Of a stretch of 58,465 nucleotides of DNA, positions 1 through 58,465 are shown piece after piece. Numbering within the stretch: the stretch's first letter is position 1; each line of letters opens with the position of its first letter. The position numbers and the translations under genes are program-made. The notes below the pieces were generated by a model. That model did no database searches. It was not told the DNA's origin and saw nothing but the letters and a program-made list of their open reading frames with translations. Source of the DNA: Candidatus Bathyarchaeota archaeon RBG_16_48_13 (GTDB lineage: Archaea; Thermoproteota; Bathyarchaeia; RBG-16-48-13); contig MEZH01000007.1 of NCBI GenBank assembly GCA_001775995.1, positions 264,806-323,270 of the forward strand. The letters run 5' to 3'.

Positions 1-2
1 AG

Positions 3-647
3 AAGAAATGCGAAGAAAACAACATAATTTTCATTGACGACGAAGTTCAATCAGGCATGGGCAGAACTGGGAAGATGTTTGCGATTGAGTACTCAGGCGT
101 TGAACCAGATGTGCTGACAACAGGCAAGGGTCTCGCGAGTGGTTTGCCGGTTGGCTCAACGGTTTTCAGAAAAGATCTCTTCGAGACAGAAGAGATGATC
201 AAAAACTACGGCGGCGTCATGACAAGCACCTTCGCGGGCAACGGCATAGTGATGGCAGCAGCCAAGGCCAGCATCGAAACATACATAGAAGAGAAACTAC
301 CGGAGAACGCGGCCAAGCAAGGCTCCTATATAATGAAGAGGCTGGGAGAGATCCAGAAGGAGTCGAAGATCATCGCTAACTTCGAAGGGACCGGTCTGCT
401 AATACTTGTCGAGTTCATGAAAGACGAGAAGCCATGGAGGCACTGGGACTTCACGCCAAGTAAGGAAATGGCTATGGACATGTGCAAGGAATCTTTCGAG
501 CACGGCTTGCTGATGTTTAACTCAGGATGGCATGGCGGCGGAGTAAAGATATGCCCACCACTGGTCATAACAAGAGAACAAGTGGAGAAAGGCATGGATA
601 TCTTCGCAGAATCGGTAAAGGCTGTCCAGAAAAAGCATCTAGCTTAA
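3..647 (+). CDS. Class III (PLP-dependent) aminotransferase, 5'-truncated by window edge
   Basis: Open frame continues to the window start (KKCEENNIIFIDDEVQSGMGRTGKMFAIEYSGVEPDVLTTGKGLASGLP), with the class III aminotransferase D-E-V-Q-S-G-x-G-R-T-G and T-x-G-K motifs. Confidence 0.93.
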   Translation, partial: KKCEENNIIFIDDEVQSGMGRTGKMFAIEYSGVEPDVLTTGKGLASGLPVGSTVFRKDLFETEEMIKNYGGVMTSTFAGNGIVMAAAKASIETYIEEKLPENAAKQGSYIMKRLGEIQKESKIIANFEGTGLLILVEFMKDEKPWRHWDFTPSKEMAMDMCKESFEHGLLMFNSGWHGGGVKICPPLVITREQVEKGMDIFAESVKAVQKKHLA

Positions 648-799
648 TCCCCTTTTTTCCTTTTTTTGTTTTTCCTGAACGATTTTTTTGGGTAGCTAGA
701 AATTCACTGATTTTCTAATTTTCCGGACTGTTGCCGAGAAGCAAAAATCTTAGAAGGGTCAACCAAGTCTATTAACGCTAGCAACTAAGAGGGAATTCA

Positions 800-2035
800 A
801 TGTACCTTACGAAGGAAGAGGAGCGGATGTACAATGGGGAGTGCGGCGAGCTCATTGAGTGGGCTATGAAAACCATCGTTGCATGGGGAGAGGTCTTCAA
901 TGCCAAGAGAATGGTTAAGATCGATTGCGCTCACTGTAGCTGCTCGGCCTACATGGTGGATGGAAAAAAATCCATCTTGGACTTTATGGGAGACCTAGCT
1001 AAATCCAAGCCAAGGGTAGTTGTTCCCGCGACATGTCAAGTTGCCTCAACCGATATGGTGGACTGGAAAAATCTCAACATTCCAGAGTACGTTGCTGAAG
1101 GACAACTCAAGTTGAGAGATCTTATAGAAGGTATGGGACCTGCTCCTACATGGACCTGCGCCCCTTACTTGGTCGGAAATATCCCAGTTGGAGGAAGCAA
1201 CATTGCGTGGTGTGAGTCCTCGGCCATTGTCTATGCCAACTCCGTTTTTGGGGCACGAACAAATAGGGAATGCGGTCAAAGCGTCTGGTTTGCCTCGTTT
1301 ATAGGGAGAACCGCCGAATATGGTCTCCGCTTGGATGAGAATAGGCGAGCTAGGGTCTTGATAGACGTTACAGCAAGTCTGAAGAATGAGACCGATTTTG
1401 GTGCATTGGGATATTTCGGAGGAAAGGTAGCGGGTCTACGAATCCCCGCATTCAAAGGAATTAAGAAGATCCCAACCGTCGAAGATTTCATGCAAGTCAG
1501 CGCTGCATTGGCAACCACAGGGGGAGTACCGATGTTTCATGTACTTGGGGTAACCCCTGAAGCTCGAAGAGATAATGAAGCATTCGGTGGGGAAAAGCCT
1601 GAAGAGACAATAGAGTTTGGCGAAGAAGAGCTGAAAAAGACTTACGAAGGAATACATTCGGGAAGCGGAGATAAGGTCGATTTTGTGTTCTTAGGATGCC
1701 CTCACGCTACATATCACCAGGTCAAGAGCGCCGCAGAAATGCTTGATGGTAAGAAGATAAAGAAGGACACGACATTCTGGATAGCCACGGCAAGACAGAC
1801 AAGGAATCTTATAGAGAAGGCTGGATACGGGAATATCATAAGGGCAGCTGGCGGAAAGATCATATGCGACACTTGTCCAGCTGCAGCCTTGGAGATAGGG
1901 TTCAAGCCTCAAGTAATGGTCACAAATTCGTTCAAGCAAGCTCACTATGTTCCAGGGCAATTCAAAGCCGGTTCCATAGCTTCAGATACGAAATCCTGCA
2001 TCAGTGCAGCCCTTGAAGGCAGATGGAGGGCTTAA
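800..2035 (+). CDS. Aconitase X catalytic (large) subunit; probable phosphomevalonate dehydratase large subunit
   Basis: 411 aa, DUF521/AcnX-like (MYLTKEEERMYNGECGELIEWAMKTIV...), followed directly by the swivel-domain subunit. Confidence 0.9.
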   Translation: MYLTKEEERMYNGECGELIEWAMKTIVAWGEVFNAKRMVKIDCAHCSCSAYMVDGKKSILDFMGDLAKSKPRVVVPATCQVASTDMVDWKNLNIPEYVAEGQLKLRDLIEGMGPAPTWTCAPYLVGNIPVGGSNIAWCESSAIVYANSVFGARTNRECGQSVWFASFIGRTAEYGLRLDENRRARVLIDVTASLKNETDFGALGYFGGKVAGLRIPAFKGIKKIPTVEDFMQVSAALATTGGVPMFHVLGVTPEARRDNEAFGGEKPEETIEFGEEELKKTYEGIHSGSGDKVDFVFLGCPHATYHQVKSAAEMLDGKKIKKDTTFWIATARQTRNLIEKAGYGNIIRAAGGKIICDTCPAAALEIGFKPQVMVTNSFKQAHYVPGQFKAGSIASDTKSCISAALEGRWRA

Positions 2036-2036
2036 T

Positions 2037-2447
2037 ATGAAGATCATGTTGAGAGGGAGAGGCGTGGTAAAGGGATTCGGAGAAGGGGAGGCCCTCGTCA
2101 CTAGACAAGGGATCTCTTTCACTGGCGGAGTCGACATCGAGAGTGGTATCATAGTAGAGAAAAATCATGAATTAGAAGGAAAGAGCATAGTCAACAAAGT
2201 TTTAGTATTTCCCGCCGGCAAAGGGTCTGTGGGAGCGTCATCTGAGCTCTACCACGCATCGAAGGCTGGAACGGCACCAAGAGCTATAATCAACAAACAA
2301 CTGGATCCCCCACTAGTTTTCGGAGCGATCTTGGTCAAATTACCTCTGATGTGCGACCTGAACAAGGACCCCATAGAGACCATAAGAACAGGGGATTACG
2401 TCAAAGTCGATGCGACGAGAGGGATAGTCGAAATCACAAGAAAGTAG
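2037..2447 (+). CDS. Aconitase X swivel-domain (small) subunit; probable phosphomevalonate dehydratase small subunit
   Basis: DUF126-like (GRGVVKGFGEGEALVTRQGISFTGGVD...GKGSVGASSELYHASKAGTAP); internal ATG at 2037 just after the preceding stop. Confidence 0.9.
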   Translation: MKIMLRGRGVVKGFGEGEALVTRQGISFTGGVDIESGIIVEKNHELEGKSIVNKVLVFPAGKGSVGASSELYHASKAGTAPRAIINKQLDPPLVFGAILVKLPLMCDLNKDPIETIRTGDYVKVDATRGIVEITRK

Positions 2448-2544
2448 TATTGCCCATCTTTTTCAATTGGAAAGGGCCCCTCTCCGAGAAACATTATCTT
2501 ACCCGTATGGCACAGAACATCTGGAGTGTGGCGGGTTCAAGATA

Positions 2545-3174
2545 ATGTCGAAAGATTCCCTTTGTGAATTGATTCGAAGTAGGAGAAGCGTTCGTCGATA
2601 TCAAGAAAGAGCTGTGCCGATCAAGAAGATCAGGCACATACTTAGCATGGTCGCTTGGGCACCTTCGGCTCATAACTCGCAGCCTTGGAGATTCATAATA
2701 ATAACGGACAAGAGGAGGAAAACTAAGCTAGCCGCAAAAATGGCTGAAGGCTTTGAGAGGGACTTGAAAAGGGATGGGGTTCCTGAGAACGTACGCACGA
2801 AGGTCGCCAATGCATCGATCAGGAGGTTCACCGAGGCACCTGTTGTTATAGTTCCATGTTTGAACATGAGAGAAATGAGGATTTATCTTGATGAAAGGCA
2901 AGAGAGTGAGTACACCATGGGGATTCAAAGCGTTTCAACCGCGATCAACACTCTTCTATTATTTGCACACGCTGAAGGCTTTGGAACGTGTTGGTACTGC
3001 TCCCCGTTGTTTTGCAAGGAAGATGTTAGGAAATCTTTGAGCATCCCGAAAGATATAGATCCGCAAGCTCTGGTGACCATGGGCTATGCGGCGGAAAGAC
3101 CAGCGAAGCCACAACGAAAAATCGTGGATGAAATAATCTATCTTGACAAGTGGGGAAGCAATCCAAAGGAGTGA
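2545..3174 (+). CDS. Nitroreductase family protein (FbiB C-terminal-like)
   Basis: LIRSRRSVRRYQERAVP...WAPSAHNSQPWRFIIITD nitroreductase motifs; cofD begins 9 nt after its stop. Confidence 0.85.
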   Translation: MSKDSLCELIRSRRSVRRYQERAVPIKKIRHILSMVAWAPSAHNSQPWRFIIITDKRRKTKLAAKMAEGFERDLKRDGVPENVRTKVANASIRRFTEAPVVIVPCLNMREMRIYLDERQESEYTMGIQSVSTAINTLLLFAHAEGFGTCWYCSPLFCKEDVRKSLSIPKDIDPQALVTMGYAAERPAKPQRKIVDEIIYLDKWGSNPKE

Positions 3175-3182
3175 AGAGGAGA

Positions 3183-4112
3183 ATGTACACGGTATTGGCT
3201 GGGGGTGTCGGAGCAGCAAGATTCTTACAGGGATTTCTGAATACAGTCGATCCTTCAGAGGTAACGATCATTGTAAACACAGGCGATGACGAAGAGTTTT
3301 ACGGTCTCCATGTATCGCCTGACCTCGATATAGTGATGTACACCTTAGCAGGGATCGTGGATCAGAAAAAGGGGTGGGGCATCTATAGAGACACATTTCT
3401 CTGTATGGAAGTTCTTCACAGGTACGGCGAAGAGACATGGTTCAAGTTGGGGGATATGGACTTAGCGACTCATGTACTTAGAACCGAGTTGTTGGACGAG
3501 AATGTTACATTATCAGAAGTCACACGGAAATTGTGCCATGAGTTGGGGATTCGATCAAGAATTATTCCGATGAGCAACAATAAAGTTTCAACGATGGTTC
3601 GAATAGGAAGCGGGTTCATAAAGTTTCAAGAATACTTCGTGAAGAGAGCGACCAGTGATGACGTCAATAAGGTGATTTTCAAGGGCATCGCGAACGCGAA
3701 ACCAGCTCCAGACGTCGTAGATTCAATCATGGACTCCAAGGGAATCATCGTTGCACCAAGCAACCCCATTGTCAGCATAGGCACAATTTTGGGTGTCAGG
3801 GGTGTCAGAAAAGCTCTTAGGGATACTAAAGCTCGCAAGGTGGCCATAAGTCCAATCGTTGGTGGCAACGCAATCAAGGGACCCGCGGATAGACTTATGA
3901 GGGGACTCGGAATGGAGCCAAGTGCCTACGGAGTCGCCGCTCTCTATCGAGATTTCTTGGACTGGATGGTGATAGACGAGATTGACGTCGCATTGAAAGG
4001 AAGAATTGAGGGACTTGGCATGAATGTTGGAATTACCGACACCATCATGAGGAACCAGAGAAAGAAAGAGAATTTGGCACGCTTTATCTTGGACATTTTT
4101 GGCCGAGGTTGA
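3183..4112 (+). CDS. cofD: 2-phospho-L-lactate (or PEP) transferase CofD, F420 biosynthesis
   Basis: MYTVLAGGVGAARFLQGF...VNTGDDEEFYGLHVSPDLDIVMYTLAG...PSNPIVSIGTIL...SPIVGGNAIKGPADRLM. Confidence 0.93.
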   Translation: MYTVLAGGVGAARFLQGFLNTVDPSEVTIIVNTGDDEEFYGLHVSPDLDIVMYTLAGIVDQKKGWGIYRDTFLCMEVLHRYGEETWFKLGDMDLATHVLRTELLDENVTLSEVTRKLCHELGIRSRIIPMSNNKVSTMVRIGSGFIKFQEYFVKRATSDDVNKVIFKGIANAKPAPDVVDSIMDSKGIIVAPSNPIVSIGTILGVRGVRKALRDTKARKVAISPIVGGNAIKGPADRLMRGLGMEPSAYGVAALYRDFLDWMVIDEIDVALKGRIEGLGMNVGITDTIMRNQRKKENLARFILDIFGRG

Positions 4113-4114
4113 AG

Positions 4115-4128
4115 GCTTTTATAAATAG
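4115..4128 (+). promoter_or_regulatory. Candidate archaeal TATA box (GCTTTTATAAATAG)
   Basis: AT-rich TATA-like octamer about 55-60 nt upstream of the ArsR-like ATG (4180). Confidence 0.5.
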
Positions 4129-4179
4129 ACTCATAGCTATTTAACACCAAGGATCTATGGCAATCGATCCTCAACTACA

Positions 4180-4485
4180 ATGGGTGAGAGATTGTACGAC
4201 GAAGACACATTAAACAAATCTGCAACGGTATTCACCGCCCTTAGCAATGTATCTAGGCTTAGGATTTTTCTAATGCTGTCCGAAACCGACAGACCGCTTC
4301 ACATAAAAGCCGTCGCAAGGCAGTTGAAGCTGGACTACGGCACGATATACCGTCACGTGGAAATCTTGGAGAAAGCGAACTTGATAAAGATCTACGAGGT
4401 AGGCAGATCCCGTGTTCTCACGCCCAAGTCAGTTGACGTCATTAAGCAATTTGTGGAACAGGCGAAGAAGATTAAGGAAGAGTGA
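4180..4485 (+). CDS. ArsR-family winged helix-turn-helix regulator
   Basis: ALSNVSRLRIFLMLSE...HIKAVARQLKLDYGTIYRHVEILEKANLIKIYEVGRSRV. Confidence 0.8.
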   Translation: MGERLYDEDTLNKSATVFTALSNVSRLRIFLMLSETDRPLHIKAVARQLKLDYGTIYRHVEILEKANLIKIYEVGRSRVLTPKSVDVIKQFVEQAKKIKEE

Positions 4486-4753
4486 TTTTCACCTATAGAT
4501 GCGTCTTGCACATTCTTTGGTGAATCAACGCGTCAAATAATGGATCAACTTTTAAGCTAGAGTATCTGTGTAGAAACGAATCTATTGGAATACATCGCTC
4601 TTAGCAATTATCATTACGGCGCTTTTTGATTGAATGATTTAAAAAATTAGAGTTGTAAGAATGAAAATTGATACAAAATATGTCAAAAGCCCTTAAGGGC
4701 ATATCCAACGCGATGGTTTAGAAGTAATCAATTGGGGGGTCGCTGAGTCTTCG

Positions 4754-4990
4754 ATGAGGAGAGTCAAAGTTTACAGCAGTAGAGATTGTCCTAACTGTGT
4801 AATGTTGAAGAGATTCCTGCGGGAGAGAGATATTCCGTACGTTGACATAGACGTTTCCTTCGATGAAGAAGCGACCTATGAATTGGTGATGAAGTCGGGC
4901 CAAATGGCGGTCCCTGTAACAGAAGTTGAGGGGCGCGTCATAGTAGGTTTCAACGTAGATGCATTGACTAAAGCGCTAGAGCTCACGTAA
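4754..4990 (+). CDS. Glutaredoxin-like protein (CPNC active site)
   Basis: MRRVKVYSSRDCPNCVMLKRFLRERDIPYVDIDV...AVPVTEVEGRVIVGF. Confidence 0.85.
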   Translation: MRRVKVYSSRDCPNCVMLKRFLRERDIPYVDIDVSFDEEATYELVMKSGQMAVPVTEVEGRVIVGFNVDALTKALELT

Positions 4991-6206
4991 TGCTTAAATT
5001 ATAATATTCTGCGATGGCAGATTCAAACTCATTCATGTCTGCTTCTATCTGAGGAGCACCTCTGAACATCTTGAGAACCGTGCCTGGATCCTTGAGACCT
5101 GTTCCCGTGATTGGAACTACAACTGCATCGTCTCTTTTTATGACCCCCATTTCCAAGAGCCTTTTGAAGCCGGCTAATGAAGTGACTCCCGAGGGCTCTC
5201 CGAATATCCCCTCGTGCGATGCGAGGGCACTCTGCACCTCCAGAATATCTTTATCTGGAACACTTATCGCTGTTCCACCCGATTCGCGAATCGCCCGCAG
5301 TCCGATGTCCCCGTCCCAGGGGAAGGGATCAGAGAGTCCACCCGCAACTGTATTTGGATGTTCCCATGCTTTGATCTCAAAAGGTCCCTTTTTCTCTTGA
5401 TAAGCTCTCACTAATGGCGCGTTTCCGTCTGATTGGACAGCCGCCAGCTTTGGGATACGATCGATCAGGCCCAAGGCCTGGAAGTCCCGAAAGCCCTTCC
5501 AAATTCCTGCGAGAAGACATGAGGCGCCAGTGCTTAGTAACACCCAATCAGGAACCGCCCAATTCATCTGCTCTATGATCTCATATGAGATGGTCTTTGG
5601 GCCTTCCACCTGATAGGGGTTGAATGGCCCGAAACTCGGACAGGGATACCAGCCATACTTCTCAACAACCATCCGCAGCATCTTTACTGTTGGGTCTTCG
5701 CCTTTCTCAATTCCCTTGACAGCCAAGACCTTTGCTCCCAGAAGGAGGAGCTGAGCAATCTTTTCCATTGGAGCGATGTCGAGGACAAAAGCATAGCAGT
5801 CTAGACCGCCCCTTGCTGAGTACGCTGCGAGGGCTGCAGCCGCGTTGCCACTAGAGGCTGTGGCTGCGGTCTTTATTCCGAATTCAAGAGCCTTTGAGAC
5901 ACCGACGGTCATAGCTCGGTCCTTGAAGGAGCCTGTTGGCGAGCGAGTCTCATCCTTCAGATAGAGGTTTTTTGCGCCCCATTTCTCTGCCAGCCGCTTT
6001 GAACGCAGAAGGGGGGTACCTCCCTCACCTAGGGTTACAATCTTTTTCTCATCATTCACAGGAAGGAGTTCTTTGTATTTCCATAATCCAGGTGCTCTTT
6101 TTCTGAGTGTATCCTTGTTCAGAACCTTTGAAATTGCCCTGTAGTCGTAGTACACATCTAAGCGCCCGTCGTCCTTTCGAAGACATAGACAACGTTTATC
6201 GTCCAA
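4983..6206 (-). CDS. thrC: Threonine synthase
   Basis: GEGGTPLLRSKRLAEKWGAKNLYLKDETRSPTGSFKDRAMTVGVS; PLP fold II family. Confidence 0.9.
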   Translation of the reverse strand: MDDKRCLCLRKDDGRLDVYYDYRAISKVLNKDTLRKRAPGLWKYKELLPVNDEKKIVTLGEGGTPLLRSKRLAEKWGAKNLYLKDETRSPTGSFKDRAMTVGVSKALEFGIKTAATASSGNAAAALAAYSARGGLDCYAFVLDIAPMEKIAQLLLLGAKVLAVKGIEKGEDPTVKMLRMVVEKYGWYPCPSFGPFNPYQVEGPKTISYEIIEQMNWAVPDWVLLSTGASCLLAGIWKGFRDFQALGLIDRIPKLAAVQSDGNAPLVRAYQEKKGPFEIKAWEHPNTVAGGLSDPFPWDGDIGLRAIRESGGTAISVPDKDILEVQSALASHEGIFGEPSGVTSLAGFKRLLEMGVIKRDDAVVVPITGTGLKDPGTVLKMFRGAPQIEADMNEFESAIAEYYNLSIT

Positions 6207-6312
6207 GGAATATTCGGTGCCACATTTTGCACATTTAAGATGAGTAACAAAAGACGTTATTTTGGCCTCCTCTTTGTGATAAAGTGAGAAATAAAAAACC
6301 CAAAGAAAAGGG

Positions 6313-6924
6313 TCAAAGGAGTTCCTTTGCTGCCTTGTATCCTACGTCGAAGGCCTTCATGTTGAGGTCTTCTGTGCCCTTTGGGACTCTCTCTCTAATC
6401 GTCTCTTTTAGTATTTCAATTGGAAACGGCAACAACTCCGTTGCAGCTGCCATGCCAAGCATAAGCATGTTTAGGGTCTTGGCACTTCCAGATTTTATCG
6501 AGAGCCCAGTGGCATCGATGGCGACTACCTTTTTGCAGAGCCTCTCGAGGGAGGAAACTATAGTGGAGATTTCCGGGTAAGTTGCTTTCCCTATGTTCAC
6601 GTCTATAGATGGCACGGCCTTGGTGTTCAGAATCGCGATTCCAGTGGGTGAAAGGTATTTTACCCCAATTCGCAGGCCTTCCAAAGGTTCTAGGGCGATC
6701 AGAATATCCAGCTTATCTTCGGCAACTAAAGGACCTTGAACGTCTTCACCTATCCGGATGTGGCTTGAAACGGCTCCTCCTCTCATGGCCGCGCCGAATG
6801 TTTCGCCCACTCTGGCTTTCAGTCCGGCCCTCACAGCCGCATCCGCAACTATGTGGGACGCAAGGACGCTGCCTTGCCCTCCTACTCCAGCCACTATGAG
6901 ATTTAGATCCTTGGTTTTGTTCAT
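6313..6924 (-). CDS. iorB: Indolepyruvate ferredoxin oxidoreductase beta subunit
   Basis: LIVAGVGGQGSVLASHIVADAAVRAGLKARVGETFGAAMRGGAVSSHIRIG; adjacent to iorA. Confidence 0.9.
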   Translation of the reverse strand: MNKTKDLNLIVAGVGGQGSVLASHIVADAAVRAGLKARVGETFGAAMRGGAVSSHIRIGEDVQGPLVAEDKLDILIALEPLEGLRIGVKYLSPTGIAILNTKAVPSIDVNIGKATYPEISTIVSSLERLCKKVVAIDATGLSIKSGSAKTLNMLMLGMAAATELLPFPIEILKETIRERVPKGTEDLNMKAFDVGYKAAKELL

Positions 6925-8906
6925 TACTGAGAACCTCCTGGAGAAATAGCCCTAAATGGGCACAGTTGCGCGCACATATCGCATGCAGTACACGTCAATG
7001 GATCTATACCTGCTTTCTTTGATCCATCTTCGAAATCTATAGCAGGGCAACCTAACTGGATACAGATCTTGCACCCGGTGCATTTCTCCTTGTTAACGGC
7101 GTACGGAACTATCTTGGTTTTTGATTTGCGAGCTTCTCTTAGATATTGGAGGGTGCAAAGCCTTCTAGTTATGATTACAGAAACACCAGGGTATTTTATT
7201 CCTTCCTCAATGGCTTCTCTGGCTTCTTTCAGGTTGTATGGATCGGCCACTTTTACCAGACCTGCTCCCAAAGACTTTACGATCTCTTCTATTCGGAAAA
7301 TCGGGCTCTGTTGGCCCATCGCCGTCATCCCCGTAGTCGGATTGGGCTGGTGTCCAGTCATAGCTGTCCAAGCGTTGTCCAAGACCAAGAAGGTTACCTT
7401 GGCTTTGTTGTAAACAGCATTCACGATGGCGGGCATGCAGGCGTGGAAGAATGTGGAATCTCCCGCAACCGCAACTATGGCTCCATCTTCGTATTTGGCA
7501 TGGAACTCACCTTGGCTGAGGCCTATTCCACCGCCCATAATGTAGTTGGTATCGAGCGTGTCGTAGGGCGTGTCTATATCGTACTTCACCGAGTGATCCA
7601 CGAAACTCGGAGCCAGCTTTGTGGCGAATATCCCGTAGCCGCCCTGTTCGTAGCAGCCTATGTCACCGTTGACTATCCAAACCTTTCCACCGCTCCTCCT
7701 TAAAGCGACCTTCAGAGCCCAGTAAGTACCCAAGTGTGGACAACCAGCACAGAGCGTTGAGGACCGTGGCGCAACCAGTTTGCGAATCTCAGCCTTGGCC
7801 TCAAGCCTGCTTTTGCTGATCTCTTCGAATTTGATGTCTAAGAATTTCGCTATCGCGGCAGCGACTACATTAGGCGTGAGTTCATCGTACGGGTTCAGGA
7901 TCTGATCTATGGCCATCTTTCCAGAGATCTTTCTCCCTGGAGCCAAACTATTGGACAGTGCCCTTACCTGCATCTCGACAACTGGATCGCCTTCCTCTAT
8001 CATGATCACTTTCTCAACGGAATTCAGAAGCTGTCCAATCTTCTTCTCAGGCAACGGGTAAGGAGTTCCGATTTTCAGGAAGCTGACCCTGCCATCAAGG
8101 CCCAATCCTCTCACGGCCTCTCTTGCGTAGGATGAACCGATGCCAGAAGCTATGATTCCAACCCTTGCGCCTTTGACAATTTCCAGCGTATTGAACTCTG
8201 TAGACTCCACGAATTCTTTGACCAGAGGAGCCCTTGAAAAGAGCCAAACGTGTTTTGAGACAGTACTTGGCGGCCCGTAAACGTTCCAGCGATATGGCAG
8301 TTTCCAATGCCTATCGAAAATTGCTTTCCTTTTCTCCTTTCTCATATCGCCGTATGTTACGTCCCCGCTTGCGTGGCTCAATCGAGTGACTGAACGAAGG
8401 AAGACGGGCAGCTCGAACTTTTCTGAAAGCTCAAAAGCAATCCTAGCCATATCCTTCGCCTCTTGCTGATTGGCAGGCTCAAAGCACAAAATATTCGCAT
8501 ACATCGCGGCGAATCGCGTGTCCTGCTCGTTTGAAGAGTAGTGGGCGCCAGGATCATCTGCGACGACTATCAAGTACCCTCCCCTAACACCACTGTAAAC
8601 CAGAGTCATGAACATGTCCATGACGACGTTCAAGCCAGCATTCTTCATGCAGACTAGCGATCGAACCCCAGTTATGGCTGCACCAGAGGCAACTTCGAAG
8701 GCTACCATCTCATTGGTAGACCACTCAGCGTAGAAGCCCAAGTCATCAGCAACCGTCGCAAGTGTTTCCATTACCTCAGATGAAGGAGTGCCGGGGTATG
8801 CCGCGGCCAACTGAATGCCTGCTTCGATCGCTCCTCGTGCAATGGCTTCGTTGCCCATAAGAAGGGTACGTTTTCCAATTTTATCTTCAGCAACTACGTG
8901 CACCAA
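6924..8906 (-). CDS. iorA: Indolepyruvate ferredoxin oxidoreductase alpha subunit
   Basis: 660 aa; LLMGNEAIARGAIEAGIQLAAAYPGTPSSE..., TPP-binding region and C-terminal CxxCxxxxxCP ferredoxin motifs. Confidence 0.93.
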   Translation of the reverse strand: MVHVVAEDKIGKRTLLMGNEAIARGAIEAGIQLAAAYPGTPSSEVMETLATVADDLGFYAEWSTNEMVAFEVASGAAITGVRSLVCMKNAGLNVVMDMFMTLVYSGVRGGYLIVVADDPGAHYSSNEQDTRFAAMYANILCFEPANQQEAKDMARIAFELSEKFELPVFLRSVTRLSHASGDVTYGDMRKEKRKAIFDRHWKLPYRWNVYGPPSTVSKHVWLFSRAPLVKEFVESTEFNTLEIVKGARVGIIASGIGSSYAREAVRGLGLDGRVSFLKIGTPYPLPEKKIGQLLNSVEKVIMIEEGDPVVEMQVRALSNSLAPGRKISGKMAIDQILNPYDELTPNVVAAAIAKFLDIKFEEISKSRLEAKAEIRKLVAPRSSTLCAGCPHLGTYWALKVALRRSGGKVWIVNGDIGCYEQGGYGIFATKLAPSFVDHSVKYDIDTPYDTLDTNYIMGGGIGLSQGEFHAKYEDGAIVAVAGDSTFFHACMPAIVNAVYNKAKVTFLVLDNAWTAMTGHQPNPTTGMTAMGQQSPIFRIEEIVKSLGAGLVKVADPYNLKEAREAIEEGIKYPGVSVIITRRLCTLQYLREARKSKTKIVPYAVNKEKCTGCKICIQLGCPAIDFEDGSKKAGIDPLTCTACDMCAQLCPFRAISPGGSQ

Positions 8907-9029
8907 TCTCTTTCCCTCAGTCTCCTTTGCTCACGTCTAAGCTTAGACAGCCTTAATAAAACGAGTGATTTAAAAATATTGTTGCTTGTGTTGAAAATCG
9001 CTGAAAATTTTTCACCTGTATGAAGGTCT

Positions 9030-9313
9030 CTAGTTAAAAAAAGCCAAAGCCTTGCTGCGCATGACAAGGAATATCAGGATCATGATTATGGCTATGACAA
9101 AGGATATTAGTGCAATATATTCTGGCCTAGGACCGAACCCGAAAGCGATTGGAAACGGTCCAATAATAATGTCCCTCCAAAGCCACCTTCAGATGAAATT
9201 GCAGCGATAATGAAGGAGAAACATGTAACAATCAAGAAAAAGCCCAAGATAATCATGAAATAGAGTCTTTTCCATGGAGACACATTTGTCTCTGCAGAGG
9301 TGTTGGTTTCCAT
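9030..9313 (-). pseudogene. Frameshifted DUF131-like two-TM membrane protein
   Basis: First frame METNTSAETNVSPWKRLYFMIILGFFLIVTCFSFIIAAISSEGGFGG; after a G-run the next frame continues DIIIGPFPIAFGFGPRPEYIALISFVIAIIMILIFLVMRSKALAFFN-stop. Confidence 0.55.
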
Positions 9314-9473
9314 TATGTCTCTAAAATCACCAGAGCGCGCGCTGCTATGACAAGGAACCTTGCCACAATTAGGATAGCTCCTAAAAGATAGTAGATAGCA
9401 AGAATGTGCTAATTACGCTAGATCGATCTAGGAGCCCCCCTTACAAAGGGCACCCGAAGCGAAAATGAGTAAC

Positions 9474-10583
9474 TCAGGTCTCAATCTGGTCGAGATTGAC
9501 ATCCAAATTTATCCTTTGATCGAACTCAAGGTCGGGTTCAAGGTTATAGAGGTCTACCGGAATGCCAGTGTATCCGGTATAGACATATGGTGAGTCTATC
9601 CCAGTTAAGACCAAGGTTACCTTCATAGAGTCCTCCAGCCTTTCGTCTATCCTTGCGCCCCAAATGACCAGGGCCTCTTCATCAAGTCGTTCGGTGACTA
9701 TTTCAGCAACCTGGGATGCCTCGGCAAGGGTCATTGAGTCGTTTCCGCTCACATGAATCAAAGCGCCGTGCGCCCCGTCATAACTTACGTCGAGGAGCGG
9801 ACATTGAAGGGCATTCCTCACAGCTTCTTCAGCCCTATTAGGGGAATCTGACTCGCCAATGCCCACAAGGGCCAGGCCACCTCTCTTTATGATCGTCCGA
9901 AAGTCCGCGAAGTCGAGATTTATCAAGCTCGGCATTGAGATAATGTTGGTAATTCCGCCTACCATATTGGATAGTATACTATCGGCAACTTTGAAAGCCT
10001 CGCTCAAAGGCAGCTGAGGAACCAACTCCATCAATTTATTGTTGTCAATGACCACAACTGTGTCGCAAAAGCGCCTCATCTCGCTGAGACCTTGGGCGGC
10101 GATGGTGAGCCTGGCCCTTTCGTGGATAAATGGCATAGTCACAACCCCAATGACTATTGAGCCCTTCTCGCGACTGATTTCAGCTATCACAGGAGCGGCT
10201 GCGGTGCCTGTACCTCCTCCCATGCCAGCAGCTATGAATGTCACGTCAACATTGTGAAGTAATGTATTGATTTTTTGCCTAGATTCTTCGATGGCAATTC
10301 TGCCGACCGAGGGATCAGCGCCCGCCCCCAGCCCTCGAGTGGTCTTTTCTCCGATGAGTAGCTTATGGTGAGCGTGAATCGCATCCAGATGTTGTCTATC
10401 GGTGTTTATCGCAACGCACTCAGCACCAATTATTCCGGTCTCCATGAGTCGATTTACAGTGTTGTTCCCTGCGCCACCGACGCCCAAGACCATAATCTTG
10501 GCGAAACCAGGTTCTCTCAGCCCTTCTTTGACGGCCTCGTGCCAAGTGTGTTGAAAAGCTTTGTCGACCAGGTTTCGATTCAT
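9474..10583 (-). CDS. ftsZ: Cell division GTPase FtsZ
   Basis: IMVLGVGGAGNNTVNRL...FIAAGMGGGTGTAAAPVIAEISRE tubulin/FtsZ signature. Confidence 0.95.
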   Translation of the reverse strand: MNRNLVDKAFQHTWHEAVKEGLREPGFAKIMVLGVGGAGNNTVNRLMETGIIGAECVAINTDRQHLDAIHAHHKLLIGEKTTRGLGAGADPSVGRIAIEESRQKINTLLHNVDVTFIAAGMGGGTGTAAAPVIAEISREKGSIVIGVVTMPFIHERARLTIAAQGLSEMRRFCDTVVVIDNNKLMELVPQLPLSEAFKVADSILSNMVGGITNIISMPSLINLDFADFRTIIKRGGLALVGIGESDSPNRAEEAVRNALQCPLLDVSYDGAHGALIHVSGNDSMTLAEASQVAEIVTERLDEEALVIWGARIDERLEDSMKVTLVLTGIDSPYVYTGYTGIPVDLYNLEPDLEFDQRINLDVNLDQIET

Positions 10584-10597
10584 GTCCTTACCCCTGT

Positions 10598-10735
10598 TTA
10601 CCCCAAAGTTCGCTCGCCAATGTCTCTCACGGCGAGACGTATCGCTTCAGCTCGGTTAGGATAAGAGCTTTGATCTATTAGTTCATCGAGGCCTTGAAGG
10701 TAAGCCTCGGGAATGTGTAAAGTGATTATCTTCAA
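10598..10735 (-). CDS. Ribbon-helix-helix (CopG-like) small protein, CdrS-like, upstream of ftsZ
   Basis: Manual reverse-strand translation from TTG: (M)KIITLHIPEAYLQGLDELIDQSSYPNRAEAIRLAVRDIGERTLG-stop; AGGAG 7 nt upstream; 14 nt gap to ftsZ. Absent from the ORF track. Confidence 0.8.
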   Translation of the reverse strand: MKIITLHIPEAYLQGLDELIDQSSYPNRAEAIRLAVRDIGERTLG

Positions 10736-10971
10736 AGAAAGCTCCTACGAATGAAGTAATAAGAACTAGTCTGTTTGAGGAATTATGCTCTGCGTATTTA
10801 AATAGTATTACGATTTAAATACCTTCGTGCCAATGCTATATAAAGCTAATTCATCAAAATGATCATGCCTTTAATCGTTTCCTGTGTAAAGCAGCCCCTT
10901 GCAGCCCTTGATATGTCTATATTCACCTACAAAAGTTTCAAAAAACGTAAATATTGTTCTAGACAAGTCAA

Positions 10972-12276
10972 TCACTCGAAATGCGCTAGAACGCCATTCA
11001 AATACGAAGAATGATGACCAGTGACCCGCACAACTGCCATCTTTCCCAATAAATCCTCATTGGTTTTGATCACTATTGGCTTGTAGGCGAAGTTTCTGGC
11101 TATCAAAGAATTGGATTGCCTTCTCTCATCAACGATGACCTCACCATTCCATCCCACCCATTCCATATTTCGGCCAGTTGAGATTTCAACAGAAAGTCTC
11201 GAAAGGGTTCGACCCCGATCATTTATCACGGAGAGAGGCAATTGAGCGAGTTCACTGGCAGTGGTCCCAGGCCGAGGGAAGAAACGAGAGACATTAATGA
11301 CGTCTGGTTTTACATTCCTGAGAAGGGACAGCGAGTTCTTGAAGGCGGCATCCGTCTCAGTTGGGAAGCCGTATATGAAGTCAGTGGCCAGAGTGAATTG
11401 ACTTATCCTCTCCTTGATGTCGGCGACAATCTCTCGAATGGCCTTCGATGTGTATTGTCTGTTCATATCCTTCAAAACCGTGTCGTCTCCGCTCTGAACA
11501 GGCAAATGCAAGAACCTGAAGAACCTCCTGCTCCTGAAGATATTCGTTAGCTCAGGTAGAATAGGCATTACGTTTGCCGGGTTCATCATCCCCAAACGGA
11601 CAAGAAATTCGCCGTCTATTTCGTCTATGTTAAGCAATAGCTCAACTAGGTCAGTATCTATGTCTCTCCCGTAACAGGCTAGATCCTGCGCAGTGAGCCA
11701 TATTTCACGAAATCCGCTCTTGATTGCATCTTTTACCGAGTCAACAATCTCTTCGATCGTATAGCTCCTCAAGTGGCCACGGGCGAAACGGACGCAGCAA
11801 TATGTGCAGGTTCCGAGGCAGCCGTAGCACACTGGCATGATCTTGACGACTCTGGATGAGTCACCGTGTGGAAGTGTGAGTGAGGGCTTCTGATCGTTAT
11901 ACAGAAGGGTAGATTTCTCCCCCTTGATGACGCTGTCAACGACATTCACTACTATCCGCCCAGGCGAAGGACCAGTCAAGCCGTGCCATTGGACCTCCTT
12001 GCTCAGCCTCTTCAGATTTATGAGGGGCAAGCAGCCTGTTATGATCAATCTCTTGTGTTTTGGGACGTTTTTCAGGGCACTGATAACCTTGTTCTCAGTT
12101 TGGGTTTTCACAGCACAAGTATTATAGATGAGAATGCTAGCTTCCTCTTCGTTAGGAACGATCTGGTAGCCACTCTTTGACAAGCAACCACTAATTGTTT
12201 CTCCGTCCGCGATGTTTGCGGCACAGCCATAGTTTCGGATGTATATCTTGGCAGGATTCTCTTGTTCTGAGACCAT
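10972..12276 (-). CDS. Radical SAM tRNA-t6A methylthiotransferase (MtaB/CDKAL1-like)
   Basis: YIRNYGCAANIADGETISGCL... and CYGCLGTCTYCCVRFARGHLRSY (CxxxCxxC) with MTTase domain order. Confidence 0.9.
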   Translation of the reverse strand: MVSEQENPAKIYIRNYGCAANIADGETISGCLSKSGYQIVPNEEEASILIYNTCAVKTQTENKVISALKNVPKHKRLIITGCLPLINLKRLSKEVQWHGLTGPSPGRIVVNVVDSVIKGEKSTLLYNDQKPSLTLPHGDSSRVVKIMPVCYGCLGTCTYCCVRFARGHLRSYTIEEIVDSVKDAIKSGFREIWLTAQDLACYGRDIDTDLVELLLNIDEIDGEFLVRLGMMNPANVMPILPELTNIFRSRRFFRFLHLPVQSGDDTVLKDMNRQYTSKAIREIVADIKERISQFTLATDFIYGFPTETDAAFKNSLSLLRNVKPDVINVSRFFPRPGTTASELAQLPLSVINDRGRTLSRLSVEISTGRNMEWVGWNGEVIVDERRQSNSLIARNFAYKPIVIKTNEDLLGKMAVVRVTGHHSSYLNGVLAHFE

Positions 12277-12294
12277 TTCGTATCAGCTGGGTTC

Positions 12295-12594
12295 CTAAGC
12301 CGTAAATCCGCCCTCGATCGGCGGAATTATGGCTAGGACCGAGTTCTGAGAGAGCTTGGTCTTCTGGCCAGAAATCGTGAAGATGTTTCGTCCGTCGACT
12401 AAGAATTGGAGACCCGACGATAATTGCTTGCCATCCTTCTCATACACGTATTCTTCAAAGGCTTTGCCGTACTCTTCTCTGAGTTTGTCCAGGACCTCTT
12501 CGACCATGGTCTCTTCTCCAATCTCGATGGTTCGCTCCCTCGTCCCCGTGATCTCTCTCAGTGTTGTGAAGAACTTTACTGTTACATTAATCAT
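12295..12594 (-). CDS. MoaD/ThiS-family ubiquitin-like sulfur carrier (SAMP-like)
   Basis: MINVTVKFFTTLREITGTRERTIEIGEE...NSVLAIIPPIEGGFTA; beta-grasp MoaD-like with C-terminal GG plus FTA. Confidence 0.8.
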   Translation of the reverse strand: MINVTVKFFTTLREITGTRERTIEIGEETMVEEVLDKLREEYGKAFEEYVYEKDGKQLSSGLQFLVDGRNIFTISGQKTKLSQNSVLAIIPPIEGGFTA

Positions 12595-12662
12595 ATTTTA
12601 TCCTCCTCGCGATTGGGGTTGAGTGGATTCAGACTGAATCAGCCTTGCCATAAAGGGGGAGG

Positions 12663-14195
12663 TCAGGGGTTGCTCTTCTGCTGTTTGTACATCTTCCAGC
12701 TAAGAGCCATAGTCTTGGGGTGGGCTGCTTTGACCTCATCAATCTTGGTGACCGTGGTGTTATGGGGCGAGGACATGACCGTCTGAGGAGTGTTGTAGGC
12801 TTCTTCTGAGATTTGTTTCATGGCGTCGATGAACCTGTCCATCTCTTCCTTGGTTTCGGTGTCGGTCGGTTCTATCATTAGGGCTTCGTCAACTATCTGA
12901 GGGAAGTAGTTCGTCGGAGGATGCATGCCGCTATCCAGTAGTCGTTTCGCAACGTTTAGAGCTCTGACACCCGTGTCGCTGGCCATAGGGGTGGCGCTGA
13001 AGACGCATTCGTGTTTCCTTGGTTTACCTGGGTCATATGGCAATGCATATCCTCGAACCCCCAACAATTTCTTGGCTATGTAGTTGGCATTCAGGGTAGC
13101 AATCTCGGATGTCTCTTCTAGGCCTTCAGAACCCAAGCTCAGGATGTACGCAAAGGACCTCAGGAACACGCCGAAGTTTCCATAATACCCCTTCACCTTG
13201 CCTATGCTTTCCGGTCGGTCGTAGTCGAGGCAATATTCTCCTGCTCTGTAGTCAACCACTGGTATCGGAAGGAATCGATCTAGGGCCCTGCAAACACCTA
13301 CTGGTCCTGAGCCGGGTCCTCCTCCCCCGTGTGGGGTGGAGAACGTCTTGTGAAGGTTGAGGTGAACCACGTCGAACCCCATGTCACCAGGTCTGACCTT
13401 GCCCAAGATGGCGTTGAGGTTGGCACCGTCGTAGTAGAGGAGACCACCTGCTTCATGAACCACTTTTGCTATCTCCCGAATATCCTTCTCGAATATTCCC
13501 AAGGTGTTTGGGTTGGTCAACATTAAGCCCGCCGTCTTCTCCGAGACCACGCTCTTGAGCCCTTCCACATCGATGCACCCATCTTTGCCAGAAGGTAAGA
13601 CCACAATACTGAATCCAGCCATTGCTGCGCTTGCAGGGTTGGTCCCGTGAGCGGAGTCAGGTATGATCATCTCTGTTCTCTTGTCACCTTCCTTGTTGGC
13701 GCGATGGAATGCACGTATGATCAGAACACCTGTATATTCTCCGTGGGCTCCTGCGGCTGGTTGTAGGGTCACCCTGTAGGTTCCAGTGATGCTGGCCAGC
13801 CATTTGGAGAGTTTGTACATTATTTCCAGAGAGCCTTGGGCTGTGGACTCATCTTGATACGGGTGCATCATAGTAGCGGAGTCCAAAGAGACTATGGAAT
13901 CGTTTATTTTAGGATTGTACTTCATTGTACAGCTGCCTAGTGGGTAAATGCCCAAGTCTACACAATAGTTGGTTTGGGATAGGCGGATGTAGTGGCGGAC
14001 AACTTCTACCTCCGAGAGTTCCGGCAGGTTTAGCGATGATCTGAGGAGGGATGCAGGAACTAGGTTTGTGATATCCCCCAAATCCTTCTTTATCTCTTTC
14101 TCTGCCTCTGGAACTACGTGTCCTATTCTCCCTCTCCCGTTGTATTCGAAGAGTGAGGGCTCATTCCACCTAGCTTGTCTGAAGGTTGTTGACAT
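12663..14195 (-). CDS. gcvPB: Glycine dehydrogenase (decarboxylating) subunit 2
   Basis: PLGSCTMKYNPKIND...QPAAGAHGEYTGVLIIRAFH...NLHKTFSTPHGGGGPGSGPVGV. Confidence 0.95.
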   Translation of the reverse strand: MSTTFRQARWNEPSLFEYNGRGRIGHVVPEAEKEIKKDLGDITNLVPASLLRSSLNLPELSEVEVVRHYIRLSQTNYCVDLGIYPLGSCTMKYNPKINDSIVSLDSATMMHPYQDESTAQGSLEIMYKLSKWLASITGTYRVTLQPAAGAHGEYTGVLIIRAFHRANKEGDKRTEMIIPDSAHGTNPASAAMAGFSIVVLPSGKDGCIDVEGLKSVVSEKTAGLMLTNPNTLGIFEKDIREIAKVVHEAGGLLYYDGANLNAILGKVRPGDMGFDVVHLNLHKTFSTPHGGGGPGSGPVGVCRALDRFLPIPVVDYRAGEYCLDYDRPESIGKVKGYYGNFGVFLRSFAYILSLGSEGLEETSEIATLNANYIAKKLLGVRGYALPYDPGKPRKHECVFSATPMASDTGVRALNVAKRLLDSGMHPPTNYFPQIVDEALMIEPTDTETKEEMDRFIDAMKQISEEAYNTPQTVMSSPHNTTVTKIDEVKAAHPKTMALSWKMYKQQKSNP

Positions 14196-14201
14196 CTTTC
14201 A

Positions 14202-15590
14202 TCACTCCATGGATAACGCAATCTGCTCAGCGAGCAAATCTATCTCGTCCTTCGAATGGATCTCGGTGACGCAGTAAAGAGCGCTCTCACCAAGCTCAGG
14301 GAATTCCTTCGCCAAGATCTTGCCGCCGTGAACTCCATTCTTCAGGAGGGACTTGTGGATGCTTGTAGCGGTCTTTCCCGGCTTTTCGTATCTTACAACG
14401 AATTCTTTGAAGTGTGACGATTTGAATAAGGGAGCCTTGACGCCCTTGATGCTGGATAGCTTCTTCATGGCGTAGTTGGACTTGTAGAGAATTGTCTCGC
14501 AGAGTTTTCTGAGACCCTTTGGACCCAAAAGAGCCATGTAGACTCCCGCGGCTACTGCGCACAGCGATTCGTTCGAGCAGATGTTAGATGTAGCTTTCTC
14601 TCTCCGTATGTGCTGTTCCCTTGTCGACAGCGTCATGCAGTATGCTGATTGAAGGCCATCTTGGGTAGTGGTCATCCCCACAATTCTGCCCGGCATCTGC
14701 CTTATGATGGCTCCATCGTTTCTGCACGCGAATATCCCCAGCAGTGGCCCCCCGAAACTCATCGGAAGGCCTAGCGGCTGACCTTCGCCTATGACCAGGT
14801 CAGCATCGTATTCACCGGGCGCTTTGAATATCCCTAAGGATATAGGATCGATGCCCACAACAAACTTGGCTTCTGCTTTATGTGCTATACCTGCTACCTT
14901 CTCAGCATTGTCAGCAATGTAGCCAAGGTATGATGGATTCTCGATATACACGCCTGCAGTGTTGCTTGAGATCTTGTTTTCCAAATCTACCAGATCAACT
15001 TGACCTGTCTGCTTGTCATTCTTAACCTGTACGATTTTCATGCCTACAGGCTCGATGTAGGTTTTGAGGGTCATATATCTCTCAGGGTGGATCCACTGCG
15101 GAACGATGAATTCGCTTCGTCTAGTTACCCTAGAGACAAGTTTAGCTGCTTCCCCGAGGGCTGAGGCCCAATCGTAAAGCGAACAGTTGCAGACTTCCAT
15201 ACTCGTAAGTTCTACCATGAGACTCTGGTACTCAAAAAGGGATTGGAGTATGCCCTGGGATATCTCAGGTTGATAAGGCGTGTATGAGGTGATCAGCTCA
15301 GTTCGGTTTACTATCTCATCCACAACGGCCGGGATATAGTGGGGCCATATACCTCCTCCAAGAAAGGTAGGCATCTCTTTGACCGTTCGATTCTTGTTTA
15401 GGATGCTCTCCGAAATCTTCTTGACCTCAAACTCCGAGTACGGTCCTTCTAGATCAAGCTTTTCCTTGTGGCGTATGTCTTTCGGAACGTCTGAATATAG
15501 GTCTTCTATGCTGTTAAGGCCCATTTCGCTCAGCATCTTCTGTTTGATTTCCTGAACGCTGTTGGGCAAGTATGGATGGGGATTGTTCAA
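14202..15590 (-). CDS. gcvPA: Glycine dehydrogenase (decarboxylating) subunit 1
   Basis: PTFLGGGIWPHYIPAVVDEIVNRTELITSYTPYQPEISQGILQSLFEYQSLM. Confidence 0.95.
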   Translation of the reverse strand: MNNPHPYLPNSVQEIKQKMLSEMGLNSIEDLYSDVPKDIRHKEKLDLEGPYSEFEVKKISESILNKNRTVKEMPTFLGGGIWPHYIPAVVDEIVNRTELITSYTPYQPEISQGILQSLFEYQSLMVELTSMEVCNCSLYDWASALGEAAKLVSRVTRRSEFIVPQWIHPERYMTLKTYIEPVGMKIVQVKNDKQTGQVDLVDLENKISSNTAGVYIENPSYLGYIADNAEKVAGIAHKAEAKFVVGIDPISLGIFKAPGEYDADLVIGEGQPLGLPMSFGGPLLGIFACRNDGAIIRQMPGRIVGMTTTQDGLQSAYCMTLSTREQHIRREKATSNICSNESLCAVAAGVYMALLGPKGLRKLCETILYKSNYAMKKLSSIKGVKAPLFKSSHFKEFVVRYEKPGKTATSIHKSLLKNGVHGGKILAKEFPELGESALYCVTEIHSKDEIDLLAEQIALSME

Positions 15591-15709
15591 CTGGAAACCT
15601 CCAATTTGTTAATGGACAATCAACAACTTGTTCTTATGTTTATCCGAGGGAAATCATGGATGAAAGTCTTAAATTTGTTCGTCAATCATTCAGTTGGAAA
15701 GGGGAGATC

Positions 15710-16387
15710 ATGGCCCAAAAGATGCATTGCGAGTTCGTCAGCTGGGATGAAATTTACTCCATGTGCAAGGAACTCGCGAAGACGGTTGAGTGCTCCGGCT
15801 ACGAACCTAACACTTTGGTGGCCCTCGCGAGGAGCGGATTCATACCCGGAAGACTGCTTTCAGATTTCATGGGAATCACTGATCTAGTCAGCCTCAAGGT
15901 TGAGCATTGGCTTGACACGACCGGCCAACATAAGGACGAGGCAACAATCCCATATATGATACCGTTGAATTTGGATGGCAAACGTGTTCTGGTGGTGGAT
16001 GACATCGTCGACACAGGAAAGAGCATGGTCGTTTCCGTGGACTATATCAAGAGGTACAAACCCGCGGCGATAAAGACGGCCGTCATGCACTACATCAACT
16101 CGTCTATGCATAAGCCCGATTATTACGTTAGGTTCATTGCGGATTGGACTTGGTTTGTGTGGCCCTGGAATAGGGTCGAGGACCTGTGCAACCTTTTCCA
16201 GAGGCTCCTAAAAACGGATCTTAAGAGAGCTTGGAGCGCGAGAGACATAAGGGAAGGGATTATGAAGAGCTTTGACCTGACCGTCTCCAAAGAGCAAGTC
16301 AATGAAGTCCTCAACACTCTTTCTAGGAGAAACAAAGTCGAAAAGAAGATAGAGAACGACCGAGAACTCTGGATGATAAGAAGCTAG
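15710..16387 (+). CDS. Purine-type phosphoribosyltransferase
   Basis: VLVVDDIVDTGKSMVVSVDYIK PRPP-binding motif; start at 15710 preceded by GGGGAG. Confidence 0.85.
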   Translation: MAQKMHCEFVSWDEIYSMCKELAKTVECSGYEPNTLVALARSGFIPGRLLSDFMGITDLVSLKVEHWLDTTGQHKDEATIPYMIPLNLDGKRVLVVDDIVDTGKSMVVSVDYIKRYKPAAIKTAVMHYINSSMHKPDYYVRFIADWTWFVWPWNRVEDLCNLFQRLLKTDLKRAWSARDIREGIMKSFDLTVSKEQVNEVLNTLSRRNKVEKKIENDRELWMIRS

Positions 16388-16401
16388 AGAGGATAGAAGT
16401 T

Positions 16402-17184
16402 ATGGATCAAGCGGAAATTGGGATTTTCGGCGGCAGCGGACTATATAGCCTCCTAGAGGACGCCAGAGAGGTCAAGGTAGACACCCCATTCGGGTCGCCT
16501 TCCGATAAGATCTCTTTGGGCAAGATAGAAGGCAGGAAGGTCGCTTTCCTGCCCAGACACGGCAAGAATCACCAACATCCCCCTCACATGATCCCCTACA
16601 GAGCGAACATGTGGGCTCTATCGAATCTGGGAATCACACGGATTCTCGGACCTTGCGCTGCTGGAAGCCTCCAACCCGAAATCAAGCCAGGAGATTTTGT
16701 CATATGCGATCAATTCGTCGACCGCACGAGTGGTAGAAAGGATACTTTCTACGACGGCCCCATGACGACCCATATCTCTTCCGCTGATCCGTATTGCCCG
16801 GAGCTAAGGGAAATGGCCCTGAGGGTGGGAGCTAAGCTAGGCTTGCAGGTCCATGAGAAGGGAACGGTAGTAGTGGTACAGGGGCCCAGATTCAGCACCC
16901 GCGCCGAGAGCCGCTGGTTCAAGAACATGGGATGGGAGGTCATCAATATGACGCAGTACCCTGAAGTGGTCTTGGCCAGAGAGCTGGAGATGTGCTACCT
17001 AAACATATCGTTGATCACTGATTACGATGTGTGGCAAGATAAGCCGGTCTCCCATGAAGAGGTCATGAAGGTATTCAACCAGAATCTGGAGAACATCCGA
17101 AGACTTTTGTTCAACCTCATCCCAAAGGTTCAGCAAGAGAGGCACTGCTCCTGCAACTCAGCCCTGAAGACGGCCCGAATCTGA
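16402..17184 (+). CDS. mtnP: S-methyl-5'-thioadenosine phosphorylase
   Basis: IGIFGGSGLYSLLEDAREVKVDTPFGSPSDKISLG...FLPRHGKNHQHPPHMIPYRANMWAL. Confidence 0.93.
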   Translation: MDQAEIGIFGGSGLYSLLEDAREVKVDTPFGSPSDKISLGKIEGRKVAFLPRHGKNHQHPPHMIPYRANMWALSNLGITRILGPCAAGSLQPEIKPGDFVICDQFVDRTSGRKDTFYDGPMTTHISSADPYCPELREMALRVGAKLGLQVHEKGTVVVVQGPRFSTRAESRWFKNMGWEVINMTQYPEVVLARELEMCYLNISLITDYDVWQDKPVSHEEVMKVFNQNLENIRRLLFNLIPKVQQERHCSCNSALKTARI

Positions 17185-17196
17185 TTTCTTGAGGGG

Positions 17197-17976
17197 ATGA
17201 AAACACATATGAAGGACATTGAGGTTCACGCCACCGCAATCATTTCAAAGAGAACAAAGATTGAGGAAGGATGCAGAGTGGGTCCACATTGCAGGACGGA
17301 GGGAAAGGTTGAACTTCTGAATAACGTAACCATGGATTCGAATGTAATCATTAGAGGCCCCGCCAGAATAGGCAAGGGCAGCTACATCGGCCCAAACTCG
17401 ATAATAGGGTTTCCCCCAGAGAAGTCTCTGAAGAAGATGATCCACGGAGGCGCCCCCGAAGAGGAGATAGCGCAGGTCATCATCGGAGAGAACGTCCTGC
17501 TTCGATCCAACGACGTAATCTATTCGGGAGTCAAGATAGGCAATAATGTACGCTTCGGCCACAACGTGATGATTCGAGAGAATGTACAAGTCGGTGAGGA
17601 CTCTCTAGTAGGAACCGACACAATAGTCGATGGAGGGGTTGCGATAGGACGGAGAGTATCCATTCAAACGGGAGTCTACATATGCACGAATTCGGTCGTA
17701 GAGGACTCCGTCTTCCTAGGACCTAGATGTGTCTTCACCAACGACAAATACCCGATGCAGAAACGGACAGATCTCAAAGGACCAACCATAAAAAGGGATG
17801 CCAGCATAGGAGCGAACGCGACCATTCTTCCCGGCGTGATCATAGGAGAGGGAGCGGTGGTCGGCTCAGGCTCCGTCGTCACTTCCAGTGTAAAGCAGAG
17901 AATCGTGGTAGCAGGAGTTCCAGCCAAGAAGTTAAAAGATGTACCGCCAGACTGGCACAGCCTACTCAGAGAATAG
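17197..17976 (+). CDS. Left-handed beta-helix (hexapeptide repeat) acyltransferase
   Basis: Repeated [I/V]GxxxxIGxN-type hexapeptides, IGANATILPGVIIGEGAVVGSGSVV. Confidence 0.85.
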   Translation: MKTHMKDIEVHATAIISKRTKIEEGCRVGPHCRTEGKVELLNNVTMDSNVIIRGPARIGKGSYIGPNSIIGFPPEKSLKKMIHGGAPEEEIAQVIIGENVLLRSNDVIYSGVKIGNNVRFGHNVMIRENVQVGEDSLVGTDTIVDGGVAIGRRVSIQTGVYICTNSVVEDSVFLGPRCVFTNDKYPMQKRTDLKGPTIKRDASIGANATILPGVIIGEGAVVGSGSVVTSSVKQRIVVAGVPAKKLKDVPPDWHSLLRE

Positions 17977-18051
17977 AGTACTCATCAAAAGGTTTTATTG
18001 TAAGCTATATGATTAACGTATCTTCAAAATAGTCGTTAAGGGGAATCTCAA

Positions 18052-19794
18052 CTGAAGACAAACGTAGCTTTGTCGATTGTTCTTCTAATCATCATAACTG
18101 CCATTTTATCCGCTACCCAGGTAGCGTATGCTACTCCCGCATCATCGCCATTCTTGACGGTCGATAGGACCCTAGATATAAGCAAAGGTGGAGTGATTAC
18201 TGTTAAGGACATTTACCATCTGCGGAATAATGACACCGATCCGATCTCGGAATTTACTATCTACTTAGAGAAGGACCTGTTGACCAGAATGGATCTAATG
18301 AGCGCTTCAAGCGGCAACCAACCTCTGAGCACAAACATTACACCTGACGCAACTGGCAACTACAGCCTGATCCATGTGACCTTCTCTCACGCCGTTGACC
18401 CGGGCACGGACTACGTCTTTAATATGACCTACGTTTATTCCCTCCTAGTAAGGGGGATCAGCTCTGGAACATATGGCGCATACATGTACATTTACCCGAG
18501 GCTTCCTTTTGCAGCGGTCAACTGCAGCGTAACTATAGTTATGCCTGAAACCACGACGTTGACAACTCTTGATAATGCTAGCTACTCTCTAGATAATGTC
18601 AGCTTCACCCCTATTACGTATAGTCCCAGGTGGGTATACAACAAAATAATAGCTCCTTTGGTACCTCTATCCAACACGACGCAGGCAATATTCTTCAAAG
18701 CCAACGTTATGCAAATGTTCTATGTGGGAAGTATCGACCGGTCCATTGCATTGGACCAGTTCGGAAGAATCTTTGTCTCCGATTCTTACAACATGATGTA
18801 TCTCGACTACACTTCGACATCAACCATTGACTTGAATCTGCTAGAGGGAAGGACAAACGTAAATGCCTCGGATTCGCTCGGCAATCTTAAGGTTGTGAGC
18901 GTGTTCGGCAACGCTACTGTCAACTACGCAACTGTGTCATTCAGGTATTATCTACAGACGTATGAGAATGTCTCCTTCACGGTGAACTACCAAATTCCAG
19001 CCAACAAGTATTTGAGCAAAGTCGGAACCTCGGACAGGTACAGGCTAAATATCACTCTCTATCCGAGTCTGAACTGGACCATCAGGGATGCGGCAGTGAA
19101 GATTAGCTTGCCCGAAGGCGGAGACTACGTGGCTTCGGCCGTCCATCCTCAGACGATCCAGAAAACTTACTTGCAGACAGTCGTGGAGTACCTTCTCCCG
19201 ATCGGTGCGGCAATGAACAACAGCGCCACGATACTGGATTATGATTATGCTATCTTGTGGTCGGCTTTCAGACCCACTCTGTGGGCTGGGCTAACGATCG
19301 CCGCCTTAGGCGGAGTTGTGCTCATAGCGAGAAGAAGAAAGAACGAGAACCCCGTGGAAGCAGAGGCACTGCCACTGGACGACCTCAAGGAATTCGTGGA
19401 CCTCTATGACGAGAAGAATGCCTTGCTGGACGAACTAGAAGAGGCCGAGGAGGAAGAGAAGAGAGGGGTCCTGAGGAAGGAGGACCGGAAGAGGATGAAG
19501 ATTGTCGAGGCTCAACTGGGGACATTGAGCAAGAAGATAGGGGAGCTTAAGCCAGAGATCAGATCAGCATCGACTCAACACGCTAACGCGTTAAAGCGGA
19601 TGGAAGTTGCAGAAGCTGACATGGCTGCGGCAAAAGACAGCTTGAAAAAAGTGGACGCCCAAATCCGAGCTGGACAGATCTCCAGAGAAGCGTACGAAAA
19701 ACTTAAACGAACTTATCAAAAGAGGATAGGAAGCGCGAAGGGCGTCGTAGACTCGGCGATCATCACCTTCAAGGAAGAAGTCGAAGCATTCTAG
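18052..19794 (+). CDS. Ribophorin I-like type I membrane protein (ectodomain, one TM, cytoplasmic coiled coil)
   Basis: In-frame CTG start at 18052 or TTG at 18070; signal peptide ([26 protein letters not shown]), N-glycosylation sequons, TM near [21 protein letters not shown], then about 170 aa charged coiled coil. Motif blocks resemble eukaryotic RPN1 (see findings). Confidence 0.65.
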   Translation: [580 protein letters not shown]

Positions 19795-19940
19795 AAGTAG
19801 TGCGCGCACTAAGACTCTTTCTGTTTTGTCGATGCCTTCCAACGTTGCAGGCTGAACGATGATGCTTTGCACTGGAACTTCGCCATCTGGAAAGATTTCT
19901 CCCCAACCTTTTGCCCTCAGCGTTCAAACGTCCCCATGTC

Positions 19941-20186
19941 TTATACTTTCTCAAAGACTAAACCTCCCAAGCTCTGCCTCTTCAGCGCAGCCTTCCGAGT
20001 AGGACAAGAAGCGTAAACGCCAACATCAGAAAAGCCGAAACACTTCAAACCATCAGATTTGCACTTGCGACCTAAAGCGCCCTCATACATAGACTCTCCA
20101 ACGATCTCGCAGGAACCATCAGGCGCTAAATTAGAATCCACATTCTCAGGATACTTGTAATTCTCTAGCAACCTTGAATCCATCAC
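19941..20186 (-). CDS. Small Cys-containing hypothetical protein
   Basis: 81 aa ORF, GTG start or ATG at the next codon, overlapping the end of the upstream decayed ORF. Confidence 0.4.
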   Translation of the reverse strand: MMDSRLLENYKYPENVDSNLAPDGSCEIVGESMYEGALGRKCKSDGLKCFGFSDVGVYASCPTRKAALKRQSLGGLVFEKV

Positions 20187-20396
20187 GAAGCCTCCTCACT
20201 CGGGATGTCTATGACCTTTCTTGCAACCGCAGTCTCGGGTAAAGCAATTAGCTGCTGGATTTCGTTCATCCTTGGAATAATCACGTCCTTCAACGTCTTC
20301 TGGCCATCCTTGGAAGCAATATACAGCAGAAACTCAGCGGTCTTGGAACTCTAGCAAATAGGCAGCTTCAAGGTACGATTTAGCCAATAAGTACAT
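20183..20396 (-). pseudogene. Frameshifted small helical hypothetical gene
   Basis: MYLLAKSYLEAAYLLEFQ in one frame, then TAEFLLYIASKDGQKTLKDVIIPRMNEIQQLIALPETAVARKVIDIPSEEAS-stop in the adjacent frame. Confidence 0.4.
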
Positions 20397-20521
20397 AACT
20401 CACATACTAATGTCCCAGTTTACACTTTCAGCCTTAGACCGAGTTTCGTGGTCCCAGTTAGAAGGGAAATGACGCGCCCCCTGTTCGCCGTCTTGAAAAG
20501 TATAAATCACGCTCTAGAGGG

Positions 20522-20641
20522 TGGTAGCCCGGGAGAGACTCGAACTCTCGTCTCCGTCTCCCCTTGCTGGGGGACTACGGCTCCAAAGGCCGCTATGCTT
20601 GGCCACTACAATCGGCGGAGCTCTAACTCCTCCACCGGGCT
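20522..20641 (-). tRNA. tRNA-Gln (TTG), with two putative introns (D-arm 21 nt, variable region 23 nt), CCA encoded
   Basis: AGCCCGG/CCGGGCT acceptor, GAGAG-TTCGAGT-CTCTC T-arm, GCGGC-CTTTGGA-GCCGT anticodon arm, ACCA end. Removing 20631-20611 and 20576-20554 gives a 76-nt cloverleaf. Confidence 0.85.
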
Positions 20642-20785
20642 GGATTCCGGGCTGAAAAATCTTCAGTGAACAGCCTTAATAAGTTTTCAACTGAATTTGA
20701 TGACTAGTATCTTCAAGCGGAAATCTTGTATAGTATTCAACAAGTAAGATCCATGTCGAAGTCGCGTGCTTCTGAACATTGGAAT

Positions 20786-21061
20786 CTATGTCTTCGCGCT
20801 CAAGTTGAAGGGTTTTCCTTCTTTCAGGATCTTTTCTGGGAACTTGCCTTTCCACTTCTTCATGAACTGAAGGTCTTCCATTGCCCTGAGTTCGTCAGGA
20901 AGCATGTGGGGTACCTCATCAATTATTGGGTACCATCTTTGGCATACCGGGCAAATTATCACACCTTCTGCGATCGCTTCTTTTTCCTCAAATGCGATCA
21001 GTTCAAGCGGGTGATGTTTGCATATTGGGCACGCCAATAAGTCCATTAGCCATCGCTTCAT
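20786..21061 (-). CDS. Trm112-like zinc-ribbon protein
   Basis: MKRWLMDLLACPICKHHPLELIA...GVIICPVCQRWYPIIDEVPHMLPDELR. Confidence 0.8.
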   Translation of the reverse strand: MKRWLMDLLACPICKHHPLELIAFEEKEAIAEGVIICPVCQRWYPIIDEVPHMLPDELRAMEDLQFMKKWKGKFPEKILKEGKPFNLSAKT

Positions 21062-21115
21062 AAGGTGGTTCTCCTAGTCACGTGATATAAGTTGATTTCT
21101 AATTCTCTTTGATTC

Positions 21116-22060
21116 TTATCCGACAGTTACTATCTGGTTTTTCTCTCCAGATGCCAGGGCCGCCTCAGCTATTTCAAGGGCTTTTATTCCGTCCAAAGCT
21201 GTGACCGCGGGTTCCTGATCAATCCGCAAGGACTCCACAAAGTGCTCGAGCTCAGCCGTTAGAGGTTCCTCCCACTTGAGTTTTGGCTGAACAATTTCTT
21301 CCAAACCCTCTACAGTCAACTGTTGGGTTATGTAGTCGATGGTGACTATCTTCTCGCTGCCCGTAACGATGAGCGTCCTCACCTTATGGGGTGTTAGCCA
21401 GTTGGCTTCCACGAAGCCGGTCTTCTTGCTCTTGAAGCCAAGAAGTATCTCGGCGTAGTCCTCGAGTTTGTGTCTGTAGCTGCCTACTCTCGCGTACACT
21501 GTGCTGGGGGTCTCACCCAAGACAAACCTTATCACGTCAAGGTCGTGGATAGCGGTATCCTTTACTACGCCTATGTCGCCTATCCTTTCCGGCCACCTGC
21601 CAACCCTTTTGGCAACTATGAGCACGACCTCGCCTGTGGTCCCTTCGTGGACCATGTTTCTCAGCTTCTGGACGGCGGGGTTGAAGCGCTCTATGAACCC
21701 TACCATGACGTGCAAGCCCTTCTTCTGGGCAGCCTTGAGGATAGCCTTACCCTCATCAGAAGTCTTGCTGATGGGTTTCTCGATTAGGAGGTGCTTTCCG
21801 CACTCGATGGCCTCAAGAGCATGTTCCGTGTGGAATATGGTGGGGGTGCAAATGCTCACGGCGTCTATGTCATCTCTTTCAAGGAGTCGCTGGTTTGAGG
21901 TGTACCAATCGACACCGTACTTTTCGGCTATGGCCTTTGCTGTGGCTTCGTTGGTGTCGCTGATTGCCTTCAACTCCGCCCCCTTTAGCTCCTTGTAGAC
22001 TCTGACATGGTTCTTGCCCCAGAAGCCGGTGCCTATGACTCCGATCCCAAGTTTTTTCAT
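21116..22060 (-). CDS. Gfo/Idh/MocA-family sugar oxidoreductase
   Basis: LGIGVIGTGFWGKNHVRVYKELKGAELKAISD... LLIEKPISKT. Confidence 0.88.
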   Translation of the reverse strand: MKKLGIGVIGTGFWGKNHVRVYKELKGAELKAISDTNEATAKAIAEKYGVDWYTSNQRLLERDDIDAVSICTPTIFHTEHALEAIECGKHLLIEKPISKTSDEGKAILKAAQKKGLHVMVGFIERFNPAVQKLRNMVHEGTTGEVVLIVAKRVGRWPERIGDIGVVKDTAIHDLDVIRFVLGETPSTVYARVGSYRHKLEDYAEILLGFKSKKTGFVEANWLTPHKVRTLIVTGSEKIVTIDYITQQLTVEGLEEIVQPKLKWEEPLTAELEHFVESLRIDQEPAVTALDGIKALEIAEAALASGEKNQIVTVG

Positions 22061-23415
22061 TTAGTCCACGTGCCCCTTCCAATTCCTCTGTAGATGAAGC
22101 CCTCCTTCTCCACCGTGTTTGGGTCAAACACGTGGCCGCAGTCGACTATGGCGGCTGGTCTCCTCATCATGAAGGCTATCTTTGAGGGTGCAAGGGTTTT
22201 GAATTCGTCGTGCCCGACAGTGATTAGGATGCAGTCCGCGTTCTCAACCGCCCTTTCAATACTTGAGAAGCCGTTGTATCCGAGGGCCTTCAGCTCCTCG
22301 ACAGTGAACCGCGGGTCGTATACCCTCATAGAGACGCCCTTCCTTTGAAGGGCGTTGTTAACGGTCTTTGCCATAGAGAGGCGGGTTTCCTTCACGTTTG
22401 CTCTAAAGGATACTCCCAGAAGGGCCACATTGCTTCTTCGGAGTTTCTTCCCGCAAGCCCTGAGGGCTTCCGACACGAGTCTGATGGAGTGGGTATACAT
22501 GTTGTCATTTATCTTTCGGGCGAGATGCACCATCCGGAGGTCGACACCTTGCTCCTCTGCCTTCTCCAAGAGGAAATACGGGTTAACAGGTATGCAATGG
22601 CCCCCTACGCCGATGCTTGGTGAATGGAGGTGTGAGTACGGTTGAGTGTTGGCCGCTTGCATCGCCTCATCGAAGTCTACTCCGAGCCTCTCACACAAGA
22701 TGGCGAGCTCGTTCACCAGGGCGATGTTGACGTCCCTGTAGATGTTCTCGAAGAGCTTTATTGATTCGGCAGTTCGGAGGTTCTTCACCTTGATGATCTT
22801 TTCCTTCACGATCGAGCCTATGAGTGCCGAGGCCGTCTCCAGGCTCCTTTGATCGAAGCCTCCCACTATCCGTGGATAGCTTTGGATATCTTTGATCACC
22901 CGTCCGGCTGTAGCCCTGATGGGGCTATAGGCTAGGCTGAAGTCACTCCCAGCGTTCATGCCTGAGGATAGTTCCAGCAACTCGCGCACGAATCCCTCAG
23001 TTGAGCCAGGTCCTATAGTGCTCTCAAGTACTACTAAGGAATCCACCTGGAGGCCCTTCCCTATCTCCCGACAAGCCCTCTCAACGGCAGAATAATCAGG
23101 CTTTCGGTTCTCGTCTATCGCTGTGGGAACGATGATTATTATTGTCTCGTTGTCAGTGGCAGCTTGTTTTATGTTGCTCGTCGCCTTCAGGCGTCCGCTC
23201 TCTACGTTCCTTCTTATCATTGCGTCCACAGTAGGCTCAGGTATAGGGCTCTTCGCATCGTTTATGACCTTAACTACCTTTAGGTCTATGTCGACACCGG
23301 TGACCTTGAACCCTGTCTCCGCGAATAGGCATGCCGTCGGTAGGCCCATCCATCCCAAGCCAATTACGGCGATCCGCATGCTCTTGTCGTTGATCTTCTC
23401 CTGGAGGGCTGCCAA
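22057..23415 (-). CDS. Nucleotide-sugar dehydrogenase (UDP-ManNAc/UDP-glucose dehydrogenase family)
   Basis: MRIAVIGLGWMGLPTACLFAETGFKVTGVDID...GVGGHCIPVNPYFL. Confidence 0.9.
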   Translation of the reverse strand: MAALQEKINDKSMRIAVIGLGWMGLPTACLFAETGFKVTGVDIDLKVVKVINDAKSPIPEPTVDAMIRRNVESGRLKATSNIKQAATDNETIIIIVPTAIDENRKPDYSAVERACREIGKGLQVDSLVVLESTIGPGSTEGFVRELLELSSGMNAGSDFSLAYSPIRATAGRVIKDIQSYPRIVGGFDQRSLETASALIGSIVKEKIIKVKNLRTAESIKLFENIYRDVNIALVNELAILCERLGVDFDEAMQAANTQPYSHLHSPSIGVGGHCIPVNPYFLLEKAEEQGVDLRMVHLARKINDNMYTHSIRLVSEALRACGKKLRRSNVALLGVSFRANVKETRLSMAKTVNNALQRKGVSMRVYDPRFTVEELKALGYNGFSSIERAVENADCILITVGHDEFKTLAPSKIAFMMRRPAAIVDCGHVFDPNTVEKEGFIYRGIGRGTWTK

Positions 23416-23459
23416 ATTTGTTCAATCCGTATTGTTTTGAGAGAGTCTGATCATATATT

Positions 23460-24539
23460 CTAGGATATAAGTTCGCGCTCAACTTGGCCGGCTATCACGT
23501 CGACTGGGTTCTCCATGTTAGACAGCAGGTTGTTCGCCCGCTCTTTGGAGGCCCGCTTGTATATCTCAAAGTTGTCCAATATGTCAGCCATCTTTAAGAA
23601 GGCCTTGTTTGGGTCCAGTATCCTGTTGATCAACTTCTCTTTCAAGAGAAATTGCTCCACGAATGTTGGCTCTACAGGGTAGCAGGATATCGTAGGTACA
23701 CCGAGCAGCGCAGCCTCGGCGGTCATGGTTCCACCGGCGCCGACGAAGAGGGAACTAAAAAAAAGTAAGCTGGTGCTGTCTATCACCTTGTCCGTCACTG
23801 TCACTTCAGTGTGGAAAGCTGACTTCAGCATGGGGATCTGTTCACTGTAGCGAGGCATGACCACTATCTGGATCTCCTTCTTATACCTCTCCAGCAGGTT
23901 TCTTATGAGGGGGATCACAACGGACTCGCCTTGGGTGACCCTGTCGACGAGGTAGGACGCAAAGGCCTCTTCGACCCTGAATACCACTATGGGCTTGGAC
24001 CCGTCGAGGCTGAGTTGGTATAGGACCGCCGGAGAGGAGGGATAATTCTTGATCCAAGCCGCGGGATCAAGGGCGTTGTACTGAGTGATCAGGTCCGAGC
24101 TTGCACCGAGAGTCAACCAAGCCTTGAGCGGGACAACCTTGGGAGAGAACAATCGTTTGGACAACGGGATGGTCAGTCGAGCCACCGACACTGAGTGGGG
24201 GGAGTCGTTCACAGTGTAGTGTGGTATGGCCAGACCGAAGGCTGTTCGTGCAGCTTCCGGGGAGGCAAAGGCTATTGACAGCTCAGGCTGGAGCTTGGTC
24301 ACGAGGTTGGCAAGCTCAGCGATTCTATTTGCGCTGGCGATTAGTTTGCCCTTGAGGGTTGGCCCCCCGTGCTTGCCGACGACCGCACATTCGAGGCCCT
24401 TCATCTCAACAAGTTCATTGACCTCTTTGTAGTTCCTAGTCGTGTAGAATACTTCGTTCCCCTTAACGCGTAGCTTCTTGCCAAGTTCCACCATGAATAG
24501 GAATTGTTTTGGGGTAAGTATGTCGAGCCAGACCCTCAG
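23460..24539 (-). CDS. DUF354 glycosyltransferase-like protein, probable CTG start
   Basis: Frame extends 15 codons upstream of the ORF-track start: (M)RVWLDILTPKQFLFMVELGKKL, a typical DUF354 N-terminus, with GGAGGT 6 nt before CTG. Confidence 0.75.
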   Translation of the reverse strand: MRVWLDILTPKQFLFMVELGKKLRVKGNEVFYTTRNYKEVNELVEMKGLECAVVGKHGGPTLKGKLIASANRIAELANLVTKLQPELSIAFASPEAARTAFGLAIPHYTVNDSPHSVSVARLTIPLSKRLFSPKVVPLKAWLTLGASSDLITQYNALDPAAWIKNYPSSPAVLYQLSLDGSKPIVVFRVEEAFASYLVDRVTQGESVVIPLIRNLLERYKKEIQIVVMPRYSEQIPMLKSAFHTEVTVTDKVIDSTSLLFFSSLFVGAGGTMTAEAALLGVPTISCYPVEPTFVEQFLLKEKLINRILDPNKAFLKMADILDNFEIYKRASKERANNLLSNMENPVDVIAGQVERELIS

Positions 24540-24616
24540 TTTCTTACCTCCATATCTTGACCCCGATGTTGGGATATAGATAAGATTAAGTTCATTACTT
24601 TAACGGAAGGGCAGGC

Positions 24617-25267
24617 TTATTTTAGGTGGAGCTTCAGAATTGAGAAGGCCTTCTTCAGCTGGTTTGTTAAGCTTGAAGCCATTCCTTCAGGGTGTGTCTT
24701 TTTGTCTCTTATGGCTTTCAGGACTCCTTCAACCGTCAGGGATTCTACCTCTATTACTGTGAAGGTGTCTCCGATGGTTTCCAAGATGTGGGAGTCGCTC
24801 CCCCCCAGCTGGGCGAGACCAAGCCGTTCTGCAAGGGCCATCCCCAGCCTGCTGGAACGCTGGAAGAGGGGGTAGGAGGCGTTCATGACCTCTACTGCGT
24901 CGAACCTCCCAGACTCTATGATCTTCTGGTCTATCTTCTGAGCCATCAAGCTGAAGGGGTGCGAAACCACCGACAAGCCTCCTACCTCCCTTATCCTGTC
25001 AGCAGTCTCAGAGGCTGGGAGCCCGCTCGGTATGGACTGATCAACACCTATCCCTAGGAGGTGGCCCTCTGAGGTGGAGACCTCTATCCCTGGAACTAGG
25101 AGAAAATCGCCGGCGCTGTATTGGGAAGTCTTTGTGGCTACGTCGTGGTCCGTTATGGCTATCCCTTGGAGGCCTCTCTGCCTAGCCTTCGCTATGGCTT
25201 CGGGGATAGTGATTGATGAATCATGGGATCGATCTGAGTGGACATGGAGGTCGATCTTTATACGCAC
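24617..25267 (-). CDS. PHP-domain phosphoesterase
   Basis: RIKIDLHVHSDRSHDSSITIPEAI...GIAITDHD...LVPGIEVSTSEGHLLG. Confidence 0.88.
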   Translation of the reverse strand: MRIKIDLHVHSDRSHDSSITIPEAIAKARQRGLQGIAITDHDVATKTSQYSAGDFLLVPGIEVSTSEGHLLGIGVDQSIPSGLPASETADRIREVGGLSVVSHPFSLMAQKIDQKIIESGRFDAVEVMNASYPLFQRSSRLGMALAERLGLAQLGGSDSHILETIGDTFTVIEVESLTVEGVLKAIRDKKTHPEGMASSLTNQLKKAFSILKLHLK

Positions 25268-25271
25268 CGGA

Positions 25272-27287
25272 TCACCTGATCTTGCTTCCCGGCATGGTCG
25301 GTTGGTTCGGTTGGAGGATGACGATCTTCTCCCCGTCCTCTGCGGCGAGGATCATCACTTGGGATTCCACGTCAAAAATCTTCGTCGGCTTCAGATTGAC
25401 TATGACGGCTATTTCCCTACCTTTGAGCTCTTCCACTGTATATTGCTGAGCGATGCCCGAGATGGCCTGCTTAATGTTCTTTCCTCCTATATCTACGAGG
25501 AGCTTGAGGAGCTTGTCCGAGCCCTTCACCCGCTCGGCATCAACGATCTTCCCGATCCTCAGGTCGTTCTTCATGAAGTCCTCCATGGTTATCTGAGGCT
25601 TCGTGCCGACTGCTTCGAGAGATTCTTTGAGCTCTTCCTTCTGCTTTTGAAGAGTCTTGTCTTCTATCTTGACGAATAGGGGTTGTGGCTTCAATATCGC
25701 GTGACCGGGCGAGATTTCCTTGGGGATGTCTTGCCACCTCTGTTCGTGAATGCTTCCTTCCATGTCGAGGGTGCTCCAGATCTTCTCGGCAGTAAATGGG
25801 AGGAAGGGTTCAAGCATGATCGCAAGTGCTTTGACAATCTGGGTTCCGACGTTTAGAGTTGTGGCTGCGCTCTCTTTGGCGGTCTTCAGGAATTTCCAGG
25901 GTTCCTTGTCGTTGAAGTATTTGTTTCCGTGGGCGGCCAGATCGATTATGGTCTTGAGGGCTGAGTGGAAACTGAACTCATCGAGGAAGATAGCCACCTG
26001 GTCCGCGGCCTCTCGGATCTTTTTCAGCGCTACTTTGTCGTCCTCGTTCATTTCTGCTGGGGCGGGGATCTTGGCGTCGAAGTAGTTGGCGACGAAGGAG
26101 AGATTCCTGTGGATGAAGTTGCCGAGGATGTCAGCGAGCTCGTCATTGTGTCTCTTTGCGAAGTCGTCCCAAGAGAAATCTGCGTCCTTGTTGAGTGGGG
26201 ACGAGATTGTGAGATAGTACCTAAGAGGGTCGGGCTCAAAGGTTTTCAGGTACTCAGATATCTCCACTACCCATCTGCGGGTCTTGGACATCTTCTTCCC
26301 CTCAAGGGTCAAGTACTCCCCGGCCACTACGGCTGTGGGCAAGTTGTACTCGCCGCGGGCCTTTAGCATAGCTGGCCAGAAGATGGCGTGGTGGTAGATT
26401 ATGTCCTTCCCTATGAAGTGGTAGATCTCGCTCCCCTCGCTCTGCCAGTACTGGTGCCACCCATTTGGGTTGCCTTTGGACTCCTGCCAGAGTCGCGTCG
26501 CGGTTATGTAACCGATAGGGGCGTCGAACCAGACGTAGAGGACTTTGTCCTCTGCACCCTCCATCGGGACTGGGGTACCCCACTTCATGTCCCTTGTTAT
26601 GCACCAGTCTCTCAACCCCTCGTTTATCCACTGGATAGCGTAGTTCTTGACATTGCTCGCTATCCTCTTGTTGCCCTTCAGCCATCCTTCAACGAAGGGT
26701 TGCAGGGCACTGAGCTTAAAGAACCAATGCTTTGTCGCCCTTATGATCGGTCTTGTGCCGCACGTTATGCAGTATGGTGCTATAAGCTCCGTGGGCTTCA
26801 GATATCTGCCGCAGCTCTCGCATTGATCCCCTCGTGCGTTCTCGGCTTTGCAGTGGGGGCAGTTCCCTTGGACGTAACGGTCCGGCAGGAATCTCTTGTC
26901 CTTCGGGCAGTAGAACTGTTCGATCTCAGATTCGTAAATGTAGCCGTTTTCGAGGATGCGGCTGAAGAAGTCCTGAGTGAGCTCATCGTGGGCCGGTTCG
27001 GTGGTGCGTGAGAAGATGTCAAAGGAGCAGCCCATTTTCTGCAAGTCTTGGCGGATGAGGGCGTGATACTTGTCGGCGACCGCTTTTGGAGTTATGTGTT
27101 CCTTCTCGGCTTCGACGGCTATCGGGGTGCCGTGTTCATCGGTGGCGCAGATATAGGCGGCGTCGTACCCTTGGAGCCTCTTGAACCGCGCGAATATGTC
27201 GGCGGGTATGTACGTCGAGCGCAAGTGTCCGAGGTGAAGGCGGTAGTTGGCATATGGTAGGGCAGCCGTCACTAGTATCTTCTTCAT
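25272..27287 (-). CDS. metG: Methionyl-tRNA synthetase with C-terminal tRNA-binding domain
   Basis: VTAALPYANYRLHLGHLRSTYIPADIFARF; KMSKTR; C-terminal EMAP-like domain DLRIGKIVDAERV. Confidence 0.95.
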   Translation of the reverse strand: MKKILVTAALPYANYRLHLGHLRSTYIPADIFARFKRLQGYDAAYICATDEHGTPIAVEAEKEHITPKAVADKYHALIRQDLQKMGCSFDIFSRTTEPAHDELTQDFFSRILENGYIYESEIEQFYCPKDKRFLPDRYVQGNCPHCKAENARGDQCESCGRYLKPTELIAPYCITCGTRPIIRATKHWFFKLSALQPFVEGWLKGNKRIASNVKNYAIQWINEGLRDWCITRDMKWGTPVPMEGAEDKVLYVWFDAPIGYITATRLWQESKGNPNGWHQYWQSEGSEIYHFIGKDIIYHHAIFWPAMLKARGEYNLPTAVVAGEYLTLEGKKMSKTRRWVVEISEYLKTFEPDPLRYYLTISSPLNKDADFSWDDFAKRHNDELADILGNFIHRNLSFVANYFDAKIPAPAEMNEDDKVALKKIREAADQVAIFLDEFSFHSALKTIIDLAAHGNKYFNDKEPWKFLKTAKESAATTLNVGTQIVKALAIMLEPFLPFTAEKIWSTLDMEGSIHEQRWQDIPKEISPGHAILKPQPLFVKIEDKTLQKQKEELKESLEAVGTKPQITMEDFMKNDLRIGKIVDAERVKGSDKLLKLLVDIGGKNIKQAISGIAQQYTVEELKGREIAVIVNLKPTKIFDVESQVMILAAEDGEKIVILQPNQPTMPGSKIR

Positions 27288-27314
27288 GAGTTTGCACTCG
27301 CTTCCTTGATTATC

Positions 27315-28577
27315 CTAAATGGTGCCGATTTCCCAGCTCGCGAGGTATTTGCGCTGTTCCTCTGTTAGGGTATCTATCTGCACGCCCATGGATTCGAGCT
27401 TGTGCTGGGCCACGGAGAGGTCTAGTTTCTCCGGGACAGTGTAAACCTTTGGCTTCAGCTCCTTTCCGTGGTTCTTTATGTATTCGGCGCTGAGGCTCTG
27501 GTTTGCGAAGGACATATCCATGACCTCACTGGGGTGGCCTTCCGCGGCCGCCAAGTTGACCAGCCGGCCATCTGCAAGGAGGTAGAGGTGTTTCCCATTC
27601 TTGAAAACGTATTCCTCAACGTTCTCTCGGATCTTCCTCTTCGCCTTGGCAAGATTCTCCAGGTCGTTTATGGCGAGTTCGACGTTGAAGTGGCCGCTGT
27701 TCGCCAGGATGGCCAAGTCCTTCATCTTGGACATATGTTTGGCTGTTATAACGTTGATGTTGCCGGTAACAGTCACGAATATGTCGCCGACCTCGGCAGC
27801 CTCGTCCATGGTGGAGACGGTGAAGCCGTCCATAATGGCCTCAAGTGCTTTCAGAGGATTAACCTCGGTGACGATGACGTTGGACCCCATGCCCCTCGCC
27901 CTCATAGCTAGGCCCCTACCGCACCACCCATAGCCAGCGACTACGAAGGTTTTTCCGGCCAAGAGGACGTTGGTGGCCCGAAGTATGCCGTCGAGGGTGC
28001 TCTGGCCCGTCCCGTACCTATTGTCGAAAAGGTATTTTGTGTAGGCGTCGTTGACAGCTATGATGGGATATTTAAGCTCACCTCGTTCGGCCATCGCCCT
28101 GAGTCTAACTACACCCGTGGTGGTTTCCTCAGTGCCACCTATGACATTCGTCAGGAGGGGTCGCTTCTTGGTGTGGAGGGTTGTGACCAGGTCAGCACCA
28201 TCGTCCATGGTGACGTTGGGTTCGATCTTTAGTGCGTTCTCTATGCAGTGGAAATATTCATCTGGATTTTGGCCGCGCCATGCATACACTGCGACGCCTT
28301 CCTCGGCCAAGGCCGCAGCCACTTCGTCTTGAGTGGAGAGCGGATTGGATCCACAAAGGGAGACCTGGGCTCCTCCAACCCTCAGCGTCCTGACAAGGAC
28401 ACCTGTCTCCTTCGTGACATGCAGGCACGCCGCCAGCTTGACCCCTTCGAGGGGTTTCTCCATCTGGAAGCGCGCCTTGATCTTCATGAGGACAGGCATG
28501 TGATCTTCTGCCCATTGCATGAGAGAGTGTCCATCCTCAGCGAGTGCAATATCCTTTACCTGATACTCTTTCGCCAA
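27315..28577 (-). CDS. ahcY: Adenosylhomocysteinase
   Basis: [44 protein letters not shown]...[19 protein letters not shown]. Confidence 0.95.
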
Positions 28578-28708
28578 AAGTCTCGACCTCGGTACATCCC
28601 TTTTCGGGTTCGTTTCACCAGATAAAAGCTCAGCTGCAACTTAATATATATTGCACAAAGGTTTTATCGGCGGTGGGCTGGTAGAATAATCTAAAATAAA
28701 AGGGAAAG

Positions 28709-29131
28709 ATGATTGCCGTGGACCTCAGAGAATACGAGAAGAACCTCGACCTTGCACTCAGCCAGCTCCCCCAAATGAAGGAGGCAAGGGACAGGTTCGA
28801 GATGCCGAAGCTGCAAGTCAACGTTAGTGGCAACAGGACGACGATCGCCAACTTCAAGGAGGTATGCGACGCCATCAACAGGGATCCGATGCACGTTATG
28901 AAGTTCCTCGCCAAGGAGATGGCAACCTCTGGAACGATCGAAGGGGGGCGGGTAGTGTTCCAAGGGAAGTTCTGGGAGGACGCCCTGACAAGGCTCATGG
29001 GTCGATACGTCAAGGAGTTCGTCATCTGCAGCACCTGCGGCAGGCCAGACACCAAGATCGTGAAGCAGGAAAGGTTCTTCTTTTTGGTGTGCGAGGCGTG
29101 TGGCGCGAGGGCACCGATGAGGCACGTATAG
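28709..29131 (+). CDS. Translation initiation factor aIF2 beta subunit
   Basis: Conserved RFEMPKLQVNVSGNRTTIANFKEVCDAINRDPMHVMKFLAKE and zinc ribbon CSTCGRPDT...CEACGA. Confidence 0.95.
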   Translation: MIAVDLREYEKNLDLALSQLPQMKEARDRFEMPKLQVNVSGNRTTIANFKEVCDAINRDPMHVMKFLAKEMATSGTIEGGRVVFQGKFWEDALTRLMGRYVKEFVICSTCGRPDTKIVKQERFFFLVCEACGARAPMRHV

Positions 29132-29147
29132 TGGAGTGACCGGAGCG

Positions 29148-29447
29148 ATGCCAAGCGCCTACGTGAACGTGATCAGGGCCCAGGGACAGGTCTTAGTGGC
29201 AGCTTGCGACGAGGGCATCCTAGGCAAGACGCTCACCGACGGGAAGATCAGGTTCGAGGTGAAAAGCTCCTTCTATAAGGGGAACAAGATGGACGTGGAC
29301 AGGGCGCTGGAGCTGATAGACAACTGCACAATAGCGAACCTTGTAGGCACGGAAATCGTTGGGAAGGCAGTCGATGCGGGGCTGGTCCATCCTCAGGGTA
29401 TACTGAAGATCTGCGGCGTGCCTCACGCTCAAATAGTGAAGCTCTAA
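29148..29447 (+). CDS. DUF424 family protein
   Basis: AYVNVIRAQGQVLVAACDEGILGKTLTDGKIRFEVKSSFYKG...IVGKAVDAGLVHPQGILKICGVPHAQIVKL. Confidence 0.85.
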   Translation: MPSAYVNVIRAQGQVLVAACDEGILGKTLTDGKIRFEVKSSFYKGNKMDVDRALELIDNCTIANLVGTEIVGKAVDAGLVHPQGILKICGVPHAQIVKL

Positions 29448-29547
29448 AGTCCAAAGAAAGTTGGATCTATAGCGCTCGTGCATACTAGAAAAATGAGTGG
29501 GCACTTACTTTTGAGTTGTCCCATAAGACAAGGTGGGAAGGTAACCT

Positions 29548-29859
29548 CTAAGAAGCGACCTTCATCAAGACTTCTGTCCGAGAGTTCGGGTAGGTAGAAT
29601 AGCGAGATGAAGCGGATTCCCAATCTCTTCTGTCTTGGAGGATATATTCATAGATTATCCTGATCCTAGTTCCCTCCTTATGTTTGCCGTCCTCAATCTG
29701 TTCATAGTGTGAATTGGCATAGGTATATGCTACCTTCCAATTGGAGGTCAGGCGCACCCCTCGTTCATCTCCAGTTCCCTTGAATGGAAGGTTTGAAGGG
29801 CCCAGTGCTCTAGCTACTACAATCTCGACCGATTTGGAGTCGCTTCTCCTTCTCGTCAT
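29548..29859 (-). CDS. Hypothetical protein
   Basis: 103 aa ORF without a recognised family; isolated in an otherwise non-coding interval. Confidence 0.3.
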   Translation of the reverse strand: MTRRRSDSKSVEIVVARALGPSNLPFKGTGDERGVRLTSNWKVAYTYANSHYEQIEDGKHKEGTRIRIIYEYILQDRRDWESASSRYSTYPNSRTEVLMKVAS

Positions 29860-29986
29860 GGATATTACTCAGGTTGGAAGTTTATTGTAGCGGGACACTA
29901 TTATGATCTTTCAAGAACTAGCTGTATCGCATTTGTAATATTTTTGTGTACTAAGAGTTATCATTAGTAAACCATATGAATTTGTT

Positions 29987-30055
29987 GCCAGGGATATGTG
30001 TAAGAAATAGGCGATTAAACACGCACCCTAAGGCTAGGGCGTGATATTCCCTGGC
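29987..30055. ncRNA. Candidate structured RNA element closed by GCCAGGGA/TCCCTGGC
   Basis: 8-bp terminal stem (29987-29994 / 30048-30055) enclosing a CACG-CA-CCCTA-AGGC-TAGGG-CGTG hairpin in non-coding sequence upstream of aIF1A. Confidence 0.35.
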
Positions 30056-30119
30056 ACCCATGGGCATAAGTTTAAGATCACTCGCCAGCGATAAGTCTAG
30101 AAGAGATGGGGCTAGAAGG

Positions 30120-30422
30120 ATGGGAAAGAAGAAGGTTCTTAGCGAGGACGAAATAGGAGAGATGGTCTACCCCAAACAGGGGGAGATCCTTGGCATAGTC
30201 ACGCAGCTCCTCGGGTACGACAGGCTCAATGTCAAATGCAACGATGGCGTTGAAAGGCTCTGCCGGATAAAGGGAAGGATGAAGCGTAAGGTCTGGATCA
30301 AGGTCAACGACATTGTAGTGGTGGCGCCCTGGGACTTTCAGGACAAGCGGGGCGACATTATCTGGAGGTACACGAAGGGCCAAAACCAGTGGCTCAGAAA
30401 CCACGGATACTTGAAAATCTGA
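30120..30422 (+). CDS. Translation initiation factor aIF1A
   Basis: MGKKKVLSEDEIGEMVYPKQGEILGIVTQLLGYDRLNVKCNDGVERLCRIKGRMKRKVWIKVNDIVVVAPWDFQ. Confidence 0.93.
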   Translation: MGKKKVLSEDEIGEMVYPKQGEILGIVTQLLGYDRLNVKCNDGVERLCRIKGRMKRKVWIKVNDIVVVAPWDFQDKRGDIIWRYTKGQNQWLRNHGYLKI

Positions 30423-30428
30423 CAGTTT

Positions 30429-31250
30429 TTGGAGATTATTGGGGAGAGAATTCGCTCTTTTATGAGGGAAGTCGTCGAGAGAAGGCTCTGGCGCCTCGAA
30501 AAGAGGCACGACAAGGAGCAGTTCGTGAAGCGCAAGCGCTCTGAGGACTACGGGACGCTTGAGGAAGTCTTCGACAAGCCGACCCTCATGACTATTTACA
30601 GGATGCTGAACACGGGTGCGCTGCGAGGGCTCTACGGCATCCTGAACACCGGGAAGGAAGCTCGGGTCTACTTAGGTGAGCTGCCTGACGGTAGCGAGGT
30701 GGCCGTAAAGATTTACTTGACCACCTCCTCTGAGTTCAAGAAGGGCATGCTGATGTACATCGAGGGGGACCCGAGGTTCACCCGAGTCAGGAAGGACACC
30801 CGATCCCTGGTTTACACATGGGCTATGAAGGAGTACAGGAACCTCCTCGCCGCTTTCTACGCAGGGGTCAAGGTGCCGAAGCCCATGAAGGTTGAGAAGA
30901 ACGTGTTGCTCATGGAGTTCATAGGGAAGGATGGCTCTCCGGCTCCGCTCCTCAGGGAGACCCACGCCGAAGATATGCACCAGATCTACAGGACTCTCAT
31001 GAAGTACGTCAGGGCCATGTACAGGAAGGCTCAGCTGGTACACGGAGACCTAAGTGAGTACAATGTCATGATTTACAAGGGGAAACCGGTCGTCTTCGAC
31101 CTCTCCCAAGCCGTCCTTACTGCTCACCCTAGGGCTAAGGAGTATCTCCAGAGGGACCTCTCCAACCTCGAGAGATACTTTGGGAACCTTGGGGTGGAGG
31201 TCAAGCCTATGGACAAGGCGTATGAATGGGTGACAGGGGGCAAGGAGTAG
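30429..31250 (+). CDS. RIO1-type serine protein kinase
   Basis: GILNTGKEARVYLGELPDGSEVAVKIYLTTSSEFKKG...LVHGDLSEYNVMIYKGKPVVFDLSQAV. Confidence 0.93.
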   Translation: MEIIGERIRSFMREVVERRLWRLEKRHDKEQFVKRKRSEDYGTLEEVFDKPTLMTIYRMLNTGALRGLYGILNTGKEARVYLGELPDGSEVAVKIYLTTSSEFKKGMLMYIEGDPRFTRVRKDTRSLVYTWAMKEYRNLLAAFYAGVKVPKPMKVEKNVLLMEFIGKDGSPAPLLRETHAEDMHQIYRTLMKYVRAMYRKAQLVHGDLSEYNVMIYKGKPVVFDLSQAVLTAHPRAKEYLQRDLSNLERYFGNLGVEVKPMDKAYEWVTGGKE

Positions 31251-31820
31251 ATGAACTTCAAAATCCCATTGGACAGGGTCGGTGTTATCATAGGGCCGAA
31301 GGGTTCTACTAAGAGGAAGATTGAGGAGAACTGTGACGTCAGCATCAAAGTTGACGGCGAAACAGGCGACATAGAAGTGATATCGACCTCCCCAAGCGAT
31401 CCCTCAGGAGTTCTGAACGCCCAGAACGTGGTAAATGCTATTGGAAGGGGCTTCTCGCCAGAAAAGGCGTTCCTGCTTTTCAGCGATGAGCGTTACCTAG
31501 AAATATTAGACCTGCGGGATTATCTGGGAAAGTCTCCTGAGAACATCAGGCGAATCAAGGCTAGGTTGATAGGCTCGAAGGGAAAAGCGTGGAGGCTGAT
31601 GGAGGAGCTGAGCGGCGTCGACCTCGCTATCTATGGCCACACAGTAGCCATTATTGGCTACTTAGGCAGAATCGGGATAGCCAAGGAAGCCATACAGATG
31701 ATCATTCAGGGCAACCAGCATGGAACGGTTTACTCCTTCCTACTGAACAAGAAGCGGGAGATAAAGAAGGCTAGAATCCAACTTTGGGAAGAGTCACCGA
31801 AGGGCGAGGAAAGGGACTGA
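31251..31820 (+). CDS. KH-domain RNA-binding protein (Dim2/Pno1-like)
   Basis: PLDRVGVIIGPKGSTKRKIEENCDVSIKVD...RIKARLIGSKGKAWRLMEELSGVDLAIYGHTVAIIG; two KH GxxG motifs. Confidence 0.9.
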   Translation: MNFKIPLDRVGVIIGPKGSTKRKIEENCDVSIKVDGETGDIEVISTSPSDPSGVLNAQNVVNAIGRGFSPEKAFLLFSDERYLEILDLRDYLGKSPENIRRIKARLIGSKGKAWRLMEELSGVDLAIYGHTVAIIGYLGRIGIAKEAIQMIIQGNQHGTVYSFLLNKKREIKKARIQLWEESPKGEERD

Positions 31821-33349
31821 TGGTTCAAAATAAAGAGGTTTTCTCCGAGATAAGCCCAGCTGACTTCTTCTACCGGAATAGGGATATTGCGGGTTTCAGC
31901 AATCCCTCCCGCGCCATCTACTCAGCCATCAGAGAGTTCGTGGAGAACTCCTTGGACACTTGCGAGCTGAATGCCATACCACCTGATGTCTATATCAGGA
32001 TCTCCTACGTCTCCGGCGACATGGAGGGCCCAGCGACCTACAAGATACGGGTAGAGGACAACGGCGGGGGTGTCCCGCCGGAGCATATACCTATGGCTTT
32101 CGGAAGAGTCTTCTACGGCTCCAAGTACAAACTCCGTCAGACGAGGGGAACCTTCGGTCTTGGAGGCACCATGGCGATCCTCTACGGCCAAATAACGACG
32201 CATAAGCCAGTCTATGTCATGTCCAGCACCGGGACCAGCAAGATACACGAAAACGAGCTTACCATCGACATTCAGAGGAACAAACCTGTTGTCCTGTCCC
32301 AGCGGACCAAGGATAACAAGGCGAGGTGGCATGGGACGGTCGTAGAGCTCCAGATAGAGGGTGATTACTTCAGAGCCATGCCCAAGATTCTTGACTACTT
32401 CAAGCAGACGGCCATGGTGAGCCCCTACGCCGACATTGTATTCGTCGACCCTCGAGGCAGGCTTTACATGTTCCAACGGAATACTACCAAGATGCCAAGC
32501 GCCGCTAAGGAGGTAAAGCCCCATCCCTATGGCGTCGACGTCGAAACTATCCAGAGGATAACGAGGGCAACAGATGCGAAGGACATGGCCTCATTCATGA
32601 CTACCCATTTCCATAGGGTGGGAGAGAAGATAGCCCAGAAGTTCCTTAAAGAGGCGAAGATCGACCCCGACTTGGACCCAAAGAGACTCGCCTCCCACGA
32701 CATAGTCAGTCTTGTTCATCACTTGAAGAGCTTTAAAGAGTTCCTGCCACCCGACGCCAGCTGTCTCTCGCCTTTGGGGGAAGAACTGCTCGAGAAAGGG
32801 GTAAGGAAGGAGTTGACCCCCGAGTTCGTCGCCGTGGACCAGAGGAAGCCCGCAGCGTACTCCGGTTTCTCGTTCATCGTGGAGACCGCCATAGCCTACG
32901 GCGGAGAAGTTCAGAGACCGGGGATAGAGCTCTACAGGTTCGCCAACCGAATACCGCTCCTCTATGACGAGGCCAGCGACGTGTCATGGAAGGTGATCAG
33001 CACGCTTATCAACTGGAGGCACTACAAGATCGCCCCGGAGGTGCCCATAGCCATCATCGTCCATCTTTGCTCCACGAAGATACCGTACAAGAGCGTTGGG
33101 AAGGAGTTCATCGCCGACAGGCCTGAAGTCGAGAGGGAGATCCTCAACAGCGTTAGGGAGCTGGCGAGAAAGCTCTCACTTTTCATCTCCAGAAAGGCCA
33201 GCGTGGAGCGGGAGAAGGAGAAATTTGATATCTTCACCAAGTACATGCCGAAGATAGCGCACTTCTCCGCGAAGCTCGCAGGGAAGAGCAAGGATGCGAA
33301 CATAGAGCCCCTCCTGAAGAACATAAGCAAGCTTGACCCTGAAGATTAG
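31820..33349 (+). CDS. top6B: DNA topoisomerase VI subunit B
   Basis: SPADFFYRNRDIAGFSNPSRAIYSAIREFVENSLDTCE...VEDNGGGVPPEHIPMAFGRVFYGSKY (GHKL). Confidence 0.95.
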   Translation: MVQNKEVFSEISPADFFYRNRDIAGFSNPSRAIYSAIREFVENSLDTCELNAIPPDVYIRISYVSGDMEGPATYKIRVEDNGGGVPPEHIPMAFGRVFYGSKYKLRQTRGTFGLGGTMAILYGQITTHKPVYVMSSTGTSKIHENELTIDIQRNKPVVLSQRTKDNKARWHGTVVELQIEGDYFRAMPKILDYFKQTAMVSPYADIVFVDPRGRLYMFQRNTTKMPSAAKEVKPHPYGVDVETIQRITRATDAKDMASFMTTHFHRVGEKIAQKFLKEAKIDPDLDPKRLASHDIVSLVHHLKSFKEFLPPDASCLSPLGEELLEKGVRKELTPEFVAVDQRKPAAYSGFSFIVETAIAYGGEVQRPGIELYRFANRIPLLYDEASDVSWKVISTLINWRHYKIAPEVPIAIIVHLCSTKIPYKSVGKEFIADRPEVEREILNSVRELARKLSLFISRKASVEREKEKFDIFTKYMPKIAHFSAKLAGKSKDANIEPLLKNISKLDPED

Positions 33350-33397
33350 AACCAATAGCACCTCTCGAATGTTTAGTCAATACAAGACCAGCGCGTA

Positions 33398-33541
33398 TGG
33401 CGCCGCCGGAAGGACTCGAACCTTCGACCAACGGGTTTCCGTTCCCGTTTTAAGAGGATTAACAGCTTCAGCCCCTTGCATCATTTTGAAGGGTCCGCTG
33501 CTCTACCGACTGAGCTTTCGTCCATGATTGCGTACGGCGGC
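33398..33541 (-). tRNA. tRNA-Asn (GTT) with three putative introns (17, 28 and 23 nt), CCA encoded
   Basis: GCCGCCG/CGGCGGC acceptor with G discriminator, GAAGG-TTCGAGT-CCTTC T-arm. Removing 33532-33516, 33494-33467 and 33459-33437 yields GCTC-AGTCGGTA-GAGC D-arm and GCGGG-CTGTTAA-CCCGT anticodon arm, 76 nt. Confidence 0.8.
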
Positions 33542-33657
33542 CCAGGGGCCTCTTCGGCGGCGCTACTTTTTGGAGATTTGATGCTCTATTTAAGTTTTGA
33601 GAAGGCTCATGGAAAACGTTTAAATCAAGATCGGAAAGAGCTATTCTTTGTCTCGGC

Positions 33658-33752
33658 GGGCCCGTAGCTCAGCTAGGTTAGAGCGACAGGCTCATAATCG
33701 AACGTAATGAGAGACCTGTTGGCCGGGTGTTCAAGTCGCCCCGGGCCCACCA
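33658..33752 (+). tRNA. tRNA with CAT anticodon (elongator Met or Ile2), intron at 37/38, CCA encoded
   Basis: GGGCCCG...CGGGCCC-ACCA; ACAGG-CTCATA[ATCGAACGTAATGAGAG]A-CCTGT with CTCAT/ATGAG pairing at the splice site. Confidence 0.9.
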
Positions 33753-34007
33753 CTTTCGCTGACAGGGAGCAGCAAGACATTAGTATATCTCGATCATTTT
33801 TTTCTGCATCTCAGTACTAGCATGCACGCGCAGCTGACCAGTTATGCAAACGCATGTTCATTGGTTTAGGGAATAAGATAAGTTCGTGCCAAGCTAGAGC
33901 GGGTTAGTGGCAGCTGGGTAGCGTGTTCCGAGGAGGACCAGTAAAAATGCCGGGTCAATCGCTAAGGTGACTAGGACCTTCAGCTGAGGGGGCTAGCTAA
34001 GGCGTGA

Positions 34008-34794
34008 GCAAGCAAAGCAAACGACCAAGCAAACCAAGCAAGCAAACGAAGCAAACAAAGCGAAGGGGCCTTTCCATGCTCCTGGCCCGGCTGCAAACTG
34101 ACTTTCAAGAGCGAACATGCTCGAGCCGGGCATCTGCCCACCCATTATGCTGAGGAGCGAATGAAAAAATTGCTGAGCCAGGCTCAAATAGCTCGCGGGG
34201 CTGAGCCAGGCTGAGCTAAATTTGCCGCCGCCTCCGCCAGGTCTCAGCACCCCTAGTGACTCCCAAAACACCCCTAGCGCTACTAGTAGCCCCACAGGGG
34301 GTGTAGAGGGCTCAGAAGGGTTGAAGGAAGTGAACGAAACGAGCAAAGAGAGTGAGCAAACGAGCCAGGCTAGCAAAATGAGCAAAAAGGAGCTAAAATC
34401 GAGCCAGGCTAGCGAGGCTGAGCAAAAGAAGGATCTGAAGAACCCCATAGACGACAGGCTAGCCAGGCTCGGCTTCGACCCCGAAGCGATGATGGCGTCG
34501 ATAACTGCGAAGGTCAACAAGCCCGTCAAGGACCAGCTGAAAGCAAAGGGCCTCATTCAGGAGGTGGGCAGCGATGATGATGGTTCCAAGTACAGAGATA
34601 CGCCAGAGGTGATACAGGTCCACGAGGTGCCGGGCAAAGGGTTCATTTCACCGAAGCTGGTTGACTTCGAGCCATTGGTGCCCCAGTTCACTTGTCTATT
34701 CGTGGATCTAAGTCGCTCAAGCTGTCATACCAATTCTAACATGGTTCGATGGTTGACGGCGGCTTCGAGGTTATGGCGTATGTCACCCATGTGA
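34008..34794 (+). pseudogene. Frameshifted/decayed C2H2 zinc-finger protein locus
   Basis: Frame ending 34214: ...SEGAFPCSWPGCKLTFKSEHARAGHLPTHYAEERMKKLLSQAQIARG (C-x4-C-x12-H-x3-H) without a start codon. Overlapping next frame (about 34188-34794): GLSQAELNLPPPPPGLSTPSDSQ...KNPIDDRLARLGFDPEAMMASITAKVNKPVKDQLKAKGLI. Confidence 0.5.
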
Positions 34795-36274
34795 CCCCCC
34801 GAATCTCATTCGTTATGCGGGTGCTTATCCTTTCGAGCAGTTGCGGAGGGAGTCGCATCCAGTCGGCGGTCATGCCATCCGTTGACTCCACAACCCTAAC
34901 TGTGACAATGTGGCCCGAGCATCTTTCGTCCCCCATAACACCAACAGCTTTGTCGTCGCCCACCATTGCGAAGGCTTGCCACGCCTTGCCATAGATCTTG
35001 ATCTTCCTCAATTCCTCCTCCACTATGGCGCTGGCCTCTCTGCAGATGTACAGCTTATCTGAGGTTATTTCTCCTAATATCCGTACAGCCAACCCGGGGC
35101 CTGGGAAGGGATGCCGGTTCACTATCTCTCCCGGCAAGCCTATGATTGCAGCAACTTCCCTGACTTCGTCCTTGTAGAGGAACCGCAAGGGTTCTAGGAG
35201 CTGGAATTTCATCCACGACGGCAGACCTGCAACGTTGTGGTGCGTCTTGATCCTTGAGGCCTTGCCCGCGGTTGCCGCGCTCTCTATAACATCTGGATAG
35301 AGTGTCCCCTGTGCCAGCCACTTGAAGGCCCCAAGCTTCTTCGTTTCCTCGGAGAAGACCTTGATGAACTCTTCGCCTATTACCCTGCGTTTTTCCTCGG
35401 GGTCTGCGACGCCCTTCAATCTTCGCAAGAAGCGGTCAGAGGCGTCCACCTGGATTAGTTTGAGCTTGAAGCTATCTCGAAGTATTCTCAACACCTTGGT
35501 GGCCTCACTCTTCCTGAGAAGGCCGTGGTCGACAAAGACGCACGTCAGGTTCCTGCCTATGGCACGGTCGACCAAGAGGGCTGTGACCGTCGAGTCCACG
35601 CCTCCGCTGAGGGCGCAGACCACCTTCTCTCCCTTCACCTTCGCCCTTATTTCGTGCACAGCCTGGTCTACGAAGGACATCATCGTCCACGATGGCGTGC
35701 AGCCGCAGATCTTGAGAGCAAAGTTTTCGAGTATTGTCATTCCCTTCGGCGTATGGGTGACCTCGGGGTGGAACTGAAGACCGTATAGCGCTCTCTTCGA
35801 GTTCTCGATGGCGGCGTTCTCCGAGTTCCCGGTGTGGGCGACGCTCCTGAAGCCCAGCGGCAGGTGCGTAATGTGATCGCTGTGGCTCATCCAGCACACG
35901 GTCTTCTTCAACAGTCCCTCAAAGAGAAGGGAGGAATTATCCAATTCCACGACGGTCTTACCGTATTCCCTCTTCGACGCCTTCGCGACGACGCCGCCCA
36001 GAACCTTGGCGATGAGCTGGAGGCCGTAGCATATCCCCAATACCGGGATTCCAAGCGCAAAGATGCCGGCGTCTGGCATGGGTGCGCCTTTGTCGTAGAC
36101 GCTGGCCGGGCCGCCCGAAAGAATTATTCCCTTCGGGACGATTGATCTTATCTTCACCAAGGGCGTGTCGAAGGGGATCAGTTCCGAGTAGACTTTGAGT
36201 TGCCTCATCCTTCTGGTGATCAGGTGGGAATACTGTCCACCAAAGTCCAGAACAAGTACGGAGTCCTTTGGCAT
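34736..36274 (-). CDS. guaA: GMP synthase (glutamine-hydrolysing), single polypeptide
   Basis: VLDFGGQYSHLITRRMRQLKVYSELIPFDTP...CYGLQLIAKVLGG...CALSGGVDSTVTALLVDRAIG. Confidence 0.95.
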   Translation of the reverse strand: MPKDSVLVLDFGGQYSHLITRRMRQLKVYSELIPFDTPLVKIRSIVPKGIILSGGPASVYDKGAPMPDAGIFALGIPVLGICYGLQLIAKVLGGVVAKASKREYGKTVVELDNSSLLFEGLLKKTVCWMSHSDHITHLPLGFRSVAHTGNSENAAIENSKRALYGLQFHPEVTHTPKGMTILENFALKICGCTPSWTMMSFVDQAVHEIRAKVKGEKVVCALSGGVDSTVTALLVDRAIGRNLTCVFVDHGLLRKSEATKVLRILRDSFKLKLIQVDASDRFLRRLKGVADPEEKRRVIGEEFIKVFSEETKKLGAFKWLAQGTLYPDVIESAATAGKASRIKTHHNVAGLPSWMKFQLLEPLRFLYKDEVREVAAIIGLPGEIVNRHPFPGPGLAVRILGEITSDKLYICREASAIVEEELRKIKIYGKAWQAFAMVGDDKAVGVMGDERCSGHIVTVRVVESTDGMTADWMRLPPQLLERISTRITNEIRGVTWVTYAITSKPPSTIEPC

Positions 36275-36469
36275 GTGCTATTCCTTTTCCTATTAAGGAA
36301 TCAGTTTGTCGCTAAAAAAGGTAGCCGTAATGCCCATTGCCAGCCTCTGAATCTCATTCGCACTCGACCCGTTCGCCATAATCAGTGCTATAAAAGACGG
36401 AGAGTTCAAAATCCGGAAAGGATACGTCAACAAAAGCCTTTAGAACTACCGAATTTATTCGTATATGAA

Positions 36470-36576
36470 GCTCCGGTAGTATAGTCCGGTCAAGTATTCC
36501 GGCCTTTTCTCACCCCGTCAGAGGTGGGAGGCCAATCGAGCCGGAAACCCGGGTTCGAATCCCGGCCGGAGCACCA
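36470..36576 (+). tRNA. tRNA-Glu (TTC) with about 29-nt intron inside the anticodon (non-canonical position), CCA encoded
   Basis: GCTCCGG/CCGGAGC acceptor; CCGGC-CTT[..29 nt..]TCGA-GCCGG; intron hairpin TCTCACC/GGTGGGA; ACCCGGGTTCGAATCCCGG T-arm. Confidence 0.85.
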
Positions 36577-37555
36577 TCCGAGTTTCCATAATTGCACGTT
36601 GAACCAGAATCTGAGCAACGCTTAGATTCGACGGCACAGGACCGTATTGCGAGTACTCCTCATTGGATTGAGGGTATTTCCTTCGCCTTCTTAGGGATAT
36701 GTCCACTAAAGTCACTACGATTACCACTGCAAGTATGGTGAATAAGGACTCGGGGCTCGCGAGGAGTTGGAGGATCGGGTCAAGCGAATTCTCAGACGGC
36801 GGAGGAAGGGACGGAAGGTCCCCATAACTTACTGGCAGAAATTGGTATGTAATGTTCTCGGGCAGTGCAACTGAGGGAATCTGGGGAGGACTTCTGAGAG
36901 GGTCGTAAACTGAACTGGCCATCCAGGCCATAATGGTTGAGACCGCGTACAGATCGAGTGTTGAAAGGGCTTGAACTGTCGTTTTAGGGGTATAGCTCGG
37001 GTACATTATGTCCGCGGAGTAACTGCTGTGGCTGAGGCCCAGGCTGTGACCTACCTCATGGAGGGCGATGCTCTGCATATCGTATTCGTTCAGCACTCGA
37101 CCGTGTGCGTTCTCTGAGGCCAAGATGATTGTATTGTTTGTCATAGTGCCAGGCGGCTCGTACACCGCCTGGGAGGAGCCGATCTCGTCGGAGGTGGGGT
37201 TCTGGAACACTTTCACCCACGTAATGTAGACGTCGTAGCCTGACGCTGTTGACTCCGCTACGGTGGGGATCAACCGCAGTCTTGACAGGTAGCTGAACCC
37301 GGAGTAGTTCATCGCGAAATAGTAGATCGCGTTATTCCATTCGTCAACAGCGTGGAGCGTGGCGTTCAGGTAGGAAGGCTGCCACCAAGACATGCCTTCT
37401 TGGGGGACAATTAGGACGCTTATGGTTGAATGACCCCATGCGAGACCTTGGAGGCCTAAGGAGAATTGTGACTGTGCCTCCGCCATGCCGAGACTGCCAA
37501 CGACCAAGATTAGGCCTATTACCAGTGAAGCTGCAAGGATCCGTTTCAACAGCAT
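36518..37555 (-). CDS. Secreted zinc metallopeptidase (matrixin-like)
   Basis: HEVGHSLGLSHSSYSADIMYP (HExxHxxGxxH plus Met-turn); signal peptide MLLKRILAASLVIGLILVVGSLGMAEA; C-terminal TM. Confidence 0.85.
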   Translation of the reverse strand: MLLKRILAASLVIGLILVVGSLGMAEAQSQFSLGLQGLAWGHSTISVLIVPQEGMSWWQPSYLNATLHAVDEWNNAIYYFAMNYSGFSYLSRLRLIPTVAESTASGYDVYITWVKVFQNPTSDEIGSSQAVYEPPGTMTNNTIILASENAHGRVLNEYDMQSIALHEVGHSLGLSHSSYSADIMYPSYTPKTTVQALSTLDLYAVSTIMAWMASSVYDPLRSPPQIPSVALPENITYQFLPVSYGDLPSLPPPSENSLDPILQLLASPESLFTILAVVIVVTLVDISLRRRRKYPQSNEEYSQYGPVPSNLSVAQILVQRAIMETRMVLRPGFEPGFPARLASHL

Positions 37556-37978
37556 ATTTTTGTACACACAGCTGAATGGGGCTCGGTGACTGTAGGATCG
37601 CCAAGCGACCGACAAATGCCTATTGTTAAGGACCAGGTTTAAGATAGTTGTTATGGAGACAACCATACATAGTGATCATCATATTCTTCATACTATGCTG
37701 AGCTTCTTCAGCTTCATCTCAGCAGACATATCACTGTTCAGTTTGGTCATACCGGGGGCAGTTTCCCAGGGCTATGATGCATCGATCAGCGAGGATTCAA
37801 AGCCATCCCAACCTCTGAGATTTATCAGTCTGAGAAGTCTGTATCAGACAGACCCTTTCGAGGTTAGGGCTTAATGTCACCTCTGACTGGGTGAACCTTA
37901 ACGTACATAAGGGAAGAGGATTAATTAGTCAATTCACATATCTCTGCGAAGAGCAGAATTGAAGCGAGATATTCCTAG

Positions 37979-38088
37979 GCGGGGATATCCGAGTTTGGTC
38001 TAAGGAGCAGGGCTTAGGTGCCAACTAAGGTGGCTAAGAAACCCTGTGGCGCAGGCCTTCGTGGGTTCAAGTCCCACTCCCCGCACCA
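37979..38088 (+). tRNA. tRNA-Leu (TAG) with about 22-nt intron at 37/38, CCA encoded
   Basis: GCGGGGA/TCCCCGC; long variable arm GGCGCAGGCCTTC; CAGGG-CTTAGG[...]A-CCCTG with CTTAG/CTAAG pairing. Confidence 0.88.
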
Positions 38089-38213
38089 TCTTTCTAAAGC
38101 TAAACTCAATTTCGCAAACTTCAATGACCAACTAACGCTGGCAAGAAATTCGAAACATGTGACGGCGACCGCGGGTGCATCATCACTGCGCAGGATGCCG
38201 CCAAACCCCCAAG

Positions 38214-39287
38214 TTATCTTTGGTTAATCAGGAGCCCAATGTCCTTGCGCAGGTCTACAAGGTTGAGAGGCTTGAGAGTGTAAGCGTATGAGTACATCCT
38301 GACGCAGGTTCGGACGCATAGGTTGCAGCCCTCGGCCCTCTTGACGTGTTCCTTGTAGACGGGGCTAGAGAAGTATTCCCTGAAGGAGCCGCTGTTAAGG
38401 TCGTAGGTGTGGTCGCAGGTGCAGCTGTAGATCTTGTTGTTGGGCGAGACGTAAACGAAGATCTTTGGGAAGTGGCACGTGAAAGGCTTTACTTCGGCGT
38501 AGTGCCTCAGCACGTACTCCGTCTCCATCAATGGGTAGCCCTCTTTCTTCAGCCTAAGAATAGTATGATAGAAGGCTTGGAGTTGCTCCCTGCTCAGGCC
38601 GTAGTCCTCCACCAAGGAGGATTTGCTGCCCTCATCGTAGCTCTGCTGGAACGTGAGCCCGAAGGAGTCGTACAACTGGTTCGCCACCTCCACGGCGTTG
38701 TAGGAGATGCCTACCCCCAAATCCCGTGCGAGCTTTGCCATGGGCTCGATGGCGTCTAAGTTCAGCCTGCTGATGGTGGTGACCAGCGTGACACGGGTGT
38801 TTCCAATCGCCCTTATCCTCTCTATCCCTTTGATGACCTCCCGGAAGGCGCCACGCCTTCCCCTGATGAAGTCGTGGTACTCATTGAAGTAGTCGAGGGA
38901 GACGAACGTGAAGTCTAGATCCTTCCACAGAGAGTCGCGTTTGCTTTCGACGAGCGAACCGTTTGTGTTCATAACGGTCATGTAGCCGAGGTTCTTGGCG
39001 TGCTTGACGACGTCCTCGATGTCTCTCCGGATCATGGGCTCCCCGCCGAAGAGGTAGTAGGCGCGCATGCCGGAGTCATAGGCCTCCTCGAGGAGCCGAT
39101 ACACGCCCTCGGTAGACAGATCGTCTCTCATCATGTGAGATGTCTGCCAGAAGGAGCAGGTCTTGCACATGGAGTTGCATCCGTAGGTTATGGCGTGTGC
39201 CAAGAAGAAGGGCTTGTGGGTCACGAATCTCGATTTCAGCATGGAAACGAATGATCTGAGAAGTCTGGTGCTGTCCCTTGAGGTCAT
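38214..39287 (-). CDS. Radical SAM protein with C-terminal Cys cluster (SPASM/Twitch-like)
   Basis: AITYGCNSMCKTCSFWQ (CxxxCxxC); YYLFGGEPMIRRDIEDVV; C-terminal CTCDHTYD...CNLCVRTCVR. Confidence 0.85.
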   Translation of the reverse strand: MTSRDSTRLLRSFVSMLKSRFVTHKPFFLAHAITYGCNSMCKTCSFWQTSHMMRDDLSTEGVYRLLEEAYDSGMRAYYLFGGEPMIRRDIEDVVKHAKNLGYMTVMNTNGSLVESKRDSLWKDLDFTFVSLDYFNEYHDFIRGRRGAFREVIKGIERIRAIGNTRVTLVTTISRLNLDAIEPMAKLARDLGVGISYNAVEVANQLYDSFGLTFQQSYDEGSKSSLVEDYGLSREQLQAFYHTILRLKKEGYPLMETEYVLRHYAEVKPFTCHFPKIFVYVSPNNKIYSCTCDHTYDLNSGSFREYFSSPVYKEHVKRAEGCNLCVRTCVRMYSYAYTLKPLNLVDLRKDIGLLINQR

Positions 39288-39490
39288 CTGTTCGAGGTTT
39301 CCCTTCGTATAAGAAGCTCAAAAGTTCTATTAAAGGGTTCTAAGGTGATTGTACCGGACAAGAATCATATGCAATCTCAAGATCAAAAAATCTCCTTGCC
39401 CCTGAGCTCCTCGTGGCTTCACCACGACACTAAATAATGAGCTAGTGCAAATCGGTTGTATTCAGATAGTCGTTCGAGGGATCGTGAACT

Positions 39491-41578
39491 ATGGCTAAGG
39501 ATCCAGTCTGTGGCATGTACGTGGACGAGAAGACCGCCCAGCTCAAGGCAGTCGTCAGGGGTACCACGTACTACTTCTGCTCAGAAGCATGTCTGAAGGA
39601 GTTCACTGCGCCCGAGATTGAGTTCAGGAAGCTAAAGATCCAATTCGCGGTAGGGCTTGCGCTCACCATTCCGACGGCACTCTTCACCTTTGTCAACATC
39701 CTGCCCATAGACGTGAGGAATTATGTCCTCCTGACACTGGCAACACCGATCCAGTTCGGCGTCGGATGGCGCTTCTACAGGGGTACTTACGACTCTATAA
39801 GGAACAGGATGGCAAACATGGACGTGCTAATAGCGCTTGGGACAACGACCGCTTGGCTGTACAGCATGATCATAACGTTCTTTCCGTCTGTGTTCCCCAC
39901 CAGAGAAGCCTACTTCGAGACCGGCGCGATAATCATAACGCTGATCCTGTTAGGCAAACTCCTCGAGCACACGGCGAAGGGAAGGGCATCTGAAGCGGTA
40001 AGGAAGCTCATGGACCTTCAGCCAACCATGGCCCACGTGATTAGGGAGGGACAGGAAGTTGAGGTCCCGGTGGAGCAGGTCGACGTGGACGAGGTGGTGA
40101 TCATACGACCCGGCGAGCGCGTGCCCATGGACGGTGTGGTGATCGGCGGCGGCTCATCCGTGGACGAGTCCATGGTGACTGGCGAAAGCATCCCGGTCGA
40201 AAAGAACCCCGGGAGCGAGGTGATCGGGGCGACCATCAATAAGACTGGAATGCTCAGAGTCAGAGCGACCAAAGTCGGTCAGGATACCATCCTTTCCCAA
40301 ATAGTCAAGCTGGTCGAGGAGGCGCAAATAGGCAAGGCACCGATACAGCGGTTGGCTGACAGGATCGCCTCAGTCTTCGTCCCGGTCATCGTGGCGATAG
40401 CGACCGCATCTGCCTTGCTCTGGTACTTCGTCGGCAACATCGGCCTTAACTTCTCAGTACTGGCCTTCATCTCAGTGGTTGTCATTGCGTGCCCGTGCGC
40501 CCTCGGGATAGCGACCCCCGCGGCGCTCCTAGTGGGGACTGGAAAAGGCGCCCAGAACGGAGTCTTGATCAAGAGCGGGGAATATCTTGAAACCGCCCAC
40601 AGGGTGAAGACCATCGTCTTCGATAAGACAGGCACCCTAACAAAGGGGCAGCCCTCGGTCACGGACATCGTGGCGCTCGATGACTACACGGAAGAGGAGG
40701 TACTCTCAATGGCAGCGACCCTGGAGAAGGGCTCTGAACACCCACTTGCCGAGGCCATCAACGGTGCAGCCCAAGCAAAGGGAATTCAAGCGCCGGAGCC
40801 GAAGGAGTTTCAGGCGGTCCCGGGCAAGGGAGTCACCGCCCAGTTAGGGAAAGACCGATTGTTCTTTGGCAACAGGAAGATGATGGCCGACTATTCCGTC
40901 GATACCAGCCCCCTTGAGGAGCACCTCAAGGCGCTTGAGGAGGACGGAAAGACCGTGATGGTGTTGGCCAAAGGGAGCCACCTGGTAGGGCTTGTGGCCG
41001 TCGCAGACACGATCAAAGAGCACGCCTTGGATGCGGTCGCAAGACTGAGGCAGATGGGAATTAGGGTGGTCATGCTGACGGGGGACAACGAGAGGACGGC
41101 CAATGCCATAGGAAGGCGCCTAGGGATAGACAGAGTGATAGCGGAGGTGTTGCCGGGGCAGAAGGAGCGGACCATAGAGAAGCTACAATCCGGCGGCGAG
41201 AAGGTGGCCATGGTCGGGGATGGGATCAACGACGCGCCGGCTCTGGCGAGGGCAGATGTCGGCATAGCCATCGGGAGCGGTACTGATGTAGCGAAGGAGA
41301 CAGGGGGAATCGTGTTGATCAAGGAGGATTTACGAGACGTAGTAACGGCCATAGAACTCAGCAAAAAGACGGTTGCTAAAATAAGGCAGAACCTCTTTTG
41401 GGCCTTCATATACAACATTGGGCTGATCCCTATAGCGGCTGGAGCCCTTGTGCCCATATTTGGGCCCTCGGTATATAATGTGCTGCCGATGTTGGCGGCG
41501 GGTGCTATGGCCTTCAGTTCCGTGACGGTTGTCACAAACTCCCTGCTCCTAGGTAGGTTCAAACCATCAATGCTCTGA
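39491..41578 (+). CDS. Heavy-metal (copper-type) P1B ATPase with N-terminal YHS domain
   Basis: [82 protein letters not shown]. Confidence 0.93.
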
Positions 41579-41591
41579 GGTGGAAGTGAAT

Positions 41592-41822
41592 ATGACAAAG
41601 GAAGTAAGGATAGTGATCACCGTTCCAGGCCTGGACTGCGTGACCTGCGCTCCGGGGATAAAGCGTGCCCTGATGGAGTTGAGCGGCGTAAAGAAGGTTG
41701 AGGTGTCGATCATGTTAAACAAGATCTTCGTTGACTACGATCCGGAACAGACAGACACCATGCACATTGCCAGAGTGATAGAGAAGACAGGCTACAAGAT
41801 CCATATGTCACAAGCCATGTAA
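41592..41822 (+). CDS. Stand-alone HMA-domain metal chaperone
   Basis: VITVPGLDCVTCAPGIKRALMELSGVKKVEVSIMLNKIFVDYDPEQ; immediately downstream of the ATPase. Confidence 0.85.
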   Translation: MTKEVRIVITVPGLDCVTCAPGIKRALMELSGVKKVEVSIMLNKIFVDYDPEQTDTMHIARVIEKTGYKIHMSQAM

Positions 41823-41941
41823 CGACCCATTGAAGATCAAGAATATCGTGGTAATTGCGCTTTTCTCTGTTCTTCGGCTTTCGGTGGACATAGTGCAGTT
41901 TATAACACAGTTATGCAACCTAGAGACAGCTGTGCCTTGAT

Positions 41942-42757
41942 ATGCCGATAGTAGCTGTTGTCAAAGGAGAGAGAAGCTTTGATACCGTTGAAAGGGCGGT
42001 GAACCTAGCGGGCGGCCTGAAGCATCTGGTCGACAGACCAGTTCTCATCAAGGTTAACTTCATAACTCGCAAGACCTGGGATACAGGGGCGACGACGGAT
42101 CCGATGCTGGTGGAGGCCCTCATACGAATCTTGAAGCCACTCACAAAGGTGGCGATCGTCGAGTCGGATGCCACTCTGACCAACGCGGACAAAGCCTTTG
42201 AAGCCACTGGCATGATAGATGTCTGCAAGGAGTACGACGTGCCGTTCATCAACCTTCGCCGAGAGAGGGATAGGGTGAGCGTCGGAGTCTCAGGCTACGA
42301 CGCCCTATCTGAGATAGAGTTCCCAAAGATCGTCATGGAGAGCAACATCATTAGTGCTGCGAAACTGAAGACACACGCCGAGACACAGGTCACTTTGGGG
42401 ATGAAGAACATGTTCGGCCTCATCCCGGACAAGTTCAAGGGAAAGTACCACTTCAAGGGCATCGAGAAGGTCATCGTTGATATCAACTCAGTGGTCAAGC
42501 CTGCTTTCACGTTAATAGATGGGTTCGTAGCCATGGAGGGCAGAGGCCCAGTTAATGGGGATCCTGTCAAGATGGACTTGGTCATAGCCGGCATGGACCC
42601 AGTGGCTACCGACGCCGTCGCCGCCAAGATCATGGGCTTCGAGCCGAGCAAGATATATCATATAGCGAGGGCTAGCGAAAGAGGCTTAGGAAACATTGAA
42701 GATATCGAAGTGGTTGGAGAATCAATAGAAAAGGTCAAGCGGATTTTCAGAAGATGA
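41942..42757 (+). CDS. DUF362 domain protein
   Basis: VLIKVNFITRKTWDTGATTDPMLVEALIRIL...AKLKTHAETQVTLGMKNMFGLIP. Confidence 0.85.
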   Translation: MPIVAVVKGERSFDTVERAVNLAGGLKHLVDRPVLIKVNFITRKTWDTGATTDPMLVEALIRILKPLTKVAIVESDATLTNADKAFEATGMIDVCKEYDVPFINLRRERDRVSVGVSGYDALSEIEFPKIVMESNIISAAKLKTHAETQVTLGMKNMFGLIPDKFKGKYHFKGIEKVIVDINSVVKPAFTLIDGFVAMEGRGPVNGDPVKMDLVIAGMDPVATDAVAAKIMGFEPSKIYHIARASERGLGNIEDIEVVGESIEKVKRIFRR

Positions 42758-43306
42758 TCAGACCACCTGTCGGTTGCAGGTGACAAACTCGTTTCCACCC
42801 ACATGGTAGAGCAAGGGCAGGAGCCCCAACGCATATTTTCTGTCGTATGATCCATCCGTGCAGTATGCGGCGGTGACCTCCCCTATGAACAGCGTGTGGT
42901 CACCTGCTACGATCTCGCTAGCCAATTTGCATTCTAGGCTGGCAACGCATTCCTTTATGGCTGACGAGGCCACAGTCATCCCTGGCGTAGGAGTGAGTTT
43001 TGTCTCAGCGAACTTGTCGTGTTCCCGCCCACTCGTCTTGCCACAGAGGAGGGTGACGTCTTTGAGTTCAACGATCGGGACGTTCACCACGAATTCCTTC
43101 ATTTCTCTTATGAGCGCGTAGGAATACCTTCTGGGGTGAATGCCTATGGCGACCATTGGTGGGTTGATCGAGACAGGCATCGACCAGCCTACGGCTATTA
43201 TGTTCCTCTTGTCCTTTCCTCCGCACGTCACGAGCACTGTGTGTCGTGGGTACATGAGCCGCTGGATTAGTGGCTTGTCAATGTTTACCTTTGCATAATC
43301 CATCAT
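42758..43306 (-). CDS. Flavin reductase-like FMN-binding protein
   Basis: YPRHTVLVTCGGKDKRNIIAVGWSMPVSINPPMVAIGIHPRRYSYALIREMKEFVVNVP. Confidence 0.85.
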   Translation of the reverse strand: MMDYAKVNIDKPLIQRLMYPRHTVLVTCGGKDKRNIIAVGWSMPVSINPPMVAIGIHPRRYSYALIREMKEFVVNVPIVELKDVTLLCGKTSGREHDKFAETKLTPTPGMTVASSAIKECVASLECKLASEIVAGDHTLFIGEVTAAYCTDGSYDRKYALGLLPLLYHVGGNEFVTCNRQVV

Positions 43307-43440
43307 TTTCCCTCAGAAAACTGAGCATTTATGAAGGAAATATTTAGATTCAAGAACTTTTTTTCAATTTATAAGACTTGTTGTCATATTGCACAACGGT
43401 GACTATTTAGATCGATTTCCAACCAATGTTGGAGTAAGGT

Positions 43441-43785
43441 GTGGTTTTGACAAATTTAATGGACCTTTTTGGCAGTAAACAGCAGACTCGTCTCATCCAG
43501 TACATGTTGGACAACCCGGGCAAGATCTTCAATCAGGCTAGCCTCGCTCGTTTCCTGTCATGCTCGCCCAGCACCGTGGCCCGGGTCGTGAACCCCTTCA
43601 TCTTTACGGGAATGGTGAAGTTCGAGATGATAGGAAAGCAGATGAAAGTCTTCGCGCTGGATACGGAATCCTCAAAGACCAAGCTCTTGACTGAGTTTTA
43701 TCAGAAGCTCACAGCGTCAGAGCCCACCGAGGAGAAGGACCGCGATCATGATGACGAAGATGGCACCAAAGCTAATGTAGTATAG
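43441..43785 (+). CDS. Winged helix-turn-helix transcriptional regulator
   Basis: FGSKQQTRLIQYMLDNPGKIFNQASLARFLSCSPSTVARVVNPFIFTGMVKFE; GTG start. Confidence 0.75.
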   Translation: MVLTNLMDLFGSKQQTRLIQYMLDNPGKIFNQASLARFLSCSPSTVARVVNPFIFTGMVKFEMIGKQMKVFALDTESSKTKLLTEFYQKLTASEPTEEKDRDHDDEDGTKANVV

Positions 43786-43929
43786 CCGATTAAACTTCTT
43801 CTGGCGCTTCATCCTGTTAGTATAAGATTGGTTGCATTTATCTGAGCAGAGACTTAGGTTCTCAGCCATGGCTTTGGCGCAAACCGGGCAATGCTTGTGG
43901 GGTGGGAACTTCGATTCTCTTGAAGGCAT
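43717..43929 (-). CDS. DUF2116-like zinc-ribbon/TM small protein
   Basis: HKHCPVCAKAMAENLSLCSDKCNQSYTNRMKRQKKFNRLYYISFGAIFVIMIAVLLL. Confidence 0.75.
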   Translation of the reverse strand: MPSRESKFPPHKHCPVCAKAMAENLSLCSDKCNQSYTNRMKRQKKFNRLYYISFGAIFVIMIAVLLLGGL

Positions 43930-43939
43930 TTCTATTCAC

Positions 43940-44620
43940 CTACTTGTACCGCAGACGGGTCCCCATGATTTCCCCGTGGACAACTCGCGCTATGTTTTCG
44001 GGCTTCCTGCCGTCAATTATCACCGTTGGTATCTTGGATCGCTCGACTATCTTGGCGGCCACCATGTCGAAAAGCTCGTAACCCCCTGCTTCAAACCCCT
44101 TGTTGAATAGAATCTCTATGAGTCTAGAGGAATCGATCTCGGTCAGGAGCTTGGCCTTCGGGTCTTTCTTAGGGTCTGAAGTGTACACCCCCTCCACGTT
44201 GGTTGCATTCACGAGGAGGTCGGCTCGCATCTCGTCGGCTGCAATCGCGGCCACGGCGTTGGTCGATTGGCCCGGTTGGAGACCGCCGAGTACCGTGATC
44301 TTGTCGCCTTCAAGAGCCACCCTCAATTCATCCTGATTTGACGGTGATTTCGGATAGGCGTTCTCCCCAAGCTTCGCCATCAGGAGCGACGCGTTCAGCC
44401 GCGAGACCGCGATTCCAAGTTCGTCGCAGAAGGCTTCAGTGGCACCTAGTCGTCTGGCCGTTGAAATGTACTTCCTCGATACCTCTCCGCCTCCCGCTAC
44501 AACTAGAATCTGGTGACCTTCGGACTTCAACCGTAGGAGCACGTCGGTGTAGGAAGAGATTCTTGTAACGTCCATGTCAAAGGGAAACAGGTGTCCACCG
44601 AGTTTTATCGCAACACGCAT
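43940..44620 (-). CDS. pyrH: Archaeal-type UMP kinase
   Basis: MRVAIKLGGHLFPFDMDVTRISSYTDVLLRLKSEGHQILVVAGGGEVSRKYI...NATNVEGVYTSDPKKDPKAKLL. Confidence 0.92.
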   Translation of the reverse strand: MRVAIKLGGHLFPFDMDVTRISSYTDVLLRLKSEGHQILVVAGGGEVSRKYISTARRLGATEAFCDELGIAVSRLNASLLMAKLGENAYPKSPSNQDELRVALEGDKITVLGGLQPGQSTNAVAAIAADEMRADLLVNATNVEGVYTSDPKKDPKAKLLTEIDSSRLIEILFNKGFEAGGYELFDMVAAKIVERSKIPTVIIDGRKPENIARVVHGEIMGTRLRYK

Positions 44621-44701
44621 ATCTATCATCCTAAGGATATTATCTGAAAGAACTTATATAATTCGCGATTCAAGGCTTAACTTCGTTTACGTCTTCTGAT
44701 T

Positions 44702-45973
44702 GTGGTGCACGGAGTGCCAGATAAGAGTTCTCTATCCCAGTTCAGGTTGAAACGCGCATTAGGGGTCCTCGCATCAAAGGAGGGCCGTGGGACTGAGTTA
44801 ATATCGCTCTACGTGACCCCGGGGAAACAGATTTATGATGTGATCAGTCAGCTTCGCCAAGAATATACCACCGCGAGCAACATAAAGTCCGCAACTACCA
44901 GAAAGCACGTTCAGGACGCTATAACTCGCACCATGCAGAGACTCAAACTATTCAAGACACCCCCCGATACAGGCCTCGTCATCTTTTGTGGGGCGTTACC
45001 CCAAAACGGACCAGGCAGCGAACGCATCGAACTCTACGTCATAGTCCCTCCTGATCCGATACGAATTTACACCTACAGATGCGACAGCAAGTTTCTTCTA
45101 GATCCCATCAGAGAAATGGTCAAAGTAAAGGAAGTATATGGCATTCTTGTCATGGATGCCAGCGGCGCAATTTTCGCCCTCCTTAAGGGGGGAAACTTGG
45201 AAATAGTGCGCGAAATAACGTCCGGTGTCTCTGGCAAGCACAGGGCGGGTGGACAGTCAGCGCGACGTTTCGAGCGTTTAAGGGAGGCGGAGCTGAACTC
45301 ATTTTTTAATAGGGTGGGCATATACGCCTCAGAGATCTTCTTGCAGGTGCCGAACCTCAAAGGCATCCTCGTTGGAGGACCAGGCCCCACTAAATACGAT
45401 TTTGTCGATGGCGACCATATGCAGTACACCCTGAGGGGGAAGGTGCTCTCAATAGTGGACACGGCCTACGTCGAGGAGCAGGGCGTCGAAGAGGTCGTCG
45501 AGAAGTCCCCCGGGACTCTACTCGCCGTTCGATACCGGGAGGAGAAGCAGGCGGTACAGAAGTTCCTTTACGAGTTAGGACACGGGACAGGTCTGGCAAC
45601 CTATGGGGAAGAAGAGGTTCGGAGGAGCCTTAAGGGCGGAATCGCCCAGATGTTATTACTCTCGGCGGAGTTGAAGAAGACCCGACTTTACGTCAAGTGC
45701 CAGAGTTGCGACCACCGAGAGGAAAGAACAGTGAGCACTGCCGACCTTCACGATGCAGAAGACGAGATAAAGAATACGCCATGCCCCAAGTGCAATAATA
45801 AGAACATGGTTATAGACGAGACGAAAGACCTCGTGGATGACTTCGCTGACATGGCGGAACAGGCTGGAACAGACATAGAGATAATTACGAAGGAGACCGC
45901 GGAGGGCGAGATGTTGCGGGACTCCTTCGGCGGTATCGCTGCCATCCTCAGGTTTAAACAGTCGCAGACTTAG
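44702..45973 (+). CDS. Peptide chain release factor aRF1
   Basis: GTELISLYVTPGKQIYDVISQLRQEYTTASNIKSATTRKHVQDAI (NIKS) and GGQSARRFERLRE (GGQ). Confidence 0.95.
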   Translation: MVHGVPDKSSLSQFRLKRALGVLASKEGRGTELISLYVTPGKQIYDVISQLRQEYTTASNIKSATTRKHVQDAITRTMQRLKLFKTPPDTGLVIFCGALPQNGPGSERIELYVIVPPDPIRIYTYRCDSKFLLDPIREMVKVKEVYGILVMDASGAIFALLKGGNLEIVREITSGVSGKHRAGGQSARRFERLREAELNSFFNRVGIYASEIFLQVPNLKGILVGGPGPTKYDFVDGDHMQYTLRGKVLSIVDTAYVEEQGVEEVVEKSPGTLLAVRYREEKQAVQKFLYELGHGTGLATYGEEEVRRSLKGGIAQMLLLSAELKKTRLYVKCQSCDHREERTVSTADLHDAEDEIKNTPCPKCNNKNMVIDETKDLVDDFADMAEQAGTDIEIITKETAEGEMLRDSFGGIAAILRFKQSQT

Positions 45974-48425
45974 CCGAGCCTATAGAAACTGTAATCTCCG
46001 AGAACCCTTCAACTGCTCTCTCTAAGGTCTCGTGCGAGTCGAATTTTATGTATTCTATCTTACAGGTACCCTTTATGTCGTTTTCAAGCTCCTTTAGCGT
46101 CTCCAAGGCCTCGAGGTTCTTTGAAGATACGGAGACGTCTTCCAGCAGTTTGTTCAAAGGAATATTCCGCTCGGCCTTCAGCCTTCGGATCTCGGATATC
46201 ACCGCTATCGCTAGGTCACCCTTCTTCAGAGACGATTCGTCCACCTGTTTCTCATCGTAGTCGGGCCACGATAGCCTGTGGACGCTGGGTTCCTTCCTTT
46301 TCCCCGTGCAGATGAATTGGTGAATCTCTTCAGTGATGTGGGGGCATATTGGTGCTAGCAGTCGGATCACCTTGTTCATGGTCTTGAATATCGTGTATTG
46401 GGAAGCAGTTCGGGATTCCTTCCTGTACAGGTCAGGGTTGTAGAGGCGGTGCTTTGATGCCTCTAGATATTGGTCACAGAAGACGTGCCAAGTGAAATGT
46501 CTTATTTCCTCCAAGGCGTTGTTGAACTGGAACTTTTCCAGGGCGTCGGAGGCGTTTCTGGTCGCCAGTTCCAGCTTGCTTAGGATCCAGCGGTCCAAAA
46601 CCTCCAACGCAGGCGGTGTTCCGGTCTCTTGGAAGTCAGTGAGCTGCAGGATCGAGAAACGTGAGGCGTTCCACAGCTTCGTCAAGAATTTCTGACCGTA
46701 CTCAACATCGGCCCACCTGAACGGTATGTCGGAGCCAGTCGAGCCTCCACCAGCAGCCCATTGGCGTACGGCGTCAGAGCCGAATTTCTGGAGGACTTCC
46801 GGAGCGGTAACGTAGTTCTTCTTCGATTTGCTCATCTTAGTACCGTCTTGACCTAAAACCATCCCATTAATCAGGCATGCCTTGTAGGGCTTTTCGTTGA
46901 AGAGCGCCAGATGCCTTACCATAAGATAGTAGGCCCAAGTCCTTATGATGTCGGTACCGGATGGGTGAAGGCTCGCTGGGAATAGTCTTTTCCAGTCCTC
47001 CTTTATAGGCCATCCAGCGTGGACTGCACACGTTATAGACGAGTCCATCCATGTGTCCATCACATCCTGCTCCGCTTGGAAGCTCCTACTACCGCACTTC
47101 GGGCATTTATTGATCTTGGGCTGCTCAATTTTTGGGTCTATGGGTAGCCAATCGGCTTTGGCTATGATAGACTCCCCGCACTTGGAGCAGTACCATACAG
47201 GTATTGGGGTAGCGAAGATCCGCTGCCTCGATATTACCCAGTCCCAGTCGAGGGATGTCGCCCAGTTCAGTAGGCGCCACTTCATATGGTTTGGTGTCCA
47301 GTGTACCTCTTCAGTTGACTTGACTACTTGCTCTGTGAGGCCCCTGACGGCCATGAACCATTGATTCTTTTCCAATATTTCTACGGGGGAGTTGCATCTC
47401 CAACACAGTCCAACCTCGTGGTCGAGATCCTGTTCCTTCTCGAGGAGCCCGGCGTCTCTGACGTCCTCTTTGATAGCCTTCCTGAATTCAGCCATTGCGA
47501 GCCCCCGATATTTGCCAGCTGCATCCGTCATTCTCCCTTGCTCGTCTAGGGATATGATTGGCTGAAGCCCATACTTAGCGGCAAATTGGACGTCCGCTTT
47601 ATCGCCGTAGGTGCAGATCATCATAACGCCTGTGCCAAACTTCGGGTCAACACCTTCATCCTCAAAGATCTTGACTTTCCTGTCGAAAATTGGCACGCGA
47701 ATCTCTCTGCCGCCATAGCCCTTGTAACGCTCGTCCTTAGGGTTGACGGCGACGGCTACACATGAGGGCAGTAACTCAGGGCGGGTCGTCGCGATGATGA
47801 GGTATTCGCCGTCTTGGAGCTGAAATTTGATCGAGTAGATCTTTCCGTGTCTTGTCTCGTGCTCAACCTCAGCATCAGCTATTGCCGTTTCGCAACGTGG
47901 GCACCATAGAACGGGGTGTTTTCCCTGATATATAAGCCCCTTATCGTAGAGCAGAATGAAAGATAGCTGAGTCCTTCCCCAGTAGTCCGGGTCCATGGTT
48001 TTGTATTCTGTGGACCAGTCCACCGAGCAGCCTAGGGATATGATAGCCTCCTTCATCAGTTTGATGAATTGGTCAACTTGTTCTTCGCAAAGGCTCCTGA
48101 ACTTACCCGGGGGTATGTCGGACTTTTTTATTCCATACTTCTTCTCTACTTGAACCTCGGTCGGGAGACCGTGGCAGTCCCATCCCTGAGGAAAATGAAC
48201 GTTGTAGCCCTTCATCCTTTTGTACCGGGCGACTATGTCGAAGTAGGTCCAGTTTAGGACGTTGCCCATGTGGAAGTCACCTGAGGGGTATGGTGGAGGT
48301 GTGTCTATAGTGTAGATTGGGCGCTTCATGTCGCTTCTATCGAATGCATATGTGCCTGTCTCTATCCACTTCTGCTGCCATCTTTTCTCGGTCTCTGAGG
48401 CGTTATACCGGTTTGCAAGCGACAT
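45954..48425 (-). CDS. valS: Valyl-tRNA synthetase
   Basis: DTPPPYPSGDFHMGNVLNWTYFDIVARYKRMKGYNVHFPQGWDCHGLPTE; KMSKSKKN. Confidence 0.95.
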   Translation of the reverse strand: MSLANRYNASETEKRWQQKWIETGTYAFDRSDMKRPIYTIDTPPPYPSGDFHMGNVLNWTYFDIVARYKRMKGYNVHFPQGWDCHGLPTEVQVEKKYGIKKSDIPPGKFRSLCEEQVDQFIKLMKEAIISLGCSVDWSTEYKTMDPDYWGRTQLSFILLYDKGLIYQGKHPVLWCPRCETAIADAEVEHETRHGKIYSIKFQLQDGEYLIIATTRPELLPSCVAVAVNPKDERYKGYGGREIRVPIFDRKVKIFEDEGVDPKFGTGVMMICTYGDKADVQFAAKYGLQPIISLDEQGRMTDAAGKYRGLAMAEFRKAIKEDVRDAGLLEKEQDLDHEVGLCWRCNSPVEILEKNQWFMAVRGLTEQVVKSTEEVHWTPNHMKWRLLNWATSLDWDWVISRQRIFATPIPVWYCSKCGESIIAKADWLPIDPKIEQPKINKCPKCGSRSFQAEQDVMDTWMDSSITCAVHAGWPIKEDWKRLFPASLHPSGTDIIRTWAYYLMVRHLALFNEKPYKACLINGMVLGQDGTKMSKSKKNYVTAPEVLQKFGSDAVRQWAAGGGSTGSDIPFRWADVEYGQKFLTKLWNASRFSILQLTDFQETGTPPALEVLDRWILSKLELATRNASDALEKFQFNNALEEIRHFTWHVFCDQYLEASKHRLYNPDLYRKESRTASQYTIFKTMNKVIRLLAPICPHITEEIHQFICTGKRKEPSVHRLSWPDYDEKQVDESSLKKGDLAIAVISEIRRLKAERNIPLNKLLEDVSVSSKNLEALETLKELENDIKGTCKIEYIKFDSHETLERAVEGFSEITVSIGSAKSATV

Positions 48426-48454
48426 TCTGGTGCTTCCTGGGGTGATCAATCAAT

Positions 48455-49273
48455 CTAACGTTTGAACGTGTCTATGGACTTAGACAAGCCTGGCTTTTTA
48501 ACGTTAATTCCTTTTGCAACCTGGATCTCCATGCTGTCAGCTGCCGCGAAGGTCTTTATGCCCGTCTTCTTTTCGACGAAACACGCTTCCTTTGAGGGAT
48601 TTGCAAAGATCATGCGCATCCCAAAATGCGTTATCACTGCGGCTTCTGGCTTGACTTCTTCCACGATCTTGGTTGCTTCGTCTGTCGATATGTGGCCCTT
48701 CCAAGGAAGACCTCTAGGTCTCAGCACGCAGAGTATGAGAAGTTTTACTCCCTTGTAGTAGTCTGATATGCCATTGAAATACTCAGTGTCAGACGTGTAG
48801 CCGATTTCGCCGATTCCGGGGAAGTCGAATCGGAATCCGACGGTGTCAGGGTCCCCGTGAGATGCCCTGGTCGGCTTTATCGTCATTCCTCTCATCTTAA
48901 AGATCTCTCCAGGTTTTGCTTCATAGGTCGCTTCGACGATACTTTTATGATAGTTTGAGATAGCAGCTCCATAATTTCCGTTCCCTTGCAGGACGCTTCG
49001 CGGCGCAATGAGGACGCCCTGTTTTCTCGTGCCGCCCCGTGTCATTGCCTCTATCATGACCTCAGCATCGCCGTAATGATCGAGATGGCAATGAGAGACT
49101 AGAACAGCACCTAAGGTCAGTTGGCTCAAGTGCAGGTTTAAGGAATGGACTAGAGCCCCCGGGCCTGGATCCACATGGATTTGGTCATCGCCGTGAATCA
49201 TTCTTATCCCTCCAGTGTGCCTCTCCTGCGTACTTGTAACGAACCTACCTCCGCCAGTCCCAACGAAGATCAC
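48455..49273 (-). CDS. Metallo-beta-lactamase fold hydrolase
   Basis: IFVGTGGGRFVTSTQERHTGGIR...LVSHCHLDHYGDAEV (HxHxDH-like); GTG start. Confidence 0.85.
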   Translation of the reverse strand: MIFVGTGGGRFVTSTQERHTGGIRMIHGDDQIHVDPGPGALVHSLNLHLSQLTLGAVLVSHCHLDHYGDAEVMIEAMTRGGTRKQGVLIAPRSVLQGNGNYGAAISNYHKSIVEATYEAKPGEIFKMRGMTIKPTRASHGDPDTVGFRFDFPGIGEIGYTSDTEYFNGISDYYKGVKLLILCVLRPRGLPWKGHISTDEATKIVEEVKPEAAVITHFGMRMIFANPSKEACFVEKKTGIKTFAAADSMEIQVAKGINVKKPGLSKSIDTFKR

Positions 49274-49405
49274 TTTTAGAGGCTCTAATGCGATGGCCTC
49301 CGAGAATTAGGTGGGGGCTTCAATTGAAGGAGGGAGGCGAAGTCCTTTGATATACATTCTGGTTCGTCGGAAAGAGTAAGACTGTACAGCATGCTGATGT
49401 GAGTG

Positions 49406-49545
49406 TGGTGGGCCGGATGGGATTTGAACCCGCGACCTTTCGGTTCCTGAGCATTGATCATATCAGCTTCGTCCCCAGCCCCATGAGGGCCAAGTCGAAC
49501 GCTCTCTATGGCCATGTTGTGGAAACCATGCTGAGCTACCGGCCC
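49406..49545 (-). tRNA. tRNA-Ile (GAT) with three putative introns (about 19, 28 and 16 nt), CCA encoded
   Basis: GGGCCGG/CCGGCCC acceptor; removing 49524-49506, 49495-49468 and 49460-49445 gives GCTC-D-loop-GAGC and TTCGG-CTGATAA-CCGAA anticodon arm. Confidence 0.75.
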
Positions 49546-49673
49546 ATGCAACCAATTGCACTAGATCAGCCAACATTTATTAAAGGATTTCTTGAGCATC
49601 CCGGACAAGCGATTCCGAAACCAGCATTGTTATGCAAACATTAAAAACAACCTCTTAAGAATTCTATTCGTCA

Positions 49674-49789
49674 GGGCCGGTAGTTCAGCCTGGTATGAAG
49701 GTACCATTCAGGATCATGCAAACGACGCCTTCGCATGTTAGTACAGAAAGAGGCGGAGGTCCGGGGTTCAAATCCCCGCCGGTCCACCA
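49674..49789 (+). tRNA. tRNA-Ala (CGC) with two putative introns (about 23 and 15 nt), CCA encoded
   Basis: GGGCCGG/CCGGTCC gives the G3-U70 Ala identity pair; CGGGG-TTCAAAT-CCCCG T-arm; CGCC-TTCGCA[TGTTAGTACAGAAAG]A-GGCG. Confidence 0.8.
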
Positions 49790-49793
49790 GATT

Positions 49794-50075
49794 TCAAAAT
49801 AGGTTCAGAAAATTCTTTGTAGGTTTAAAGGCAGAACTGTTGACCAGCTTGAGTTTCTGACTGTGAGTCAGCTTTTTGATCTGTCTTTCTCGCCGCATCG
49901 CTTCACACTGCAAATCGTGTCCTTCAATATAGACTAACCTTTTCGGCCTGTGCAGATGAGTGTATTTGGCTCCTTTTCCCCTCTTGTGAAACCCCATACG
50001 GGACTCTGGGTTCTTTGTGTAGCCGGTATAGAAGGTATCACCTTCGCATAGAAGCATGTAGACATAGTATGGCAT
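49794..50075 (-). CDS. GIY-YIG domain endonuclease-like protein (UPF0213 type)
   Basis: YYVYMLLCEGDTFYTGYTKNPESRMGFHKRGKGAKYTHLHRPKRLVY. Confidence 0.9.
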   Translation of the reverse strand: MPYYVYMLLCEGDTFYTGYTKNPESRMGFHKRGKGAKYTHLHRPKRLVYIEGHDLQCEAMRRERQIKKLTHSQKLKLVNSSAFKPTKNFLNLF

Positions 50076-50164
50076 CCCTCCAACTCCTTCAAAGATTCGC
50101 TGACAGGCGATCTAGACGTGTGGAACAGATTGTGTTCATGGAGCAATCGCGGAAAATGGAATTC

Positions 50165-50395
50165 TTACATCAACGGCTCCACGATCTTTACTCCGGGGAC
50201 GCGTTTCTTCAAAGTTGCTTCTACGAGACTCAGGAAAGTCAAGCCTGACATTGGGCAACTCGCACAGCTACCCATGAGTCTGACTCTCACCACTCCCTTC
50301 TTCTCGTCGACATCTATGAGCTCGACGTCTCCGCCGTCAGCAGCTAATCTCGGTCGAACGTATTCATTCAGGACTTTTTCGACATCCTCACGCAT
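50165..50395 (-). CDS. NifU C-terminal (Nfu) domain Fe-S scaffold protein
   Basis: VEKVLNEYVRPRLAADGGDVELIDVD...LMGSCASCPMSGLTF (CxxC). Confidence 0.9.
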   Translation of the reverse strand: MREDVEKVLNEYVRPRLAADGGDVELIDVDEKKGVVRVRLMGSCASCPMSGLTFLSLVEATLKKRVPGVKIVEPLM

Positions 50396-50758
50396 GGAAA
50401 TCTCCTCTTTATGCAGGATATCAGATTAACCTTGCTGGCTTTCATATAATCGTTGCTTCCGAGGGAGGAGATTCTTCTCATGAGAGCAGTCAATTATTGG
50501 GGTAAAGCCCATTGGTGGAGGTACGTTTGTCATCGGCTTGCCCGTATGATGAGTCAAAAGGAAGGTTTATCTCTGACCAAGAACAAAAGAGTTAAATGTT
50601 CTGCTATTGAGTTGAGCAGACGCCCCGCAACTAATTACAGTGGCGGCATCGACTTGGACGCTGAGGGCGGTTCGCCCGTAAGGATGACAAAGTCGATCTC
50701 CAGGTGCGGGGAAAGTAATGAAGACCCAAATAACCGTCAAGAACATTTGGGTCCGATG

Positions 50759-50793
50759 TTGGTTCGACGTTTAGCCCGTCAATCTTCAGCCAG
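50759..50793 (+). other. 16S rRNA processing stem, 5' arm (pairs with 52331-52363)
   Basis: TTGGTTCGACGT...CGTC-AAT-CTTCAGCCAG complementary to CTGGCTGAAG-GACG-ATA...ACGTCGAACCA; 3-nt bulge / 4 bp / 3-nt bulge (BHB). Confidence 0.8.
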
Positions 50794-50820
50794 TTGAACA
50801 ATTTGGTCGTCTCCTAGACA

Positions 50821-52322
<1,502 letters not shown>

Positions 52323-52330
52323 GATTTCGA

Positions 52331-52363
52331 CTGGCTGAAGGACGATAGTTATACGTCGAACCA
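52331..52363 (+). other. 16S rRNA processing stem, 3' arm
   Basis: Reverse complementary to 50759-50793 in two blocks flanking a BHB. Confidence 0.8.
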
Positions 52364-52485
52364 GGAAGATGCAACCAGGGAGATTCATGCTCTGCTGGTG
52401 AAGGGCTCAGTGGGCTGTGGCTCATGATGAAGGCCGTGCATAGGTATTGGACGCCATCTAGGTATTGGGTTTCATAGTAGACCTG

Positions 52486-55545
<3,060 letters not shown>

Positions 55546-55668
55546 TCAGGTCGAAAAAGAAGCTCAATACCTGGGCGATATCCAATACCGATAGAATGCG
55601 CGGCAAATCTTGATCCAAAGTTCTAATTTTTTAAGTATAGTTATTCCTTTTTTTGTTTCTTTGGAGAA

Positions 55669-55678
55669 CTTTTTATTG
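55669..55678 (+). promoter_or_regulatory. Candidate TATA box for rnpB (CTTTTTATTG)
   Basis: About 25-30 nt upstream of the predicted rnpB 5' end, the spacing expected for archaeal TBP/TFB promoters. Confidence 0.5.
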
Positions 55679-55700
55679 ATGATCTCCAGTAGAGTTGTTA

Positions 55701-56001
55701 GGGCAAGCCGGTGAGCAGGTTACGGATGCCATAGGCGTCTGAGGAAGCTCCTCCCTCCCCATAGAATAGGGGCATCGCGAGATGCAGGGGGAAACCCCTA
55801 GCTCCTGCACAGAAACGATATCTCCGCCATCCAATGGAAATGACGCGGTCGAACCGTCGATGACGATGGCAGGTGGAGTGAAACGTCTGCCTCCCTTGGA
55901 GAAAGGCCATATAGGGGCTGATGAGACTATGTGAGAGCCCGGGTAGGCCGATTAGCTGAATCCTGCTTAAAACAGAAGGAGGGCTACGGCCGGCTTGCCT
56001 C
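55701..56001 (+). ncRNA. rnpB: RNase P RNA
   Basis: P1 helix GGCAAGCCGG/CCGGCTTGCC, TGAGGAAGCTCCTCCCTCC (CR-I), CACAGAAACGATA, GGTGGAGTGAAACG, AAAACAGAAGGAGGGCTACGGCC (CR-V). Confidence 0.88.
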
Positions 56002-56016
56002 TTAGATATCCTCCGA

Positions 56017-56577
56017 TTGGATGAACTGCAGATGAGGAGCGAGACAAACAAAGCATTTGGCCCTAAGTTAATGGCTTTGATAATGGGTCAGGATGACCCG
56101 AAAAAGTGCAGCTCGGCTAAGCTTAACCGTTTTGGTTATGTGCGAGAGATCTTTCGGTTTTCACAAATCCCCGCAAACGCCATAGTCCTAAACCCGCTCT
56201 CGAGTTTGGTCCTAATTCCACAGGATAGGAAGTTCTTGCATCACGGGCTGGTCGTCGTGGATTGCTCGTGGGAGAGGTTCAAGGAAGCGTTCAGAACAGG
56301 AACACGTGGAGTACAAAGGCGCTTGCCGAGCCTCCTAGCGGCAAACCCCATAAATTACGGAAAGATCGGCAAGCTATCCTCGGTAGAGGCATGGGCGGCT
56401 GCTCTTTGTGTAATGGGAGATGAGAAAGAGGCTGAGCTGATACTCTCAAAATTCAAATGGGGCCCAAATTTCCTAATCCTAAATGAGGAACCCCTAAAGG
56501 AGTACAGTCTATCCGGAAATATTGAAGCTGTTCTGGAAGCAGAGAGATCTTACTTCTCTAGATCAGAGGCAGGATAG
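56017..56577 (+). CDS. Tsr3-like rRNA aminocarboxypropyltransferase (DUF367)
   Basis: QDDPKKCSSAKLNRFG...LNPLSSLVLIPQDRKFLHHGLVVVDCSWERF...RRLPSLLAANPINYGKIGKLSSVEAWAAAL. Confidence 0.93.
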   Translation: MDELQMRSETNKAFGPKLMALIMGQDDPKKCSSAKLNRFGYVREIFRFSQIPANAIVLNPLSSLVLIPQDRKFLHHGLVVVDCSWERFKEAFRTGTRGVQRRLPSLLAANPINYGKIGKLSSVEAWAAALCVMGDEKEAELILSKFKWGPNFLILNEEPLKEYSLSGNIEAVLEAERSYFSRSEAG

Positions 56578-58110
56578 GGCATCTTCTATTGCTTTGGGTA
56601 TCTTCTCAACGATGTCGGAGGCGACCAAGTGATAGCCCTTCTCAGCTGCTACCAAGTCACCTGCAACGCCATTGACGAATGCTCCGGCTGTCGCCGCCTT
56701 AAGTGGTTCATTCCCCTGCGATAGGAAGGCCCCAACAATACCGGACAACGTATCACCAGTCCCTCCCACCGTCATGCCGGGGTTACCAGTGAAATTGAAC
56801 CTCACTGAAATGCCATCAGATATTATGTCAACGGGCCCCTTCAACAAGATCACAGCGCCAAGTTTTTTTGCTTCCTTTCTGACATGCTCAGCCTTGGACA
56901 TGATTTCGTCAGGTGGGCTCGTTCCTGCGAGCATCTCGTACTCCTTTATATGTGGGGTGCAGACCAGCGGTACTTTCAACCTTCGCTTAACATTGGCGAA
57001 CGCTTTGAGTCCATCAGCGTCTAGAAGCATAGGTACCCCCCTATCCTCGACCATGCGGACTATCTTCTCAACTGCGTCAACAGTCTCTCTTTCAAGACCT
57101 AGCCCTGGCCCAATGACGACCGCGTCCACTTTGGAGAGCGCCGCCTCTATTGCGGATAGCGCTCTGGAGGAGAGGTTCTTTCCCTCCAGCTTGATTGTTA
57201 TAAGGTCTGGAGACATGGAAGATATATCGTGAGCTACCTTTTCAGGGGTTGCTACATAGGCCAAGTCAATGCCGGTTCTAAGAGCGGCGGTGGCGACCAA
57301 GGCTGGCGCACCAATGAAGGTTTCGCTGCCGCCTACAACTAGAAGTCTACCATTGTCTCCTTTGTGGGACGTTTTCTTCCTTCTACGGGCTGCGAGGTAA
57401 AGATCGCCGGGCCCGACGAAGAGTTCCGCTTCCGGAGGGATGCCTATGCTGACTTCAACCAACTCGCCTATATATTTCCTGGCCTTCATGAGTCCGGACT
57501 TAGCTCGGTGAAAGGTAATTGTCATGTCCGCTTTAACGGCAACGTTTTCTACGGACCCGGAATCTGCGTTCAAGCCGGTAGGGCAATCAATGGCCACTAG
57601 GAAGCTTTTCATCTGATTTATCTTCTCGACGGCTTCCAATATGGGGGTCCTGAGAGGACCCGAAGAACTCGTACCTAAAAGCGCATCAATGATCACCTCC
57701 CCTTTGGGATCTGGAATTAGCTTCGAATCTGGCGATATCTGAACCCTTACAGATCGCGTCATCCTAGATAATGCATTCCAGTTTGTCTTGGCTGCTGGGT
57801 TCTTGATCTCATCTGGACTTCCAATCAGAACGACTGTGGTATTGAAATCTCTTGAGGCTAAGTGCCTAGCCGCAACAAAACCGTCGCCCCCGTTCCCGCC
57901 AATGCCTGCAAATATCATGACCTTAGCCTTCTTGGGGTCGAAGCGCGACGAGACAAAACGAGCGACCTCAGCTCCCGCGTTCTCCATGAGTTGAAGAGTT
58001 GAGACGCCGAGGTAGGATGAGTTGAGCTCAAGAGCTTTCATATCCTGGCTGGATATTATTTTAATCCCACTCTCTTTCATATCAATCAGCGCTTGGGTGT
58101 TTGTCTGCAA
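56563..58110 (-). CDS. nnr: Bifunctional NAD(P)H-hydrate epimerase / ADP-dependent NAD(P)H-hydrate dehydratase
   Basis: N-terminal YjeF (IFAGIGGNGGDGFVAARHLASRDF) and C-terminal carbohydrate-kinase-like domain (NPGMTVGGTGDTLSGIVGAFLSQG). Confidence 0.93.
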   Translation of the reverse strand: MQTNTQALIDMKESGIKIISSQDMKALELNSSYLGVSTLQLMENAGAEVARFVSSRFDPKKAKVMIFAGIGGNGGDGFVAARHLASRDFNTTVVLIGSPDEIKNPAAKTNWNALSRMTRSVRVQISPDSKLIPDPKGEVIIDALLGTSSSGPLRTPILEAVEKINQMKSFLVAIDCPTGLNADSGSVENVAVKADMTITFHRAKSGLMKARKYIGELVEVSIGIPPEAELFVGPGDLYLAARRRKKTSHKGDNGRLLVVGGSETFIGAPALVATAALRTGIDLAYVATPEKVAHDISSMSPDLITIKLEGKNLSSRALSAIEAALSKVDAVVIGPGLGLERETVDAVEKIVRMVEDRGVPMLLDADGLKAFANVKRRLKVPLVCTPHIKEYEMLAGTSPPDEIMSKAEHVRKEAKKLGAVILLKGPVDIISDGISVRFNFTGNPGMTVGGTGDTLSGIVGAFLSQGNEPLKAATAGAFVNGVAGDLVAAEKGYHLVASDIVEKIPKAIEDALSCL

Positions 58111-58168
58111 TTAATTCAGAAAGTCTTTTTAGGCATTTAAAGATGAATTACAGTTAGGAGGATTCAAG

Positions 58169-58405
58169 ATGCCCTTAGCTTTTGTGTTAATAAATGCGGA
58201 GATAGGCTCCGAGAACGCCGTCCTTGCGGAGCTAAAAAAGATAGAAAACGTGAAGGAAGCAAATGTTGTCTATGGAGTATATGATATTATTGCGAAGGTC
58301 GAGGCTGACACCATGGACAAGTTGAAGGCGATGGTTACCTGGAGAGTTAGAAGGCTTGACAAAGTGCGTTCAACGTTGACCATGATCGTCGTGGAAGGCT
58401 CCTAG
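58169..58405 (+). CDS. Stand-alone Lrp/AsnC ligand-binding (RAM) domain protein
   Basis: AFVLINAEIGSENAVLAELKKIENVKEANVVYGVYDIIAKVEADTMDKLKAMVTWRVRRLDKVRSTLTMIVVE; no HTH. Confidence 0.88.
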   Translation: MPLAFVLINAEIGSENAVLAELKKIENVKEANVVYGVYDIIAKVEADTMDKLKAMVTWRVRRLDKVRSTLTMIVVEGS

Positions 58406-58465
58406 ACATACCTTTGCCGTCACGGTGATTCAGGGAGGCTCCAAGAATGGTCCCTGACCGAAGGC

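Follow-up and report, generated by a model that had tools for sequence, protein, structure and literature searches.

A full-length ribophorin I (OST1) homologue in Bathyarchaeia and a candidate DC2/OSTC-like companion

Ribophorin I (OST1) is commonly regarded as a feature of eukaryotes or Asgard archaea. OST1 is well documented in Asgard archaea (PMC10307638, PMC8813620), a 2022 paper called ribophorin I mammal-only (PMC8993221), and the presence of OST1 and OST3/6 in TACK archaea was stated in one sentence in 2024 (PMC11417166). The OST1 tails of the Asgard archaeon Ca. Prometheoarchaeum syntrophicum MK-D1 and of human bind ribosomes; MK-D1 also has TRAP subunits, which the same paper limits to Asgard archaea and eukaryotes (PMC11417166). 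In human, an ordered RPN1 four-helix bundle and DC2 distinguish the cotranslational OST-A from OST-B (PMC8058564, PMC7226087).

Here we analysed a 58,465-nucleotide stretch of DNA (the window) from Candidatus Bathyarchaeota archaeon RBG_16_48_13, in which a ribophorin I gene had been proposed from sequence inspection. Named relatives place the host in Bathyarchaeia, a TACK lineage, a case that the original prediction had considered. That prediction gave eukaryotes and Asgard archaea as the holders of the family, which is correct but incomplete, as TACK archaea were already on record (PMC11417166). The novelty added by the host OST1 itself is modest.

The OST1 gene and its predicted architecture

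The gene lies at 18052..19794 on the forward strand. Inspection of the reading frame found no interruption between CTG 18052 and the stop codon at 19792-19794, with TTG 18070 in frame, giving a protein of 580 or 574 amino acids. The CTG start, used in the original prediction, adds a positively charged lysine to the n-region and is preceded, about 8 nt upstream, by GGGGA (18040..18044, forward strand), a candidate ribosome-binding site read from the sequence; TTG 18070 has neither. CTG 18052 is thus a plausible candidate and may be the true start. Residue numbers below refer to the 574-amino acid form beginning at TTG 18070.

Pfam, profile and fold searches all assigned the gene to the OST1 family. 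The protein matched Pfam Ribophorin_I (PF04597) at 54.8 bits (E 1.1e-14; curated cut-off 25 bits), with the best stretch at residues 245-371. A six-frame search with PF04597 recovered the same two segments at 36.8 and 21.4 bits and gave no match in 14 control genomes. An NCBIfam search with the protein returned nothing above the NCBIfam cut-offs. Used as a single phmmer query, the protein found the crystal structure of the Lokiarchaeal OST1 tail (8WHN) at E 4.8e-9, in an alignment of 136 residues. We then compared profiles with the PDB. The first three matches of a profile built from ten class sequences (A1) were human RPN1 (1.9e-25), 8WHN (9.3e-19) and yeast OST1 (1.8e-14), and a second profile, from thirty sequences of named loci, returned these three in unchanged order. 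The match of the ten-sequence profile to human RPN1 spanned residues 8-254 and 275-603, a collinear run of ectodomain, transmembrane helix and tail. Blocks of RPN1 that the original prediction had lined up kept, as far as they could be checked, the same register when the profile was aligned with human RPN1 ([42 protein letters not shown]...[20 protein letters not shown]). A profile of the relatives built with the host protein left out recovered it at 3.2e-123, and 0 of 500 shuffled sequences scored at E<=10. The gene encodes a full-length archaeal ribophorin I/OST1 homologue.

We utilized AlphaFold2 with a 30-row alignment to predict the structure of the protein (pLDDT 84, pTM 0.61). The model begins with a helix at residues 2-15, within a predicted signal peptide with a hydrophobic N-terminus (residues 1-22; 18070..18135), and strands follow from residue 28 to 392. 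The first beta-rich half of the ectodomain (residues 28-211; 18151..18702), with pLDDT mostly about 90 and below 55 around residues 169-185, corresponds to the second PF04597 segment (profile positions 5-104) and aligns with human RPN1 8-254. The second half (residues 217-392; 18718..19245) holds the best PF04597 stretch, aligns, together with the tail, with RPN1 275-603, and is the part best conserved with RPN1. Residues 23-401 contain 14 N-x-S/T sequons, about 5 being expected from composition, which bears out the description of the ectodomain as rich in sequons. The single transmembrane helix (residues 402-424; 19273..19341) is preceded by an AFRPTLW motif that is kept in many Bathyarchaeial OST1 proteins. 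Four helices (436-464, 470-500, 502-533 and 539-573) make up the predicted cytoplasmic tail (residues 436-573; 19375..19788). All of these features are on the forward strand. The signal peptide and the one transmembrane helix predict a type I topology, as in the relatives. The signal peptide, beta-rich ectodomain and single transmembrane helix of the original layout were retained, whereas the simple coiled-coil tail gave way to a predicted four-helix bundle.

A Foldseek search of the PDB with this model returned RPN1/OST1 chains as its best eight matches (4.3e-28 to 4.7e-18), followed by an unrelated protein at 2.4e-6. The whole-chain TM-score was only about 0.50, with high rmsd, for RPN1 chains that include the tail; against tail-less chains it was 0.58-0.62 by target length, at 6.6-8.1 A. 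We attribute the low whole-chain score to the relative placement of the parts, which is not fixed in the model (pTM 0.61). Assignment of the predicted fold to RPN1/OST1 is safe, but the mutual arrangement of its parts is not. In both the Ribophorin_I profile and the fold comparison, the full-length ribophorin I architecture proposed at the outset was borne out.

Companion subunits and a proposed role

We searched the host genome for STT3/AglB and OST3/6. An AglB gene (G000:C7:225342-227474) was found on the same contig, about 55 kb from OST1; its product carries WWDYG and an NGTINST double sequon, the latter resembling those described in STT3 of TACK archaea, Asgard archaea and eukaryotes. The host match to the OST3/6 profile PF04756 (G000:C1:9851-10102, L033) was rejected, being a soluble plain thioredoxin without transmembrane helices, and OST3/OST6 proper, with a thioredoxin domain and four transmembrane helices in one protein, was not found in this genome, which is 75% complete. 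PF04756 scores a plain thioredoxin above its cut-off, so annotating archaeal OST3/6 from this profile alone is unsafe.

Across the class, PF04756 also matched a second kind of sequence, ORFs of about 145 amino acids that cover the membrane part only. By hydropathy these mostly have three transmembrane helices, and none has a thioredoxin domain. All 18 aligned members matched PF04756, and a profile of the family scored human OSTC/DC2 at 4.4e-13 compared with 0.014 for MAGT1 (OST3). The family was present, normally in single copy, in 186 of the 201 class genomes and in 113 of 114 near-complete ones. The host member, a protein of 146 amino acids, is encoded outside the window at G000:C7:249322-249759 (L183:1823-2260, forward strand), adjoining a CDP-archaeol synthase gene; it belongs to the family at 1.3e-41 and on its own falls below the Pfam threshold. 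Among other Thermoproteota, 47 genomes had both OST1 and the DC2-like protein, 23 OST1 only, 56 the DC2-like protein only and 197 neither (Fisher p 6e-12, uncorrected for kinship).

In eukaryotes, OST5/TMEM258 sits between OST1 and STT3. Pfam searches of 61 Bathyarchaeia gave nothing above noise for OST5, with equal noise in bacteria, and noise or nothing for DAD1 and OST48, searches that had no positive control and so do not prove absence. In the literature searched, which covered few subscription journals, we found no description of an archaeal DC2/OSTC-like subunit or of its combination with AglB and a tailed OST1; the case for novelty from this negative is weak.

We propose that OST1 would act as a non-catalytic subunit in the cytoplasmic membrane, next to AglB (the archaeal STT3). 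The part outside the cell, with its two beta-rich halves, and the transmembrane helix would support AglB and offer up nascent chains. Docking on the ribosome would fall to the cytoplasmic four-helix tail, allowing AglB to glycosylate proteins emerging from SecY. We consider it likeliest that OST1 partners AglB and links it to translating ribosomes, because the genome encodes predicted counterparts of the OST-A features, the RPN1 bundle and DC2, and because the MK-D1 and human tails bind ribosomes; we put this reading as a whole at roughly 85%, with the complex and the docking as its inferred parts. Some observations run against it. The OST1 gene stands apart from AglB, and the genes conserved next to it in relatives are of mixed kinds. 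OST5, which in eukaryotes connects OST1 with STT3 by its position, gave only noise in the searches of Bathyarchaeia. The net charge of the host tail, -2, is also a family outlier: the median in Bathyarchaeia is +9.5, and the printed part of MK-D1 has +10. This makes ribosome docking less likely for this particular OST1, and its lineage may dock more weakly or have lost the ability.

The protein could instead be a ribophorin-fold membrane protein that has acquired another function, such as anchoring at the cell surface or acting as a chaperone, and takes no part in N-glycosylation. Some Bathyarchaeial OST1 proteins lack the first ectodomain half or have it replaced, which implies that the eukaryotic architecture is partly dispensable. 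The host protein, however, keeps the tail, the transmembrane region and both ectodomain halves, all matching RPN1; OST1 co-occurs with the DC2-like protein, and the host genome encodes AglB. We regard repurposing as unlikely.

Returning to the partnership with AglB, we note that the set made up of AglB, an OST1 with its tail and a DC2-like subunit resembles the cotranslational OST-A. A wider proposal, which we advance tentatively and would not bet on at even odds, is that Bathyarchaeia, and probably the TACK ancestor, had a minimal OST-A-like OST of these three components, coupled to ribosome and translocon and without detectable OST48 or DAD1. If true, cotranslational N-glycosylation would be older than Asgard archaea and the ER.

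Within the window, OST1 is flanked by genes for a hexapeptide acyltransferase (17197-17976), a Gfo/Idh/MocA oxidoreductase (21116-22060), a UDP-sugar dehydrogenase (22057-23415) and a DUF354 protein (23460-24494), which, judging by family names, possibly form a nucleotide-sugar (glycan precursor) cluster. No conserved ORF was recognised in the roughly 1 kb 3' of OST1 (19795-20785), and the next convincing gene is Trm112p-like (20786-21061, reverse strand). An archaeal 16S rRNA gene also lies inside the window (50821-52320, forward strand). In one Bathyarchaeial group (L040, L041, L043, L051-L055 and others), OST1 follows a kept string of GT4 glycosyltransferase, nucleotidyltransferase and DUF2095 genes. 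This neighbourhood is no proof of a glycosylation operon, as histone deacetylase, asparagine synthase and adenylosuccinate lyase genes are also kept nearby, and the string is absent from the window.

Distribution and descent in Thermoproteota

We analysed the occurrence of OST1 at three scales. Genome contigs searched with a narrower alignment yielded 29 relatives' loci, almost all from Candidatus Bathyarchaeota; the OST1 protein of one of them (L038, Bathyarchaeota archaeon DVMM_8) is the same as that of L015, whose genome belongs to the same order as the host. The Pfam PF04597 profile matched 73 of the 201 class genomes. In a phylum-wide sample, an archaeal OST1 profile matched 66 of 75 Bathyarchaeia and 136 of 323 other Thermoproteota at E<=1e-3, 70 of the latter at 1e-11 or better.

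Two variant forms were seen among the homologues. Proteins of about 415-430 amino acids in family f30 (L120, L121) end after the transmembrane helix in a short, proline-rich basic tail, a loss that parallels yeast OST1. Others (L004, L005, L007, L008 and L011, of about 410-465 amino acids, and L020, L024, L032 and L037) either miss the first ectodomain half or have unrelated sequence at the N-terminus in its place.

We generated a tree of 74 rows that included human and yeast and left out Asgard sequences. The Bathyarchaeial rows, the host protein among them, formed a cluster that also took in two long-branched neighbours. Human and yeast formed their own branch outside this cluster, at a place among Thermoproteota with 6% support. 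Recent acquisition of OST1 from a eukaryote or an Asgard archaeon would fit a family best known from those two groups, and an Asgard-free tree leaves room for deep transfer. Set against this are the presence of OST1 in most Bathyarchaeia and in many other Thermoproteota families, the place of the host protein within the Bathyarchaeial cluster, and the 28% identity of its closest row, which points to nothing recent; we judge a recent transfer very improbable. OST1 instead looks inherited, by old and mostly vertical descent within Bathyarchaeia. Given the 6% support and the Asgard-free tree, we make no claim on the origin of eukaryotic OST1.

Helical tails attract coiled-coil families, and the weak phylum matches f36 and f44 look like such cases (we set both aside as tail or coiled-coil matches, f44 from one locus and f36 by E-value only), but a chance or coiled-coil-driven match to ribophorin is refuted for the host protein by the PF04597 match in the beta-rich ectodomain, outside the tail, by the RPN1 profile and by top Foldseek matches to RPN1/OST1 only.

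The original prediction saw in this gene a bearing on the pre-eukaryotic origin of multi-subunit OST. A single gene adds little to that question, because TACK archaea have many such homologues and the position of eukaryotes in the tree is unsupported. What pushes the question of the origin of a multi-subunit, ribosome-coupled OST back beyond Asgard archaea is the tailed OST1 of most Bathyarchaeia taken with the near-universal DC2/OSTC-like protein. With OST1 and a second helper of the coupled OST encoded in one genome, such an early origin becomes testable.

Comparison with described OST systems

Compared with eukaryotic OST, the Bathyarchaeial set differs in that OST48, DAD1 and OST5 were undetected, with the OST48 and DAD1 searches lacking a positive control. 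The three-helix companion resembles human OSTC/DC2 (6S7O chain H) in its length of about 146 amino acids, its three transmembrane helices and its lack of a thioredoxin domain; unlike OSTC/DC2, it falls under Pfam OST3_OST6 (PF04756), and its contact with AglB or SecY is putative.

Yeast OST1 (6C26, 6EZN) shares the ectodomain and transmembrane helix with the host protein and is without the four-helix tail. The Asgard OST1 of MK-D1 (8WHN; PMC11417166) aligns with the host over 136 residues of tail, and the same role has been proposed for it; its tail is basic and ribosome-binding, whereas that of the host carries a net charge of -2. Human RPN1 (PF04597; PDB 6S7O/8B6L) has the same parts, namely a signal peptide, two beta-rich halves, one transmembrane helix and a cytoplasmic four-helix bundle, at only about 15% identity in structural alignment, and resides in the ER membrane whereas archaeal OST1 would reside in the plasma membrane. 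The four-helix tail of the metazoan and Asgard type is thus present in the host OST1, as predicted by AlphaFold2 (residues 436-573) and matched by 8WHN (4.8e-9).
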